Shown in pieces: positions 1 to 64,000 of a stretch of DNA of 64,000 bases. How positions within the stretch are numbered: position 1 is the stretch's first letter; each line of letters begins with the position of its first letter. This stretch comes from Bauldia sp. (lineage in GTDB: Bacteria > Pseudomonadota > Alphaproteobacteria > Rhizobiales > Kaistiaceae): NCBI GenBank assembly GCA_026126065.1, contig JAHCJY010000003.1, forward strand, positions 62,001 through 126,000, read 5' to 3'. Made by a program: the position numbers and the translations under genes. Under the pieces are notes generated by a model, which saw only the letters and a list, made by a program, of their open reading frames with translations, was not told the DNA's origin and did no database searches.

Positions 1-2
1 CC

Positions 3-620
3 GCCGCGCGTGGCCGCTACCTCGCCTTTCTCGATTCCGACGACTCCTGGCACCCTCGAAAACTGGCGCTTCAGCTCGCGGTCGCTCGCGAGGCGGGCGA
101 ACTCACGGCGGTCGGTTGCGGCTGGCGCATCTCCCGCGGCGGCGTCTGGGACGTCGTCATTCCGCCCGATGCGGCCGATGCCGAGGCGTTCGCGAGCGGC
201 GCCTGGCACGGCGCCGGAACCACGATGCTCCTGCCGCAGGCCGCCCTCGACCACATCGGGCCGCAGGACGAGGACATGCTGCGGCTCGAGGACTACGACT
301 GGTATCTCCGCTTCGCGGCGGCCGGCGGCCGCCTGACGATCGTGCCGCAGGCGCTCGCGACGATCGCCTGGCGGCCGCACGACGAGTGGCCGGAGATCGA
401 CCGGGCCTGCGCGCGCCTGGCGGACCGCCACCTCGGCCCAGGCAGCCCTCATTCGGCGGCGGTGCAGCGCCGCATCCGCGCCTACTCTCTCCTCATCCGC
501 AGCAGCCGGCGCTGGCATGGTCGCCGGCGGGCGTCGGCGCTTTGGCTCCTGTTCCGGTCATGGCTCACGGTGCCGCGGACGCAGGTCTTCCTCGATCGCC
601 CCGAGCGGCGCCGCCAATGA
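3..620 (+). CDS. Glycosyltransferase family 2 protein (5' end outside window)
   Basis: The frame is open from the window edge to a TGA, so the N-terminus is missing; 205 residues are visible. The visible part opens with RGRYLAFLDSDDSW, the aspartate-rich DxD region of GT-A fold family 2 enzymes, which binds the metal and nucleotide sugar. A later stretch (EDYDWYLRFAAAGG) matches the usual second half of the fold, where the acidic catalytic base lies. The tail is basic. The stop overlaps the next gene (ATGA), so the two are probably co-translated. The family builds surface polysaccharide or modifies glycans; the sugar and acceptor cannot be read from the sequence. The family call is secure and the specific role unknown. 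Confidence 0.85.
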   Translation, partial: AARGRYLAFLDSDDSWHPRKLALQLAVAREAGELTAVGCGWRISRGGVWDVVIPPDAADAEAFASGAWHGAGTTMLLPQAALDHIGPQDEDMLRLEDYDWYLRFAAAGGRLTIVPQALATIAWRPHDEWPEIDRACARLADRHLGPGSPHSAAVQRRIRAYSLLIRSSRRWHGRRRASALWLLFRSWLTVPRTQVFLDRPERRRQ

Positions 621-1339
621 TCACGACCGAACTCCGTCGCCCGGGCGTTCGGCCGAACGTCGTGGCGATCTTCTCCTTCCGCCACGACGCCCACCTCGTG
701 CCGGACCTGATCGCAAACATCGCGCCGATCGTGGACGGCTGGATCGCCTGGGATGACACCGCCAGCACCGCGTTCTTCAGCAACGAGTGGGATCGCCGAC
801 GCGCGCTGATCGAGACCGCGCTAGGCCTCGGCGCGCGCTGGATCCTCGCGCTCGATCCCGACGAGCGGGTCGAGCGCCGCGTCGCGGACCGCATGGCGCG
901 GCTCACCCGGGCCGCGGAGCCGACCGCCTGGCTGTTCTGGCTGCGCGAGATGTACGCGCCCGACCGTTTTCGCGTCGACGGCCTTTGGCGAAAGAAGGAG
1001 CAGGCGCGGCTTCTTTCGCTGCACGAAGGCATGAACTTCGACCTGCCCGCGCTGCACGCGCCGTGGCAGGCGATCCATCCGGCCTATCGCCTCCGCCGGA
1101 CACGATGCAGCATCTACCACCTCAAGATGATCGCCCCGGCGCGGCGGACCGGCCGCCGCGACCTTTACAAGGCGCTCGATCCCGACGGCCGCTACCAGGC
1201 GATGGGCTACGACTATCTCGCCGACGAGCGTTCGCTGCGGCTCAAGCGCGTGAGCCGCCGCCACGAATACCTTCCGCAGCACCATGACGATGGCGGCCTC
1301 TGGATGCCGGATCCGCAGCGGGCGCAGGCGCCGGAATGA
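617..1339 (+). CDS. Glycosyltransferase-like protein of unknown specificity
   Basis: 240 residues. The ATG overlaps the preceding stop (ATGA) and the stop overlaps the next start (ATGA), placing it in the middle of a coupled three-gene unit. The N-terminal half contains IAPIVDGWIAWDDTAS and WILALDPDERVERR. The DPDER segment is typical of family 2-like transferases that act without a long N-terminal Rossmann region. There is no signal peptide or membrane segment, so it should be cytoplasmic. The C-terminus is rich in Arg and His. Context with the upstream family 2 enzyme suggests surface glycan assembly. The substrate is unknown, and the enzyme class itself is an inference from short motifs. 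Confidence 0.65.
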   Translation: MITTELRRPGVRPNVVAIFSFRHDAHLVPDLIANIAPIVDGWIAWDDTASTAFFSNEWDRRRALIETALGLGARWILALDPDERVERRVADRMARLTRAAEPTAWLFWLREMYAPDRFRVDGLWRKKEQARLLSLHEGMNFDLPALHAPWQAIHPAYRLRRTRCSIYHLKMIAPARRTGRRDLYKALDPDGRYQAMGYDYLADERSLRLKRVSRRHEYLPQHHDDGGLWMPDPQRAQAPE

Positions 1340-2034
1340 CCGCCGTCGCCATCGCGATCCTCGACCGTGACGATTTCTCCGCCAACACCGACGTCATCGT
1401 CGTGGCCGACGACCGCCGCCGTCGCCTCACCTGGGTGCCGCGCGACCTGTGGTCCCCGCTGATCGCGAACCGGGTGAACAAGGCCTTCGCCCTCGGCGGG
1501 GGCGATCTCCTGCTGCGTGCCCTCGCCGGCCTCCGCTTCCCCTGCAGCGGCGCGCTCGTCCTCCGCCGCAGCGCAACCGAGGCGGCGCTCGACGGCGTCA
1601 CGGTCGTCGTGCCCGTGAGCGAACGCCTCGACTTCTGGTACCCGGAGCATCCGACGCGCCCGATCGAGGAAGGCCGCAAGGCCATCGCCTTCGATCCGCC
1701 GCAGGAGACCCTGCGCGACGAGCGCATCCACCAGTGGCTCGGCGCCCGCACGATGATCGGCCGGCCGGGGTCCGACCTGATGCGCTGCGACCGCCAGCAG
1801 GTGTTTCTCCGGGCGCTGATGGCGCAGGGCTTCGATTTTCGGGCGTCGCTGGCCGATCCGGAGCGCTACCGCATCACTGGCGTCGATCCGCTGCCGGTGC
1901 TGGGGCGTATCACCGCCGACTGGGAGATGCGGACGTTCCGCCGGGTGCGTGACGCCATCGTGGACGGGAAGGCCGTGCTGGTGCTTGAGCGCCGGCTCCG
2001 CCGGGCGGTCAGCCACCTGCGCCAGCCGGCGTGA
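1336..2034 (+). CDS. LytR-CpsA-Psr (LCP)-like protein, soluble form
   Basis: 232 residues starting at an ATGA overlap. Several LCP landmarks appear in order: NTDVIVVA (17-24), WVPRDLW (33-39), RVNKAFALGGG (46-56), VPVSERLDFWYP (92-102) and SDLMRCDRQQVFLRAL (146-161). The last resembles the DxxRxxRQQ segment of the family, whose Arg and Asp residues contact the lipid pyrophosphate. In Gram-positives the family transfers lipid-linked glycopolymers to the wall. Unlike those proteins it has no N-terminal membrane helix, and it lies with glycosyltransferases in a Gram-negative. A role in handing a glycan to an acceptor is inference. The fold match is by eye and should be confirmed by profile search. 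Confidence 0.6.
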   Translation: MTAVAIAILDRDDFSANTDVIVVADDRRRRLTWVPRDLWSPLIANRVNKAFALGGGDLLLRALAGLRFPCSGALVLRRSATEAALDGVTVVVPVSERLDFWYPEHPTRPIEEGRKAIAFDPPQETLRDERIHQWLGARTMIGRPGSDLMRCDRQQVFLRALMAQGFDFRASLADPERYRITGVDPLPVLGRITADWEMRTFRRVRDAIVDGKAVLVLERRLRRAVSHLRQPA

Positions 2035-2108
2035 TGCCCAACCTCCCGGTCCGTCAGCCCGGCAATAGGCGGCGAGAGGGCGGGACTGGCCCCGCGAGCC
2101 CAAATGCC

Positions 2109-2139
2109 GAAGGGGCCGGCGTCGCCGCAGGCCCCCTTC
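2109..2139 (-). terminator. Probable terminator between pnp and the converging glycan genes
   Basis: A GC-rich inverted repeat with arms near 2109-2117 and 2130-2139 lies 27 bp past the pnp stop, in a 131-bp convergent gap. The stem is strong but the T-run is short, so the call rests on position and symmetry. It could serve both converging transcripts. Confidence 0.45.
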
Positions 2140-2165
2140 GAAAATTGCACGCCAGGGCGTGCCGG

Positions 2166-4301
2166 TTAGCCCGCGGCCTGCTGGCCTTCGGCGGTCTCGG
2201 CGATTTCCTCGCCGGTCTCCTGGTTCACCACGCGCATCGACAGGCGGACCTTGCCGCGGTCGTCGAAGCCGAGGAGTTTCACCCAGACCTTGTCGCCTTC
2301 CTTGACGACGTCGGTCGTCTTGGCGACGCGGTGCGAGGCAAGCTGCGAGATGTGGACGAGACCGTCGCGGGCGCCGAAGAAGTTGACGAAGGCGCCGAAG
2401 TCGACGGCCTTCACCACCGTGCCCTGGTAGATCGCGTTGAGCTCGGGCTCGGCCGCGATCGACTTGATCCAGTTGAGCGCGGCGGTGATCGCCTTGTGGT
2501 CGGACGAGGCGACCTTGACGGTGCCGTCGTCCTGAATGTCGATCTTGGCGCCGGTCTTCTCGACGATCTCGCGGATCACCTTGCCGCCCGAGCCGATCAC
2601 TTCGCGGATCTTGTCGGTCGGGATCTTGATCTGCTCGATGCGCGGGGCGAACTCGCCGAGCTCCGCACGGGCCGAGGTGAGGGCCTTCGACATCTCGCCG
2701 AGGATGTGCATCCGGCCGCGCTTCGCCTGGTCGAGGGCGACGCGCATGATCTCCTCGGTGATGCCGGTGATCTTGATGTCCATCTGGAGCGCCGTGACGC
2801 CCTGATCGGTACCGGCCACCTTGAAGTCCATGTCGCCGAGATGGTCCTCGTCACCGAGAATGTCGGACAGGACGGCGAACTTCTCGCCCTCCTTGATGAG
2901 GCCCATGGCGATGCCCGCCACCGGGCGCTTGAGCGGAACGCCCGCGTCCATCAGCGCCAGCGACGTGCCGCAGACGGTCGCCATCGAGGACGAGCCGTTG
3001 GACTCGGTGATCTCGGAGACGACGCGCAGCGTGTAGGGGAAGTCGTGGTGCGCCGGCAGGACCGGATGCACCGCGCGCCAGGCGAGCTTGCCGTGGCCGA
3101 TCTCGCGGCGGCCGGGCGACCCCATGCGGCCGGTCTCGCCGACCGAGTAGGGCGGGAAATTGTAGTGCAGCATGAAGGTCTGCTTGTAGGTGCCGCTCAG
3201 CGCGTCGACATACTGCTCGTCGTCACCGGTGCCGAGGGTGGCAACCGCGAGCGCCTGCGTCTCGCCGCGCGTGAACAGCGCCGAGCCGTGGGTACGCGGC
3301 AGGATGCCGACTTCGGACTGGATCCGGCGCACGGTCTCGAGGTCACGGCCGTCGATGCGGGTCCCCTTGTCGAGGATGTTCCAGCGGACGATGTCCTTCT
3401 CGAGGTGCTTGAACTGGTCGCCGACCAGCTGCGGCGTCGGGGCGCCCTCCTCGCCAGTGGCGAACTCCTTGAGGAGACGCGTCTTGACGGCGTCGATCGC
3501 CGCCCGGCGTTCGGTCTTGCCGACGATGGCATAGGCGTCGCGGAGACCCGCTTCGCCCGAGGCCTTCACCTTGGCGTAGAGGTCGTCATGGCTGGCGATC
3601 TTGATATCGCGCGGATCCTTGGCGGCCCGCTCGGCGAGCCGGATGATCGCGTCGATCACCGGCTGGAACTGCTGGTGCCCGAACATCACGGCGCCCAGCA
3701 TGGTCGCCTCGTCGAGCTCGCTCGCTTCCGACTCCACCATCAGCACCGCGTCCTGCGTGCCGGCGACGACGAGATCGAGTTTCGAGGTCGACTCCTCGTC
3801 GATCACCGGGTTGAGGACGTACTTGCCGTCGATGAAGCCGACGCGGGCAGCGCCCACCGGGCCCATGAACGGGATGCCGGAGATCGTCAGGGCGGCCGAA
3901 GCGGCGACCATCGCGATGACGTCCGGCTCGTTCTCGAGGTCATGCGACAGGACGGTCGCGATGACCTGCGTGTCGTTGCGGAAACCCTCGACGAAGAGCG
4001 GACGGATCGGGCGGTCGATGAGGCGGGAGATCAGCGTCTCGGCCTCGGAGGGACGGCCCTCGCGCTTGAAATAGCCGCCGGGAATCTTGCCGGCCGCGAA
4101 GGCCTTTTCCTGGTAGTTGACCGTGAGCGGGAAGAAATCCACGCCCGGCTTCGGCTCCTTCATGGCGACCACGGTCGCGAGCACGGAGGTTTCGCCGTAG
4201 GTGGCGAGAACGGCGCCGTCCGCCTGGCGGGCGAAGCGGCCGGTCTCGAGTGTCAGGGTGCGCCCACCCCATTCGATGGAAATGCGTTGAATGTCGAACA
4301 T
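2166..4301 (-). CDS. pnp: Polyribonucleotide nucleotidyltransferase (PNPase)
   Basis: 711 residues, full family length. PNPase is a trimeric 3'-5' phosphorolytic exoribonuclease active in mRNA decay and sRNA metabolism. Two RNase PH-like halves are visible (first from the N-terminus, second beginning near [13 protein letters not shown]). They are followed by a KH domain ([15 protein letters not shown]) and an S1 domain ([26 protein letters not shown]). The ATG is the only sensible start. It lies downstream of rpsO on the same strand, the classical rpsO-pnp pairing, with two hairpins in the 234-bp gap. In enterobacteria a pnp leader hairpin is cut by RNase III and mediates autoregulation; whether that holds here is inference. 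Confidence 0.97.
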
Positions 4302-4354
4302 TGTCTATCCTTGATCCGCCCGGGCGCGCCTGCGGAGCCATGGACAAGACGACG

Positions 4355-4388
4355 AGCCGCTTCCCCGGCATTGAAGGGGGAAGCGGCT
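4355..4388 (-). promoter_or_regulatory. Stem-loop in the pnp leader
   Basis: Near-perfect inverted repeat, agccgcttcccc paired with ggggaagcggct around a loop of about ten bases, about 54 nt upstream of the pnp start. No T-run follows on the minus strand, so it resembles a processing or regulatory hairpin more than a terminator. A role like the RNase III-cleaved pnp leader of Escherichia coli is inferred from position. Confidence 0.55.
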
Positions 4389-4486
4389 GGCGATCCTGCC
4401 ATGGCTCTGGGGGTCATCCGGGCGCTTTGTGGCCGCGACGGCCCCATTGCCGCCGCGTGATGGTCTCTCGAGCTAGTTACTCGGTG

Positions 4487-4536
4487 GAGCATGATCTTCT
4501 TCGAAGAACCGGCATCCACTTCTTCGGATCATGCTC
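4487..4536. repeat. Hyphomicrobiales-type dispersed palindrome after rpsO
   Basis: Arms gagcatgatc and gatcatgctc enclose a second, inner complementarity based on cgaagaa/ttcttcg. The pattern (GAGCATGATC, about 30 bases, GATCATGCTC) matches an intergenic palindrome that I recognise as frequent in rhizobial genomes. It begins at the last base of the rpsO stop codon, so on the rpsO-pnp transcript it folds immediately after rpsO. It may protect or terminate that message; this is inferred. Confidence 0.7.
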
Positions 4537-4805
4537 TAGCGGCGAAGGCCGAGGCGTTCGATGAGCTTGCGGTAGCGCGCTTCATCGGTCCGCTTGAGGT
4601 AGTCCAGGAGGCTGCGGCGCTGGCTCACGAGACGAAGCAGGCCGCGGCGGGAATGCGTGTCCTTGACGTGAGTCTTGAAGTGCTCCGTCAGGGTGGAGAT
4701 GCGCGACGACAGGATGGCCACCTGAACTTCCGGCGAACCGGTGTCGTTCTTCGTGGTGCCATAGTCGGCGATGAGGCCCTGCTTGGCCTCCGGTGTAATC
4801 GACAT
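4536..4805 (-). CDS. rpsO: 30S ribosomal protein S15
   Basis: 89 residues, the standard length. S15 is a primary binder of the 16S rRNA central domain and contacts 23S rRNA across the subunit interface. Characteristic stretches are [31 protein letters not shown] and RRSLLDYLK. The ATG (MSITPEAK) matches the family start; further in-frame sequence upstream is not conserved. It precedes pnp on the same strand. The 169 bp upstream, before the small membrane protein gene, probably carry its promoter, though no clear -35/-10 pair was picked out. Confidence 0.97.
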
Positions 4806-4974
4806 CGTCTGTCCTCTGGCGTTGCGGCCGAATGCCCGGCCGGGCGTCCCGAGCGGGCGCCGGCTGGAAAGGCCGTATGGTTCATCGATGAAAGGCGGCA
4901 GGCCTGGCCGGGATGTCGTCCAGCTGGAGGCATGACACGCCTGTCCGCGCCGGGTACCGGCGACGGCGCGGCCC

Positions 4975-5364
4975 TTATGGCGGATAATCGTCCCGATTGC
5001 CACCGGAAAGTTGCACCCGCCGCGGCGGTGCCTCCTCCGCCTCGACGGGAAGCTCGGCGGGCCGGAGCGCAATACCGGCGGCCATCACGCCGGCGCCGGA
5101 CGAAAGCAGCACCGGCAGCGCCGTGACGAAGTTGAAGCCGAAGGAATAGAGGAGCCCGAACGTCCCGAACAGGAGGACGAATGCGGCGAAGCCCGGCACG
5201 ACGAGCACGAGGCCGGTGCCGGCCGCCAGCAGGATCGGCGTCAGGATCACCGCCGCCTGGAAGCCGGGTGACGCCATCGCGGCGCCGAACCCGGTGCCGA
5301 ACAGCCCCAGGCCGAGCGCCAACACCGCAGCCGCCGTTCCGACAATGATCGTGGGCCGTTGCAT
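4975..5364 (-). CDS. Small membrane protein of unknown function
   Basis: 129 residues with about four hydrophobic segments: roughly 5-25, 36-55, 57-76 and 78-98 (for example [18 protein letters not shown] and [21 protein letters not shown]). A short hydrophilic tail rich in Glu, Arg and Pro follows. It should sit in the inner membrane. It shares the strand of rpsO and the TPR gene but is separated by about 70 bp upstream and 170 bp downstream. I recognise no family. Codon usage is like the neighbours, which supports it being a real gene. Confidence 0.6.
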
Positions 5365-5438
5365 CGCGCGACCGGAGCCCGAGGGACGCCGGCCGCATCG
5401 GCAGGGAAGACCGTTAACGAAACCCTACCCCGACGCCG

Positions 5439-6506
5439 TCAGCCTCGAACGAGGTGTTCGTCGATCTTGTGGCGAAGCGCCTCGACGTCCCAGTCGGCAC
5501 CCACCCCGGTCGGATCGGCGAGGTAGAGTTCGAGCGCCCGCTGCCAGGCTCGGACCGCGTCGGTCTCGCGCTCGAGCATCAGGGAGATGTCGCCCAGCCG
5601 GTCCCAGTGCTCGACCCGCATCGGGTCGATCGCCAGGGCCGCCTTGATGTCGCCGAAGGCCTCGTTGAGCCGGCCGAGCTGCATCCGGATCGCCGCGAGT
5701 GTATCGAGCGTCGCCGCGCGAAGGGAGAGGTCGTCCTCGGCCATGGTGTCCATCGCGGCAACCGCCAGCGCCTCGGCCTCCTCGAGGTTCTCGCCGCGCT
5801 GCGACCAGGCATAGGCAAGGTTGTTGCGTGCCGAGGGCGCACGGTCGCCGTCCTCGTCGATGAGCGCCTCGTAGATCGCGACCGCCTCGGCGAACTCGTC
5901 ATCCGTCGCGTCGAGGCCGCCGAGCAGGTCGGCAAGGTAGAGGCGCGCGCTCTCGTTGCCCGCCTCGATCGCGAGCCGGTAGGTCTCGGCGGCAGTCGCG
6001 GCATTCTCCTCCACGCCGAGGCCGAGCTGATAGGCGAAGGCGATGAAGACGAGGGCGTCGCTCGAGCCGAGATCGGCAGCGGCGCGGTAGTACTCCACCG
6101 CCCGCGCATAATCCTGCGCGACGCCATTGCCATCCCAGTAGGCATGCCCGAGCCACGTCGTGGCGATCGTGGAACCGGCTGTGGCCGCCCGTTCGAACAG
6201 CGGCAGGGCGCCCTCGAAATTGCCCTGGTACTGCAGGATCCGTCCGAGGGTGAACGTGGCGTGGCGATTGTTGGGGTCGGCCTCGACCGCCGCCCCGCAG
6301 GCTTCCTCGGCCGCCGCGAGGTCGACGTCCTCGATGAGGACGCCGGCGCCGATCGTGTCGGCGTCGTCCGGGTGGCCGGCAATCCGGTCGCAGGCCTCGG
6401 CCGGTGTCTCCAGGGGCTGCGCTGCCAGGGGCATCGCCGTGGCGATCAGCATGAGCCCGGCTGCGGCGGGCAGCAGGATGGCGGCGACGGTCGAGCGGCT
6501 CGGCAT
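5439..6506 (-). CDS. Secreted SEL1/TPR repeat protein
   Basis: 355 residues. The chosen ATG follows a GGGGAG ribosome site and opens a signal peptide (MPSRSTVAAILLPAAAGLML, probable cleavage after PLAA). Repeats follow: a TPR-like unit (NRHATFTLGRILQYQGNFEGA), SEL1-type units (WLGHAYWDGNGVAQDYARAV, IAFAYQLGLGVEENAATA), then further TPRs to the C-terminus. Such solenoids mediate protein-protein contacts in the periplasm, but the partner is unknown. Longer in-frame extension upstream is possible but lacks a signal sequence. It lies next to truB on the same strand, 89 bp downstream, so it could be the tail of the translation operon or have its own promoter. Confidence 0.8.
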   Translation of the reverse strand: MPSRSTVAAILLPAAAGLMLIATAMPLAAQPLETPAEACDRIAGHPDDADTIGAGVLIEDVDLAAAEEACGAAVEADPNNRHATFTLGRILQYQGNFEGALPLFERAATAGSTIATTWLGHAYWDGNGVAQDYARAVEYYRAAADLGSSDALVFIAFAYQLGLGVEENAATAAETYRLAIEAGNESARLYLADLLGGLDATDDEFAEAVAIYEALIDEDGDRAPSARNNLAYAWSQRGENLEEAEALAVAAMDTMAEDDLSLRAATLDTLAAIRMQLGRLNEAFGDIKAALAIDPMRVEHWDRLGDISLMLERETDAVRAWQRALELYLADPTGVGADWDVEALRHKIDEHLVRG

Positions 6507-6595
6507 GGCGAATCTCCCCGGTTTCGTGGCGGGAGGGTTGCCGTTTCCGCGGTCTCGCGCAATCGTCGGACCGCGTAGCCCTCGGCGATGCTGAA

Positions 6596-7513
6596 TCAGA
6601 GGTGGAAGACGCGCTTCGGGTGGAAGCTTCCCGCCTCGACTTCGCCGACCGCGAGCAATTGCCCGCCGCCCGTGGCGTAGGCAGCGCCCGAGACCGGCGC
6701 CCGCGCGCCGCGAAGAAGCACTGCCTGGCCCTGCTTCACGCGCCCGGCGTCGTTCGGGGTAAGGGCGATCTCGATCAGCGCACCGAGCGCCGCCTCGATC
6801 GGCGTGAGGAACGGATCGCACGCCGCGGCGCCGCCGGCCTCCGCCGCGGCGCGGATGGTGTCGAGCGGCACCAGTCGGGTCTCGTCGAACGGGCCGACGA
6901 CCAGCCGGCGCAGTTCCTTCACATGGCCGCGGACGCCAAGGTCGCGGCCGAGATCGCGCGCGATCGCCCGGACGTAGGTGCCCTTGCCGCATTCGGTCTC
7001 GAACACGGCCGTGTCACGGTCCGGCATGTCCACGAGGTCGAGGCGGTAGACCATCACCGTGCGCGCCACCAGTTCCGGCGTCTCGCCGTCGCGGGCGATG
7101 TCGTAGGCGCGTTCGCCGTCGATCTTGATCGCGGAATAGGCGGGCGGCACCTGCTGGATCTCGCCGACATAGCGCGGCAGCGCGGCAAGGATCGCCTCGC
7201 GGTCCGGCCGGTTCTCGGACGTCGCGACCGGGCGCCCCTCGGTGTCGTCGGTGTCGGTCTCGACGCCCCACGACACGGCGAAGCGATAGACCTTCGTGCT
7301 GTCGAACACCTGCGGCACCGCCTTGGTCGCCTCGCCGAGCGCGATCGGCAGGCACCCGGAGGCGAGCGGGTCGAGGGTGCCGGCGTGGCCGGCCTTCTGC
7401 GCATCGAACAGCCGGCGGACGATCGACACCGCCTGCGTCGAGGTGAAGCCGACCGGCTTGTCGAGCACGACCCAGCCCGAGACCTCGCGGCCCTTGTTCC
7501 TGCGGCGACCCAT
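6596..7513 (-). CDS. truB: tRNA pseudouridine(55) synthase
   Basis: 305 residues. It isomerises U55 in the T loop of tRNAs. The N-terminal catalytic motif is GHAGTLDPLASG, with the nucleophile at Asp48, preceded by WVVLDKPVGFTST. The middle contains QVPPAYSAIKIDGERAYDIAR. The C-terminal part (GGGQLLAVGEVEAGSFHPKRVF) resembles the PUA-like tail of the bacterial enzyme. It follows rbfA by 12 bp as part of nusA-infB-rbfA-truB. The length and all key motifs are intact. Confidence 0.96.
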   Translation of the reverse strand: MGRRRNKGREVSGWVVLDKPVGFTSTQAVSIVRRLFDAQKAGHAGTLDPLASGCLPIALGEATKAVPQVFDSTKVYRFAVSWGVETDTDDTEGRPVATSENRPDREAILAALPRYVGEIQQVPPAYSAIKIDGERAYDIARDGETPELVARTVMVYRLDLVDMPDRDTAVFETECGKGTYVRAIARDLGRDLGVRGHVKELRRLVVGPFDETRLVPLDTIRAAAEAGGAAACDPFLTPIEAALGALIEIALTPNDAGRVKQGQAVLLRGARAPVSGAAYATGGGQLLAVGEVEAGSFHPKRVFHL

Positions 7514-7525
7514 GATGTCCTTCGG

Positions 7526-7948
7526 TTAGTCGCTGTCGGCGTCGTCGGCCGTGTCCGGCGCGATGTCGCGGCGGACGGCGGGCGAGCGCAGGAGCGCGTC
7601 GATCCTCGCGCCCTTCTCGAACGTCTCGTCGACGCGGAAGCGGAGATCGGGCGCGAACTGGAGGTTCACCCGCTTCGACACCGCGCCGCGGATGAATTTC
7701 CGGTTGCGGTCTAGCGCCGCCACCGTCTTCGTGGCGTCGGAGTTGCCGAGCGGCATGACATAGGCGGTCGCGAGCCGAAGGTCGGGCGTCATCTTGACCT
7801 CGGGGATCGTGATTGTAACGGCTTCGATCTCCGGATCCCTCACCTCGCCACGCAGAAGGATCTCCGCAAGCGCGTGTCGCACCAGCTCGCCGACGCGAAG
7901 CTGGCGCTGGGAGGGGCCCTTGGCAATTCGTGGAGTGGTTCGCTTCAT
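7526..7948 (-). CDS. rbfA: 30S ribosome-binding factor A
   Basis: 140 residues. RbfA binds the 5' terminal helix of 16S rRNA late in 30S maturation. The KH-type fold is visible in [34 protein letters not shown] (split as usual), with RDPEI and [15 protein letters not shown] typical. The ATG chosen ([10 protein letters not shown]) overlaps the stop of the upstream toxin gene as ATGA. A longer frame exists but would run inside the toxin gene. No strong Shine-Dalgarno is seen before this ATG (gtagaagtaga), so translation may depend on ribosomes finishing the toxin gene. That arrangement is unusual for rbfA, which normally follows infB directly. Confidence 0.95.
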
Positions 7949-8256
7949 TCTACTTCTACCGACGGGGCGCCGTGCTCCCAGGGATTCAGCCGCCACGTGC
8001 TTCGGATATTGCGAACAACCACGCCCTCGCTGCCCTGATCGACATACAGGAGGCGATAGCGATAGCGGCCAACGAGGATAGCTCTGACCTCTCCCGCATG
8101 AACGATGCGGCCCAGCTTCGGAAAGATGCCAAGTCTCTCCAGGGTCGCATCGAAGGCGGAAGCAAAGCCTGACGCTGCCGAGGGATTCTCCTCGGCGATC
8201 GTGCGAAGGATGTCGGCAAGATCAGCTTCCGCCTGCGAAGTAAGCCGTGGCCTCAC
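7945..8256 (-). CDS. RelE/ParE-family toxin embedded in the infB-rbfA operon
   Basis: 103 residues, typical for the family. It shows an N-terminal helical hairpin ([22 protein letters not shown]) and a C-terminal strand set ending [11 protein letters not shown]...VVVRNIR, the usual ParE/RelE layout with a basic/aromatic patch. The start is GTG overlapping the antitoxin stop (GTGA), and its stop overlaps the rbfA ATG (ATGA). RelE members cleave mRNA on the ribosome and ParE members poison gyrase; the sequence does not decide between them. Full length without frameshift suggests a functional module. The antitoxin is encoded first, the usual order. Confidence 0.82.
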
Positions 8257-8501
8257 GGCTGGCGATAGCGATCGAGCAGTGCCCGAATGTCCTCGTCCTT
8301 GGCGAAGCGTCCGAGCCGGACGTCCTCCGCGCTGCGCTCCAGCGCGGCGATGTCCTCGGCGCTCAGGGGCGCCTCGGCCTCGCCTTCGTGGTCCTCATCA
8401 AGGGCGCGAAGGATGCGCACGGCTTCCGCCTGCGTCTCCTCCGGCCAGGTCTGGGCGCGCTCGAACAGCTCCTTCAGCGCAGCGCTCGTTTCGCGTCCCA
8501 T
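8253..8501 (-). CDS. Antitoxin of the RelE/ParE-type module
   Basis: 82 residues, starting at an ATG preceded by a good ribosome site (agggagacaggg) that lies in the 11-bp gap after infB. The protein is helical and acidic (HEGEAEAPLSAEDIAALERSAEDVRLGRFA) and ends LLDRYRQP. These features fit the antitoxins that accompany this type of ParE-like toxin in alphaproteobacteria, although no named DNA-binding fold is evident by eye. The stop overlaps the toxin GTG. Assignment rests mainly on size, acidity, order and coupling to the toxin. Confidence 0.72.
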   Translation of the reverse strand: MGRETSAALKELFERAQTWPEETQAEAVRILRALDEDHEGEAEAPLSAEDIAALERSAEDVRLGRFAKDEDIRALLDRYRQP

Positions 8502-8512
8502 GCCCTGTCTCC

Positions 8513-11284
8513 CTAGAGCGACCGCTTCACCTGCTCGACGCGGTAGCACTCGATGACGTCACCCACGCGCATGTCTTCCCACTTCTCGAAGGCCATACCG
8601 CATTCCTGGCCCGCCGGAACTTCCTTGACCTCGTCCTTGAAGCGCTTGAGCGTGGAGAGCTTGCCTTCGTGGACGACGACGTTGTCGCGGATGAGGCGGA
8701 CATTGGCGCCGCGCTCGACGGTGCCGTCGGTAACGCGGCAGCCCGCCACCTTGCCGACCTTGGTGATGTTGAAGACCTCGAGAATCTCGGCGTTGCCGAG
8801 CATCGTCTCGCGCCGCTCCGGCGTGAGGAGGCCGGACATCGCCGCCTTAACGTCGTCCACGAGGTTGTAGATGATGTTGTAGTAGCGGATCTCGATGCCT
8901 GTGGCCTCGGCAATGTCGCGCGCCTGCTTGTTGGCGCGGACGTTGAAGCCGATCACCGCCGCGTTCGACGCCGTCGCAAGGTTGACGTCCGACTCGGTGA
9001 TGCCGCCGGCGCCGGAGAAGATGATCCGGGCGCCGACCTCGTCGGTGCCGAGCGCCTCCAGAGCACCGGCGATCGCTTCGACCGAGCCCTGCACGTCGGC
9101 CTTGATGAGGAGCGGGAACTCCTTCCTGCCCGACGTCTGCAGCTGGTTCATCATCTGCTCGAGCGAGCCGCGCGCGCCGGTCAGGCGTGCCTGCGCCTTG
9201 TTCCGCTTCAGGCGCTGGCGGTAATCGGTGATCTCGCGGGCGCGCGCCTCGCTGTCGACGACCGCGATGCGGTCGCCGGCGTCCGGTGCGCCCTGGAAGC
9301 CGAGAACCTCGACGGGCGTCGCCGGCGGGGCGCTGGGCATCGGCTGGCCGTGTTCCGAGACGAGCGCGCGGACGCGGCCCCACTCGGCGCCGGCCACCAC
9401 GATGTCGCCGACATGGAGCGTGCCGCGCTGGACGAGCACGGTCGCGACCGGGCCGCGGCCGCGGTCGAGCTTGGCCTCGATCACGGTGCCTTCGGCCGGC
9501 CGGTCCGGGTTCGCCTTGAGGTCGAGAACCTCCGACTGGAGGATGACGGCGTCGAGGAGCTTGTCGAGATTGGTGCCCTTCGTGGCCGACACCTCGACCT
9601 CGAGCACGTCGCCGCCCATCGATTCCACGAACACCTCGTGCTGGAGCAGCCCGGTGCGGACCTTCGACGGATCGGCCGACGGCTTGTCGATCTTGTTGAT
9701 CGCCACGATGATCGGGACGCCCGCCGCCTTGGCGTGCTGGATCGCTTCGATCGTCTGCGGCATCACCGAATCGTCGGCCGCCACCACGAGGATGACGATG
9801 TCCGTCACCTTGGCGCCGCGCGCCCGCATCGCCGTGAAGGCAGCGTGGCCGGGCGTGTCGATGAAGGTGATCTTCTGGTCGCCGCGCTCGACCTGGTAGG
9901 CGCCGATGTGCTGCGTGATGCCGCCGGCCTCGCCGGAGACGACGCTCGTCTTGCGGATCGCGTCCAGGAGCGAGGTCTTGCCGTGGTCGACATGGCCCAT
10001 GACCGTGACGATCGGCGGCCGCGGCACGAGATGCGCTGCTTCGTCGGCGTCGTCGAACAGGCCCGTCTCGACGTCGGCCTCGGCAACGCGCCGGGCGGTG
10101 TGGCCCATTTCCTCGACGATGAGCTGGGCGAGGTCGGCGTCGATGACGTCGCCGGACTTCACGATCTGGCCCTGCTTCATCAGGAGCATGATGACGTCGG
10201 CGGCCCGCTCCGACATGCGGTTGGCGAGTTCCTGGAGCGTGATCGTCTCGGGAATGGTGACTTCGCGCATGACCTTCTCGCGCGGGCCGGCCTGCGAGCC
10301 GCGACGGGCCTCGCGCTCGCGGCGGCGGCGCATCGACGCGAGCGAACGCTCGCGCTCGGCGTCGTCGAGGGCGTTGGTGAGGGTGAGCTTGCCGCGGCGA
10401 CGGTCGTCGCCGACAGTCTTCTTGACGGGCTTCGGATCGGGCGCCCGGACGGCGGCCGTCTTGATGCGTCCCTTGAGGGCGCCCGGACGGTCATCGTCCT
10501 CGGCCTCCACGACGCGCTTGGCGCCGGCGATCTCGGCCGCGGCGGGCGCCTCGGCGCCGAGCTTGCGGCGCGCGGTTTCCTCCGCGCGCTGGCGCTGCTC
10601 GTCCTCATGCTTGCGCCGCTCGTCCTCTTCGGCCTGGCGGCGCTCGGCCTCGGCGCGCTCGCGCGCCTGACGCTCCTCGTCGAGCACGCGGCGCTTGGCG
10701 TTCTCCTCGGCGAGAACCCGCTCTTCCGCCTCGCGGATGCGGGCATCGCCAAGCGCGCGGCGCCGGGCATCCATCTCCTGCTCGGAGAGGGTGCGAAGCA
10801 CCACGCCCGACCGCGGAGCGCGTGAGGAGGTCGAACCCGACGGGCGCTGCTGCTGCGGCGCGGGCGCCGGGGTTGCCCGCGCGGGCGTCGGTCCGGATCG
10901 GCCCTGCGGCGCCGGTGCGGATCGGCCCTGCGGCGCGGCCGGAGCGGGCCGGCTTGCCACGGGTGCCGCTGCGACGGGGGCGGGCGCCGGCCGGGTCACT
11001 GCCGCGACGGGCGCTGCAACCGGCGGGGCGACCACCTCGACGGGCGCGGGCGGTGCCTGGCGCACGGGCTGGGGCGTTGCCGCCACCGGGGCCGGAGGGG
11101 CTTCGGGCTTCTCGCCCGGGGTCGGAATGCGGCGCTTCTTGATCTCGACCTGCACCGTATTGGTGCGGCCGTGGGAGAAGCTCTGGCGAACGGTCCCGTG
11201 TTCGGTACGGGGCTTCAACCCCAGCGTCGGCTTTTTCTGTCCAACGCTGATGGTCTTGTCGCCGGAATTCTTGGTCTCGGTCAT
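8513..11284 (-). CDS. infB: Translation initiation factor IF-2
   Basis: 923 residues. IF-2 is the GTPase that brings initiator fMet-tRNA to the 30S subunit and promotes subunit joining. The first 300 residues are a low-complexity Pro/Ala segment followed by a charged Arg/Glu-rich coiled region (about 165-240), typical of alphaproteobacterial IF-2. The G domain has GHVDHGKT at 430-437 and DTPGH at 476-480, with NKID downstream. The beta-barrel and C-terminal domains follow (ends [12 protein letters not shown]). The start overlaps the ylxR stop (ATGA). Downstream it is followed after 11 bp by a toxin-antitoxin pair rather than rbfA. Confidence 0.97.
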
Positions 11285-11949
11285 ACGCTCTGCTGCTCTG
11301 CGGACGGTTCCGCGCTATCGGTCAAAAGCAATGCCCCGCCAGCCTGCGGTTCCGGAGAAAGGAACCGGGCAAGGGCGTCGAAGAGGTCGAGGGCGTTCTG
11401 GCTCGCCCGGCCTGCGAGCAGGGCAGCATGTATCACATGTGGCCTGCCCAATGCCAAACTCATTTCCAGCGCGGTGAATGCGCGGATCACGGGGATCGCC
11501 CGCCCATTCCCCGCCGCCCGTCGCGCGGCGCGCTCGAGCTTCTCGGTGCCGTCGGCGCCCGCGTCGGTCGCCTCCACCAGCGCCGCCACTTTGCCCGTTG
11601 CGAGCGCCGCCTCGACCTTGGCAAAGCCGAGGACGAGTTCGCCCGCCTTCCGGGCCAGCGACAGGCCGCTCAGGGCGCCTTCCCGCATCAGCTGCCCGAT
11701 AAGGCCGGCGAGGCCGGGCTCCACCGTCGCGGTCTCCTTGAAGGCCCGCGAGAACAGCTTCCGCTTCTCCGCCTCGGCCACCATGGCGGCGTTGGCGGTG
11801 ACCCAGACACCGCGGCCGGGCAGCCTGTTGCGAAGGTCCGGCGTCACCTTGCCATCGGGATCGAGGACGAAGCGCAGCAGTTCGCTCACCGGTCTTTCGG
11901 ACCGGGTTACAATGCAGGTGCGGCTCGTTGGCTCGTTCTTGCGTGGCAT
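11281..11949 (-). CDS. YlxR/DUF448 RNA-binding protein with L7Ae-like C-terminal domain
   Basis: 222 residues, between nusA and infB, the classical position. The N-terminal YlxR domain ([21 protein letters not shown]...LPGRGVWV) carries the conserved RxCIVTR and GRGVWV segments. The C-terminal half ([26 protein letters not shown]) looks like an L7Ae/L30e-type RNA-binding fold, the fused arrangement seen in alphaproteobacteria. In Firmicutes the YlxR homologue modulates RNase P; a role in alphaproteobacteria is not established. It overlaps infB by four bases and follows nusA by 17 bp, so it is co-transcribed. Confidence 0.88.
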
Positions 11950-11966
11950 GTGGCGGCGCCCATGGC

Positions 11967-13589
11967 TCAGGCTGCCGGGGCCGGTTCTTCGGCCTCCGCA
12001 GCCGCCGCGGCGGCTTCAGCCTCGGCCTTGGCCGCAAGGTCGGCCTCGGTGACCCAGCCGGCCTTGATGCGGGCCGACATGATCATCGCCTCGGCATCCG
12101 CGCGGGTAACGCCGAAGCCGTCGAGGGCGCCGGGAATGAACGTCGATTCGCCGTCCTTCCGCTCGGTGTAGCCGGTGAGCTCGTCCGGGATCGAGCCTGC
12201 GAAGTCCTCGAGGGTCTTGATGTCGGCCTTGCCAAGGGCGACGAGCATGCCCGGCGTGACGCCATCGATCTCCTTGAGGTCGTCCGACACGCCGAGTGCC
12301 TTCCGCTCCGCGTCGAGCTCCGCATCGCGCCGCTCGAGATACTCCCGGGCGCGGTTCTGGAGTTCGGTGGCGGTCTCCTCGTCGAACCCTTCGATCGAGC
12401 CGAGCTCGCCAAGGTCGACGAAGGCGATCTCCTCGACCGAGGCGAAGCCTTCCGACGCAAGGAGCTGGCCGACCAGCTCGTCGACGTCCAGCGCCTCGAT
12501 GAACAGGTTGGAGCGCTCCTGGAATTCCTTCTGGCGCCGCTCGGACTCCTCCTGCTCGGTCAGGATGTCGATGTCCCAGCCGGTGAGCTGGGAGGCGAGG
12601 CGGACGTTCTGGCCTCTGCGGCCGATGGCGAGCGACAGCTGGTCGTCGGGAACGACGACCTCGATCCGCTCGGCGTCCTCGTCGAGAACGACCTTGGAGA
12701 CTTCCGCCGGCTGGAGCGCGTTGACGATGAACGTCGCCGCGTCCGGGTTCCACGGAATGATGTCGATCTTCTCGCCCTGGAGCTCGTTCACGACCGCCTG
12801 GACGCGGCTGCCGCGCATGCCGACGCAGGCGCCGACCGGATCGATCGAGGAATCGCGCGAGATGACGGCGATCTTGGCGCGGCTGCCCGGGTCGCGGGCG
12901 ACCGACTTCACCTCGATGATGCCGTCATAGATCTCCGGCACTTCCTGGGCGAAGAGCTTCGCCATGAACTGCGGATGGGTGCGCGACAGAAAGATCTGCG
13001 GTCCGCGCTGCTCTCTCCGGACGTCGTAGACATAAGCGCGCACGCGATCGCCGTAGCGGAAGGTCTCGCGCGGGATCAGCTCGTCGCGCCGGATGATGCC
13101 TTCGCCGCGGCCAAGGTCGACGACCACGTTGCCGTATTCGACGCGCTTCACCTGGCCGTTCACGATCTCGGTGATGCGGTCCTTGTATTCGTCGTACTGG
13201 CGGTCGCGCTCCGCTTCGCGGACCTTCTGGACGATGACCTGCTTGGCCGACTGGGCGGCGATGCGGCCGAAATCCATCGGCGGCAGCGGCTCGGCGATGA
13301 AGTCGCCGACCTGGGCGGCCGGGTTCCGCGTGCGCGCTTCGACGAGCTCGATGTCCTTGGCCGGATCCTCGACCACGTCCACGACCTTGAGGAGGCGCTG
13401 AAGGCGCATCTCGCCGGTCTTCGGGTTGATCTCGGCGCGGACGTCCGTCTCCGAGCCGTAGCGCGAGCGCGCGGCCTTCTGGATCGCGTCCTCCATCGCC
13501 TCGATGACGATCATGCGGTCGATCGACTTCTCGCGGGCGACGGCGTCGGCGATCTGCAGCAGTTCAAGACGGTTGGCGCTGACGGCCAT
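11967..13589 (-). CDS. nusA: Transcription termination/antitermination protein NusA
   Basis: 540 residues. NusA binds RNA polymerase and nascent RNA and modulates pausing, termination and antitermination. The order is the N-terminal RNAP-binding domain ([20 protein letters not shown]), the S1 domain ([32 protein letters not shown]), two KH domains ([40 protein letters not shown]) and a C-terminal helix-hairpin region with an acidic tail ending in Ala/Glu. It starts three bp after the rimP stop. The C-terminal extension is usual for the class. Confidence 0.97.
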
Positions 13590-13592
13590 GGC

Positions 13593-14243
13593 TTAGCTCT
13601 CCGAAATCCCGGTCTCGGTGGTGGTGCCGGCGTCGGCACCCTTCTTCTTGCGCTTGGCTCCGGCGCGGTCGGCCTTCTTGGCCTCTTTCAGCGCCTTCTT
13701 GGCCTGCTTCTCGGCCCGGAGCGAATCCCGGATCAGGTCGTCCGTGAGGACGAGCCGCGCCTCGCCGATATCTTCCAGGCGCAGCAGCGCCTCGACCGCG
13801 GCATCCGCCTCGTCGTATTTGAGACGGAGGCGGTCTCCCTCGAGCCCGACGATCTCGCCGGCGAAGCGTTTCCGCCCGCCGACCGCAATCGCCATCTCGA
13901 TCTTCGCAGTGTAGCCGATGGCGCGCTCGAAGTCCGAGCGGCGAACCAGCGGCCGGTCCATGCCGGGCGACGACACTTCGAGCCGGTAGGCGTTCGAGAT
14001 CGGGTCGGCGACGTCGAGCACGGGCGAGAGATTCTTCGAGATCTGCTCGCAGTCGTCGATCGCCATCGTCCCGTCCGGACGTTCGGCCATGACCTGCAGC
14101 GTCCCGCCGTCACGCGCCGAGATCTTCACCCGCACCAGGCGATAGCCGAGCTCCTCGATGACGGGCGTGGCGATCTGCGCGACGCGGGCTTCGATGCCCG
14201 TCTCGACCACGATGCGCTCTTCGTTGATGTCGCTTTCCGCCAA
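13593..14243 (-). CDS. rimP: Ribosome maturation factor RimP
   Basis: About 216 residues. RimP assists early 30S assembly. Family landmarks are [50 protein letters not shown] and a C-terminal Lys-rich tail ([11 protein letters not shown]-like), common in alphaproteobacteria. No ATG is placed correctly: the conserved N-terminus reads ...[16 protein letters not shown]. The most plausible start is a TTG at 14241-14243; a GTG a few codons into the conserved region is an alternative. It heads the nusA operon, with its promoter expected in the 210 bp shared with the divergent gene at 14454. Confidence 0.9.
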
Positions 14244-14453
14244 GTAGACTGCCCGAACCTGGACTGTGATTGCTGAAGACCCGCGATGACCAAGTGCGAA
14301 AAGAGCGGGCCCCGGGGGTCCACTCCAACGAAGATCATCGTTGAGGGTGATGGCGGGGATATAGTCGCTTTCCGCGGCGCTTGCAATGTCGCCAGGCAGG
14401 ATGTGTTTCGCTGACGCAAGGGGTGCGCCGAAGCCGGCGAGGGATGGCGTGAG

Positions 14454-14825
14454 ATGACCGACCGGAAGCCCGGAAGCATTCTCGAAGTGACCAACGAAAC
14501 CGGGAAGCCCATCGAGGTCTGGGTCGAGGTCAACCCGGACCGCTACATCCTCCGGCCGGGCGACAGGATGTTCATCCATGCCGAGCTCGCGGGCGCCCCC
14601 TTCACCGTCTCCCTTTGCGGGGACGGGCGGGATGGCAGCCTCCAGATCTACCCTGGCCACGATTCCGGATGTCCCGTGACAATCAACGGCGTGCCGGTCG
14701 AGCCGGACTTCGAAACGTCGCTCGATGAGGCGATGCAACCACGACCGTCGACGCGGAGCCCATCGGAACCCGCGGCAGCGCCGGCCCCGGTCCGGTGGTG
14801 GCAGCGGTGGCGCGCGAAACGCTGA
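14454..14825 (+). CDS. Conserved-looking small protein of unknown function
   Basis: 123 residues, divergent from rimP. The body (residues 8-80) reads as beta-rich: [36 protein letters not shown], then [18 protein letters not shown] Pro/Ala/Ser linker follows and the end is WWQRWRAKR. No signal peptide or membrane helix is visible. The codon bias is the same as neighbouring genes, which supports it being real. I cannot assign a family; the sequence has the look of a small single-domain sandwich. Confidence 0.6.
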
Positions 14826-15028
14826 CGGCAACTCCGATCGCCCGGCCTGCTGCCGGCCACCGCGGATCGGTTGTCACGAGGCGAGGTAGGTCTCTACTCG
14901 CGAGCGGGCTCAATTTCTTCGATATGCTTAGTCTCCGTTCATATTTCAGCCCTAAATCCCGGTAAGGTTCAAACAAACAAGCCGTCGATCCGCCCGGAGC
15001 GAGGGCGGCCGAAAGGGGAATGAAGGCG

Positions 15029-15247
15029 ATGTCCACGCCTCTCGATATTGCGGTCGAGATCGCAGGTGAACTGATGCGCTCGCGCGGCGCGGCCAAGCCG
15101 CTCGACGTGGCGCTGGTCGCCAGGGACATCTCCCGCCGTCATGCGGGGAGCGGCTTCTCCGACATCGAGATCGCCGACGCGCTGGCGGAAGAGGGTGTCC
15201 GGGCCGGCGTGCTTCAGCGCGGTCCGCGCCTCGCAGTCCTCGAATAG
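15029..15247 (+). CDS. Small protein of unknown function
   Basis: 72 residues, chosen from the second ATG (MSTPLDIAVEIAGELMRSRG) because AGGGGA then sits about eight bases upstream. The ATG nine bases earlier (15020) would be directly adjacent to that site. The sequence is helical (DVALVARDISRRHAGSGFSDIEIADALAEEGVRAGVL) and could form a small helical bundle. No family is recognised. It stands alone between a unique region and a dispersed palindrome, so regulation and partners are unknown. Confidence 0.5.
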   Translation: MSTPLDIAVEIAGELMRSRGAAKPLDVALVARDISRRHAGSGFSDIEIADALAEEGVRAGVLQRGPRLAVLE

Positions 15248-15290
15248 CGCTGCTCGCGCTTCCCCTCCAACCGCTGCAACCGTCCTGTTT

Positions 15291-15425
15291 TCGTCATTGC
15301 CGGGCTTGACCCGGCAACCCATGATGACGTGCGCCTCGATCCGGCCGATGAAGACCTAAATACCTCATCGCTCGGAGAAAATGGCCATTCATCATGGGTC
15401 CCCGGGTCAAGCCCGGGGACGACGA
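15291..15425. repeat. Dispersed inverted repeat of the CCGGGCTTGACCCGG type (copy 1)
   Basis: Two arms near 15291-15325 and 15391-15425 are reverse complements with few mismatches. Each contains its own short hairpin (cgggcttgacccg). The core is an intergenic palindrome type widespread in alphaproteobacterial genomes. It fills most of the 216-bp gap between the small gene ending at 15247 and the SDR gene and may act as a transcript end for both. A second diverged copy is at 17403-17535. Confidence 0.75.
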
Positions 15426-15463
15426 GGAGGGGGAAGGGATGCGTCCGGCCGGCGGGCGTTCAG

Positions 15464-16306
15464 CTAGCCCTTCCGAATTCCAAGTCTCGTTGCGATCAGC
15501 CGGTCCAACAGCCGTGTCGGTAGTATCCGCATGAGCCGCTCGGTCACCGGGTGCGGCGTGATGAGATACCGTGTCCGCGGCCGCCTCGCGTCGAGGACGA
15601 TGCGGGCGATCAGCGCCCCCACGCGCTCCGCAGCCAGCCCGCTCTCCCCCGCAGCCAGCGCGACTTGCCGGAACTCCGCGCCCGGCGCTTCGTAAGGCGT
15701 CCCCACCAGCGCCGAGGCGTCCGCGGCGCCGGCCTTCCGCCAGATCGGCGTCCTGATCCCGCCGGGCTGGACGATGACGACATCGACGCCGCGGGTCCGA
15801 AGCTCGCGGCGAAGGCTGCCGGACAGAGCCTCGAGCGCCGCCTTCGAGGCTGAATAGGCGCCGAGGAACGGCATCGCCGTCGCCGCCGCGACCGAAGAGA
15901 CGTTGACGATCCTGCCGCCGCGCGAAAGGTGCGGCAGGAAGGCCTGTGTCACGGCGAGCATGCCCGTCAGGTTCACTTCTATCTGGTCGCGGAAGTCGGC
16001 CAGCGGCAGATGTTCGAGCGGCCCTGGAACGGCAATGCCGGCATTGTTGACGATGCCGCGGAGGCCGGCCGGGGCGAACGCGCGGGCCTCGGCCGCCGCC
16101 GCAGCGACCGCCGCGGCATCGCGGAGGTCGAAGACGACGGCGCGGGCAGAGGGTCCGAGCAACGCCGCAAATGCTTCGGCATCCGCCGCCGTGCGCACGC
16201 TGCCGATCACCCGGACGCCGCGCGCCACGAGTGCGCCCGCGACGGCCCGCCCGATCCCCGACGAAACGCCTGTGACGAGGACGGCCCTGTCGTCCGCTCC
16301 CGCCAT
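15464..16306 (-). CDS. Short-chain dehydrogenase/reductase
   Basis: 280 residues. The NAD(P)-binding motif is VTGVSSGIGRA near residue 11, NNAG follows near 87, and the catalytic YSASK motif is complete with an upstream Ser in NVSSVAA. The ATG lies eight bp after the gshB stop, so it is co-transcribed with gshB. The C-terminus (YLITPHPVTERLMRILPTRLLDRLIATRLG) is like SDRs that act on lipophilic substrates, and such proteins often associate with the membrane. Substrate and cofactor preference cannot be read with confidence. Confidence 0.9.
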   Translation of the reverse strand: MAGADDRAVLVTGVSSGIGRAVAGALVARGVRVIGSVRTAADAEAFAALLGPSARAVVFDLRDAAAVAAAAAEARAFAPAGLRGIVNNAGIAVPGPLEHLPLADFRDQIEVNLTGMLAVTQAFLPHLSRGGRIVNVSSVAAATAMPFLGAYSASKAALEALSGSLRRELRTRGVDVVIVQPGGIRTPIWRKAGAADASALVGTPYEAPGAEFRQVALAAGESGLAAERVGALIARIVLDARRPRTRYLITPHPVTERLMRILPTRLLDRLIATRLGIRKG

Positions 16307-16314
16307 CGTGGCCC

Positions 16315-17259
16315 TCAGCCCTTCCGCCGCGCCTCGATGGCGTCCCAGGTCAGCGCCGGAATGTCGGCGCCGCCGAAGCGGGCGATTTCGCGGACGCCGG
16401 TCGGCGAGGTGACGTTGATCTCCGTGAGGTAGTCGCCGATCACGTCGATCCCGACGAGGATCAGCCCGCGGCGGCGAAGCTCCGGCCCGATCGCCGCGCA
16501 GATCTCCCGCTCGCGCGGCGTCAGGTCCGCCGGCTCGGGCCTGCCGCCGACATGCATGTTGGAGCGCGTCTCGTCGGCCGCGGGCACGCGGTTGATCGCG
16601 CCGACCGGCTCGCCCTCGACCAGCATGATGCGTTTGTCGCCCTTCCGCACGTCCGGGAGGTAGCGCTGCACCACGAACGGCTCGGGGAAGGCGGCGGCGA
16701 ACATTTCGAGGAGCGCGCCGAGATTCTGGTCGCCCTCGGCGAGCCGGAACACGCCCGCGCCGCCATTGCCGTAGAGTGGCTTGATGATGATGTCGCCCTG
16801 CTCCGCCCGGAATTGCCGGATTTCGGCCGGGTCGCGCGCGATCAGCGTCGGCGGCGTCAGCCCCGGGAATTCCGTGACGAACAGTTTTTCGGGCGCGTCG
16901 CGCACGGAGCGCGGATCGTTGACGACGAGCGTGCTGGGATGGATGCGCTCGAGCAGGAACGTCGTCGAGATGTACGCCATGTTGAACGGCGGGTCCTGGC
17001 GAAGCAGCACCACGTCGGCCGTCGAGAGGTCGATCGTCTCCGGTTCGCCGAGGGTGAAATGGTCGCCCGGCACGTCCCGCACGGCAACCTGCTCGACCCG
17101 CGCCGCAACCCGCCCGTCGCGCATCGAAAGCCGGTCGGGCGTGTAGTGGAGGAGGCGATGGCCGCGCTTCTGGGCCTCCAGCATCAGCGCGAACGTGGTG
17201 TCGCCCGCGATGTTGACGCGGGCGATGTGGTCCATTTGGACCGCGACGGTAAGGCTCAT
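16315..17259 (-). CDS. gshB: Glutathione synthetase
   Basis: 314 residues. It ligates gamma-glutamylcysteine and glycine using ATP. It is an ATP-grasp enzyme: [26 protein letters not shown] at the N-terminus, [18 protein letters not shown] as the phosphate-binding loop, [27 protein letters not shown], and the metal-binding [21 protein letters not shown]. Its length matches the family. It follows yraN by 328 bp, with a palindromic repeat in between, and precedes the SDR by eight bp. The order rsmI-yraN-gshB is the usual alphaproteobacterial one. Confidence 0.96.
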
Positions 17260-17402
17260 GTGTGCTCCGGTTCCTCCGTCGCGGTACGCGCGCGGACGCC
17301 GCGTGGCAAGCGGGAGGGCGCCGCCGGAATGCCACGGTCGCGACCAGCCATTGGTTTGCCAAGCTCTGGCACCCCTAGGTTTACTCCCCTGCGAACCCCA
17401 CT

Positions 17403-17535
17403 CTCGCCATCACCGGGCTCGACCCGGTGACCCATGATGACTCTCACTACGACGGAGGGATCGGTGACCTCGAACCGCTACGGGAGCGTGTGTGTTCCGC
17501 CATCATGGGTTGCGTGGTCAAGCCCGGCAATGACG
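17403..17535. repeat. Dispersed inverted repeat of the same type (copy 2), in a 328-bp gene-free gap
   Basis: Arms near 17403-17438 and 17501-17535 share the CCGGGCTCGACCCGG/GTCAAGCCCGGC core and the ATCATGGGTT edge with the copy at 15291-15425. The gap 17260-17587 between yraN and gshB otherwise shows only a possible gshB promoter close to 17260. The repeat lies directly after yraN and would fold in the rsmI-yraN transcript. Confidence 0.7.
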
Positions 17536-17587
17536 AGATTGGGGGCGGTTTCTAGCGGTTTGCGCCGGAACGACGAGCGCGCAAGCG

Positions 17588-17971
17588 CTACAGCCGCCCC
17601 ATTGCGTCGAACGCATTCGGAACGTGCACCGGCCACTTTCGCCGCCGGATCACGACGATGTCGTAGCGAAGGGTCAGCAGCGCTGCCGCCGGGTAGCGCG
17701 ACACCCATGCGGCGCCCGCCCGGGCGATGCGCGTCCGCGCCGCCGGCGTCACGGCTTCGAGGCCGGCGACGAGGTCCGCCCGTGCCTTCACCTCGACGAA
17801 TGCGAGCACTTGCCCGCGCTTGACCACCAGGTCGATCTCGCCCGCGCCCGTGCGCCAGCGTCGCGCGATGACGCGGTAGCCTTTCAGGCGCAGGAACCAC
17901 GCGGCCAGCCGCTCGGCGCGGTGCCCGTGCCGCTCGGAGCGCTTCCGCGCCTCGGTGGCGTCCACGCTCAT
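17588..17971 (-). CDS. YraN-family (UPF0102) endonuclease-fold protein
   Basis: 127 residues, overlapping the rsmI stop by ATGA. The restriction-endonuclease-like core is clear: AAWFLRLKGYRVIARRWRTGAGEIDLV, then VLAFVEVKAR. These supply the Glu, Asp and ExK pattern. The family is widespread beside rsmI and may act in DNA or nucleic acid processing, but its role is not settled. The ending ...VPNAFDAM is typical. Length is normal, and the gene is probably co-transcribed with rsmI. Confidence 0.92.
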   Translation of the reverse strand: MSVDATEARKRSERHGHRAERLAAWFLRLKGYRVIARRWRTGAGEIDLVVKRGQVLAFVEVKARADLVAGLEAVTPAARTRIARAGAAWVSRYPAAALLTLRYDIVVIRRRKWPVHVPNAFDAMGRL

Positions 17972-18876
17972 TCCCGGTCCTCGCGCAGCTCCAGCGCCCT
18001 TGCGTAGACCTTCCTGCGCGGCAGGCCGAGGGCCGCCGCGATGGCAGCCGAGGCCGCGCTGACGCTCTCCGTCCCGAGCGCGGCGAGGAGCGCGGTGTCG
18101 AGCGCGTCGTCGTCCGCAACCACCTCCTCGGGCGGGGCGACGAGAATGGTGATCTCGCCGCGCGGGTCGGGCTCGGCGGCGAACGCGGCGGCGAGTCCCG
18201 CCAGCGTGTCGCGCCGGAACGTCTCGAACGCCTTCGTCACCTCGCGCGCGACCACGGCCGCCCGCGCGCCGCCGAGCGTTTCGGCCATGTCGGCGAGCGT
18301 GTCGGCCGTCCGCTGCGGCGCCTCGTAGAAGACGAGCGTGGCGGGAACGGCGGCGAGTTCCGCCAGCCGTTTCCGCCGCGCCACCATTTTTGGCGGCAGG
18401 AAGCCGGCGAACAGGAACGTGTCGGTCGGAAGCCCGGCCGCGGACAGGCCGGCGATCACCGCCGACGGGCCGGGGATCGGGAACACGCGGTGCCCGGCCG
18501 CGACCACGTCGCCGACGAGCCGGTAGCCCGGATCGGAGATCAGGGGCGTGCCCGCGTCGCTGACGAGCGCCACCGCCTTGCCGTCCGCGAGCGCGGCGAG
18601 GATGCGCGGCCGCTGCCGCTCGGCATTGTGCTCGTGGTACGGGAACAGCGGCGCCTCGATGCCGAAATGGCGCGTCAGGCGCGACGTGATCCGCGTGTCC
18701 TCGCACGCGATGAGGTCGGCGGCCGCCAGCGTCCGGAGCGCGCGGAGCGTCACGTCGCCGAGGTTGCCGATGGGTGTTGCCGTTACGTAGAGCCCCGTTT
18801 CGAGCGGCGGCGCCGGGTGCGGCGTGCCGTCGATCAGGAAGGTCCGCGGAGGGGCCGGAGCGTCGTCGCTTTTCAA
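17968..18876 (-). CDS. rsmI: 16S rRNA (cytidine(1402)-2'-O)-methyltransferase
   Basis: 302 residues. It methylates the ribose of C1402 in the decoding centre using SAM. Tetrapyrrole-methylase fold motifs are present: GLYVTATPIGNLGDVTLRAL, ACEDTRITSRLTRHFGI, ALVSDAGTPLISDPG, and PIPGPSAVIAGLSAAGLPTD. The ATG is followed by a short Pro-rich lead. The start faces the divergent LpoA-like gene 120 bp away, so promoters for both lie in that gap. It overlaps yraN by four bases. Confidence 0.96.
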   Translation of the reverse strand: MKSDDAPAPPRTFLIDGTPHPAPPLETGLYVTATPIGNLGDVTLRALRTLAAADLIACEDTRITSRLTRHFGIEAPLFPYHEHNAERQRPRILAALADGKAVALVSDAGTPLISDPGYRLVGDVVAAGHRVFPIPGPSAVIAGLSAAGLPTDTFLFAGFLPPKMVARRKRLAELAAVPATLVFYEAPQRTADTLADMAETLGGARAAVVAREVTKAFETFRRDTLAGLAAAFAAEPDPRGEITILVAPPEEVVADDDALDTALLAALGTESVSAASAAIAAALGLPRRKVYARALELREDRE

Positions 18877-18996
18877 AGGAATCCGTGGCTTTTCGGCACC
18901 ACCGGCGACACAATGCCGTCACTTTGACAGGACAACGGTGCCTCCTTAGGGTCCGCGGACTTTAGCAGGTCGCGGCGGCCTGCACGGAAGAGGAGT

Positions 18997-20265
18997 GTGG
19001 CTTTGCGCCAGAATGCATCTTGGTCGGCGCGGGGGCTCGCAACGTTCGGCACGCTCATCGCGGGTCTGCTCCTCCTTGCCGCCTGCAACGCGCGCGAGTT
19101 CACCTTCACGGGCCCGCCGCCGGCGATCCCGACCGGCGCTCCCGTCACCGGCGAAGTGCTTGGCACCGGCACGATCCGCGTCGCGCTGCTCGTGCCGCTG
19201 TCGGCCAACGGTAACGCTGCCGAGGCCGCGCAGAACATCCGCAACGCCGCCCAGCTGGCGCTGCGGGAATTCTCGAACGCCAACATCCAGATCCTCGTGA
19301 AGGACGACCTCGGCACCCCCGAGGGCGCGCGTGCCGCCGCCACCGAAGCCATCAGCCAGGGCGCGGAGCTGATTCTCGGTCCGTTGTTCGCCGCGTCCGT
19401 GTCGGCCGCCGCCGAAGTGGCGCGGCCGCAAGGCATCCCGATGATCGCTTTCTCGACCGACGTCTCGGTCGCGACCGCCGGTGTGTACCTTTTGTCGTTC
19501 CTGCCGCGGAACGACGTGCAGCGGATCATCCCGTACGCGGCCCGGAACGGCTACACCAACATCGCCGCGCTCCTGCCCGACAACGCCTACGGTACGCTCG
19601 CCGAGGCGGCCCTTCGCGAGATCGCGACAGCGTCCGGCATCCGCATCGTCGCCGTCCAGCGCTACGCGCTCGACCGCTCGGCCATGCAACCTGCCGCGGA
19701 GGCGATCGCCGACCTCGTCATTGCCGGCCAGGCGGACGCTGTCTTCATGCCCGATGGTGGCGACGCCGTGCCGTTCCTCGCCCAGATCATGGCGGCCAAG
19801 GGCATCCGCCCGGGCCAGATCCAGTTCCTCGGCAGCGGCCAGTGGAACGACGACCGGATCCGCACCGAGACGGCGCTTGCCGGGGGATGGTACCCCGGCC
19901 CGGACCTTGGCGGGTTCCGTACCTTCTCGTCGCGCTACTCGGCCGCCTTCGGCACGACGCCGTTTGCCACCGCGACGCTCGGCTACGACGCCACGATCCT
20001 CGCCGCCGGCCTTGCAGCGAACTTCGGCCCCGCCCGCTTCGCCCCCGCGACGATCACCAATCCCAACGGGTTCCGTGGCATCGACGGCGCCTTCCGGTTC
20101 CTGTCCAGCGGCCTGAACCAGCGGGCGCTGGCGATCTACGAGATCGACCGGAGCGGCACGGAACGGGTTGTGGACCCTGCGCCGGCCGGCTTCGCCGGGG
20201 TAGCCGCCGCATCGCCGGCGACCACCACGCCGGCGGCAGGTCCGCTCGCGGGGCTGTTCCAGTAG
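18997..20265 (+). CDS. LpoA-like lipoprotein (penicillin-binding protein activator)
   Basis: 422 residues. The GTG start is preceded by ggaagaggag. The N-terminus is a lipoprotein signal with lipobox LLAAC (about residues 27-31), so the mature protein is lipid-anchored. The body is a type I periplasmic binding fold: IRVALLVPLSANGNAAEAAQNIRNAAQLALREF, LILGPLFAASVSAAAEVA, MIAFSTD, and YDATILAAGLA. In gammaproteobacteria LpoA activates PBP1a; alphaproteobacterial homologues lie beside rsmI as here, but an activating role has not been shown in this sequence. It is divergent from rsmI-yraN-gshB. A TTG two codons later is an alternative start. Confidence 0.88.
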   Translation: MALRQNASWSARGLATFGTLIAGLLLLAACNAREFTFTGPPPAIPTGAPVTGEVLGTGTIRVALLVPLSANGNAAEAAQNIRNAAQLALREFSNANIQILVKDDLGTPEGARAAATEAISQGAELILGPLFAASVSAAAEVARPQGIPMIAFSTDVSVATAGVYLLSFLPRNDVQRIIPYAARNGYTNIAALLPDNAYGTLAEAALREIATASGIRIVAVQRYALDRSAMQPAAEAIADLVIAGQADAVFMPDGGDAVPFLAQIMAAKGIRPGQIQFLGSGQWNDDRIRTETALAGGWYPGPDLGGFRTFSSRYSAAFGTTPFATATLGYDATILAAGLAANFGPARFAPATITNPNGFRGIDGAFRFLSSGLNQRALAIYEIDRSGTERVVDPAPAGFAGVAAASPATTTPAAGPLAGLFQ

Positions 20266-20403
20266 AATCTCCTGCGCGGGCGGCTGACCTGCGCGGCGGC
20301 GGGCGGCGGCCGTTCGGTCACGTCGACGGAAATGGCCGCCGATGTCGCCTACAGTCTCAGTTCGTCCAGGCCGCCCGGCATCGCGCGACCTGGGCGAACC
20401 CGA

Positions 20404-21834
20404 CTAGTACCGGTAGTGGTCCGGCTTGAACGGGCCCTGCTCGGGGATGCCGAGATAGGACGACTGCTTGTTGCTGAGCTTTGTCAGCTTCACGCCGATC
20501 TTGGCGAGGTGGAGGAAGGCGACGCGCTCGTCGAGATGCTTCGGCAGCACGTAGACCTTCTTCTCGTAGCGGTCGCCGTGCGCCCAGAGCTCGATCTGCG
20601 CCAGCGTCTGGTTGGTGAATGAGTTCGACATCACGAAGCTCGGATGGCCCATGGCGTTGCCGAGATTCACGAGGCGCCCTTCGGACAGCAGGATGATGCG
20701 CTTGCCGTCGGGGAACTCGATCTCGTCCACCTGCGGCTTCACGTTCGACCACTTGTAGTTCTTGAGCGCCGCGACCTGGATCTCGCTGTCGAAGTGGCCG
20801 ATGTTGCACACGATCGCCCGGTCCTTCATCGCCCGCATGTGCTCGATGGTGATGACGTCGACATTGCCCGTCGCCGTCACGAAGATGTCGGCGCGCGGGG
20901 CGGCGTCCTCCATCGTGACGACCTCGTAGCCTTCCATCGCCGCCTGGAGGGCGCAGATCGGATCGATCTCCGACACCATCACCCGGCAGCCGGCCTGACG
21001 CAGCGAAGCGGCCGAGCCCTTGCCGACATCGCCATAGCCGGCGACCATGGCGACCTTGCCGGCCATCATGACGTCGGTGCCGCGGCGGATGCCGTCGACC
21101 AGGCTCTCGCGGCAGCCATAGAGGTTGTCGAATTTCGACTTGGTGACCGAATCGTTGACGTTGATCGCCGGGAAGAGGAGCGTTCCCTTCTTCTGCATTT
21201 CGTAGAGCCGCTTGACGCCGGTCGTGGTCTCCTCGGTCACGCCCTTGATCGAGGCGGCCACGCGCGCGAACCAGCCGGGACGCTCGGCGAGCGTGCGGCG
21301 GATGAGGGCGAAGAAGACCTCCTCCTCCTCGTTCTCGTGCTTGTCGAGGAAGGCGGTGTCGCCCTGTTCGGCGCGAAGGCCGTAATGGACGAACAGCGTG
21401 GCGTCGCCGCCGTCGTCGAGGATCATGTTCGGGAGGCCGCCATCGGCCCAGTCGAACAGGCGGCGGGTGTAGTCCCAGTATTCCTTCAGCGTCTCGCCCT
21501 TGATGGCGAACACCGGTGTGCCGGCGGCCGCGATCGCGGCGGCGGCGTGATCCTGGGTCGAGTAGATGTTGCACGACACCCAGCGGACATCGGCGCCGAG
21601 CGCCTTCAGCGTCTCGATCAGCACCGCCGTCTGGATCGTCATGTGGAGCGAGCCGGCGATGCGGGCGCCCTTCAGCGGCTGCGACGGGCCGTACTCCTCG
21701 CGCACCGCCATGAGGCCGGGCATCTCGGTCTCGGCGATGTCGATCTCCTTGCGGCCCCAGGGGGCGAGGCCGATGTCCTTGACGATGTAGTCAGGGCCTT
21801 CGTGCTGGGTCTTGACGGTTGCGACCGATGTCAT
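20404..21834 (-). CDS. ahcY: Adenosylhomocysteinase
   Basis: 476 residues. It hydrolyses S-adenosylhomocysteine to adenosine and homocysteine and so relieves product inhibition of methyltransferases. Landmarks are [35 protein letters not shown], the NAD-binding [13 protein letters not shown], the catalytic region [15 protein letters not shown] and the C-terminal PDHYRY. The ATG chosen follows a short leader with a hairpin at 21852-21887. It lies divergent from chvI; in many rhizobia ahcY is found beside the same chvI-chvG-hprK-PTS group. No SAH or SAM riboswitch was recognised in the leader. Confidence 0.97.
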
Positions 21835-21851
21835 GGGGGAGGCTCTCCAAT

Positions 21852-21887
21852 GAGCGGGAGCCGCCGGACGGCGGATCAACGGCGCTC
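21852..21887 (-). promoter_or_regulatory. Structured ahcY leader (nested stem)
   Basis: The outer arms gagcg (21852-21856) and cgctc (21883-21887) enclose an inner CCGCC/GGCGG stem. The hairpin starts 18 bases upstream of the ahcY ATG. It could influence translation. It does not match any riboswitch class I can recognise, so the functional claim is weak. Confidence 0.35.
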
Positions 21888-22162
21888 GCAAGGGGTCAGA
21901 TTGGCGCGGAACATAGCGATGCCCCGGCGGACGGGCAACCTGCGCCGGAAGACAGGCTGACGCCACGCTCTCATCGGGGCCGGTGCCGAGGCTATTGCCA
22001 AAGTATCGCCGAAGTCTCGCGGCATCGCGGCGCGTGACATGGCGGGCCCGGGCCGCACTTGCGCTGCTGCGGTCTTGCTGCAATGACACAATTTCGCGCC
22101 GTTTCTCACGGCAAAGCCATATGGCTGCGGCATGGGCCGCGCGCGGAGGAGAATCGCCCACC

Positions 22163-22870
22163 ATGCCGACAATCGCCCTGGTCGATGACGACAGGAACAT
22201 CCTTGCGTCGGTTTCGATCGCACTGGAATCGGAAGGATACCGCGTCGTCACCTACACGGACGGCATGTCGGCGATCGACGGTTTCGGCGGCACCAGCCCC
22301 GACCTTGCGATCCTCGACATCAAGATGCCCCGCATGGACGGAATGGAGCTGCTGCGCCGGCTCCGGCAGAAATCGGACATCCCGGTCATCTTCCTGACCT
22401 CCAAGGACGACGAGATCGACGAACTGTTCGGCCTCAAGATGGGCGCGGACGACTTCATCAAGAAGCCGTTCTCGCAGCGCCTCCTCGTCGAGCGGGTGAA
22501 GGCCGTGCTCCGCCGCGCCGCCCACCGCGACCAGGCCGGTACGCCGGCCAAGGCGACCGAAGCGTCGCGGCTCCTCGACCGGGGCGCGCTGTCGATGGAC
22601 CCGGAGCGCCACACCTGCACCTGGAACGGCCTGCCGGTGACCCTGACGGTCACCGAGTTCCTCATCCTCTACGCCCTCGCGCAGCGTCCCGGCGTGGTGA
22701 AGAGCCGCAACGCGCTGATGGACGCGGCCTATGACGATCAGGTCTATGTCGACGACCGGACGATCGACAGCCACATCAAGCGCCTGCGCAAGAAGTTCAA
22801 GGCCGTCGACGACGACTTCGACATGATCGAGACGCTCTACGGGGTCGGCTATCGCTTCAAGGAAGCCTGA
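22163..22870 (+). CDS. chvI: ChvI-type response regulator
   Basis: 235 residues. OmpR-family regulator: the receiver has the acidic pocket IALVDDD (4-10), phospho-acceptor Asp52 in [13 protein letters not shown], Thr in FLTSKDDE and the conserved Lys in DDFIKKPF. The winged-helix domain ends [37 protein letters not shown]. With ChvG it forms the acid- and envelope-responsive system of rhizobia. The ATG follows gcggaggag. It is 35 bp upstream of chvG and transcribed with it; ahcY is divergent upstream. Confidence 0.95.
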
Positions 22871-22905
22871 TCGCGCGCGACGGGGCGCGGGGGTATGATC
22901 GAGAA

Positions 22906-24684
22906 ATGGCGGTCGGATTTGACAGCGGGCAGCTGACGGACGGCGGCGCGGGAACGCGCAGCCGCTGGGCCGCGGTGCTCGTCCCGATCCGGTTCGTCTG
23001 GCGCATCGTCACGTTCGGCGGCTTCTCGAGCCTCACCCGCCGCATCGTCCTTCTCAACCTCGTCGCCCTCGGCGCCCTGGTCACGGGCATCCTCGTCCTC
23101 AACCAGTCCCGCGACAGCCTCATCGGCGCCAAGATCCAGAGCCTGACGACGCAGGGCTATCTGATTGCGCAGGCGATCTCGGCGTCCGCCACGATCGACC
23201 TGGCGCCCACCGTGCCGCGCCTCGACCCGAACCTCATGCTCGACCTCGAGGCGGGCGGGGCGGCGATGGACGTGTTCCAGCGGCCGATCGTCGGGCTCGA
23301 CTTCCCGATCGACCCCGAGCAGGCGCAGATCATCTTCAACTATCTTGCGGTCGAGAACGGGCCGCGGCTCCGCATCTACCAGACGGACGGCTCGCTCCTC
23401 CTCGATTCGGACAACCTCCGCATCGCCCGCTACGACCTGCCGCCGATCGGCGCGGGCGAGCCAGGCTTCTTCGAGCAGATCTGGAACGGCATCACCGCCT
23501 GGTTCCGCCGAAGCGACCTGCCGCTCTACGTCGAGGCCGCCGGCAACGCCTCCGCCTATCCGGAAGTCGCGACCGCGATCACGGGCCAGTCCGATACGGT
23601 GACCCGCGTCACCTCGGACGGCCAGCTGATCGTCTCGGTCGCGGTGCCGATCAGCGGCTACGCGTCCGTCCAGGGTGCGCTTCTCCTCACCACCCAGCCG
23701 GGCGACATCGATGCGGTCATGCGCGGGGAGCGGAACGCGATCCTGCGCGTGTTCGCGGTCGCCGCACTCGTGTCCGTCATCCTTTCCTTCCTGCTCGCCG
23801 GCACGATCGCAGCGCCCCTCCGCCGCCTCGCCGCCGCCGCCGACAGCGTGCGGGCCGGCGTGAAGTCGCGGCCGGAGATCCCCGATTTCAGCCGCCGCGG
23901 CGACGAGGTAGGCCATCTCAGCCAGGCGCTCCGCGACATGACGACGGCGCTCTACAACCGCATCGACGCGATCGAGAGTTTTGCCGCGGACGTCGCGCAC
24001 GAGCTCAAGAACCCGCTCACCTCGCTCCGCAGCGCGGTCGAGACGATGCCACTGGCCAAGACCGCGGAATCCCAAAAACGTCTCTCCGGGATCATCCAGC
24101 ATGACGTGCGGCGCCTCGACCGCCTCATCTCCGACATCGCCGACGCCTCGCGGCTCGACGCCGAGCTGGCGCGGCGGGATTCGGAGGCGGTCAGCATAAC
24201 CCGCCTCCTCGACACGATCGTCGCGATCGCCAACGACACGTCGAAGCCCGGCCAGCCGACCTTCGTCCTCGTGGTCGAGGACAGCGACGACGCCGGGGCC
24301 TTCACGGTGATGGGCCACGACACAAGGCTCGGCCAGGTGTTCACGAACCTTCTCGACAACGCCCGCTCCTTCTCGCCCTCGGGCACGGTCGTGACCGTCA
24401 TGGCGCGGCGGGACGGCGATACCGTCGAGGTGGTGGTCGAGGACGAGGGGCCGGGGATCAATGCGGACAATGTCGACCGCATCTTCGAGCGCTTCTACAC
24501 CGACCGTCCCGACGGCGAATCCTTCGGCCAGAATTCCGGGCTCGGCCTTTCGATCTCGAAGCAGATCGTCGAGGCCCACAAGGGCCGCATCTGGGCGGAG
24601 AACATCCTGAGGCACGGCGTGGCCGGCCATCCGGCAGGGATCGCCGGCGCGCGGTTCGTCGTCCGCCTTCCCGGCGCGGCGTGA
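22906..24684 (+). CDS. chvG: ChvG-type sensor histidine kinase
   Basis: 592 residues. It has two membrane segments (about 45-66 and 276-300) that bound a periplasmic sensor domain of about 210 residues. A HAMP domain (APLRRLAAAADSVRAGVK) and a HisKA domain with phospho-His365 (DVAHELKNPLTSLRSAVE) follow. The ATPase core has NLLDNARSFSP, DEGPGI, FERFYTD and GLGLSISKQIVE. Related ChvG/ExoS kinases respond to acid and envelope stress and control exopolysaccharide and virulence genes. Its stop overlaps hprK (ATGA), coupling sensor and PTS-kinase expression. Confidence 0.94.
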   Translation: MAVGFDSGQLTDGGAGTRSRWAAVLVPIRFVWRIVTFGGFSSLTRRIVLLNLVALGALVTGILVLNQSRDSLIGAKIQSLTTQGYLIAQAISASATIDLAPTVPRLDPNLMLDLEAGGAAMDVFQRPIVGLDFPIDPEQAQIIFNYLAVENGPRLRIYQTDGSLLLDSDNLRIARYDLPPIGAGEPGFFEQIWNGITAWFRRSDLPLYVEAAGNASAYPEVATAITGQSDTVTRVTSDGQLIVSVAVPISGYASVQGALLLTTQPGDIDAVMRGERNAILRVFAVAALVSVILSFLLAGTIAAPLRRLAAAADSVRAGVKSRPEIPDFSRRGDEVGHLSQALRDMTTALYNRIDAIESFAADVAHELKNPLTSLRSAVETMPLAKTAESQKRLSGIIQHDVRRLDRLISDIADASRLDAELARRDSEAVSITRLLDTIVAIANDTSKPGQPTFVLVVEDSDDAGAFTVMGHDTRLGQVFTNLLDNARSFSPSGTVVTVMARRDGDTVEVVVEDEGPGINADNVDRIFERFYTDRPDGESFGQNSGLGLSISKQIVEAHKGRIWAENILRHGVAGHPAGIAGARFVVRLPGAA

Positions 24685-25139
24685 CCGGCTCCGCCGGGAC
24701 CGTCCACGCCGGCGCGGTCCGGGTCGGACGGCATGGCGTGCTCGTCCTCGGCGCGCCCGGCAGCGGCAAGTCGAGCCTCATCCTCGCCCTGATCGAGGAC
24801 CCCCGCCAGGACGCTGTCCTGGTGGCGGACGACCGCGTGGTCCTCGCCGCCGGCACCGGCCTCCTCGCCCGAGCGCCCGAGACGATCGCCGGCCTCATCG
24901 AAGTGCGTGGCGTCGGGGTCGTCCGCCGCCCCTATCTGGCGGAAGCGCGGATCGACCTTGCCGTCGAACTGCGTCCGATCGGCGATTGCCCGCGCCTTCC
25001 GGCGGCGGCCGATCTCGAAGTGGTGCTGGCCGGGGTCACGCTGCCGCGCCTCATCCTGCCGTCCGGATGCCACGATGCGTCGCTCCGGGTCCGGGTCGCC
25101 CTTGGCGAGTGGCTGCCGTCAGCTGCGGCCCCTGCGTGA
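24681..25139 (+). CDS. hprK: HPr kinase/phosphorylase, short alphaproteobacterial form
   Basis: 152 residues, about half of the Firmicutes enzyme, because the N-terminal domain is absent. The P-loop GAPGSGKSSL spans 24-33, DDRVVL follows in the middle, and GVGVVRRPYL corresponds to the HPr/K signature region. It overlaps chvG by four bases, and the PTS proteins lie downstream. Short forms are known in alphaproteobacteria and phosphorylate HPr on serine, linking ChvGI to the regulatory PTS. Activity of this copy is inferred from the intact P-loop and context. Confidence 0.88.
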   Translation: MTGSAGTVHAGAVRVGRHGVLVLGAPGSGKSSLILALIEDPRQDAVLVADDRVVLAAGTGLLARAPETIAGLIEVRGVGVVRRPYLAEARIDLAVELRPIGDCPRLPAAADLEVVLAGVTLPRLILPSGCHDASLRVRVALGEWLPSAAAPA

Positions 25140-25257
25140 ACCCGCGACTCCGCCAGCCCTTGCGTTGGCGGGCCGATGAGCCGACATTACGGCCCCATCG
25201 CAGCAGGGTGGGCTCCCGCCCGCGGCGTGGTCGCCGCCGAGGTCATCTCCAAGAGAC

Positions 25258-25659
25258 ATGATCGGACTCGTACTCGTCACTCACGGCCATCTGGCCGATG
25301 AGTTCCGCTCCGCCCTCGAACACGTTGTCGGCCCGCAGAGCCAGATCGAGACCATCTCGATCGGGCCCGAGGACAACATGGAGACGCGCCGGTCGGATAT
25401 TGTCGCGGCCATCGAGCGCGTCGATACAGGCAGCGGCGCGATCGTGCTGACCGATATGTTCGGCGGCACGCCGTGCAACCTTGCCATCTCCGTCATGCAG
25501 TCGAGCCGCGTGGAGGTGATCGCCGGCATGAACCTGCCGATGCTGATCAAGCTCGCCCGCATTCGCGAGGAGACGCCGCTGTCGGAGGCGATCAACCTCG
25601 CCTACGAGGCGGGCCGGAAATACATCAACGTCGCCAGCCAGGTCCTCGCCGGGCAATGA
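25258..25659 (+). CDS. PTS EIIA component of the mannose family
   Basis: 133 residues. The phosphorylated residue is His9 in MIGLVLVTHGHLADEF. TDMFGGTPCNLAIS and MNLPMLIKLARIR are family hallmarks. Alone, without EIIB/C/D partners nearby, it is a regulatory rather than transport component, as in the nitrogen-related or carbon-sensing PTS of alphaproteobacteria. The gene starts 118 bp after hprK and overlaps HPr by four bases. EI (ptsP/ptsI) is not in the window. Confidence 0.93.
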   Translation: MIGLVLVTHGHLADEFRSALEHVVGPQSQIETISIGPEDNMETRRSDIVAAIERVDTGSGAIVLTDMFGGTPCNLAISVMQSSRVEVIAGMNLPMLIKLARIREETPLSEAINLAYEAGRKYINVASQVLAGQ

Positions 25660-25946
25660 CGGGTGACGACGGGCGGCCGCTCATTCGCGACCTCACGATC
25701 GTCAATAAGCGCGGCCTGCACGCCCGCGCCTCGGCCAAGTTCGTGCAGACGGCGGAAAAGTTCGACGCCTATGTCACCGTCCTCAAGGACGGGCACTCGA
25801 TCGGCGCCGGCTCGATCATGGGCCTCATGATGCTCGCCGCCGCCCCCGGCACGGTGATCCGCCTCGTCGCCAGCGGCCGCGAGGCCCGCCCGGCGCTCGA
25901 CGCGCTCGAAGCCCTCGTCGCCGACAGGTTCGGCGAGGAGGAGTAG
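25656..25946 (+). CDS. Phosphocarrier protein HPr
   Basis: 96 residues. HPr receives phosphate from enzyme I on His22 (RGLHARASAKF). The HprK target region AGSIMGLMMLAA places the regulatory Ser at about residue 53. The ATG overlaps the EIIA stop (ATGA), so the two are co-translated. The N-terminus is a few residues longer than classical HPr, which is common in the class. It ends the chvI-chvG-hprK-EIIA-HPr unit. Downstream begins a gene-free stretch leading into the accessory island. Confidence 0.94.
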   Translation: MTGDDGRPLIRDLTIVNKRGLHARASAKFVQTAEKFDAYVTVLKDGHSIGAGSIMGLMMLAAAPGTVIRLVASGREARPALDALEALVADRFGEEE

Positions 25947-26493
25947 CTTCTCCGCAACCCCGGGGGGACAGGTCGCTTGCCGGACGGTTGCATCCCAAGC
26001 CGCGGCGCGCGACCGCACTGGAGGCTATCGTTCTCGAATTCTGTCGCTGTCTCACCCGCGATTTTTTTTATGCGGTCGGCGACGCTGTTGGCGGGCCTCC
26101 GGTGACCGGCGAGGTACGCGCCGTCGACCTCGATAGCCCGAAAGCTGAAGGCCGACCTTTCTCTGAGGCGACGGCTTCACGGGGTGTGTGTGCCAGAACG
26201 AAGGCCGTCTTGTGCTGGCGTTCGAGGTCGCGGCTCAGTTGGAGCACTACGAGCCCTTGGCGCTGTCGGAGAAGGTCACGACTGCCAAAGAGTAGTCGCG
26301 AATGGGGCCCTTGCGGTTCTCGAGGATCGTGCCGGACGTGACGCTGCAATGGTTTCTGCACGCGCCGCATTTCCAGACCGGACGCGTGCCAAGCGCGGTG
26401 ACGCGGAGGCGGCTGCAGCGTGGGCCTTGCGCGCCTTGTCAAGCTGAAATGCACTGGATACGATGATTCCGACACCGAATCGGATGACTCCGT
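25947..26493. other. 547-bp gene-poor stretch between HPr and the accessory island
   Basis: No gene can be supported. A run of eight T (about 26064-26071) and several short frames are present. One frame near 26180-26295 reads QNEGRLVLAFEVAAQLEHYE and closes at a TAG; another near 26300-26450 reads FSRIVPDVTLQWFLHA. They look more coding-like than random GC-rich frames but lack a start and a family, so they may be decayed remnants. No tRNA, att-like repeat or insertion sequence end was seen. Confidence 0.4.
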
Positions 26494-26727
26494 ATGGCGA
26501 GCATAACCCGGGATTGGCAATCGCAGGTTAAAGGCATCCTCAAGGCGGAACTCAAGCGACGGAATCTTAGCTATGCCGACCTGGCCGAGCGGCTGGGCGC
26601 CCTTGGCGTTAAGGACAACGAACGCAATATCTCCAACAAGATATCACGTGGTACCTTCTCTGCCGCCTTCTTGGTGCAATGTTTGGAAGCGATTGGTGCA
26701 CGAACGATCCATCTCGATGATACATAG
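26494..26727 (+). CDS. Small HTH-like protein (DUF6471-like)
   Basis: 77 residues. The sequence WQSQVKGILKAELKRRNLSYADLAERLGALG followed by NERNISNKISRGTFSAAFLVQCLEAIGA matches what I know of DUF6471 proteins. These have a small XRE-like helical domain with the characteristic NKISRGxFSAxF turn. It could be a DNA-binding regulator of the downstream genes, but this is inferred. The next gene begins 86 bp downstream on the same strand. Composition is less GC-rich than the core genes, consistent with acquired DNA. Confidence 0.7.
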   Translation: MASITRDWQSQVKGILKAELKRRNLSYADLAERLGALGVKDNERNISNKISRGTFSAAFLVQCLEAIGARTIHLDDT

Positions 26728-26813
26728 GCGTCGGTGCGAAGCTCGCGGCCTCGCGGCGGCTCTCTGTCGCGACGACCGGACGGCTCCGCGAGGGAAATGG
26801 CGTCGGGGGTCGA

Positions 26814-27608
26814 ATGTCAGTGGCTGACGATCTGTTTCCCGCTTCGCCACGGGTCATATACGCACGCGCGCCGCTGACCGAAGTGGTCTGCCAGTTGCGG
26901 TTTCCTCCGATCCTACGGATCGAGGCCGGCCCGCCAGCGGATTTCCAGGATCGCATCCGAGCGACCTTCCCTCTTTTGGAACGCGCCACCCAACAAACCA
27001 ACCTCGTCGACGGCCTGCCGGCAGACCTCGCACGACTGCTGAACGTTCCAGGGGCCGGCTCCAGCTATGTCTTCAAGACTGAAGATCAGAAGCATACTAT
27101 TACATTGGCGCCAGAGTGGCTAGCGCTAACAACAACAGAATATCAGCGCTGGGAAGGCTTTAGAAGCCTCCTTATCCCGCCTTTGCAAGCTCTTATCGAA
27201 ATATACAAGCCAAGTTTCTTCAGTCGAATTGGATTACGATATCAGAACTCTATACACAAACCTTCGATGGAACTGGATACCCATCGCTGGGCCGAATTGT
27301 TAATCCCCGAGGTGCTTGGGGCGCTTGTTTTGCCCCAGTTCGAATCCAATATCATGGAGATCAGGAAGCGAATTAGATGCCGTCTGCCCGATGGTAGTGG
27401 ATCCGTGTTTATTCAGCACGGCTTCGGTGGTGATGGCGGACGTGATAAAGACACGTACCTCCTTGACTTTGACTTCTATGCCGACAAAACCGAGGTCCAA
27501 CATGCCGTCTCAGTTCTTGACGACTTCCATACCAGAGCCGGAAGAGCATTTCGGTGGTGCATCACTCCGACGCTTCACGAAAGACTTGGGCCACAGCAAT
27601 TGGACTAG
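26814..27608 (+). CDS. TIGR04255-like protein of unknown function
   Basis: 264 residues. The N-terminus reads FPASPRVIYARAPLTEVVCQLRFPPILRIEA, which I recognise as the signature opening of the TIGR04255 family. The middle contains ITLAPEWLALTTTEYQRW and FFSRIGLRYQNSI, also typical. No membrane segment is visible. The family is scattered among bacteria, usually in accessory regions, and its biochemical function is unknown. Local GC (about 47-50% in lines counted by hand) is far below the approximately 70% of flanking core genes, and codon use includes rare AT-ending codons. It probably forms a unit with the following small gene. Confidence 0.75.
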   Translation: MSVADDLFPASPRVIYARAPLTEVVCQLRFPPILRIEAGPPADFQDRIRATFPLLERATQQTNLVDGLPADLARLLNVPGAGSSYVFKTEDQKHTITLAPEWLALTTTEYQRWEGFRSLLIPPLQALIEIYKPSFFSRIGLRYQNSIHKPSMELDTHRWAELLIPEVLGALVLPQFESNIMEIRKRIRCRLPDGSGSVFIQHGFGGDGGRDKDTYLLDFDFYADKTEVQHAVSVLDDFHTRAGRAFRWCITPTLHERLGPQQLD

Positions 27609-27627
27609 CTTTCCGGGGACGATCGAG

Positions 27628-27927
27628 ATGCTTACGATCGACCACGGGCCACACGGTTCCGCTCACTTCCGCACGACGGTCGAGGTGACCGGCGACACGA
27701 TCGCGTACATGCCATTCTCAGCGATGCAACGCCTTGTCTGTCTCTATTTCCTGGGACGAATGGACGAGAGCGCCTTAGATGAAGCCTGCGTCACGTTGCG
27801 TGAGCTCTATAGTCATCAGGAAGAGCGCCTGAAGGCCGATATCGATGCGCCGCGCGATTTCCATCGCTTGGCTGCGAAGCCTGCACTGCGAACAATCGAA
27901 CGGCAGCCATTCTATATCAGCGACTAG
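27628..27927 (+). CDS. Small unknown protein coupled to the TIGR04255-like gene
   Basis: 99 residues from an ATG with a good ribosome site (ggggac, seven bases upstream), 19 bp after the preceding stop. Longer in-frame starts exist (27502) but would overlap the previous gene by over 100 bp. The sequence (AYMPFSAMQRLVCLYFLGRMDESALDEACVTLRELYSHQEERL) is largely helical, followed by KPALRTIERQPFYISD. No family is recognised. Position and composition tie it to the TIGR04255-like gene. Confidence 0.6.
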   Translation: MLTIDHGPHGSAHFRTTVEVTGDTIAYMPFSAMQRLVCLYFLGRMDESALDEACVTLRELYSHQEERLKADIDAPRDFHRLAAKPALRTIERQPFYISD

Positions 27928-27941
27928 AATTTTGGATATGC

Positions 27942-28568
27942 TTGGTGGTTGACGGCAAGAACATAGCGCCGACAGAGGCGAATGTCGCGGTAATCGTTCG
28001 CAATTGCATCTATACTACAAGTGAACTAGACGCCGAGCCGAGACAGTCAGAAATAGTAACGGGGATTGCTCAGCACATTTTTGACCCTGTATCTGGGCGT
28101 GTCGATGTCCTGCGTCACAACTACGCTGTAATACTTAGCCAAGATTGCGACCTTCTTCAGGACTACAATACTCGGCAGAAAGGGGAACAATCCGATCTGA
28201 ATAGCGTATTGGTCTTTGAGGCAGAGCCATGGTCCAAAGTAAAAACATTGGTATCTGGCCGAGATATTTGGAAGCCGTTGGGGCAAAACAAGAATGAACG
28301 CTACCACTTGTTAGAAGAAGTGCCAGCCGCGTGTGACTGCGCAGGCGAAGGACTGCCGGCATTGGTAATCGACTTCCGAAAACTATTCGCTCTTTCTGCA
28401 ATTGAGATTGGCCGGCAGTTTGGATTGGGAAAGGACGGCGCGCAGCGACGCTGCCGTATGGTTGCCCCCTACCGGGAACATTTGCAGAGCCGTATGGCCT
28501 TCTATCTACAGCGTGTCGGGATTCCTGAACCGCACAGGGTCCCGGCAGCTGTGGTACCGACCGGGTGA
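27942..28568 (+). CDS. Unknown protein with SQDCDLL motif in the low-GC island
   Basis: About 208 residues. The start is uncertain: TTG at 27942 or GTG at 27945. The central motif NYAVILSQDCDLLQDY is the most striking feature; similar Ser-Gln-x-Cys-Asp-Leu segments occur in uncharacterised accessory proteins. A SEIVTGIAQHIFDP segment precedes it and LPALVIDFRKLFALSA follows. There is no signal peptide or membrane segment. It begins 14 bp after the previous stop, so it probably belongs to the same transcript. No function can be assigned. Confidence 0.6.
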   Translation: MVVDGKNIAPTEANVAVIVRNCIYTTSELDAEPRQSEIVTGIAQHIFDPVSGRVDVLRHNYAVILSQDCDLLQDYNTRQKGEQSDLNSVLVFEAEPWSKVKTLVSGRDIWKPLGQNKNERYHLLEEVPAACDCAGEGLPALVIDFRKLFALSAIEIGRQFGLGKDGAQRRCRMVAPYREHLQSRMAFYLQRVGIPEPHRVPAAVVPTG

Positions 28569-28618
28569 GACGGCTACATTAAATTCCGCGTTGTTCCCCG
28601 GATTCGCACCGCGACTTC

Positions 28619-29287
28619 ATGCGCCTCCTTGCCATCGACACCTCGCTCGAGGCCTGCGCGGTCGGCATCGCGGCCGGTGACGCGGCGCGCATTCTCCGAT
28701 CGGAGACGATCGGGCGCGGCCACGCGGAACGGCTGTTCTCGATGATCGCCGAAGCGCTCGACGCGGCGGGCATGACGATCGGCGACATCGACCGCTTCGC
28801 CGTGACCGTGGGACCGGGCTCGTTCACCGGCATCCGCGTCGGTATCGCCGCCGTGCGCGGCTTTGCCCTTGCCACCGGCAAGCCCGCAATTGGCCTCTCG
28901 ACACTCGCCGTCCACGCCGCGGCGGCGCGGGAGACGGCCGGGGCGGTCCCGGTCCTCGCCGCGCTTCCGGGCAAGGGCGGAGACGTGTTCGCCCAGCTCT
29001 TCGCCGGCGACGGGTCACCCGCAGCGCCCGCGGGGAACGGCCCCGCCGCGCCATTCGCGGCCGCGGCGATCGCGGCGCATGCTGTCCTGGCCGGCGCGGG
29101 ATCGGACCTCGTGGCTGCCGCCGGCGCGGCCGGAGCACCCGTCATCCATCGCGCGTCCGCGCCCGACCTTGCCGTCTTCGTCCGCCTTGCGCTGGCCACG
29201 GAGCCGACCGGCGAGCCGCCACGGCCGCTGTACCTCCGCGCGCCCGACGCCGCCCCGGCGGCGCCGGGGCCGGCGATGCGACCATGA
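28619..29287 (+). CDS. tsaB: tRNA t6A biosynthesis protein TsaB
   Basis: 222 residues. TsaB is the partner of TsaD in making N6-threonylcarbamoyladenosine at position 37 of ANN-decoding tRNAs. The ASKHA fold opens with MRLLAIDTSLEACAVGI, and VGPGSFTGIRVGIAAVRGFALAT is diagnostic. The C-terminal half is rich in Ala/Pro and degenerate, as usual for TsaB. It restarts core, high-GC sequence immediately right of the accessory island and overlaps rimI (ATGA). Confidence 0.94.
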   Translation: MRLLAIDTSLEACAVGIAAGDAARILRSETIGRGHAERLFSMIAEALDAAGMTIGDIDRFAVTVGPGSFTGIRVGIAAVRGFALATGKPAIGLSTLAVHAAAARETAGAVPVLAALPGKGGDVFAQLFAGDGSPAAPAGNGPAAPFAAAAIAAHAVLAGAGSDLVAAAGAAGAPVIHRASAPDLAVFVRLALATEPTGEPPRPLYLRAPDAAPAAPGPAMRP

Positions 29288-29772
29288 GCTGGTTCCGGCG
29301 GGAGGTCCGCACCCATATCGACAATGCGATGACCGAGGATTCCCGCGTCCTCGCCGACATCCACGGCCGCAGCTTCGACCGCGGCTGGAGCGCGGAGGAG
29401 ATGCGGGCGATGATTTCCGCGCATCCCGTGGTGGAGGTTCTGGCTCTCCGGCGGAGCGATTCCGGCAAGGCCACGACCGCGGGCTTCGTGGTGTTGCGGA
29501 TCGCCGGCGGCGAGGCTGAGATCCTGACGCTCGCGGTCGATCCGCAATACCGCCGCTGCGGCTACGGAAAGCTCCTCATGGAAGAGGCGCTCCGCCACGC
29601 CTATCGCGACCGCGCCGGGGCGGTGTTCCTCGAGGTCGACGAAACCAACAGGGCGGCGGTGCCGCTCTATTCCGCCCTCGGCTTCGAGACGGTGGGCCGC
29701 CGGGCGCGCTATTATGAGCGGCAGGACGGGCCGGCGGGCAGCGCGCTTGTCATGCGGCTGCGCCTCGGCTAA
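29284..29772 (+). CDS. rimI: Ribosomal-protein-alanine N-acetyltransferase-like GNAT
   Basis: 162 residues. GNAT fold: AEILTLAVDPQYRRCGYGKLLMEEAL holds the acetyl-CoA loop (RRCGYG), and VFLEVDETNRAAVPLYSALGFETVGRRARYY matches RimI. RimI acetylates the N-terminus of ribosomal protein S18. The ATG overlaps the tsaB stop, the common tsaB-rimI pairing. The N-terminus is longer than in enterobacteria. Family membership is firm, while substrate identity rests on context. Confidence 0.88.
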   Translation: MSWFRREVRTHIDNAMTEDSRVLADIHGRSFDRGWSAEEMRAMISAHPVVEVLALRRSDSGKATTAGFVVLRIAGGEAEILTLAVDPQYRRCGYGKLLMEEALRHAYRDRAGAVFLEVDETNRAAVPLYSALGFETVGRRARYYERQDGPAGSALVMRLRLG

Positions 29773-29798
29773 GCGGCCGTTCCAACCGGACAGGTAAA

Positions 29799-30236
29799 GT
29801 GGCGGCGACCGAGACACCCCTCTCCCTCATCGACGCCTGCGCCGCCAAGGGCATGCGGATGACCGAGCAGCGCCGGGTGATCGCGCGCATCCTCGACGCC
29901 GCCTCCGACCACCCCGACGTCGAGGAGCTCTACCGGCGCGCCTCCGCCGTCGACCCGCGGATTTCCATCTCGACGGTGTACCGCACGGTAAAGCTGTTCG
30001 AGGACGCCGGGATCATCACGCGGCACGAGTTCCGCGACGGAAGAGCCCGCTACGAGCCGATCCCCGACGAGCATCACGACCATCTGATCGACCTGCGCAC
30101 CGGCAAGGTCGTCGAGTTCCGCAGCGAGGAGATCGAGGCGCTCCAGGAGCGCGTCGCCGCCGAACTCGGGTTCAAGCTGGTGGACCACCGGCTGGAGCTC
30201 TACGGCGTGCCGATCGGCAAGAAGGACGGGACGTAG
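29799..30236 (+). CDS. Fur-family regulator (Fur/Mur type)
   Basis: 145 residues, GTG start. Winged-helix recognition region: KGMRMTEQRRVIARILDAA and PRISISTVYRTVKLFEDAGII. The metal region HHDHLIDLRTGKVVEFRSEEIEALQERVA resembles alphaproteobacterial Mur/Fur, which commonly respond to manganese rather than iron. No CxxC zinc motif is present, as in Mur. It follows rimI by 26 bp and is probably co-transcribed with tsaB-rimI. A Fur or Irr assignment is not excluded; the metal cannot be read from sequence. Confidence 0.88.
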   Translation: MAATETPLSLIDACAAKGMRMTEQRRVIARILDAASDHPDVEELYRRASAVDPRISISTVYRTVKLFEDAGIITRHEFRDGRARYEPIPDEHHDHLIDLRTGKVVEFRSEEIEALQERVAAELGFKLVDHRLELYGVPIGKKDGT

Positions 30237-30328
30237 AGCCGGCTGGGCCGGCCGGCTCGCGCATTCCGCCGATGACCCACGAGCGCGCCCTGACCCTAAC
30301 CAACCCATTCTGGCCACTCACTTTCTTC

Positions 30329-30429
30329 ACCCTCCCCCTTGTGGGGAGGGCCGGGGTGGGGACTCTCGGCTTCACCAATTCGTACGGCAGCAAGTCCCCC
30401 TCCCAACCCACCCCACAAGGGGGGAGGGA
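30329..30429. repeat. CCCTCCCC/GGGGAGGG palindromic repeat, in a 365-bp gene-free gap
   Basis: Two inverted arms (about 30329-30361 and 30396-30429) each include a cctccccctt-type core, and the left arm also folds on itself (ccctcccc-cttgt-ggggaggg). This type of GC-rich hairpin recurs in intergenic regions of many Hyphomicrobiales. It occupies the middle of 30237-30601, the gap before miaB, and may separate the fur/mur transcript from the miaB transcript. Nothing else is evident in the gap. Confidence 0.65.
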
Positions 30430-30601
30430 GCGATGGGCCTGAGATTCAGACTAGCCGAGCCGAAGCAACGGCGGTTCGGTGCCCGGCCACGTGGCGCTGC
30501 GGTGACTGTTGCCCCAGAGCAACAGCTGCTCCTTGCGCCGCGTCGGAGGGTTGGCCAAACTGACCCCTTCCCGACATGCGGCCGAGCCGCCGCGGAACCT
30601 G

Positions 30602-31978
30602 ATGACGCCCGAGACCCCGCAGAAGAAGGTCTTCATCCGCACCCACGGGTGCCAGATGAACGTCTACGATTCCGGGCGGATGGCGGACGTGCTGGCGGGC
30701 GAGTACGCCACGACCGGCGCTCCGGAAGAGGCGGACCTCATCCTCCTCAACACGTGCCACATCCGCGAGAAGGCGTCGGAGAAGGTCTACACCGAGCTCG
30801 GCCTGCTGCGGCGAATCAAGGAGAAGGCCGCCACCGAGGGCCGCACCGTCACCATCGGCGTCACGGGGTGCGTGGCGCAGGCGGAGGGCGAGGAGATCGC
30901 GCGCCGGGCAAAGGCCGTCGATCTCGTGGTCGGCCCGCAATCCTACCAGAGGCTGCCGGAGATCGTGCGGGAGGCGCGGAGCACCCGCCGGCCGCCGGTG
31001 ACGGCCGACTTTGCCCCCGGCGAGAAATTCGCGGCGCTGCGGGACACGCCGCCGCGGAATCGCGGCGAGGTTTCCGCCTTCCTCGCGGTGCAGGAGGGCT
31101 GCGACAAGTTCTGCACGTTCTGTGTCGTCCCCTACACGCGCGGCGCGGAGTTCTCTCGGCCCGCCGCCGACCTCATCGCCGAGGCGACGCGGCTCGCCGA
31201 CATGGGCGTGCGCGAACTCACGCTCCTTGGCCAGAACGTCAATGCCTGGCACGGCGACGGTCAAGACGGCGCGCAATGGGGCCTTGGCAAGCTCCTGTTC
31301 CGGCTGGCGGAAGTGCCCGGCATCGCCCGGCTGCGCTACACCACAAGCCACGCCCGCGACATGGACGACGCCCTGATCGCCGCCCATCGCGACCTGCCGG
31401 CGCTGATGCCGTACCTTCACCTGCCGGTGCAGGCGGGATCGGACCGCATCCTGCAGGCCATGAACCGGCGTCACACCGCCGGCGACTATCTCCGCCTCGT
31501 CGACCGCATTCGCGCGGCGCGGCCGGACATGGCGCTGTCGGGCGATTTCATCGTCGGCTTCCCCGGCGAGACCGATGCCGACTTCGCCGAAACGCTCCGG
31601 CTGGTGGAAACTGTCACATACGCGTCGGCGTTCACGTTCAAATACAGTCCCCGTCCCGGCACGCCGGCTGCATCGTCAAGGCAGCAGGTGCCGGCAGCGG
31701 CGAAGAACGAGCGGCTCTATCGCCTCCAGGCGCTGATCGCCGATCAGCAGGCGGCGTTCAACCGGTCGAGGCTCGGAATGGAGATGGACGTCCTGTTCGA
31801 CCGGCCCGGCAAGCGGCCGGGCCAGATTGCCGGGCGCTCGCCCTGGCTCCAGACCGTCCATGTCATGGCGTCGCCCGATCTGATCGGCGAAGTCCGCAGC
31901 GTCACCATCGATGCACTCGGCACCAACACAATGTCCGGCGTCCTTTCGGATGCCCGGACCTTCGAGGAGGCTGTTTGA
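30602..31978 (+). CDS. miaB: tRNA-2-methylthio-N6-dimethylallyladenosine synthase
   Basis: 458 residues from MTPETPQKK; a longer in-frame reading upstream enters the repeat region and is not conserved. MiaB is a radical-SAM methylthiotransferase for A37. The N-terminal cluster cysteines are C17, C52 and C90. The radical SAM motif CDKFCTFC gives C167, C171 and C174. A TRAM domain follows near the C-terminus ([23 protein letters not shown]). The stop is shared with the TTG start of phoH. It begins the run miaB-phoH-ybeY-corC-lnt. Confidence 0.96.
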
Positions 31979-33018
31979 CCCCGACGCGCTCCCGTACCGC
32001 TGCCCCCGCCGCGATCGAGCTCCGGCCCGACGCGACCCAGATCAACGTCGCCTTCGACAGCAACCGCCTCGCGGTGGCCCTGTTCGGCGAGTTCGACCAG
32101 AACCTTGCCATGATCGAGCAGCGCTTCGGCGTGGAGGCGGTCGCGCGCGGCAACCAGGTCCAGATCCGCGGCCTCGCGCATGACTGCGCGAAGGCGCGCC
32201 TCGCGCTCGACATGCTCTACACCCGCCTCGAGCAGGGCCACGACATCGAGCCCGGCGACGTCGACGGCGCGATCCGGATGGCGGAGGCGGCGGACGCGCA
32301 GCTGAACCTGCCGACGCTCGAGCCGAAGAGCCGGCTCTCGATGGCGCAGATCGCAACGCGGCGGAAGGTCGTCATGGCGCGATCGATGGCGCAGGATGCC
32401 TATATCCGCGCCATGGACGCGGCGGAGCTCGTCTTCGGCATCGGGCCGGCCGGCACGGGCAAGACCTATCTTGCCGTCGCCTATGCCGCCGCAATGCTCG
32501 AGAACGGTCAGGTCGCGCGGCTCGTCCTGTCGCGGCCGGCGGTCGAGGCGGGCGAACGGCTCGGCTTCCTGCCGGGCGACATGAAGGAGAAGGTCGATCC
32601 CTATCTCCGCCCGCTCTACGATGCACTCTACGACATGATCCCGGCCGAGAAGGTGGAGCGCGGCCTGGCGTCGGGTGCGATCGAGGTCGCGCCGCTCGCC
32701 TTCATGCGCGGCCGCACGCTCGCCAACGCCGCCGTCATCCTCGACGAGGCGCAGAACACCACGCCGATGCAGATGAAGATGTTCCTGACCCGTCTCGGCG
32801 AGGGGTCGAAGATGTTCGTCACCGGGGACCCGACGCAGGTCGACCTCCCCGAGAAGCAGAGTTCCGGCCTCGCCGAGGCGCTCGACCTGCTGCGCGACGT
32901 GCCGGAGATCCGGCAGGTGCGTTTCACCGACGCCGATGTGGTCCGGCACCCCCTCGTCGCGCGGATCGTCCGGGCCTACGACGCGCGCGACCGGAAGCTG
33001 CGCGGCGGCGATGGGTAG
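31975..33018 (+). CDS. PhoH-like ATPase (YbeZ)
   Basis: 347 residues. The start is TTG overlapping the miaB stop (TTGA), with GGAGG six bases upstream; no ATG fits. Walker A GPAGTGKT lies at about 157-164 and a Walker B-like [10 protein letters not shown] follows, with [21 protein letters not shown] typical of PhoH. The N-terminal segment is KH-like ([17 protein letters not shown]). The family is linked to YbeY and RNA metabolism, and ybeY follows with an eight-base overlap. The protein is complete. Confidence 0.94.
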
Positions 33019-33514
33019 CATCGCCGGCACCGGCGCTGACATCGCGATCGCCATCGAAGGCGGCGACTGGCCTGACGAACCGACGCTGGACGCGCTGGTC
33101 AAGGCGGCCGCGCGGGCGGTGGAGGAGCACCTCGGCGAGGATTTCTCGGGCCGTGAATTGTCGCTCCTGTTCACCGACGACGCCGAGATCGGCAGCCTCA
33201 ACGCCGACTGGCGCGGCAAGCCCAAGCCCACGAACGTACTGTCCTTTCCGGCCGCCGCCATGCCCGGTATGGACGACCCGCCGCTCGGCGATATCGCGTT
33301 CGGCTACGAGACCGTCCGGCGCGAGGCCGAGGAAGCGGACTTGACGCTGGCCGACCATATCACCCATCTTTTCGTCCACGGCCTCCTCCACCTCCTCGGG
33401 TACGACCATGAGGTGATCACGGAGGCGGAAGCGATGGAGCGGCTCGAGATCGCCGTCCTCGCTCGGCTGGGCATCGCCGATCCCTATGCGGGCAGCGAGC
33501 CGGAGCCCCACTGA
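33011..33514 (+). CDS. ybeY: Endoribonuclease YbeY (16S rRNA maturation)
   Basis: 167 residues. Zn-dependent endoribonuclease in 16S rRNA 3'-end maturation and ribosome quality control. The metal motif is HLFVHGLLHLLGYDH (three His). The preceding TNVLSFPA and PLGDIAFGYETV are conserved. The ATG overlaps the end of phoH by eight bases. The N-terminal part (ELSLLFTDDAEIGSLNADWRGK) is standard. It is the functional partner of the upstream PhoH-like protein. Confidence 0.95.
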   Translation: MGSIAGTGADIAIAIEGGDWPDEPTLDALVKAAARAVEEHLGEDFSGRELSLLFTDDAEIGSLNADWRGKPKPTNVLSFPAAAMPGMDDPPLGDIAFGYETVRREAEEADLTLADHITHLFVHGLLHLLGYDHEVITEAEAMERLEIAVLARLGIADPYAGSEPEPH

Positions 33515-33533
33515 ACAGGCGGCGCGAACTGAC

Positions 33534-34577
33534 ATGAACGATCGCAAAGATACGCCCTTGGCCGGCGTCGAGCCGGCTCCGGAACCTCTCCCTAGTAGTC
33601 CGCCGCCCGGCGCCAGGCCGGGCGAGGGCGACACCTGGCTCGACCGCCTGCGCGGCGCGGTCGGCCTTCGCAGCGCGACCGCGCGCGAGGAGCTCGAGGA
33701 AGCGCTCGAGGAAGCAAGCACCGACGATGCGTTCACGCCCGAGGAGCGGGCGATGCTGTCGAACGTGCTGGGGCTCAGGGAAGTCCGCGTCGAGGACATC
33801 ATGGTGCCGCGGGCCGACGTCGAGGCCGTGGATATAGATGCAACGCTGGGCGAACTGATGGCCGAGTTCCGCGAGAACGGCCATTCGCGCATGCCGGTCT
33901 ACCGCGACTCGCTCGACGAGCCCGTGGGCATGGTCCACATCAAGGACCTCATGCTCTACCTCGCCAAGACCGCGGCCGTGCCGTCGCGGAACGACGCACG
34001 CCCCGCGGTCGACCTCAGTCGCGTCGACCTCAGCCGGACGGTCGGCGAGGCGGGGCTGGTGCGGAACGTGCTGTTCGTCCCGGCGTCCATGCCCGTGGCG
34101 AAGCTGCTGACGACGATGCAGACCTCGCGCATGCAGATGGCGCTCGTGATCGACGAGTTTGGCGGAACCGACGGCGTCGTCTCGATCGAGGACGCGGTGG
34201 AGGCCATCGTCGGCGAGATCGAGGACGAGCACGACGAGGACGAGCCCGAGATCGCGCCCGATGGCGACGGCGCCTTCGTCGCCGACGGCGGCGCGGGTGT
34301 CGAGGAGGTCGCGGCGGCGGTCGGCGGCGATCTCGGCAAGGATCGCGACGAGGACGAGGTCGAGACGATCGGCGGGCTGGTCTTCAGCCTGCTGGGCCGC
34401 ATTCCCGCGACGGGCGAGACCATCATCGTCCCCGGCGGCTACGAGGTCCGCATCCTCGACGCCGACCAGCGCCGCATCCGCCGTCTCCGCATCAAGCGGC
34501 TGGCGGCGTTGCCGGGCACCCCCGCGACCGCACCGGGAGCCGAGGGGACCGAGCCCCGCACCGCCTCGCGCGCTTGA
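33534..34577 (+). CDS. CorC/HlyC-type CBS-domain transporter-associated protein
   Basis: 347 residues. An N-terminal low-complexity lead precedes LREVRVEDIMVPRADVEAVD, the start of two CBS domains (GHSRMPVYRDSLDEPVGMVHIKDLM; RMQMALVIDEFGGTDGVVSIEDAVEAIVGEIEDEHDED). The CorC_HlyC C-terminal domain (GGLVFSLLGRIPATGETI) follows. The family modulates magnesium and cobalt efflux, but substrate here is inferred. There are no membrane helices, so it should be cytoplasmic. It lies 19 bp after ybeY and upstream of lnt, the usual order. Confidence 0.92.
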   Translation: MNDRKDTPLAGVEPAPEPLPSSPPPGARPGEGDTWLDRLRGAVGLRSATAREELEEALEEASTDDAFTPEERAMLSNVLGLREVRVEDIMVPRADVEAVDIDATLGELMAEFRENGHSRMPVYRDSLDEPVGMVHIKDLMLYLAKTAAVPSRNDARPAVDLSRVDLSRTVGEAGLVRNVLFVPASMPVAKLLTTMQTSRMQMALVIDEFGGTDGVVSIEDAVEAIVGEIEDEHDEDEPEIAPDGDGAFVADGGAGVEEVAAAVGGDLGKDRDEDEVETIGGLVFSLLGRIPATGETIIVPGGYEVRILDADQRRIRRLRIKRLAALPGTPATAPGAEGTEPRTASRA

Positions 34578-34642
34578 CGCGGACGCGATAGTCCCGCACT
34601 CCGGGCTCCTTGGTCGCTTCCGATTCGCGGGGCCGGGCGCCG

Positions 34643-36229
34643 ATGGGCCGACTGGCCGATTCGATCATCCTGCTCTGGGGCTGGCGCAGGCTGTTCCTCG
34701 CGATGCTTGCGGGCGCGGTCACCGCGTTCGCGCTCGCCCCGTTCGACCTCGTCCCGGTCCCGCTCGTAACCATCCCGATCCTCGTCTGGCTGATCGACGG
34801 ATCGACGCCGCCCGTCGGCACCGGCTTCCTGCGCCGGCTGCTGCCTGCCTTTGGCGTCGGCTGGGCCTTCGGCTTCGGCTATTTCCTCGCCGGCCTGTGG
34901 TGGATCGGTGTCTCCTTCCTGGTGGACGGTGACACCTTCGCGTGGCTGATGCCGGTGGCGGTGGTCGTGTTCCCTGCGCTCCTGGGCATCATCTGGGGCG
35001 TCGGCACGGCCCTGGCGCGCCTGTTCTGGAGCGACGGGTGGCCGCGCATTGTCGTCTTCGCCATCGCCATGACGGGGGTCGAGTGGCTGCGCGGGCACAT
35101 CCTCACCGGCTTCCCGTGGAACGCCTTCGGCTACGCGCTGATGCCGGAGCCGGTGCTGATGCAGTCCGCCGCGGTCGTCGGCGTGTGGGGCATCACGCTC
35201 CTGGCCTTCCTCGTGTTCGCCGCTCCCGTGCTCCTGGTGCGGACCGGCGAGCGCTTCCGGGTGGCGGCGCTCCTGTGCATCCTCCTGCTCCTCGCTGCCG
35301 ACGCTGCCTATGGCGTCCTCCGGCTCCGCAACGCCTCCGACGAGACCGTCGCGGGCGTCCGCCTCCGCATCGTCCAGCCGAACATCGACCAGCGCACCAA
35401 GGAGGACCCGGCCTTCTGGGCCGAGAGCTTCCGCCAGACGATCAACCTCAGTGCCGCGCCGGCTGCCCAGGCGGTCACCCACGTCATCTGGCCCGAGACG
35501 GCCATCCCCTACATCCTCACCGAATCGCCCCAGCAGCTCGCGGCGATCGCCGCAATGCTCGACCCGGGGATGGTGCTCCTGGCGGGCGCGCCGCGCGCCG
35601 ACCAGCCGGACGAGAACGGCGACCGGGCGGTGATGAACTCGATCCTTGTCATCGAGGACGGCGGCGTGATCATCGATTCCTACGACAAGGTCCACCTCGT
35701 CCCGTTCGGCGAATACCTGCCCCTGCAGGGCCTTCTCGAAGGCATCGGCCTTCGTCAGCTGATCTCCCTGCCGGGCGGGTTCGAGCCCGGCGTCCAGCAG
35801 CGGAGCATCGTGGCCGGCACGGCACCGGCTTTCGCGCCGCTGATCTGCTACGAGGCGATCTTCCCGCACGAGGTCGTGCCCGACGGCGACCGTCCGGGCT
35901 GGCTCCTCAACGTGACCAATGACGCGTGGTACGGCGATACGCCGGGACCGCGGCAGCATCTGCGCCAGGCGATCGTCCGGGCGGTGGAGGAGGGCCTGCC
36001 GCTCGTGCGCGCCGCCAATACCGGCATCTCGGCGATCGTCGATCCCTATGGGCGGATCGTCGCCAGCCTCGAGCTCAATGAGACGGGCGTGATCGACGGT
36101 GATCTGCCCGCGGCATTACCTCGTACAACCTATGCACGCTTTGGTGATACACTTACGGCCGCAATCGCCATTGTGCTCGCGATCCTCGCAGGGTTGGGTA
36201 GAATGACGCAGACAAGACGGCCGGATTGA
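34643..36229 (+). CDS. lnt: Apolipoprotein N-acyltransferase
   Basis: 528 residues from ATG (MGRLADSII); a longer TTG frame is possible. Lnt adds the third acyl chain to lipoproteins at the inner membrane. Several membrane helices span residues 10-230. A nitrilase-fold domain follows with the triad regions WPETAIPYI (Glu), YDKVHLVPFGEYLP (Lys) and PLICYEAIFPH (Cys). Length is typical. It follows the CorC-type gene by about 65 bp and precedes the HTH gene. Confidence 0.96.
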   Translation: MGRLADSIILLWGWRRLFLAMLAGAVTAFALAPFDLVPVPLVTIPILVWLIDGSTPPVGTGFLRRLLPAFGVGWAFGFGYFLAGLWWIGVSFLVDGDTFAWLMPVAVVVFPALLGIIWGVGTALARLFWSDGWPRIVVFAIAMTGVEWLRGHILTGFPWNAFGYALMPEPVLMQSAAVVGVWGITLLAFLVFAAPVLLVRTGERFRVAALLCILLLLAADAAYGVLRLRNASDETVAGVRLRIVQPNIDQRTKEDPAFWAESFRQTINLSAAPAAQAVTHVIWPETAIPYILTESPQQLAAIAAMLDPGMVLLAGAPRADQPDENGDRAVMNSILVIEDGGVIIDSYDKVHLVPFGEYLPLQGLLEGIGLRQLISLPGGFEPGVQQRSIVAGTAPAFAPLICYEAIFPHEVVPDGDRPGWLLNVTNDAWYGDTPGPRQHLRQAIVRAVEEGLPLVRAANTGISAIVDPYGRIVASLELNETGVIDGDLPAALPRTTYARFGDTLTAAIAIVLAILAGLGRMTQTRRPD

Positions 36230-36284
36230 CACCCTGTATCCGCTGCTCGTAAAGCCGCGCAGTCCCCCCGGAGGCTCGGGGAGA

Positions 36285-36728
36285 ATGGCGGCGTCGGAGC
36301 AATTCCAGATGAGTCAAGCTATGGCAGCCACCAAGAAGCCGAATCCGATCGACATTCATGTCGGAGGGCGAGTTCGACTTCGGCGGATGATGCTGGGGAT
36401 GAGCCAGGAGAAGCTCGGCGAGCAGCTCGGCATCACGTTCCAGCAGATCCAGAAATACGAGAAGGGCACCAACCGGATTGGCGCCAGCCGCCTGCAGAAC
36501 ATCGCAGGCGTCCTGTCGGTCCCGGTCGGCTTCTTCTTCGACGGTGCCCCTGGCCCGGGTGATATTGCCGCTCCCGATTCCAAGAGCGGCAGCTACGTGG
36601 TCGACTTCCTTTCGAGCTCGGAAGGGCTCCAGCTGAATCGTGCCTTCGTCCGGATTGCCGACGCCCGCGTACGCCGCCGGGTGGTCGACCTCGTGCGCGC
36701 CCTCGCCGGCGACATGACGGACGCCTGA
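36285..36728 (+). CDS. XRE-family transcriptional regulator next to metK
   Basis: 147 residues. The HTH region is RVRLRRMMLGMSQEKLGEQLGITFQQIQKYEKGTNRIGASRLQNIAGVL, complete and characteristic of a small regulator conserved in alphaproteobacteria beside metK. After it lies a short Gly/Pro-rich linker and a C-terminal helical part. The first ATG (36285) has GGAGG ten bases upstream; internal ATGs at 36309 and 36321 are alternatives. The targets are unknown. It lies between lnt and metK, 93 bp before the latter. Confidence 0.92.
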   Translation: MAASEQFQMSQAMAATKKPNPIDIHVGGRVRLRRMMLGMSQEKLGEQLGITFQQIQKYEKGTNRIGASRLQNIAGVLSVPVGFFFDGAPGPGDIAAPDSKSGSYVVDFLSSSEGLQLNRAFVRIADARVRRRVVDLVRALAGDMTDA

Positions 36729-36821
36729 CAGCAGACGGCGACCGATTGACGCTGCTGGCGCCCATGGCCTCGGGGCACCCGCTTCCCTCCCTGCGCTTCG
36801 TCGATCCCTCAACCCAAGCGA

Positions 36822-38003
36822 GTGCCAATCTTGCGATCGTCCTACATCTTCACGAGCGAATCCGTCTCCGAGGGCCATCCGGACAAGGTCTGCGATCGCA
36901 TCTCGGATACCATCGTCGACGCCTTCCTCGGCGCCATGCCCGAAGCGCGCGTCGCCTGCGAGACGTTGGCGACCACCAACCGGGTGGTGATCGCGGGCGA
37001 AGTCCGCGGCCCGGGGGAGATCGCCGAGAACCCCGAATTCATCGTCGAGCTGGCGCGCGGTGCGATCCGCGACATCGGCTACGAGCAGGACGGCTTCCAC
37101 TGGAAGACGGCCGACATCGAGGTGCTGCTCCACGGCCAGTCTGCCGACATCGCCCGCGGCGTGGATGCCGCCGGCAACAAGGATGAGGGCGCCGGCGACC
37201 AGGGCATCATGTTCGGCTACGCCTGCCGCGAGACGCCGGAATTCATGCCGGCGCCGATCTACTACGCCCACCGCATCCTGCACGACCTCGCCAAGGCCCG
37301 CCATTCGGGCGCGGCGCCGGAGCTCCAGCCGGACGCCAAGAGCCAGGTCACGATCCAGTACCGCGACGGCCATCCGGTCGGCGTGACGGCGATCGTGGTC
37401 TCCCACCAGCACACCCACGACATGTCCTCCGAGGACGTGAAGACCGTGATCGAGCCGTATGTGACGGCGGCGCTGCCGGAAGGCTGGATTTCGAAGGACA
37501 CGGTCTGGCACGTCAATCCGACCGGCAAGTTCCTCATCGGCGGCCCCGATGGCGACGCCGGCGTCACCGGGCGGAAGATCATCGTCGACACCTATGGCGG
37601 CGCGGCCCCGCACGGCGGCGGTGCGTTCTCCGGCAAGGACCCGACCAAGGTCGACCGTTCGGCCGCCTATGCGGCGCGGTACCTCGCCAAGAACGTCGTC
37701 GCGGCCGGCTTCGCCGACCGCTGCACCATCCAGCTCGCCTACGCCATCGGCGTGTCGGATCCGGTATCGGTCTATGTCGACCTCCATGGCACCGGCACCG
37801 CGGATGAGGACAGGGTCGAGAAGGCGATCCGCGACGTGATGCGCCTCACGCCGCGCGGCATCCGCGAGAAGCTCCAGCTCAACCGGCCGATCTATGCCCG
37901 CACCTCGTCCTACGGCCATTTCGGCCGCGCCCCGGACGCGGATGGCGGCTTCTCATGGGAGCGCACGGACCTCGTGGCGGACCTGCGGACCGCCCTGCGC
38001 TAG
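36822..38003 (+). CDS. metK: S-adenosylmethionine synthase
   Basis: 393 residues. It makes SAM from methionine and [57 protein letters not shown] and [20 protein letters not shown] are all intact. No ATG is near the expected N-terminus. The GTG at 36822 gives [14 protein letters not shown], and a TTG nine bases later gives [11 protein letters not shown]. The 93-bp leader showed no riboswitch that I recognise. It is followed by trmB, the usual order, and complements ahcY in the SAM cycle. Confidence 0.96.
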
Positions 38004-38022
38004 TCTGGAACGCAACGCGTCG

Positions 38023-38715
38023 GTGGACAGCGTGGAGCACCCCCACCGGCGCCTGCACGGACGGCGCAAGGGTCGCCCGTTGAGCCCGACGCGCACCGCG
38101 CTCGTCGCCGATCTCGGGGCGTCGCTGCTGCTCGATCTCGCCCGGCCCGCCCCGGACGACCCGCGGACCCTTTTCCCGCTTCCCCTTCGCGACGTCCGGC
38201 TCGAGGTCGGCTGCGGCGGCGGCGAGCATCTCATTCATGAGGCCCTTGCCGCGCCCGATGTCGGCTTCATCGGCATCGAGCCGTTCGAGGAGGCGTTCGG
38301 CAAGATCGTCGCCGGAGTCGAGGCGGCGGGGCTCCGGAACGTCCGGCTGTTCGCCGACGACGCGGCTCTCGTCCTTGACTGGCTGCCGGCCGGCTCGCTC
38401 GGTCGCGTGGATGTTCTCTACCCGGACCCGTGGCCGAAGCGGCGGCACTGGAAGCGCCGCTTCGTGTCCGACGAGAACCTCGCCCGCATGGCGCGGGCGC
38501 TTCGCCCCGGCGGCACGTTCCGCTGCGCCTCGGACATCCCTGCCTACGTCGACTGGGCGCTCCTCCGCACGACGCCCCGCGCCGACTTCCGCTGGACGGC
38601 GGAGCGCGCCGACGACTGGCGGAAGCCATGGGCCGGCTGGCCGGGCACGCGATACGAAGGCAAGGCGCTCAGGGCCGGCCGCGTGCCGGCCTACCTCGTG
38701 TTCGAGCGAGTTTGA
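38023..38715 (+). CDS. trmB: tRNA (guanine-N(7)-)-methyltransferase
   Basis: About 230 residues. It methylates G46 of tRNA. Motifs are RRKGRPLSPTR at the N-terminus, the SAM site RLEVGCGGGEHLIHEAL, and the conserved VLYPDPWPKRRHWKRRFVSDENL. The start is not certain: GTG at 38023 or 38032; no ATG fits. It follows metK by 19 bp. In many rhizobia rimP-nusA come next; here that operon is 24 kb away on the opposite strand. Confidence 0.94.
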   Translation: MDSVEHPHRRLHGRRKGRPLSPTRTALVADLGASLLLDLARPAPDDPRTLFPLPLRDVRLEVGCGGGEHLIHEALAAPDVGFIGIEPFEEAFGKIVAGVEAAGLRNVRLFADDAALVLDWLPAGSLGRVDVLYPDPWPKRRHWKRRFVSDENLARMARALRPGGTFRCASDIPAYVDWALLRTTPRADFRWTAERADDWRKPWAGWPGTRYEGKALRAGRVPAYLVFERV

Positions 38716-39615
38716 CTAGCCCGGGGGCTGGGCGGCTGGAGCGCGCCCTCGGCCCGCCGCCGTGCGAATCCTCTCAAATCGGAGACGCTGCCCCGTATCG
38801 AGGCGCCCTTCGAACGCAGTGAAGATCGAATCAGCCAGCACGGGGCGGCGCTGCAGCGCGGCGAGTGCGAGTTCCAGCGCGCGCGCCGGCGAACTGCGCC
38901 GAAGGGCATCGGTCAGCGCCCGGAGATGGGCCATGTCCTCGTCGGCCGCTGCCGTGATCAATTCGGTGGCCGGCCTCGTTCCGCCGAATATGCGGACACA
39001 TTCATGGCCGGCGAAGTACGCCTCGATGCACCGGACCTCCGGTGCTGCGCGGGCGATTTCGGCTGCGTGCACCCGATCCTCGGCGCAGTGGGGATCGAAG
39101 ATCACATAGGCGGTCTGGCAAACATCGCGGGCCTCGATGCGCATGCCGCGGTGAAGACCGGCCCGGTAGTGCTGCTGGTAGCGCAGGTCGGGCACGGGCA
39201 GCCGCTTATTGTCCAGCGTCGCCTGCGGTCCGCAGGCGACCGCCACCGCGCACCCGGAGGACCGACCGAATTTGAGCGCCGCGAAAGCGCCCATCGAGCT
39301 GCCGTAGGCGACCGCCTTCCGGTACCGCTTGGTGGTGTCGCAGACGGCCCTTGTCGCGTCGGCCATGCCGGGCGTCATGAACCAGTGCGGCGCCTTCGCC
39401 ACGAATCCGACGGCGCTGAGGCCCGCCTTCTCGAGAAAGCCTCGCCCCCAGTACGTGCTTCCGTCCGCCTGTGAGGCGAAACCGGGACCGAACATTCCCA
39501 GTGAAGAGAACGTCACGACGAGGAGGTCGCCACCTCCGGCATCGCGATGGACCACCTGGATGTCGTCATCCTCGAAGACGACCGCGGTTTCTTTGTCGCT
39601 CGGTCCCTGGATCAC
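38716..39615 (-). CDS. Alpha/beta-hydrolase-like protein of unknown substrate
   Basis: 299 residues, convergent with trmB. YGSSMGAFAALKFGRSS contains the nucleophile elbow (GSSMG). The acid/base pair may be Asp in FDPHCAEDRVHAAEIAR and His in YFAGHECVRIFGG. There is no signal peptide. The N-terminus (VVFEDDDIQVVHRDAGGGDLLVVTFSSLG) is like uncharacterised hydrolase-fold proteins found near surface polysaccharide genes, but no polysaccharide genes flank it here. Function is unresolved. Confidence 0.7.
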   Translation of the reverse strand: MIQGPSDKETAVVFEDDDIQVVHRDAGGGDLLVVTFSSLGMFGPGFASQADGSTYWGRGFLEKAGLSAVGFVAKAPHWFMTPGMADATRAVCDTTKRYRKAVAYGSSMGAFAALKFGRSSGCAVAVACGPQATLDNKRLPVPDLRYQQHYRAGLHRGMRIEARDVCQTAYVIFDPHCAEDRVHAAEIARAAPEVRCIEAYFAGHECVRIFGGTRPATELITAAADEDMAHLRALTDALRRSSPARALELALAALQRRPVLADSIFTAFEGRLDTGQRLRFERIRTAAGRGRAPAAQPPG

Positions 39616-39832
39616 GCCTCAATCCCACGCCAACCGCGTCCTTGGAGAATTGCTGGTAACACGGTCGCGTTCCACGGGCCGTATGACCAGCTTGCCTCCG
39701 GGGCGTTCGCGGTGGCGCTCTCCGTACGGTGCCGTCCCTTCCGCAACCTCGTTGCACTTTCCGCGTGAACCCTGGCTGCGACGGTTGCATCATCCCCCAT
39801 CTGGGGAGGCCTCTAACATCGGAGGATCACAG

Positions 39833-40483
39833 ATGCGGATGCGCATGCTGATGCTTGGGAGCGCCACCGCAGCGGTCGCGCTTGCCCTTGCCCCGGCCAC
39901 GGCCCAGCAGGACGGGTACAATCCGGCGACGATGACGTTCTTCGTCACGAGCACCGGGATGGGCGACGGCGGCAATCTCGGCGGCCTCGAAGGGGCGGAC
40001 GCCCACTGCCAGGCGCTCGCCGCCGCGGCCGGCGCGGGCGACCGGACGTGGGTCGCCTACCTGTCCACCGAGGGCGAGGGCGGCGTGAATGCCGGCGAGC
40101 GGGTCGGCGCGGGTCCGTGGGTCAACGCCACGGGCGTGACGATCGCCACCGACCTTGCGGAACTGCACGGCGAGAATGCCATCGACAAGGCGACCGCCCT
40201 GACCGAACTCGGCATGATCGTGAACGGCCGTGGCGACAGTCCCAACGTCCACGACATCCTCACCGGGACGCTGCCGGACGGCACCGTTGCCGCGGGCGCC
40301 ACCTGCGGGAACTGGACCCTGGCCACGGACGACGCGGCCGCCATGGTCGGCCATCACGACCTCCAGGGCCATCCGACGACCAATTTCTGGAACAGCTCGC
40401 ACGAATCGCAAAGCTGCAGCCAGGCGGGCGTCGAGCGCTTCGGCGGCGCCGGCCTCTTCTACTGCTTCGCCGTGGCGCCGTAG
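39833..40483 (+). CDS. Secreted protein of an alphaproteobacterial lectin-like family
   Basis: 216 residues, ATG after a strong GGAGG. Signal peptide (MRMRMLMLGSATAAVALALA, cleavage probably near ATAQ). The mature part (MTFFVTSTGMGDGGNLGGLEGADAHCQALAAAAGAG, then TWVAYLSTEGEGGVNAGERVGAGPWVNATG) matches a family of small exported proteins I have seen in alphaproteobacteria, sometimes annotated as lectin-like. It has four cysteines that could pair. Function is unknown. It is preceded by a 217-bp gap and followed by recF. Confidence 0.75.
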   Translation: MRMRMLMLGSATAAVALALAPATAQQDGYNPATMTFFVTSTGMGDGGNLGGLEGADAHCQALAAAAGAGDRTWVAYLSTEGEGGVNAGERVGAGPWVNATGVTIATDLAELHGENAIDKATALTELGMIVNGRGDSPNVHDILTGTLPDGTVAAGATCGNWTLATDDAAAMVGHHDLQGHPTTNFWNSSHESQSCSQAGVERFGGAGLFYCFAVAP

Positions 40484-40570
40484 CGCCCCGGCCTGCGGGA
40501 GGCGCCCCGCGGCGCCTTCCGGCTCCACCTCCGCCATTCCCACGCTGGGACGGCGGTCCTATAAGGCGGC

Positions 40571-41752
40571 ATGTCCGAAGCCGCCGCCCAGAAAGCCGAA
40601 TCGGCCGGCGGCCTTCGCCGGGTCGGCCTGTCGGGCCTGAAACTCGCGCAGTTCCGGAACTACGCCGCCCTGTCGCTGCGGCTCGGACCGGAGCCGGTCG
40701 TGCTCACCGGGCCGAACGGCGCCGGCAAGACGAACCTCCTCGAGGCGGTGTCGTTCCTGTCGCCCGGCCGGGGTCTGCGGCGCGCAAGGCTCACCGAAAT
40801 TGCGCGACATCCCGGCGACGGCACCTGGGCGGTTGCGGCGACTCTTTGCGACCCGGACGGCGAGACCGAGCTGGGAACTGGCATCGCGCTTTCGCCCGAA
40901 GGGCCGGAGCGGCAGCGTTCGGTGCGGGTGAACCGGGCGCCGGCGCCGAGCAGCCAGGCGCTTCTCGACCTTTGTCGCGTGGTGTGGCTCACGCCGGCGA
41001 TGGATGGCCTGTTCACCGGCGCTGCCTCCGACCGCCGCCGCTTCCTCGACCGCCTCGTCCTCGCTCTCGATCCGACCCATGGCGAGCGCGTCAACGCCTA
41101 TGAGCGCGCCATGCGCAGCCGGAACCGCCTGTTCGAGGAAGGCCGCACCGACGCGCGGTGGTTCTCCGCCATCGAGGCGCAGATGGCCGAGCTTGCCGTG
41201 GCGGTCGCGGCCGCGCGGCGCGAATGCATCAGCCTTCTCGAGGGCGCGATCGCCGCGCAGCCGGTCGACGGACCGTTTCCCGCCGCGGTGATCTCCGTCG
41301 ATGGCACGGTGGAGACGATGCTGGCCGGCGCCACGGCGACCGAAGTCGAGGACCGCGTGCAGGCGGATCTCGCCGCCGGCCGCCACGCCGACCGCGCAGC
41401 GGGGCGCGCGCGCAGCGGGCCGCATCTCTCGGACCTCGTCGTGGTCCACGGTCCCAAGGCAGCGCCCGCGGCGGAGTGTTCCACGGGGGAGCAGAAGGCG
41501 CTTCTCATCGGCATCGTGCTCGCCCACGCCCGGCTGACGGCGCAGCTTACCGGCGACACGCCGATCATCCTCCTTGACGAAGTCGCCGCCCATCTCGACG
41601 CCGCTCGCCGGGCAGCCCTGTTCGGCATTCTCCTCGACCTCGGCGCGCAGGTCTGGATGACCGGCACGGAGCCGGCCCCCTTTTCAGCGCTGGGCGGTCA
41701 GGCGCAATTTTTCCGCGTCGAGGATGCGATGGTGACGCCGGCGGATGCTTGA
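40571..41752 (+). CDS. recF: DNA replication and repair protein RecF
   Basis: 393 residues. RecF is an SMC-like ATPase that helps load RecA at gaps. Walker A GPNGAGKTNLLEAV begins at residue 47 after LKLAQFRNYAALSLRLG. The signature region STGEQKALLIGIVLAHA and Walker B IILLDEVAAHLDAARR are near the C-terminus. It is complete. dnaA and dnaN are not seen before it, and a HicAB module separates it from gyrB; in many genomes recF and gyrB are adjacent. Confidence 0.95.
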   Translation: MSEAAAQKAESAGGLRRVGLSGLKLAQFRNYAALSLRLGPEPVVLTGPNGAGKTNLLEAVSFLSPGRGLRRARLTEIARHPGDGTWAVAATLCDPDGETELGTGIALSPEGPERQRSVRVNRAPAPSSQALLDLCRVVWLTPAMDGLFTGAASDRRRFLDRLVLALDPTHGERVNAYERAMRSRNRLFEEGRTDARWFSAIEAQMAELAVAVAAARRECISLLEGAIAAQPVDGPFPAAVISVDGTVETMLAGATATEVEDRVQADLAAGRHADRAAGRARSGPHLSDLVVVHGPKAAPAAECSTGEQKALLIGIVLAHARLTAQLTGDTPIILLDEVAAHLDAARRAALFGILLDLGAQVWMTGTEPAPFSALGGQAQFFRVEDAMVTPADA

Positions 41753-41820
41753 CTCGCTGCTATCAGCGTAACGGGGCCGGTCTGGCTCAATCCCGCGCCC
41801 GTTCGGGGACAGCGGCGCCG

Positions 41821-42243
41821 CTACCCCGCATCCAGACCGGCCACCGTTCTGATCTTGTCCCGGGCCGCCGAGGCCAGGAATGCCGAGCGCGTGACGCCCA
41901 GCGATTTGGCGGCGTCGTCGATGTCCGCCAGCAACCCGTCGTCCAACGAGATATTCACGCGAGCGAGCTTTCCCCTTGCGCCAAGGAGAGGAACGGACGC
42001 CAGGATGGCGCCAGTGCCGAGAGCTTCCTTCACGTCGTCATCCGCAAGGAGGGCCTCGATCGTGCGAACCGGAATATCCCTGCCGGCTTCGAAGACATCG
42101 GCCGCCCAATCGGCGAGCGCGTCGGCGGCGGTCGTGAGCGCCTCATCAAGAGTATCGCCCATCGCAGTGCATCCCGGAGCATCCGGGAACACAACGCCAA
42201 ACGCGCCATCCGCGGCGCGATCGACGACAGCTGTAAGACGCAT
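41821..42243 (-). CDS. hicB: HicB-type antitoxin
   Basis: 140 residues from MRLTAVVDRAADGAFGVVFPDAPGC. The N-terminal HicB fold has PDAPGCTAMGDTLDEALTTAADALADWA, and a C-terminal ribbon-helix-helix (ARVNISLDDGLLADIDDAAKSLGVTRSAFLASAARD) provides DNA binding. HicB neutralises the HicA mRNA interferase and represses the operon. It lies 56 bp downstream of hicA on the minus strand, converging with recF. The fold and partner order match the family. Confidence 0.92.
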   Translation of the reverse strand: MRLTAVVDRAADGAFGVVFPDAPGCTAMGDTLDEALTTAADALADWAADVFEAGRDIPVRTIEALLADDDVKEALGTGAILASVPLLGARGKLARVNISLDDGLLADIDDAAKSLGVTRSAFLASAARDKIRTVAGLDAG

Positions 42244-42299
42244 GGTGCAGATCCTTCTTTTTGTGGTCACGATGGGCGGTTGGGCCGGCAGCCCGTGGC

Positions 42300-42491
42300 C
42301 TACCCCTTCGCCCACCCCGCTGCCTTTGCGATCATCCTGGCGACGCCGGGAGTGACTTCGCGGTGCCGTGGCACGATGATCGGCAACTCCTCGCCCCGCC
42401 GATATTTGTCGTGCCTGGTGCCGCCGGCGAGAACCCAGCCGTCCCGTTCGAGGCGCGCCTTGATCTTCTTGGTGTTCGTTTCGAACTGCAT
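42300..42491 (-). CDS. hicA: HicA-type toxin (mRNA interferase)
   Basis: 63 residues from MQFETNTKKIKARLERDGWVL. The double-stranded RNA-binding-like fold has the catalytic His in GGTRHDKYRRG and ends ITPGVARMIAKAAGW-like (VTPGVARMIAKAAGWAKG). Length is normal. It is encoded upstream of hicB, the order typical for hicAB. The AT-rich stretch at about 42515-42530 (tgtatatagctat) could hold its promoter, facing the gyrB promoter region across 278 bp. Confidence 0.9.
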   Translation of the reverse strand: MQFETNTKKIKARLERDGWVLAGGTRHDKYRRGEELPIIVPRHREVTPGVARMIAKAAGWAKG

Positions 42492-42673
42492 CGACCGCCG
42501 CCTCGACGAGTGTGTATGTATATAGCTATTCGGTGCCGAAGCGCCAGTCAATTTTCGCCACTATAGTACACATTCCCGCGTCTGGGCTTCGTTCCCGGAA
42601 AACGATGCCGCGAGTGGGCTATCCGTGGGTTTCGGGGGGCGCAATTTCCGCTGCGATGTCCTATATAGAATGA

Positions 42674-45205
<2,532 letters not shown>

Positions 45206-45220
45206 ATAGACGACCCGTCG

Positions 45221-45255
45221 TACCGGGGAACCAGGAACCCCTTGTTCCCCTGGTA
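45221..45255 (+). terminator. Stem-loop downstream of gyrB
   Basis: Arms taccggggaac and gttcccctggta pair with a one-base bulge, starting 16 bp after the gyrB stop. No T-run follows, so it may be a stabilising 3' hairpin or a weak terminator. It also lies at the 3' end of the converging bpt gene. Confidence 0.4.
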
Positions 45256-45344
45256 CGGTCCATCCCTTGCGGGTTCGCAGGAGCCGTGCCTCTGGAACAA
45301 AGGGTCCGGCTCGCCGCTGCGCTCCGGCCGGAGCGACGGCAGTG

Positions 45345-46091
45345 CTACTCCACCCGCTCCCAGCCCCGCGGCCCGAGCCGTTCCTGCGGGCGGAAGCGGG
45401 TCTTGTAGTCCATCTTGGGCGAGCCCTCGACCCAGTAGCCGAGGTAGACATAGGGCAGCCCGCGCTTCCGCGCCCGCCTGATGTGGTCGAGGATCATGAA
45501 GGTGCCGAGGCTGCGCTGGTCGTAGCCGGGGTCGAAGAACGAGTAGACCATCGACAGGCCGTCGCTCATCACGTCGGTCAGCGCGCAGGCGACCGGGCGG
45601 CCCTCGCCGCGGCCGGTGATACCGCTTCCCGGCCCGCGGAAGCGGTACTCGACCAGCATCGTGTTGACGTGGGTGTCCTCGACCATCATCGCGTAGTCGA
45701 GCACCGACATGTCTGCCATGCCGCCACGGGCGTGGCGGGCGTCGAGATAGCGCCGGAACAGGGCGTACTGCTCGGACGACGGGTTCGCGGCCGCCTCCGT
45801 CCCAACGAGGTCGGCATTGGCGTTCAGGACGCGCGTCAGCGACCGCCGCGGCCGGAACGCGGCCGCCACCACCCGTACCGAGACGCACGACCGGCAGGTC
45901 TCGCATGCCGGCCGGTACGCGATGTTCTGGCTGCGGCGGAAGCCCCCCTGGGTGAGAATGTCGTTCAGCGCCGCCGCACGGTCGCCGACGAGATGGGTAA
46001 AAACCTTCCGTTCCTCCTGGCCCGGGAGATACGGGCAGGGCGACGGCGCGGTGAGGTAGAACTGCGGTGTGTCGGTCTGGTGCTTGGTCAT
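45345..46091 (-). CDS. bpt: Aspartate/glutamate leucyltransferase (Bpt)
   Basis: 248 residues. It transfers leucine to N-terminal Asp/Glu of proteins in the N-degron pathway. The N-terminal domain holds the conserved cysteines in [15 protein letters not shown]. The GNAT-like C-terminal domain shows [34 protein letters not shown] and [20 protein letters not shown], all diagnostic. It converges with gyrB and lies 90 bp downstream of hemB on the same strand. Confidence 0.95.
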
Positions 46092-46181
46092 CGGGCGGCG
46101 GATTGCCGACGAGAGTTTCGCGCACGATAGACCCGCATCGCGCCCGTTGGGAACCGCCCTCTGGTCGGCGTCCCGCGCATC

Positions 46182-47405
<1,224 letters not shown>

Positions 47406-47436
47406 CTAGAATCCTACGGAAGCGAGTAACGTGCAA

Positions 47437-47453
47437 TTAAGCGTGCCGCTTAA
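47437..47453. promoter_or_regulatory. 17-bp dyad upstream of ldtR, candidate MarR/LdtR operator
   Basis: Perfect inverted repeat TTAAGC-gtgcc-GCTTAA, 81 bp upstream of the ldtR start. MarR regulators often bind such short AT-edged dyads next to their own gene. A TTAAAGCGC half-site-like sequence lies at about 48120, upstream of the L,D-transpeptidase gene. Assignment as the LdtR site is inference from symmetry and position. Confidence 0.5.
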
Positions 47454-47533
47454 GGTCATCTTCAATTGCATTCGATACGGTCCGTTTCAACGAACAGGGA
47501 CAGTTAACCCTGAGCAATACGGAGAGGCGAGCC

Positions 47534-48055
47534 ATGATTAACCCCCGGCGTACCGCGGAGCCGGCGCAGGTAGTTCCTGCAACGCCGGCCGCAACTGAAC
47601 TGAAGCCTCTCTATATGGAGGCTCTGACTCTGGTGGAGCGGCTGCATCGCCGCCTCCTCGACGTGATCAAGGACGAGTTCGACCGTGCGGGGCGTTCCGA
47701 CGTCAACGCGGTCCAGGCGCTCCTTCTGTTCAACATCGGCGACAGCGAGCTGACGGCCGGCGAGCTTCGGACGCGCGGCTACTATCTCGGGTCGAACGTC
47801 TCCTACAATCTCAAGAAGCTCGTCGAGATGGGCTACATCCATCACCAGCGCTCGCGGATGGACCGCCGCTCGGTGCGGGTGAGCCTGACCGAAAAGGGCC
47901 AGGACGTCGCAACGATCGTCAACAAGCTCTACGAGCGGCACATCCGGTCGATCGACCAGATCGGCGGCATCGGCGCCGAGGATTTCCAGATCCTGAACCG
48001 TTCGCTGCAGCGTCTCGAGCGCTTCTGGACCGACCAGATCCTCTATCGCCTGTAG
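47534..48055 (+). CDS. ldtR: LdtR-type MarR-family regulator
   Basis: 173 residues. A dimeric winged-helix regulator: RRLLDVIKDEFDRAGRSDVNAVQALLLFNIGDSELTAGELRTRGYYLGSN (split as usual), with the wing SRMDRRSVRVSLTEKG. The conserved NAVQALLL and YYLGSNVSYNLKKLVEMGY stretches are those of LdtR, which in Sinorhizobium and Liberibacter controls an L,D-transpeptidase and envelope stress tolerance. Here an L,D-transpeptidase follows on the same strand after about 210 bp. The call is supported by both motif and neighbour. Confidence 0.9.
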   Translation: MINPRRTAEPAQVVPATPAATELKPLYMEALTLVERLHRRLLDVIKDEFDRAGRSDVNAVQALLLFNIGDSELTAGELRTRGYYLGSNVSYNLKKLVEMGYIHHQRSRMDRRSVRVSLTEKGQDVATIVNKLYERHIRSIDQIGGIGAEDFQILNRSLQRLERFWTDQILYRL

Positions 48056-48263
48056 TTGCACCGCGGACACGCACCAGCGCTGCGGTGCGCGTCACGGCTG
48101 ATTGACTAGGCGGAAACCATTAAAGCGCCATATTGGATTGCGAGCGGGAGGCTGGCTTCTGGCCGGCCTCGCGCCTGCATTTTGGCGTGCCTTGACGGGC
48201 AGCGGCCTCGCCGGGCGGTGCGCCGGCTTCCATGCGGCTGATGGGATTTCGACAGTGCATCCA

Positions 48264-49490
48264 ATGATCGACCGGGCGCTTCGCGAACCGCGGCGCCGTC
48301 TCTCCCTTCTGGCCTCCATGGCCCTGGCGCTCGCCGTGATCGGTGCGAGCCAGGCTGCCGCCCAGGAGTGGACGCAGCGCTTCGACAATGGCGGCCTCGA
48401 CGAAACCAACATCGCGACCGATCGGCCCGTGCTGTCGCCCGAGATCGCGGCCGCCATGGGACTTGCGATCATCGACTACCAGAACATCGTCGCCATGGGT
48501 GGCTGGCCGGTTGTTCCCGCCGACGCCATCCTCCGCCTTGGCGTCACCTCGCCCTCGGTCATGATCCTCCGCCAGCGCCTCATTGCCTCGCACGACCTCG
48601 ACGCGTCGCTGGGCGGATCGCAGGTGTTCGATTCCTACGTCGACGCCGCGGTGCGGCGCTTCCAGGCTCGCCATGGCATCCCGGCCGACGGCATCGTCGG
48701 GCCGACGAGCTTCGCCGCGCTGAACGTGCCGGCGGATGTCCGGCTGACGCAGCTCGTCACCAACCGCCAGCGGCTCCAGGAACTCGCGGTAACGACCCGC
48801 GCGCGCTACGTGATGGTGAACCTCCCCGCGGCCGAGATCGAGGTGGTGGAGAACGGTCAGGTCGTCTCGCGCCATACCGCCGTGGTCGGTCGCGTCGACC
48901 GGGCGTCGCCGATCCTCTCGTCGGAAATCTACGAGGTGAACTTCAACCCGTTCTGGACCGTGCCGGCATCGATCATCCAGCGCGACCTCATTCCGCTGAT
49001 GCAGACCAACCCCACCTACCTGACCGACCAGCACATCCGCATGTACAACGCGCAGGGCCAGGAAGTCCTGCCGCAGAATGTGAACTGGTACTCGAACGAG
49101 GCGACGCGCTACACGTTCCGGCAGGATCCGGGCGATTTCAACTCGCTCGGCTCGGTCCGCATCAACTTCCACAACCAGTACTCGGTGTACCTCCACGACA
49201 CGCCGAACAAGACCCTGTTCGGCAACGACTACCGGTTCGACTCCTCGGGCTGCGTGCGCGTGCAGAACGTGCGCGAACTGATCAACTTCCTGCTGCGCGA
49301 CACGGCCGGCTGGGATCGCGCCCGCATCGAGGGCGCCTTCGCCTCGGGCGAGCGGACCGATGTCCGTCTGGCGCAGCCGGTGCAGATCTTCTTTGCCTAC
49401 ATCACCGCGTGGTCGATGGAAGACGGCGTCGTTCACTTCCGCGACGACATCTACGCCTATGACGGCGTCGGGACCATCGCCCAGCGCTGA
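48264..49490 (+). CDS. L,D-transpeptidase (YkuD) with peptidoglycan-binding domain
   Basis: 408 residues from MIDRALREPRRR; longer in-frame starts exist, but this one opens a signal peptide (LSLLASMALALAVIGASQAAAQ). A peptidoglycan-binding domain follows (SYVDAAVRRFQARHGIPADGIVGPTSFAAL). The YkuD domain carries the catalytic Cys330 in SSGCVRVQN and the His of the preceding YLHDTPNK region. It makes 3-3 cross-links or attaches proteins to peptidoglycan in the periplasm. It matches the LdtP partner of ldtR, with control by LdtR inferred. Confidence 0.94.
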   Translation: MIDRALREPRRRLSLLASMALALAVIGASQAAAQEWTQRFDNGGLDETNIATDRPVLSPEIAAAMGLAIIDYQNIVAMGGWPVVPADAILRLGVTSPSVMILRQRLIASHDLDASLGGSQVFDSYVDAAVRRFQARHGIPADGIVGPTSFAALNVPADVRLTQLVTNRQRLQELAVTTRARYVMVNLPAAEIEVVENGQVVSRHTAVVGRVDRASPILSSEIYEVNFNPFWTVPASIIQRDLIPLMQTNPTYLTDQHIRMYNAQGQEVLPQNVNWYSNEATRYTFRQDPGDFNSLGSVRINFHNQYSVYLHDTPNKTLFGNDYRFDSSGCVRVQNVRELINFLLRDTAGWDRARIEGAFASGERTDVRLAQPVQIFFAYITAWSMEDGVVHFRDDIYAYDGVGTIAQR

Positions 49491-49548
49491 GCGGCTCTGA
49501 TGCCAGGCGTCGCCGGCGGCGGCGCCTCGTCCTTGGCTCGATCGCGCG

Positions 49549-50289
49549 TCACGCGCCGGGCCAGCTCCGGCCGACCAGTTCGGCGAGCCCGTCCAGCAGC
49601 GTGACGACCTGATGGGGACGTTCGCTCTCGACGTCGAGATAGAGCGTCATCCCGGGCAGCGGCGTGCGGTCGGCGATCGGATCGCCGACGACGATCACGT
49701 TGAGCTGGCGCGCGCCGTCATTTCCCGTGCGGCTCGCCTCGCTGGGCGCCGCATTGAAGGTGATCGACGGCAGGCCGAATGCGCCGGCGACATAGCTCGC
49801 GACATCGCCGCCGGCGGAATGGCCGATGATTGTGATGTCGTGGTCCGGATAGGCAGCCATGATCGCCGCCGTGTAGCGCAGTCCCTGGGGTGACGCCCCG
49901 CCGGCCGCCCGCCGCAGCGCGGCCGTGATGTAGTCGCGCAGGTCGAAGTCGATCAGGCCGTCGATGACGATCACCACCGCCCGGCCGTGGCAGCTCACGA
50001 ATGCCGCCGGATCGAAACCGGATATCGCCGCAAGGAAGGGCGCACGGCCCGTGAGGATATCCCGCGGACCGGGGCCGCGCTCAAAACCCGGCGGGGCTGC
50101 GTCGGTCTTCACGAAGGGGAACATCGCCGCATATGGCAAAGCGAGCGTCGCCTTCGCGACGTCCGACGCGTCGGACGCAAGCGGCAGATCCCTGCCGATG
50201 AGCGTGATGTTGGTCCGCTGCAGGCAATCGGCGAAGGCCGATCCCGTCGACAGGATCAGCAGCCCCAGCGCCGCGTCGATGACCCTCAT
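49549..50289 (-). CDS. Secreted lipase/esterase-like alpha/beta hydrolase
   Basis: 246 residues from MRVIDAALG, with GGGGAAG just upstream. The signal peptide is LLILSTGSAFADC. The nucleophile elbow is GHSAGGDVAS. ALRRAAGGASPQGLRYTAAIMAAYPDHDITIIGHSAGG resembles the class 3-like lipases that use internal DUF2974-type folds, although the exact family is not settled. The C-terminal DVESERPHQVVTLLDGL supplies a possible catalytic His. It converges with the L,D-transpeptidase gene; no functional link is evident. Confidence 0.75.
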   Translation of the reverse strand: MRVIDAALGLLILSTGSAFADCLQRTNITLIGRDLPLASDASDVAKATLALPYAAMFPFVKTDAAPPGFERGPGPRDILTGRAPFLAAISGFDPAAFVSCHGRAVVIVIDGLIDFDLRDYITAALRRAAGGASPQGLRYTAAIMAAYPDHDITIIGHSAGGDVASYVAGAFGLPSITFNAAPSEASRTGNDGARQLNVIVVGDPIADRTPLPGMTLYLDVESERPHQVVTLLDGLAELVGRSWPGA

Positions 50290-50394
50290 GGCTTCCCCTC
50301 TGGCCACGACAACAGCGGGAGGGAGAGATTGTTCCAGACCGCAGCCATGCGGAAACCGCCCTCCTCCGGTTTCCCGGGAGGAGAGTGCGACGGC

Positions 50395-50895
50395 CTACAG
50401 GCTCTCCTCGCGGCGGTCGCGCCGACGCTCGATATTCGGCTGGAAAGCGACCCGCGAATGGTATTCGCAATAGGGCGACGACGCGCGCGGGAGGTGGCCG
50501 CAGAAGCAGAATGCCTCGTCCGTCGGGTCACCGATCGGCCATTTGCAGGTCCGGTCGGTGAGCGTGAGGATGGTGGCGCGGAGCGGAATCGGGACGACGA
50601 CGTCCTCGATCGGCACGACCACGGCCCGCCGCACCTGCGGCTGCGAGATGGCCTTGAGCGCGGTGTTGCCGACCGAGACGGGCCGCGACGGCCGCGGCGG
50701 TCGCGGGGCCTTCGGCCGGCTCGTCCGGGCGGCGCCGCCACTCGGCTTGGCCCGGCCGGAAAGCGACAGGCGGTGGACCTTGCCGATGACGGCGTTCCGG
50801 GTGACGCCGCCAAGCTCGGCCGCGATCTGGCTGGCGCTCAGCCCCTCGGCCCAGAGCTTCTTGAGCAGCTCCACCCTCTCGTCGGTCCATGACAT
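50395..50895 (-). CDS. gcrA: GcrA cell cycle regulator
   Basis: 166 residues. N-terminal HTH: MSWTDERVELLKKLWAEGLSASQIAAELGGVTRNAVIGKVHRL, the invariant GcrA signature. A disordered Pro/Arg linker follows, then a Cys-rich C-terminal domain (RTCKWPIGDP...FCFCGH...YCEYHS) that contacts sigma70. GcrA activates promoters methylated by CcrM at GANTC. It is divergent from argD, and three GANTC sites lie in the 322-bp spacer. Confidence 0.96.
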   Translation of the reverse strand: MSWTDERVELLKKLWAEGLSASQIAAELGGVTRNAVIGKVHRLSLSGRAKPSGGAARTSRPKAPRPPRPSRPVSVGNTALKAISQPQVRRAVVVPIEDVVVPIPLRATILTLTDRTCKWPIGDPTDEAFCFCGHLPRASSPYCEYHSRVAFQPNIERRRDRREESL

Positions 50896-50923
50896 CGGCC
50901 AGTTCCCCTATGTTGCCGACACG

Positions 50924-51057
50924 GAATCCTCTCGCGACCGCGTTCCCGAACTGGAACGCGCCAAAGGCTCACCTTGTGTCCGCAGAGTGCCGCCGCGCGA
51001 TATGTCGTATCTGACGATCCGGAAGGTACAATAGCCGGTGACTCAGTGACAAGAGTC
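50924..51057. promoter_or_regulatory. Cluster of three GANTC (CcrM) sites between gcrA and argD
   Basis: GAATC at 50924-50928, GACTC at 51040-51044 and GAGTC at 51053-51057 lie within 134 bp directly upstream of gcrA. GANTC is the CcrM methylation site, and GcrA acts at methylated promoters. The gap 50896-51217 also contains a terminator-like hairpin. Nothing else was recognised in it. The promoters themselves were not located. Confidence 0.5.
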
Positions 51058-51158
51058 GGTGGGGTTATCCCCCATATCCTGTCCATCCACCGGGCGGCTG
51101 CTGCGGCTGGCCGCGCATTTGACAGCCGCTCCGGCGGCCGTGATAAACTGTTGCCGAA

Positions 51159-51184
51159 GTGTCGCCCCCCGGCGGCACTTTTTT
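51159..51184 (+). terminator. Terminator-like hairpin with T-run in the argD leader
   Basis: Stem gtgtcgcc/ggcggcac (one G-T pair, four-base loop) followed by six T, 33 bp upstream of the argD start. It has the form of a rho-independent terminator for a plus-strand transcript. It could end a small upstream RNA or act as an attenuator for argD-argF-hslO. No leader peptide rich in arginine codons was identified. Confidence 0.65.
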
Positions 51185-51217
51185 AGTTTTCCAGCGCCTG
51201 AAACGGGGGCGCCAAAA

Positions 51218-52402
51218 ATGTCTGCATCAGCCACTTTCGACACCTATGCCCGGGCTCCGCTTGCGGTCGAGCGAGGAGAGGGCGCCTGGCTCATAGCTAC
51301 CGACGGCAAGCGCTATCTCGACTTCACGTCGGGCATCGCGGTGAACGCCCTCGGCCACGCGCATCCGAAGCTCGTGGCTGCCCTCACCGAGCAGGCGCAG
51401 AAGATCTGGCACGCCTCCAACGCCTTCGTGATCCCGGGGCAGGAGCGGCTCGCCCAGCGTCTCGCCGCCGTGAGCTTCGCCGACAAGGTGTTCTTCGCCA
51501 ATTCCGGCGCCGAGGCGATGGAAGCCGCGATCAAGACCGCGCGGCGCTATCACTTCGTGAACGGCCACCCCGAGAAGAACCGGCTCATCACCTTCACCGG
51601 CTCGTTCCACGGCCGGACGCTGGCGACGCTCGCCGCGGCGAAGAACCCGAAGCATACCGAGGGCTTCGACCCGCTGCCGGACGGTTTCGACCAGGTCGAG
51701 TTCGGCGACCTCAAGGCGCTGATGCGGGCGATCGGTCCGGAGACGGCCGGCATCGTCATCGAACCGATCCAGGGCGAGGGCGGCGTTCGCCGCGTCCCGG
51801 GCTCCGTGATGCGCGAGCTCCGGCGCATCTGCGACGAACGCGGCCTCCTGTTCATCCTCGACGAGGTCCAGACCGGCATCGGCCGGACGGGGAAGTTCTT
51901 CGCCTATGAATGGTCGGGCGTGACGCCGGACATCCTGGCGGTCGCGAAGGGTCTCGGCGGCGGCTTCCCGCTCGGCGCGTGCCTTGCCACGGCGGAAGCC
52001 GCCAAAGGCATGACCAGCTTCACCCACGGCACGACCTTCGGCGGCAATCCGCTCGCAATGGCGGTCGGCAATGCCGTGCTCGACGTCGTGCTGGCCGACG
52101 GCTTCCTCGATCATGTCCAGGCCGTGGGCCTTTACCTCAAGCAGAAGCTCGCCGGCCTCGTCGACGCGCATCGCGCGATCGTTGACGAAGTACGCGGCGA
52201 GGGCCTTCTCACCGGCCTTCATTGCCTTCCTCCGAACCGCGAGGTCCTCGGGGTGATGCGCGAACACGGCATCCTCGCGGTCGCCGCCGGCGACAACGTC
52301 ATCCGCATCCTGCCGCCGCTTACGGTGACGGAAGCGGAGATCGACGAGGGGCTTCAGCGGATGGAAGGCGCCTTCGCCGCGATGGCGCCGGTGCAGGCGT
52401 AA
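51218..52402 (+). CDS. argD: Acetylornithine aminotransferase
   Basis: 394 residues. PLP-dependent class III aminotransferase in arginine synthesis. [21 protein letters not shown], the Asp of [20 protein letters not shown] and Lys244 of [15 protein letters not shown] (Schiff base) are intact. The upstream frame is open but the family start is [22 protein letters not shown]. It starts the argD-argF-hslO unit (four-base gap to argF). The leader contains a terminator-like hairpin. Confidence 0.95.
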
Positions 52403-52406
52403 CGTC

Positions 52407-53327
52407 ATGGTCAGGCACTTCCTCGACATCTCGGACTTCAGCCGCTCGACCCTCCAGGGGATCATCGACGACAGCATCCAGCGCAAGGCGATCGCCCGCG
52501 AGGCGCGCCTTGCGCCAGGCCCGCTGGCCGGCCGGACGCTGGCGATGATCTTCGACAGCCCCTCGACGCGGACCCGCATCTCGTTCGATCTCGCCATGCG
52601 CGCGCTCGGCGGCGACACGATCATGCTGACGGGCGCCGAGATGCAGCTCGGCCGCGGCGAGACGATCGCCGACACGGCGCGGGTGCTGTCGCGCTATGTC
52701 GACGCCATCATGATCCGCACGCTCGACGCGGCGAAGGTCGAGGAACTGGCGGCGAACGCCACCATCCCCGTCATCAACGGCCTGACGCGCCGGTCGCACC
52801 CCTGCCAGGTGCTGGCGGATCTCATGACAATGATCGAAAGGCAGGGCAGCACCGACGGGAAGACCGTCGCCTGGACGGGTTCCTCGTCGAACGTCCTCGT
52901 CTCGTGGATCCACGCCGCGCCGCGCTTCGGCTTCCGGCTGAAGATCGCCGCGCCCGCCGAGTATGCCCCCGACCAGGACATAATCGACCGGGCACGCAGC
53001 GAGGGCGGCGAGATCGAACTCGGCGATGACCCGGAGGAAGCGGTGCGCGGCGCCAATTGCGTCGTCACCGACACCTGGGTGTCGATGGGCGATACCGACG
53101 GCGAGCGGCGCCACAACGTGCTGAAACCCTACCAGGTCTCGTCGCGGCTGATGGCGCTTGCCGACCGCGACGCGATCTTCATGCACTGCCTGCCGGCTCA
53201 CCGCGGCGACGAGGTCGAGGGGGCCGTGATGGATGGCCCGCAGTCGGTGGTGTGGGACGAGGCCGAGAACCGGCTGCACGTCCAGAAGGGCATCCTCGCC
53301 TGGTGTTTTGGCGAGGCGGGGGCGTGA
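52407..53327 (+). CDS. argF: Ornithine carbamoyltransferase
   Basis: 306 residues. It forms citrulline from ornithine and carbamoyl phosphate. The carbamoyl-phosphate site is [29 protein letters not shown] completes it, and the ornithine site is [15 protein letters not shown] with the conserved Cys. Length and start ([16 protein letters not shown]) match the family. It follows argD after four bases and overlaps hslO by GTGA, so all three genes are co-translated. Confidence 0.97.
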
Positions 53328-54400
53328 CGCCCGACCAGCCGGTCGTCCAGATCGAGGGCAATGCCGGCGACGACGCGGTCAGACCGTTCCAGGTGGAAGC
53401 GCTCGACGTGCGCGGTCGCGCCCTCCAGCTCGGCCCGGCGCTCGACGCGCTCCTCGGCCGCCACGACTATCCGACGTCGGTGTCGAAGCTCGTGGCCGAG
53501 GCGGTTGTGCTCGCGGCCCTTCTCGGCACGTCGCTGAAATTCCAGGGCAAGTTCATCCTCCAGACCAAGACCGAGGGACCCGTCGACCTTCTCGTGGTCG
53601 AGTTCCGCACGCCCGGCGATCTCCGCGCCTATGCCCGCTTCAAGGCCGAGGCCGTGGCGGAGGCCGAGGCTGCCGGCGAAGCGACGCCCGGAAAGCTCCT
53701 CGGCCAGGGGATTCTCGCCCTGACGATCGACCAGGGCGAGGAGATGCAGCGCTACCAGGGCATCGTGGCGCTGGACGGCGGCAGCCTCGAGGACGTGGCG
53801 CACACCTATTTTCGCCAGTCGGAGCAGATCCCGACCCGCGTCCGCCTCGCCGCGGCCGAACTGATGGTCCGCGAGGACGGCAGGGCGCGCCGCCATTGGC
53901 GCGCCGGCGGGCTGCTTGCCCAGTTCATGCCGTCCGCGCCCGAGCGGATGAAGCCGCGCGACCTCCCCGGCGGCGACCTGCCGGAAGGCGCTTCGATCGA
54001 GGAGGAAGCCGGAGAGGACGATGCCTGGCAGGAAGCGCAGGCGACGGTCGGCACGATCGCCGACATCGAGCTGCTCGATTCCGACGTGCCGGTCGACCGG
54101 CTCCTGTTCCGCCTCTTCCACGAGCGCGGCGTCCGCGTGTTCGATCCCGTGCCGGTTCGCGACAAGTGCAATTGCAGCCGCGAACGCATCGCCGGCATCC
54201 TTCGCCAGTTCACGGCGGAGGCGATCGAAGCCTCGATCGAGGACGGCCGCATCCACGTGAAATGCGAGTTCTGCGGCACGAAGTACGACTACGATCCGGC
54301 GGAGTTTCTGGGGAACCCGGAGGATAGGGCGGGGGCTGACGGCGAGGGAACCACGGAAGCGGTTCCGGGGGCTGACGCGGACCCGCCGCCCGGGAGTTGA
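53324..54400 (+). CDS. hslO: Hsp33 redox-regulated chaperone
   Basis: 358 residues, GTG start overlapping the argF stop. Hsp33 holds unfolding proteins under oxidative stress. The zinc switch is C282-x-C284 ([10 protein letters not shown]) and C314-x-x-C317 ([10 protein letters not shown]). The core has [14 protein letters not shown] and [17 protein letters not shown]. The C-terminal extension after the cysteines is longer than in Escherichia coli and rich in Gly/Pro. The position after argF is the common rhizobial one. Confidence 0.95.
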
Positions 54401-54583
54401 CGGCCCGGCGACCAACGGGATCGACGTTTCCCGGGGCTCGGTCCGGGGCGCTCGAGCGACCTGAACGAACGGCCGTCAGGAGAGCCAGTTCGCTCTCTCG
54501 CCTGACCGCCACAGGGTGGCGGCGCCCCGGCGGATCACCTATGCGTGAAGGGCCGCTTTAACATCGCATCGATTTCGCGCTAG

Positions 54584-54595
54584 ATTGCATGCAAT
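54584..54595. promoter_or_regulatory. 12-bp palindrome upstream of the FecR-domain gene
   Basis: Perfect palindrome ATTGCATGCAAT, 49 bp upstream of the GTG start, inside a 243-bp gap that otherwise shows no gene. It could be a protein-binding site; no regulator is assigned. Confidence 0.35.
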
Positions 54596-54643
54596 TCGCC
54601 ATGCCGTCCCCGGACAGCGGAGGCGATGCAGCAGTGAGGTGCC

Positions 54644-55678
54644 GTGGTGACGGTGCGCTGGCGCGTTCGGGCGACGTTGAAGGTCGCTGCGATGACGGCA
54701 GGTTCTTGCCTCGTCGTTGGCGCTGTAGCGGCCGCGGAGTCGTTGGGCACAGCGATCGAAGTGCGACCGGCCGCCGTGGCGATCGTCGGTGAATCCGAAG
54801 TTGCGGTCGTCTCGGGCAGTCAGCTGTTCGAGGGACAGCGCCTGCAGACCGGAGCGAGCGGCGAAATTCAGATCGTCTTCACCGACGGCACCCGAATGGT
54901 GATCGGCCCGCAATCGACCCTCGTCATCGAGCGCTACCTGCTCCAGAACACGGGAACGGTCGAAGCCTTCGCAGTCAACGCCCTCAGCGGCAGCTTTCGC
55001 TTCATCACCGGCAATGGCCCGAGCAGCGCCTATTCGATCTCAACGCCAGCCGGGACGATCGGGATAAGGGGAACTGAATTCGACTTCTCGTACAATCCCC
55101 GCAACGGCCGGATGAGCGCCCTGCTCTATTCCGGGGCCATTACCCTGTGCGCACGGAACACTGCCTGCGTGGTCCTCGACGAGGCCTGCGAGGTTGGTAC
55201 GTCGGATCGGGGAGGGGGCGCGGGCCTGGCCAACACCGAAGCCGATCGTCTCCACGCCGCTTTGTCCGTGTTCCCGTATGCGAGCAATCAGGAAGGCCTG
55301 CAGCCGACCTTCCGTGTCGACGACCCCGGTTTTTGCCTCGTCGATCGGACGGTGCCGCCAGCGCCGACCGTCAGGCCCGGTCCGCCCCCGCCGCCTGGAC
55401 CACCGCCGGAGCCGCTGCCTCCCCCGCCGGACCCGCCACCGCCTCCCCCGCCGGACCCGCCGCCCCCTCCGCCGCCATTGACGGAACCCACCCGCAACAA
55501 CAATGGAATCGGGAACGGTGGCGAAGGCGATGAGGGACCGACGGAAACGGGGAATCCGGGACAAGGCGCCACAGGCGGCAATGGGCCCGGAGGCGGCAAT
55601 GGCCCTCCTTCGGGGAGAGGTCCCGGCAATGGCAACGGGGCGGCGGCCGGTAACCCGACTCCTGGCGAAAATCCATAA
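54644..55678 (+). CDS. Exported FecR-domain protein with proline-rich and Gly/Asn-rich tail
   Basis: 344 residues, GTG start after tgaggtgcc. The N-terminus is a signal peptide (ATLKVAAMTAGSCLVVGAVAAAES). The FecR domain has VVSGSQLFEGQRLQTGASGEIQIVFTDGTRMVIGPQSTLVIERY, then FITGNGPSSAYSISTPAGTIGIRGTEFDF. After residue 235 come about 55 residues mostly of proline (PPPPPPDPPPPP) and about 50 of Gly/Asn/Pro. The family FecR fold often senses or scaffolds at the envelope; no FecI sigma factor or cyclase partner is nearby. The low-complexity tail is probably disordered and wall-spanning (inferred). Confidence 0.85.
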   Translation: MVTVRWRVRATLKVAAMTAGSCLVVGAVAAAESLGTAIEVRPAAVAIVGESEVAVVSGSQLFEGQRLQTGASGEIQIVFTDGTRMVIGPQSTLVIERYLLQNTGTVEAFAVNALSGSFRFITGNGPSSAYSISTPAGTIGIRGTEFDFSYNPRNGRMSALLYSGAITLCARNTACVVLDEACEVGTSDRGGGAGLANTEADRLHAALSVFPYASNQEGLQPTFRVDDPGFCLVDRTVPPAPTVRPGPPPPPGPPPEPLPPPPDPPPPPPPDPPPPPPPLTEPTRNNNGIGNGGEGDEGPTETGNPGQGATGGNGPGGGNGPPSGRGPGNGNGAAAGNPTPGENP

Positions 55679-55922
55679 ACTCAGCCGTAGTTGACGCCGG
55701 TCTCGCCGGTGACCGACGTTGAGTTCGTGGTGTCATGGTCGGGCTCGTCCCGACCTCCCCGCCGCCATTTGTGTCCCAAGGCGTGACCGCCCGGCACAAG
55801 GCCGAGCGTGACGATCAAGGGAGCAGGGCAATCAAGCGCAACCGAACTCGTTGGCGGGAACGCAGTAGGAAGCCCGACCACCGAGGGCAAGGCGAAAGGT
55901 CTGCATTGCCAGTGCGGCAGGC

Positions 55923-56477
55923 CTACCGCGGTGCGCGCTTGGCCAGGATGCGCTGGAGCGTTCTGCGGTGCATGCCGAGGCGGCGGGCGGTCTCGGAGAC
56001 GTTGCGCTCGCACAGTTCGTAGACGCGCTGGATGTGCTCCCAGCGGACGCGGTCGGCCGACATCGGGTTTTCCGGCGGCGCCGCCTTCTCGCCCGCCTCG
56101 CGGGTGAGCGCGGCATAAATCTCGTCGGCGTCGGCGGGTTTGGCGAGATAGTCCACCGCGCCGAGCTTCACCGCCGTCACGGCCGTGGCGATGTTGCCGT
56201 AGCCGGTGAGGATGATGACCCGGGAATCCTCGCGCTTGCGGCGCAGCACTTCCACCACGTCGAGCCCATGGCCATCCTCGAGGCGAAGATCGACCACCGC
56301 ATAGGCGGGCGGATCCTCCTCGACCAGCCTGATGCCCTCCGCGACGCTTTCGGCCGTCCGGACCGTGAAGCCGCGCGTTTCCATGGCCCGCGCAAGCCGC
56401 TGCAGGAACGGCCGGTCGTCTTCGACGAGGAGGAGCGAGCGGGGCGGGGTTGGCGTGTTCATGTCGGTTGTGGGCAT
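55923..56477 (-). CDS. actR: ActR/RegA-type redox response regulator
   Basis: 184 residues. The ATG overlaps the actS stop (TGATG). Receiver: SLLLVEDDRPFLQRLARAM and phospho-Asp63 in YAVVDLRLEDGHGL. Linker and Fis-type HTH: RVYELCERNVSETARRLGMHRRTLQRILAKRAPR, the RegA/ActR recognition helix with its conserved MHRRTLQRIL. It activates redox-controlled and carbon/nitrogen genes in the class. It is downstream of actS as expected; no senC is present between them. Confidence 0.95.
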   Translation of the reverse strand: MPTTDMNTPTPPRSLLLVEDDRPFLQRLARAMETRGFTVRTAESVAEGIRLVEEDPPAYAVVDLRLEDGHGLDVVEVLRRKREDSRVIILTGYGNIATAVTAVKLGAVDYLAKPADADEIYAALTREAGEKAAPPENPMSADRVRWEHIQRVYELCERNVSETARRLGMHRRTLQRILAKRAPR

Positions 56478-57889
56478 CACTCGGCGGGCTCGGCCAGTTC
56501 TGGACGCCCTTTAGGTGGGTTATAGGCCCCGTTTCTGCCAGAGCCAACCTGTGGGCGAGTTTCGCTGCGGCCGGACGACGCCTCGTAGGCGGCGCGCGGC
56601 CAGGTGATCGTCACGATCGCCCCTGTCCGCGGCAGCGGCCGGTTGGCGAGCTTCAGCTTCGCACCGGAGCGTTCAAGAAAGGTTTTCGCGATGAAGAAGC
56701 CGAGGCCGAGGCCGCCGGCTTCGTGGTCCGGCTTGTCCGGCTCATTCGGCGCGGCCCGCGTGGTGACATAGGGCTCGCCGATGCGGTCGATCACTTCCGG
56801 CGCGAAGCCCGGGCCGTCGTCGGCGATCTCGACCGTCACCGTCGTCGGCGTCCAGGACGCCGTCACCTCCACCTTGTGCCGCGCGAAGTCGACCGCGTTC
56901 TCGATGAGGTTGCCGATGCCGTAAAGCGTCGCCGGATTGTGCCGGCCGACCGGCTCCGGCCCGACCTGCGTGGCAACGCCGATCCTGACGTCCGCGTCGA
57001 GGTCCTTGTAGGGCTCGGCGGCGTCGGTGAGGAAATGGGTGAGCGGCTTGTGGTCCCGCGTCCAGTCGGTCTCGCCGGACAGCGATTTCAGCCGGCCGAG
57101 GATTTCGCGGCAGCGCTCGGCCTGGCTGACGAGGAGCTGGACGTCGGCCGCCTGCGGCGAGCCGGGGTCGAGCTCCTTCTGCAGTTCCTTGGCAACGACC
57201 GTGATGGTGGCGAGCGGCGTGCCGAGCTCATGCGCGGCAGCGGCCGCGAGGCCGTCGAGCTGGGAGAGATGGTGTTCGCGTTCGAGCACCAGTTCGGTCG
57301 CCGCGAGCGCATTGGCGAGTTTGCGGGATTCGCTGGTGACGCGGAACGTGTAGATCGCCGCAAAGGTCAGCGCCGAGAGGTTCGCCAGCCAGATGCCGCC
57401 GACATAAAGGAGCGGCATCCGGATATCGAGCGCCGCCTCGTCCGGCCAGGGCAGCGGCTCGTGGTACTGCCACAGCAGCGTGGTCGAGGCGATGGTGAGG
57501 AGGCCGAGGCCGAGCGTGTAGCGCATCGCCAGCGACGAGGCCGAGACAAGCACGGGCACCAGGAGGAGGAGGGCGAACGGGTTCTCGAGGCCGCCGGTGA
57601 GGTAGAGGAGGCCGGACAGCTGCAGGGAATCGTAGGCGAGGAGGGCGGCGGCCTGGTTGTCCGAGACGCGGTGCGTCGACGGATATTTCAGCTTGAGGAA
57701 GAGATTCAGCCATGCCGACGCGGCCGTCAGGGCGAAACACGCGCCGACCGCCATCGGATAGCCGAGGAACACCCCCACCACGAGGATCGCCGCCGTCTGG
57801 CCCCCAATCGCGACCCAGCGCAGGCCGATCAGCGTGTCGAGCTTGATCGGCGACTGGGAGAAGGCGGCGGATGGTGCGGCTGCGGCCAT
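56477..57889 (-). CDS. actS: ActS/RegB-type redox sensor histidine kinase
   Basis: 470 residues. About six membrane segments occupy residues 20-180. The conserved quinone-site heptapeptide GGLENPF is at 99-105. Phospho-His220 lies in AAHELGTPLATIT. The redox-active cysteine of RegB is matched by C260 in SQAERCREIL. The ATPase core has NLIENAVDFA, DDGPGF and GLGLGFFIAK. RegB autophosphorylates under reducing conditions and is inhibited by oxidised quinone and Cys oxidation. The downstream actR gene is coupled by overlap. Confidence 0.95.
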   Translation of the reverse strand: MAAAAPSAAFSQSPIKLDTLIGLRWVAIGGQTAAILVVGVFLGYPMAVGACFALTAASAWLNLFLKLKYPSTHRVSDNQAAALLAYDSLQLSGLLYLTGGLENPFALLLLVPVLVSASSLAMRYTLGLGLLTIASTTLLWQYHEPLPWPDEAALDIRMPLLYVGGIWLANLSALTFAAIYTFRVTSESRKLANALAATELVLEREHHLSQLDGLAAAAAHELGTPLATITVVAKELQKELDPGSPQAADVQLLVSQAERCREILGRLKSLSGETDWTRDHKPLTHFLTDAAEPYKDLDADVRIGVATQVGPEPVGRHNPATLYGIGNLIENAVDFARHKVEVTASWTPTTVTVEIADDGPGFAPEVIDRIGEPYVTTRAAPNEPDKPDHEAGGLGLGFFIAKTFLERSGAKLKLANRPLPRTGAIVTITWPRAAYEASSGRSETRPQVGSGRNGAYNPPKGRPELAEPAE

Positions 57890-57928
57890 GGCAGGGATTG
57901 TAGCACGGCCGGGGCTGGAGCCCGCAGC

Positions 57929-58018
57929 GTGAGTGGGGAATGGTGCGTTTGTGAATAGTGGGCGCTGGAAGTGCGGTACCACGCACCCCCCACTACTCAC
58001 CACTCACCTACTTCTCAC
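57929..58018. repeat. GTGAGTAGTG-type inverted repeat (copy 1)
   Basis: A left arm around gtgaatagtgggcg (57951-57964) pairs with a right arm containing cccactactcac (near 57988-58000), and a further actcacc follows. It lies between actS and the gene ending at 58015 and shares its core with the element at 58754-58824. Confidence 0.5.
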
Positions 58019-58416
58019 CCGGCCTCCAGATCGAACGCGTCAACCACGCTCGGCTGGATGATCTTCGCGTGCAGCGCCAGCAGGACCAGCTGGGCGTCGA
58101 CGCTGGTGCCGGCGAGGAGTGCCTGTTCCATCCGGCGCTCGACATCGTCGGTGAGCGCCTCGCCATTGGCGCCCGCGAAGGGGTTCGCCCCGATCACGCA
58201 ATAGCCGACGAGTTCGGCGGCCCGGCGGTAGGCCTCCGGCGGCGGCTCGCCGCTGGTCGCGTCCTTGATGAACCGCGACATTGCCAGCTTCACCGGCTCC
58301 GGCACGGTCTTCGGATGGACGTCGAGCGCCCGGAAAGCCTCGTCGATCTGGCGAAGGTCGGACGAGCGTCCGAACACGCCGAAGAAGCCGAGGGAGGACC
58401 CGGTGGGAAACTTCAT
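58015..58416 (-). CDS. Conserved-looking protein of unknown function
   Basis: 133 residues. Helical and soluble: DLRQIDEAFRALDVHPKTVPEPVKLAMSRFIKD, EAYRRAAELVGYCVIGANPF, DDVERRMEQALLAGTSVDAQLVLLALHAKII. It is coupled to the upstream gene (ATGA overlap with 58413). I have the impression of a family conserved in alphaproteobacteria, but have no name for it. Codon use is as in core genes. Confidence 0.65.
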   Translation of the reverse strand: MKFPTGSSLGFFGVFGRSSDLRQIDEAFRALDVHPKTVPEPVKLAMSRFIKDATSGEPPPEAYRRAAELVGYCVIGANPFAGANGEALTDDVERRMEQALLAGTSVDAQLVLLALHAKIIQPSVVDAFDLEAG

Positions 58417-58700
58417 CGCGGCCCGGCCCTGAGATAGTCCGGCAGCTGCTGCTCGAACTCGGGGAAATAGCGTCCGATCACGGTGAGTTCGAAGCTTCGG
58501 AGGATCGCCTCCTTCGGTTCGCGGTCGAGAAGGAAGCGGAAGGCCGCCTCGATGACCGTCTCGGGCTTTGCCGCAGCCCCAAGCCGCGCAAGGTCCGCCG
58601 CGCGGGCGGTCACCTCGTGCCGGGACCGGCCGGTGCCGTCGCTGACGACGACATCGAACACGGCCGGGTCGCCGCTGCCTCGCTGCACCACTTCGATCAC
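58413..58700 (-). CDS. Small unknown protein coupled to the following gene
   Basis: 95 residues; its stop overlaps the next gene's ATG (ATGA). An alpha/beta pattern is visible: AVFDVVVSDGTGRSRHEVTA, then KPETVIEAAFRFLLDREPKEAILRSFELTVIGRYFPEFEQQL. The C-terminal half recalls small proteins annotated only as conserved hypothetical in rhizobia. Function unknown. The pair is bounded by two related inverted repeats. Confidence 0.65.
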   Translation of the reverse strand: MIEVVQRGSGDPAVFDVVVSDGTGRSRHEVTARAADLARLGAAAKPETVIEAAFRFLLDREPKEAILRSFELTVIGRYFPEFEQQLPDYLRAGPR

Positions 58701-58753
58701 GCGGCGTCCTCCTCCCGACCTAGTTAGGGTCGGCTGGACGACGGGGCAACTGT

Positions 58754-58824
58754 GGGTGAGTGGTGAGTGAGGACAACAACAGCCAGCCCCGCCGCTGGCG
58801 CCCCGTCACTACTCACTACTCACC
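58754..58824. repeat. GTGAGTAGTG-type inverted repeat (copy 2)
   Basis: The left arm ggtgagtggtgagtgagg (58755-58772 region) and right arm cactactcactactcacc (58807-58824 region) are near reverse complements. An inner gccagc/gctggc pair sits between. It shares its core with copy 1 at 57929-58018. Confidence 0.55.
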
Positions 58825-58928
58825 GCTTCACGGGCCGGGCCGGCCGGCTCGGCAAGCGCACCCTTGCGATCGAGCGCCGGGAGCACCATCAATCGGGGCG
58901 GAAGCGACTGCGTCAGGGAACCCGTGCG

Positions 58929-59195
58929 ATGTGCCGCAACATCAGACCCCTCTTCAACTTCGACCCACCGACGACCGAGGACGAGATCCGGAAGTCCGCG
59001 ATCCAGTATGTGCGGAAGGTGAGCGGGTTCGCAAAACCATCGCAGGCGAACGAGGCGGCGTTCAACCAGGCCATCGAGGAGACCACGGCGACGATCCAGC
59101 GGCTCCTCGACGCGATGGTCACGAACCAGCCGCCGAAGGACCGCGCCGTCGAAGCGGCGAAGGCCAAGGAACGCTACATGGCGCGCTTCGCCTGA
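58929..59195 (+). CDS. DUF2277-like small protein
   Basis: 88 residues from MCRNIRPLFNFDPPTTEDEIRK, the opening I associate with DUF2277 proteins. The rest is helical (AIQYVRKVSGFAKPSQANEAAFNQAIEETTATIQRLLDAM) with a basic tail. Function is unknown across the family. In-frame sequence upstream is open but runs into the repeat at 58754 and is not conserved. It converges with the cardiolipin synthase gene five bp away. Confidence 0.8.
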   Translation: MCRNIRPLFNFDPPTTEDEIRKSAIQYVRKVSGFAKPSQANEAAFNQAIEETTATIQRLLDAMVTNQPPKDRAVEAAKAKERYMARFA

Positions 59196-59199
59196 ACGC

Positions 59200-60642
59200 C
59201 TAGAGATACGGCGAGGCGAGCCAGAACAGCCGGTTCCGGAGCCGCGCCGGCAGCGAGCGGGCAGCGAGGCTCTCGTGCGTCTCGGGGCGCGAGAGCGCGA
59301 TGCGCTGCTCGATTGCCGTTTCGATCGCCGTCGCAACCGTCCGGTCCATGATCTCGACGTCGAGCTCGAAGTTGAGCCGGAGCGAGCGGACATCGAGGTT
59401 CGACGACCCCACCAGCGACCATGCGCCATCGATGGCCATGAGCTTGGAGTGGTCGAACGGGTTGGGGTTCCGCCACACCCGGCAGCCCGGCGTCACAACC
59501 TGGTCGAGCTGTGCGGTGATCGCCCAGCCGACGATGCGGAGATTGTTGTCCTCGGGCACCACGATGTCGACGTCGATCCCGCGGCGCGCTGCCACCGCAA
59601 GAGCCGCAACGAGCCGCGGGTCCGGCAGGAAATAGGGCGTGCAGATGCGGACGCGGCGCTGCGCGACCGAGAGCGCGCCGAGGATGAGGTTGAGCGTCCG
59701 CTCGATCCCCTCGTCGGGTCCCGAATCGACCGGGCGGCAGAACACGTCGCTGCCGGGCTCGGACTTCAGCCGATCCCATTTCGGCCCGCGCAGCCGCTCG
59801 CGCGTCGAGAAATACCAGTCGCCGGCAAAGACGCGGAGAAGCTGCGAGACGACCGGCCCCTCGAAGCGGAAATGCGTGTCGCGCGAGGGCGGGCCGTCCG
59901 AATGCGCGGTGGTGAAGGCCGCCCTGATGTTCATGCCGCCGGTGAAGCCGACGGCGGCGTCGACGACGAGGATCTTTCGGTGCGTCCGGAGGTTCGCGTA
60001 GGGCAGCCGCAGCGGAAAGGCGCCGATGTTGAAGAGCGCGTACGTGACCCCGAGGCGCTTCAGCGTGCCGAGGATCGGCGGTCGCGAATAGCGGGCGCCA
60101 ACACCGTCGATGAGGACGCGCACCTCCACGCCGCGCGCGACGGCCGTCGCCAGCGCCTCCGCCATTTCGCGTCCGACCGGGTCGAGGTCGAAGATGTAGG
60201 TCTGCATGGCGATCGACCGTTCCGCCAGGCCGATCGCCTCCAGCATGGCCGCATAGGTGGCGTCGCCGCCTTCGAGCAGCGCCACCGCATTGCCTGCGGT
60301 GAAGGGCATGCGCGCGACGTTGTCGCCGAGGATCTTCAGCGATTTGAACTGGGCGCCCACCAGCGTCTCGACATCGAGTTCCGAAACCGGACCCCAGCCC
60401 GGCCGGGCGCGGCCGCCGGAACGCCGTCCACGCCGCCGCACCGCCGATCGCCTGATCCGGTTCACGCCCGCCACGAGGTAGAGGAAGCTGCCGAAGAAGG
60501 GCGACAGGATCGCGATGCCGACCCAGCCGATCGCCGAGCGGACATCGTCCTTCGTCATCGCCGCATGGATGGCGGTCGCCGCCGCGACGATCACCGCCAC
60601 GATGCCGAGCAGCAGCGACCAGGAGAAGGTCAGGAACTCCAT
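59200..60642 (-). CDS. cls: Cardiolipin synthase (phospholipase D family)
   Basis: 480 residues. Two N-terminal membrane helices (about 5-28 and 36-60). Two HKD motifs: H221-x-K223...D228 (HRKILVVD) and H398-x-K400...D405 (HSKLMAIDG), both complete. It condenses phosphatidylglycerol into cardiolipin, or uses related donors, at the inner membrane. NPNPFDHSKL and FTGGMNIR are typical. The gene is divergent from the phosphoesterase gene across about 80 bp. Confidence 0.93.
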   Translation of the reverse strand: MEFLTFSWSLLLGIVAVIVAAATAIHAAMTKDDVRSAIGWVGIAILSPFFGSFLYLVAGVNRIRRSAVRRRGRRSGGRARPGWGPVSELDVETLVGAQFKSLKILGDNVARMPFTAGNAVALLEGGDATYAAMLEAIGLAERSIAMQTYIFDLDPVGREMAEALATAVARGVEVRVLIDGVGARYSRPPILGTLKRLGVTYALFNIGAFPLRLPYANLRTHRKILVVDAAVGFTGGMNIRAAFTTAHSDGPPSRDTHFRFEGPVVSQLLRVFAGDWYFSTRERLRGPKWDRLKSEPGSDVFCRPVDSGPDEGIERTLNLILGALSVAQRRVRICTPYFLPDPRLVAALAVAARRGIDVDIVVPEDNNLRIVGWAITAQLDQVVTPGCRVWRNPNPFDHSKLMAIDGAWSLVGSSNLDVRSLRLNFELDVEIMDRTVATAIETAIEQRIALSRPETHESLAARSLPARLRNRLFWLASPYL

Positions 60643-60721
60643 GCGCCCCGCCGCTTAACCGCAACCGTCATTCGGCTGTGACCGGCCGGTGCGATGATTC
60701 GGGCTCAAGATACCGCTCCGG

Positions 60722-61561
60722 ATGTCAAAGGCCATGCCGCACCGCCCATCCCCCGTCCGGTACCGGACGATCTTCCTCTCTGACATCCACCTGGGTACCC
60801 GCGGTTGCAAGGCGGAGCGTCTGCTCGACTTCCTCGCGCGGCACGATTCGAGCACGATCTACCTCGTCGGGGATGTTGTCGACGGCTGGAAGCTTCGTCA
60901 CGGCTGGTACTTCCCGCCGTCTCATTCGGAAGTGATCCAGGTGCTTCTCACCCGGGCGAAGAACGGAACGCGCGTCGTTTACGTTCCCGGGAACCACGAC
61001 GAGTTCGTCCGGCCCTATGTCGGCCATATGTTCGGCTCCGTCGAAGTGCTCGATCGCATCATCCACGAGACGGCGGACGGCCGGCGCCTTCTGGTCCTCC
61101 ATGGCGACCAGTTCGACGTCGTGCTGCGCTGGGCGCGCTGGGCGTCGCTGCTGGGTTCGGTGCTCTACAATGCCCTCCTCGCGGCCAACGGGATCGTCAA
61201 TCGTGTCCGCCGGCTTTTCGGCGGCAGCGGCTGGTCGCTGTCGGACTGGGCGAAGCGGACGATCAAGGGCGCGGTCAATTTCATCGGCGACTACGAGAAG
61301 TCCCTCGTCGAGGAAGCGGCCAGGGCGGGCGCTGACGGCATCGTCTGCGGCCACATCCATCACGCCGCGATCGACGACCGGCTGGGCATCGCCTACGTCA
61401 ATACCGGCGACTGGATGGAGAGCTGCACGGCCGTCGTCGAGCATTTCGACGGCCGGATGGAACTCATCCGCTGGACGGAAGAGCATGTCGCGGCCGCGTC
61501 CGGTGAGCGGGCCGGACGATCGGCGGAGTCGGCTCCGGCCCTCTCCGACATGACGGCCTGA
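60722..61561 (+). CDS. LpxH-like UDP-2,3-diacylglucosamine diphosphatase family protein
   Basis: 279 residues. Calcineurin-like metallophosphoesterase: FLSDIHLGTRG, YLVGDVVDGWK, VPGNHDEF, VLHGDQFD and VCGHIHHAA supply the metal-binding residues. The longer spacing and DWAKRTIKGAVNFIGDYEKSL segment match the alphaproteobacterial homologue group that I know as annotated with LpxH-like function. LpxH cleaves UDP-diacylglucosamine in lipid A synthesis; in this class LpxI often does that, so the true substrate may differ. An ATG 12 bases later is an alternative start. Confidence 0.82.
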   Translation: MSKAMPHRPSPVRYRTIFLSDIHLGTRGCKAERLLDFLARHDSSTIYLVGDVVDGWKLRHGWYFPPSHSEVIQVLLTRAKNGTRVVYVPGNHDEFVRPYVGHMFGSVEVLDRIIHETADGRRLLVLHGDQFDVVLRWARWASLLGSVLYNALLAANGIVNRVRRLFGGSGWSLSDWAKRTIKGAVNFIGDYEKSLVEEAARAGADGIVCGHIHHAAIDDRLGIAYVNTGDWMESCTAVVEHFDGRMELIRWTEEHVAAASGERAGRSAESAPALSDMTA

Positions 61562-61564
61562 GGG

Positions 61565-62554
61565 CTACTCGAGCCCCTCGAACAGGATCGTCGACAGATA
61601 GCGCTCGGCGAACGAGGGGATGATGAGGACGACGTTCCTGCCCGCCATGCCCGGCCGCCGCCCGACCTCGATGGCCGCGGTAATGGCCGCGCCCGAGGAG
61701 ATGCCGACCGGGATGCCCTCCAGGCGCGCGCAAAGGCGCGCCATGCCCACCGCCTCCTCGTTGGTGACCTGGATCACCTCGTCATAGACCTTCGTGTCGA
61801 GGATCGGCGGAACGAACCCGGCGCCGATGCCCTGGATCTTGTGCGATCCGGGCTCGCCGCCCGACAGCACCGGGCTTCCGGCCGGCTCGACGGCGACCAC
61901 ATGCACTTCCGGCCGCCGCGCCTTGAGCACCTGGCCGACGCCGGTGATCGTCCCGCCCGTGCCGACACCGGCAATAAGGGCATCGACCGCGCCGCCCGTG
62001 TCGTTCCAGATTTCCTCCGCCGTCGTGCGGCGGTGGATTTCCGGGTTGGCGGGGTTCGCGAATTGCTGCGGGATCACCGCGTCGCCGATCTCGGCGCGCA
62101 GTTCCTCGGCCTTCGCCATTGCACCGCGCATTCCCTTCGGGCCTTCCGTCAGCACGAGTTCGGCGCCGAGGATCAGCAGCATCTTGCGCCGTTCGATCGA
62201 CATCGTCTCGGGCATCACGAGGATGAGGCGGTAGCCTCGTGCGGCGGCGACGAAGGCCAGCGCGATCCCGGTGTTGCCCGAGGTGGGCTCGATCAGCGTT
62301 GTGAAGCCCGGGCGGATGCGCCCCTCGGCCTCCAGCGCATCGATCATCGCCACGCCGATGCGGTCCTTGACGCTGCCGATCGGGTTGAAGAATTCGAGCT
62401 TGGCGAGAAGGTTTGCGCCGACCTCGTGCTTCTTCGCGATCCGGTCGAGGCGCACGAGCGGCGTGTCGCCCACGGTCTCGGTGATCGACTCGTAGATCCG
62501 ACCCCGGCCCGGCTTCTTCTGGTCGTTCCGTCCTGTTGGTCCGCCCTGCAGCAT
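61565..62554 (-). CDS. cysK: Cysteine synthase A
   Basis: 329 residues. PLP enzyme that makes cysteine from O-acetylserine and sulfide. Lys63 in GSVKDRIG forms the Schiff base; [20 protein letters not shown] and the phosphate-binding [12 protein letters not shown] loop are complete, and [11 protein letters not shown] is typical. A short N-terminal extension ([18 protein letters not shown]) precedes the fold. The upstream neighbour is dut, about 44 bp away. Confidence 0.95.
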
Positions 62555-62598
62555 GGCTGTCTCCTTCGCGAGGCCAAGAGATTAGCGCGAAACGGCCG

Positions 62599-63057
62599 TC
62601 AGGTCGTCCCGGTCGACCCGAAGCCGCCCGCGCCGCGCTCGGTACCCGCAACGGTGTCGACCTCGACGATGCCGACGTGCAGCACGGGCGCCACGACGAG
62701 TTGGGCGATCCGCATGCCCCGCCGGATGATCACCGGCTGGTCGCCGAGGTTGACGAGGAGAACCTTCACCTCGCCGCGATAGTCGGCGTCGATGGTTCCG
62801 GGCGTGTTGAGGACGGTGAGCCCGTGCTCGAGAGCAAGACCCGAGCGGGGACGGATCTGCGCCTCCGTGCCCTCCGGCAGTTCGATGACGAGGCCCGTGC
62901 CGATCAGGCGCCGCTCACGCGCGGCGATCGTCACAGGCTCGCGCGCCGGCACGGCCGCACAGAGGTCGAGGCCGGCCGAGCCCGGCGTCCTGTAGGCAGG
63001 CAATGGCAGGTCGGCCGCCGCGGGGAGGCGGCGAATCCTGAGGAGCGACAGATTCAT
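62599..63057 (-). CDS. dut: Deoxyuridine 5'-triphosphate nucleotidohydrolase
   Basis: 152 residues. Trimeric dUTPase: [10 protein letters not shown] (motif 1), [29 protein letters not shown] (motifs 2 and 3), RIAQLVV (motif 4) and [13 protein letters not shown] (motif 5) are all intact. It hydrolyses dUTP, preventing uracil incorporation. The ATG overlaps the coaBC stop (ATGA), a widespread coupling. Confidence 0.96.
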
Positions 63058-64000
63058 TCTGCAGCAGTCCGGCGCTGGGAGAGGGCCTCGGCGATGCGGC
63101 CCACCAGACGGGCCGCCACCGTACCCTTGCCGGACCTGGGCCAACTCTCGACGCCGTCGGCCGTAACCACGTGCACGGTGTTGTCGTCGCCGCCCATCAC
63201 GCCGGTGCCGGACGATACGTCGTTGGCGACGATCCAGTCCGCACCCTTGGCAGCGAGTTTGGCGCGGGCGTTGGCGATCAGGTCGTCCGTCTCGGCGGCG
63301 AAGCCGATAACAAGGGCCGGCCGGAGCGTTCCGTGCCGCGCGATCGTGGCGAGGATGTCCGGATTTGCCACCAGGTCCAGGCGCGGCGGTTCGCCAGCGG
63401 CCTTCTTGATCTTGCGGCCTTTCGGGGTGGCGGCGCGCCAGTCCGCCACGGCGGCTGCCATGACGGCGACGTCGGCCGGCAGCACCGCCAGTGCTGCGGC
63501 AAGCATCTCCGCCGCCGTCTCGACGCGGACGACCGTGACGCCCGCGGGGTCGGCGAGAGCGACCGGGCCCGCGACCAGCGTCACGATGGCGCCAGCAGCG
63601 GCCGCCGCCTCGGCGATGGCAAAGCCCTGCTTCCCGGACGAGCGGTTGGCGATGTAGCGGACCGGATCGAGCGGCTCGTGCGTCGGCCCCGCGGTGACGA
63701 TCATGCGTATCCCGGCCAGCGGCCCCTGTCCCGGCGCCGCGCCGCCGAGGATCGCCTCGACGGCGGCGACGATGTCCGCGGGCTCGCTCATCCGACCAAG
63801 GCCAGCCTCGCCGCTTTCTGCCATCTCGCCGCGCGCAGGCCCGACGAAGCGGGCGCCGTCGTCGCGGAGACGCGCAACGTTCCGTTGCGTGGCGGGGTTG
63901 GCCCACATCGCCGGGTTCATGGCGGGCGCGAACAGGACAGGGGCGCGGGTCGCCAGCAGGACCGCGGTGGCAAGGTCCGGTGCAAAGCCGCCGGCGACCT
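63054..64000 (-). CDS. coaBC: Bifunctional CoaBC, C-terminal portion (runs off the window)
   Basis: The 5' end is cut by the window edge. Visible sequence begins inside the CoaC domain ([20 protein letters not shown]) and continues through the CoaB domain ([35 protein letters not shown] and [10 protein letters not shown]) to the stop. CoaC decarboxylates phosphopantothenoylcysteine and CoaB makes it. All visible motifs are normal. It overlaps dut by four bases. Confidence 0.95.

Follow-up and report, generated by a model that had tools for sequence, protein, structure and literature searches.

TIGR04255 with exchangeable partner genes: a candidate toxin-antitoxin-like cassette in a genomic insertion of Bauldia sp.

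A probable conflict module of three genes, toxin-antitoxin-like and with a TIGR04255 protein as its constant controller, lies on a segment inserted between two core genes of Bauldia sp.; we put the probability of this reading at roughly 0.6. The segment lies in the window analyzed here, by which we mean the whole stretch of 64,000 nucleotides. A constant gene, a small partner specific for each effector class, an exchangeable effector with a toxin fold, and the setting of such cassettes in prophages and plasmids together point to this reading. The cassette family is widespread in bacteria, plasmids and phages and has apparently not been described.

Between the core genes HPr (25656-25946) and tsaB (28619-29287) the earlier note had placed four low-GC genes of the plus strand, and all four are intact, co-oriented and located just where it put them. 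They code for an HTH-like DUF6471 protein (26494-26727, 77 aa), a TIGR04255 protein (26814-27608, 264 aa), a middle protein (27628-27927, 99 aa) and, from a TTG start, a protein with the motif SQDCDLL (27942-28568, 208 aa), referred to below as the CD protein. The first gap is 86 bp, and the next two, 19 and 14 bp, are as had been claimed. The GC content of these genes is 0.52-0.58 (GC3 0.54-0.68), against 0.71 for HPr (GC3 0.94) and 0.76 for tsaB (GC3 0.87). Curated models bear out the identities proposed for the first two proteins: Pfam PF20075 for DUF6471 (E 1.4e-30) and NCBIfam TIGR04255.1 for its neighbor (E 2.5e-44), the latter with 152 bits at a cut-off of 30 and with model positions 2-252 of 252 covered. 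The 99-aa and 208-aa proteins had no match to any Pfam, NCBIfam or PHROG model.

Is the cassette foreign to its surroundings, as had been supposed? In a genome of the same genus (G008, locus L132) HPr and tsaB are adjacent; blastn found the flanks 85% and 79% identical and positions 25948-28595 missing, so that, compared with that genome, this segment of 2.65 kb (GC 0.56) is inserted. It contains a 17-bp pair resembling terminal inverted repeats, whose left arm, TGTCGCTGTCTCACCCG (26042-26058, plus strand), is complementary at 15 of 17 positions to the right arm (28562-28578, minus strand); the right arm includes the stop codon of the CD-protein frame. An equally good pair occurred in one of 300 randomised end zones, which makes the observed pair rarer than chance. 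The candidate 8-bp target duplication, TCGAATTC / TTAAATTC, is imperfect (6/8 identical). No transposase frame was recognised in the inserted segment, a search of the genome for other elements with the same ends found none, and where the inverted-repeat pattern matches the genome a third time (L140), no element could be recognised. The first part of the insertion (25948-26493, about 550 bp), ahead of DUF6471, is without a recognisable gene, occurs only once in the genome and is possibly a remnant.

The four genes had been taken for one compact unit. This holds for the last three, which recur in the same order in unrelated bacteria and mobile elements, but not for DUF6471. The order TIGR04255, small protein, SQDCDLL protein was found in Chloroflexota and Elusimicrobiota (a scan with the 208-aa protein gave these two genomes of other phyla), on a Methylocystis plasmid (the one replicon from the plasmid search) and in two viral contigs, L008 (49% identity) and L085. 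In both contigs relatives of the middle protein occupy the equivalent position (phmmer 1.6e-15 and 7.7e-8), so the place of the small gene beside the putative toxin gene, 14 bp upstream in the window, is kept in relatives. With P0002 as sole query no match was obtained among the viral contigs, and the L008 CD protein had none in the phage collection. On the Methylocystis plasmid (L004:5442-6662) a gene for AbiJ-type abortive infection lies immediately upstream of the cassette. DUF6471, in turn, was seen in the window only: a survey of open frames at TIGR04255 loci detected it near no other locus surveyed, and a four-gene unit was rejected. It is a passenger of the insertion outside the recurring unit. 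Neither of the refuting outcomes named in the earlier note, a gene set that fails to recur or frames broken into remnants, was seen; a remnant was likewise rejected, since the frames are open and the set of TIGR04255, middle and CD genes is conserved.

The 208-aa protein is rare: one of 28 genomes of the family has it, and so do 3 of 398 genomes of the phylum, where two of the three cases are fusions with a receiver domain. In two operons that also encode a histidine-kinase-like ATPase, L006:1471-3305 (G095) and L007:42-1935 (G038), a CD-like domain follows a fused receiver domain; the G095 operon adjoins an EcoRII restriction enzyme and has weak PADLOC similarity to PDC-M60B. TIGR04255 itself is present in 30 of the 398 phylum genomes (7.5% of sampled Pseudomonadota) and in none of 14 control genomes. 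At nearly all loci inspected, in genome and plasmid neighborhoods, a middle gene and then a third gene lie downstream of it in the same orientation. By a loose automatic rule, two same-strand open frames in series, 47 of 52 loci qualify, an approximate figure as the rule also accepts chance frames (e.g., at L047); three of the five loci that fail it (the window, L008 and L085) are intact sets missed by the way the rule picks frames. On a Rhizobium plasmid (L059:1672-6747) the cassette lies downstream of multiubiquitin, ThiF and DUF6527 genes and also near a gene for 7-cyano-7-deazaguanine synthase.

The third genes fall into unrelated classes: CD-motif, PemK/MazF, HEPN, HNH, papain-like, and two mutually related classes without a known family. 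The CD-motif proteins form three subclasses whose profiles show them to be related (E 1e-5 to 2e-4). At L044:4976-6351 (G208) TIGR04255 is followed by a 95-aa protein and then by a genuine PemK/MazF toxin (Pfam 1.1e-18; PDB MazF 8.5e-6). The HEPN gene matches PF05168 (E 4.2e-6); the HNH genes of L089-L091 were assigned by eye, that of L090 matching PF01844 at E 0.00043, slightly below the family cut-off, and the papain-like class was also assigned by eye (GLTCATF). Middle genes of different effector classes are unrelated, with one exception, the pair of related third-gene classes, whose middle genes are related as well; Xre-like HTH domains are frequent among the middle genes of one class. On the TIGR04255 tree, a quick tree with long branches and uncertain individual joins, the effector label needs 15 changes, with a minimum of 8 for nine classes and 39 after shuffling, and the well-supported group of eight rows that includes the window contains three effector classes.

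As TIGR04255 is the only gene constant across these unrelated third genes, it could itself be a versatile antitoxin, the middle protein then being an adaptor or a part of the effector. Such promiscuous neutralization of many toxins by one antitoxin domain has a precedent in Panacea (PMC8832971). We regard this as unlikely, because a change of third gene comes with a change of middle gene, the behavior expected of cognate antitoxins.

What kind of effector could the CD protein be? A MazF-like barrel was guessed from its sequence (QGDI, IVLSN-CD and the following strand) ahead of any structure model. The AlphaFold2 model (pLDDT 81, pTM 0.75) gave Foldseek matches whose ranks 1-15 were all MazF, with the CptIN toxin next (E 0.009 to 0.06; best row E 9.2e-3, prob 0.99). 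VIA-align placed the model at Z 9.8 to MazF-mt1, with 117 of 117 MazF residues aligned, and at Z 9.1 to CcdB. The last protein of the window is thus predicted to have the MazF/CcdB fold, an SH3-like toxin barrel; MazF itself is a toxin that cuts RNA. In sequence, neither it nor three other members of alignment A1 matched the PemK/MazF family PF02452 in Pfam, and profiles of CD sequences did not match the one PemK in the data set. That the likeness to MazF is one of fold alone (Foldseek E about 0.01) counts against a conflict module. MazF toxins have a catalytic Arg just before the strand that corresponds to the CD-motif strand, and an Arg at this place is not constant among the CD proteins, as aligned by eye. 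These proteins might therefore be MazF-like in fold and yet non-toxic, with the cassette serving mobile elements in regulation or in some other accessory role: catalytic residues of the MazF type are not evidently conserved, and CD-like domains fused to receiver domains may be signaling outputs. We consider this the least probable of the alternatives weighed here, given that the equivalent position is also held by a genuine PemK toxin and by HEPN and HNH nucleases.

The AlphaFold2 model of TIGR04255 is confident (pLDDT 89) and has a duplicated alpha/beta fold. Its best structural matches, to guanidino kinases, TBP and AdoMetDC (Z about 8), are unspecific, which also counts against our reading. 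A kinase role suggested by the guanidino-kinase/McsB rows of Foldseek (E about 1e-4, Z about 8, rmsd about 4) was dropped on the tool's own warning and because the conserved positions, judged by eye, are unlike a kinase site; these rows, and those of TBP and AdoMetDC likewise, were treated as a common arrangement. SecB was absent from the rows inspected, which is not decisive. The last point bears on a module of the toxin-antitoxin-chaperone (TAC) type, in which TIGR04255 would be a dedicated chaperone folding an aggregation-prone antitoxin (the middle protein), so that a free chaperone would be needed to keep the toxin in check. The cassettes resemble such modules in having three components and swapped toxins, many SNTCD-class and Xre-class middle proteins have an N-terminal hydrophobic stretch visible by eye, and chaperone-addiction segments function when grafted onto the N terminus of unrelated proteins (PMC5105189). 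Most of the hydrophobic peaks, however, do not exceed those of shuffled sequences, and several classes lack them, as does the middle protein of the window, so chaperone addiction through such segments is without general support; nor did a resemblance of TIGR04255 to SecB show in the rows inspected. We judge a TAC-like module improbable, no better placed than a versatile antitoxin.

The cassettes also occur in phages. In all 32 viral contigs found by the SNTCD-class CD gene alone (25 distinct CD proteins, several of them near copies), TIGR04255 lies upstream at a distance of a few hundred bp, which leaves space for a small gene. One nearly identical cassette is present in 92 of 5426 complete E. 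coli genomes; its genes code for TIGR04255 (WP_000907077), a protein of 114 aa and one of 204 aa, and the CD protein of this E. coli prophage cassette is WP_000069422. In the two E. coli lambdoid prophages that were read it lies between antiterminator Q and holin, opposite to the late genes (L128:12001-13728), and in Pseudomonas phage Dobby (Peduoviridae, Citexvirus) it adjoins the portal gene (L125:1030-2786); these are typical positions of accessory genes. The open TIGR04255 frame of Dobby (1030-1851) exceeds the annotated gp01 (1483-1854). In phage VW-6S the cassette lies directly behind the CI repressor.

Three observations strengthen the idea of defence or regulation put forward in the earlier note: the last protein is predicted to fold like MazF, third genes are exchanged between loci, and prophages carry the cassette at accessory-gene positions. 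To judge from sequence comparison and structure models, phage defence is plausible for the cassette, or it may serve only as an addiction module that maintains its element. In the conflict module that we prefer, the CD protein, with its predicted fold, would be the toxic effector, and the small middle protein, from its position and its change together with the effector class, would be the dedicated partner and neutraliser. TIGR04255, kept while effector and partner are swapped, would most likely control the pair, by stabilising, by sensing or by both. A failure of this control, for example when a phage infects or the element is lost, would free the effector and stop growth of the cell.

More broadly, TIGR04255 may mark widespread, undescribed and modular three-component systems of immunity or addiction, in which one protein of duplicated alpha/beta fold controls interchangeable pairs of partner and effector (MazF-fold CD, PemK, HEPN, HNH, papain-like and others) and which prophages, phages and plasmids spread; we offer this tentatively, at slightly less than even odds. 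In PADLOC-DB 2.0.0 (2023) the TIGR04255, middle and third proteins of the window had no match beyond a weak one to DpdE (E 0.011), three other TIGR04255 proteins had none, and other third genes had weak matches only. A search of the open literature by name (TIGR04255, DUF6471, E. coli accessions) found no paper, although newer or subscription reports may exist. A family hitherto named only as sporadic and without assigned function would gain a testable role, as head of a cassette with exchangeable toxin-like effectors, and its occurrence in E. coli prophages makes this role directly testable in laboratory strains. If true, this would be a new mode of toxin control, and phage-encoded defence would probably gain a new class.

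How does the cassette compare with the closest known systems? Its likeness to the type II toxin-antitoxin systems MazF, PemK and CcdB consists of the predicted fold of the CD protein, the small partner just upstream and the genuine PemK that is third at one TIGR04255 locus. In contrast to MazF, the CD protein is about 90 residues longer, has no detectable sequence similarity and carries a conserved Cys-Asp motif in place of evident MazF catalytic residues; to the type II scheme the cassette adds a third component, TIGR04255. With the TAC systems (Mtb TAC, CmdTAC) it shares three genes and interchangeable toxin families, but its constant protein is not detectably SecB-like and no chaperone-dependence region was apparent from sequence. 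As with Panacea antitoxins (PMC8832971), a single constant domain is tied to many unrelated toxins; here, in contrast, the constant domain (about 250 aa) is encoded upstream by a gene of its own, and a class-specific middle gene is added. Finally, P2-like phages of E. coli have an anti-phage hotspot (old/tin) bordered by the portal gene (PMC9122126). The Dobby cassette, beside its portal gene, lies at the border of that hotspot, which holds defence cassettes; the TIGR04255 cassette is a candidate for such a role.
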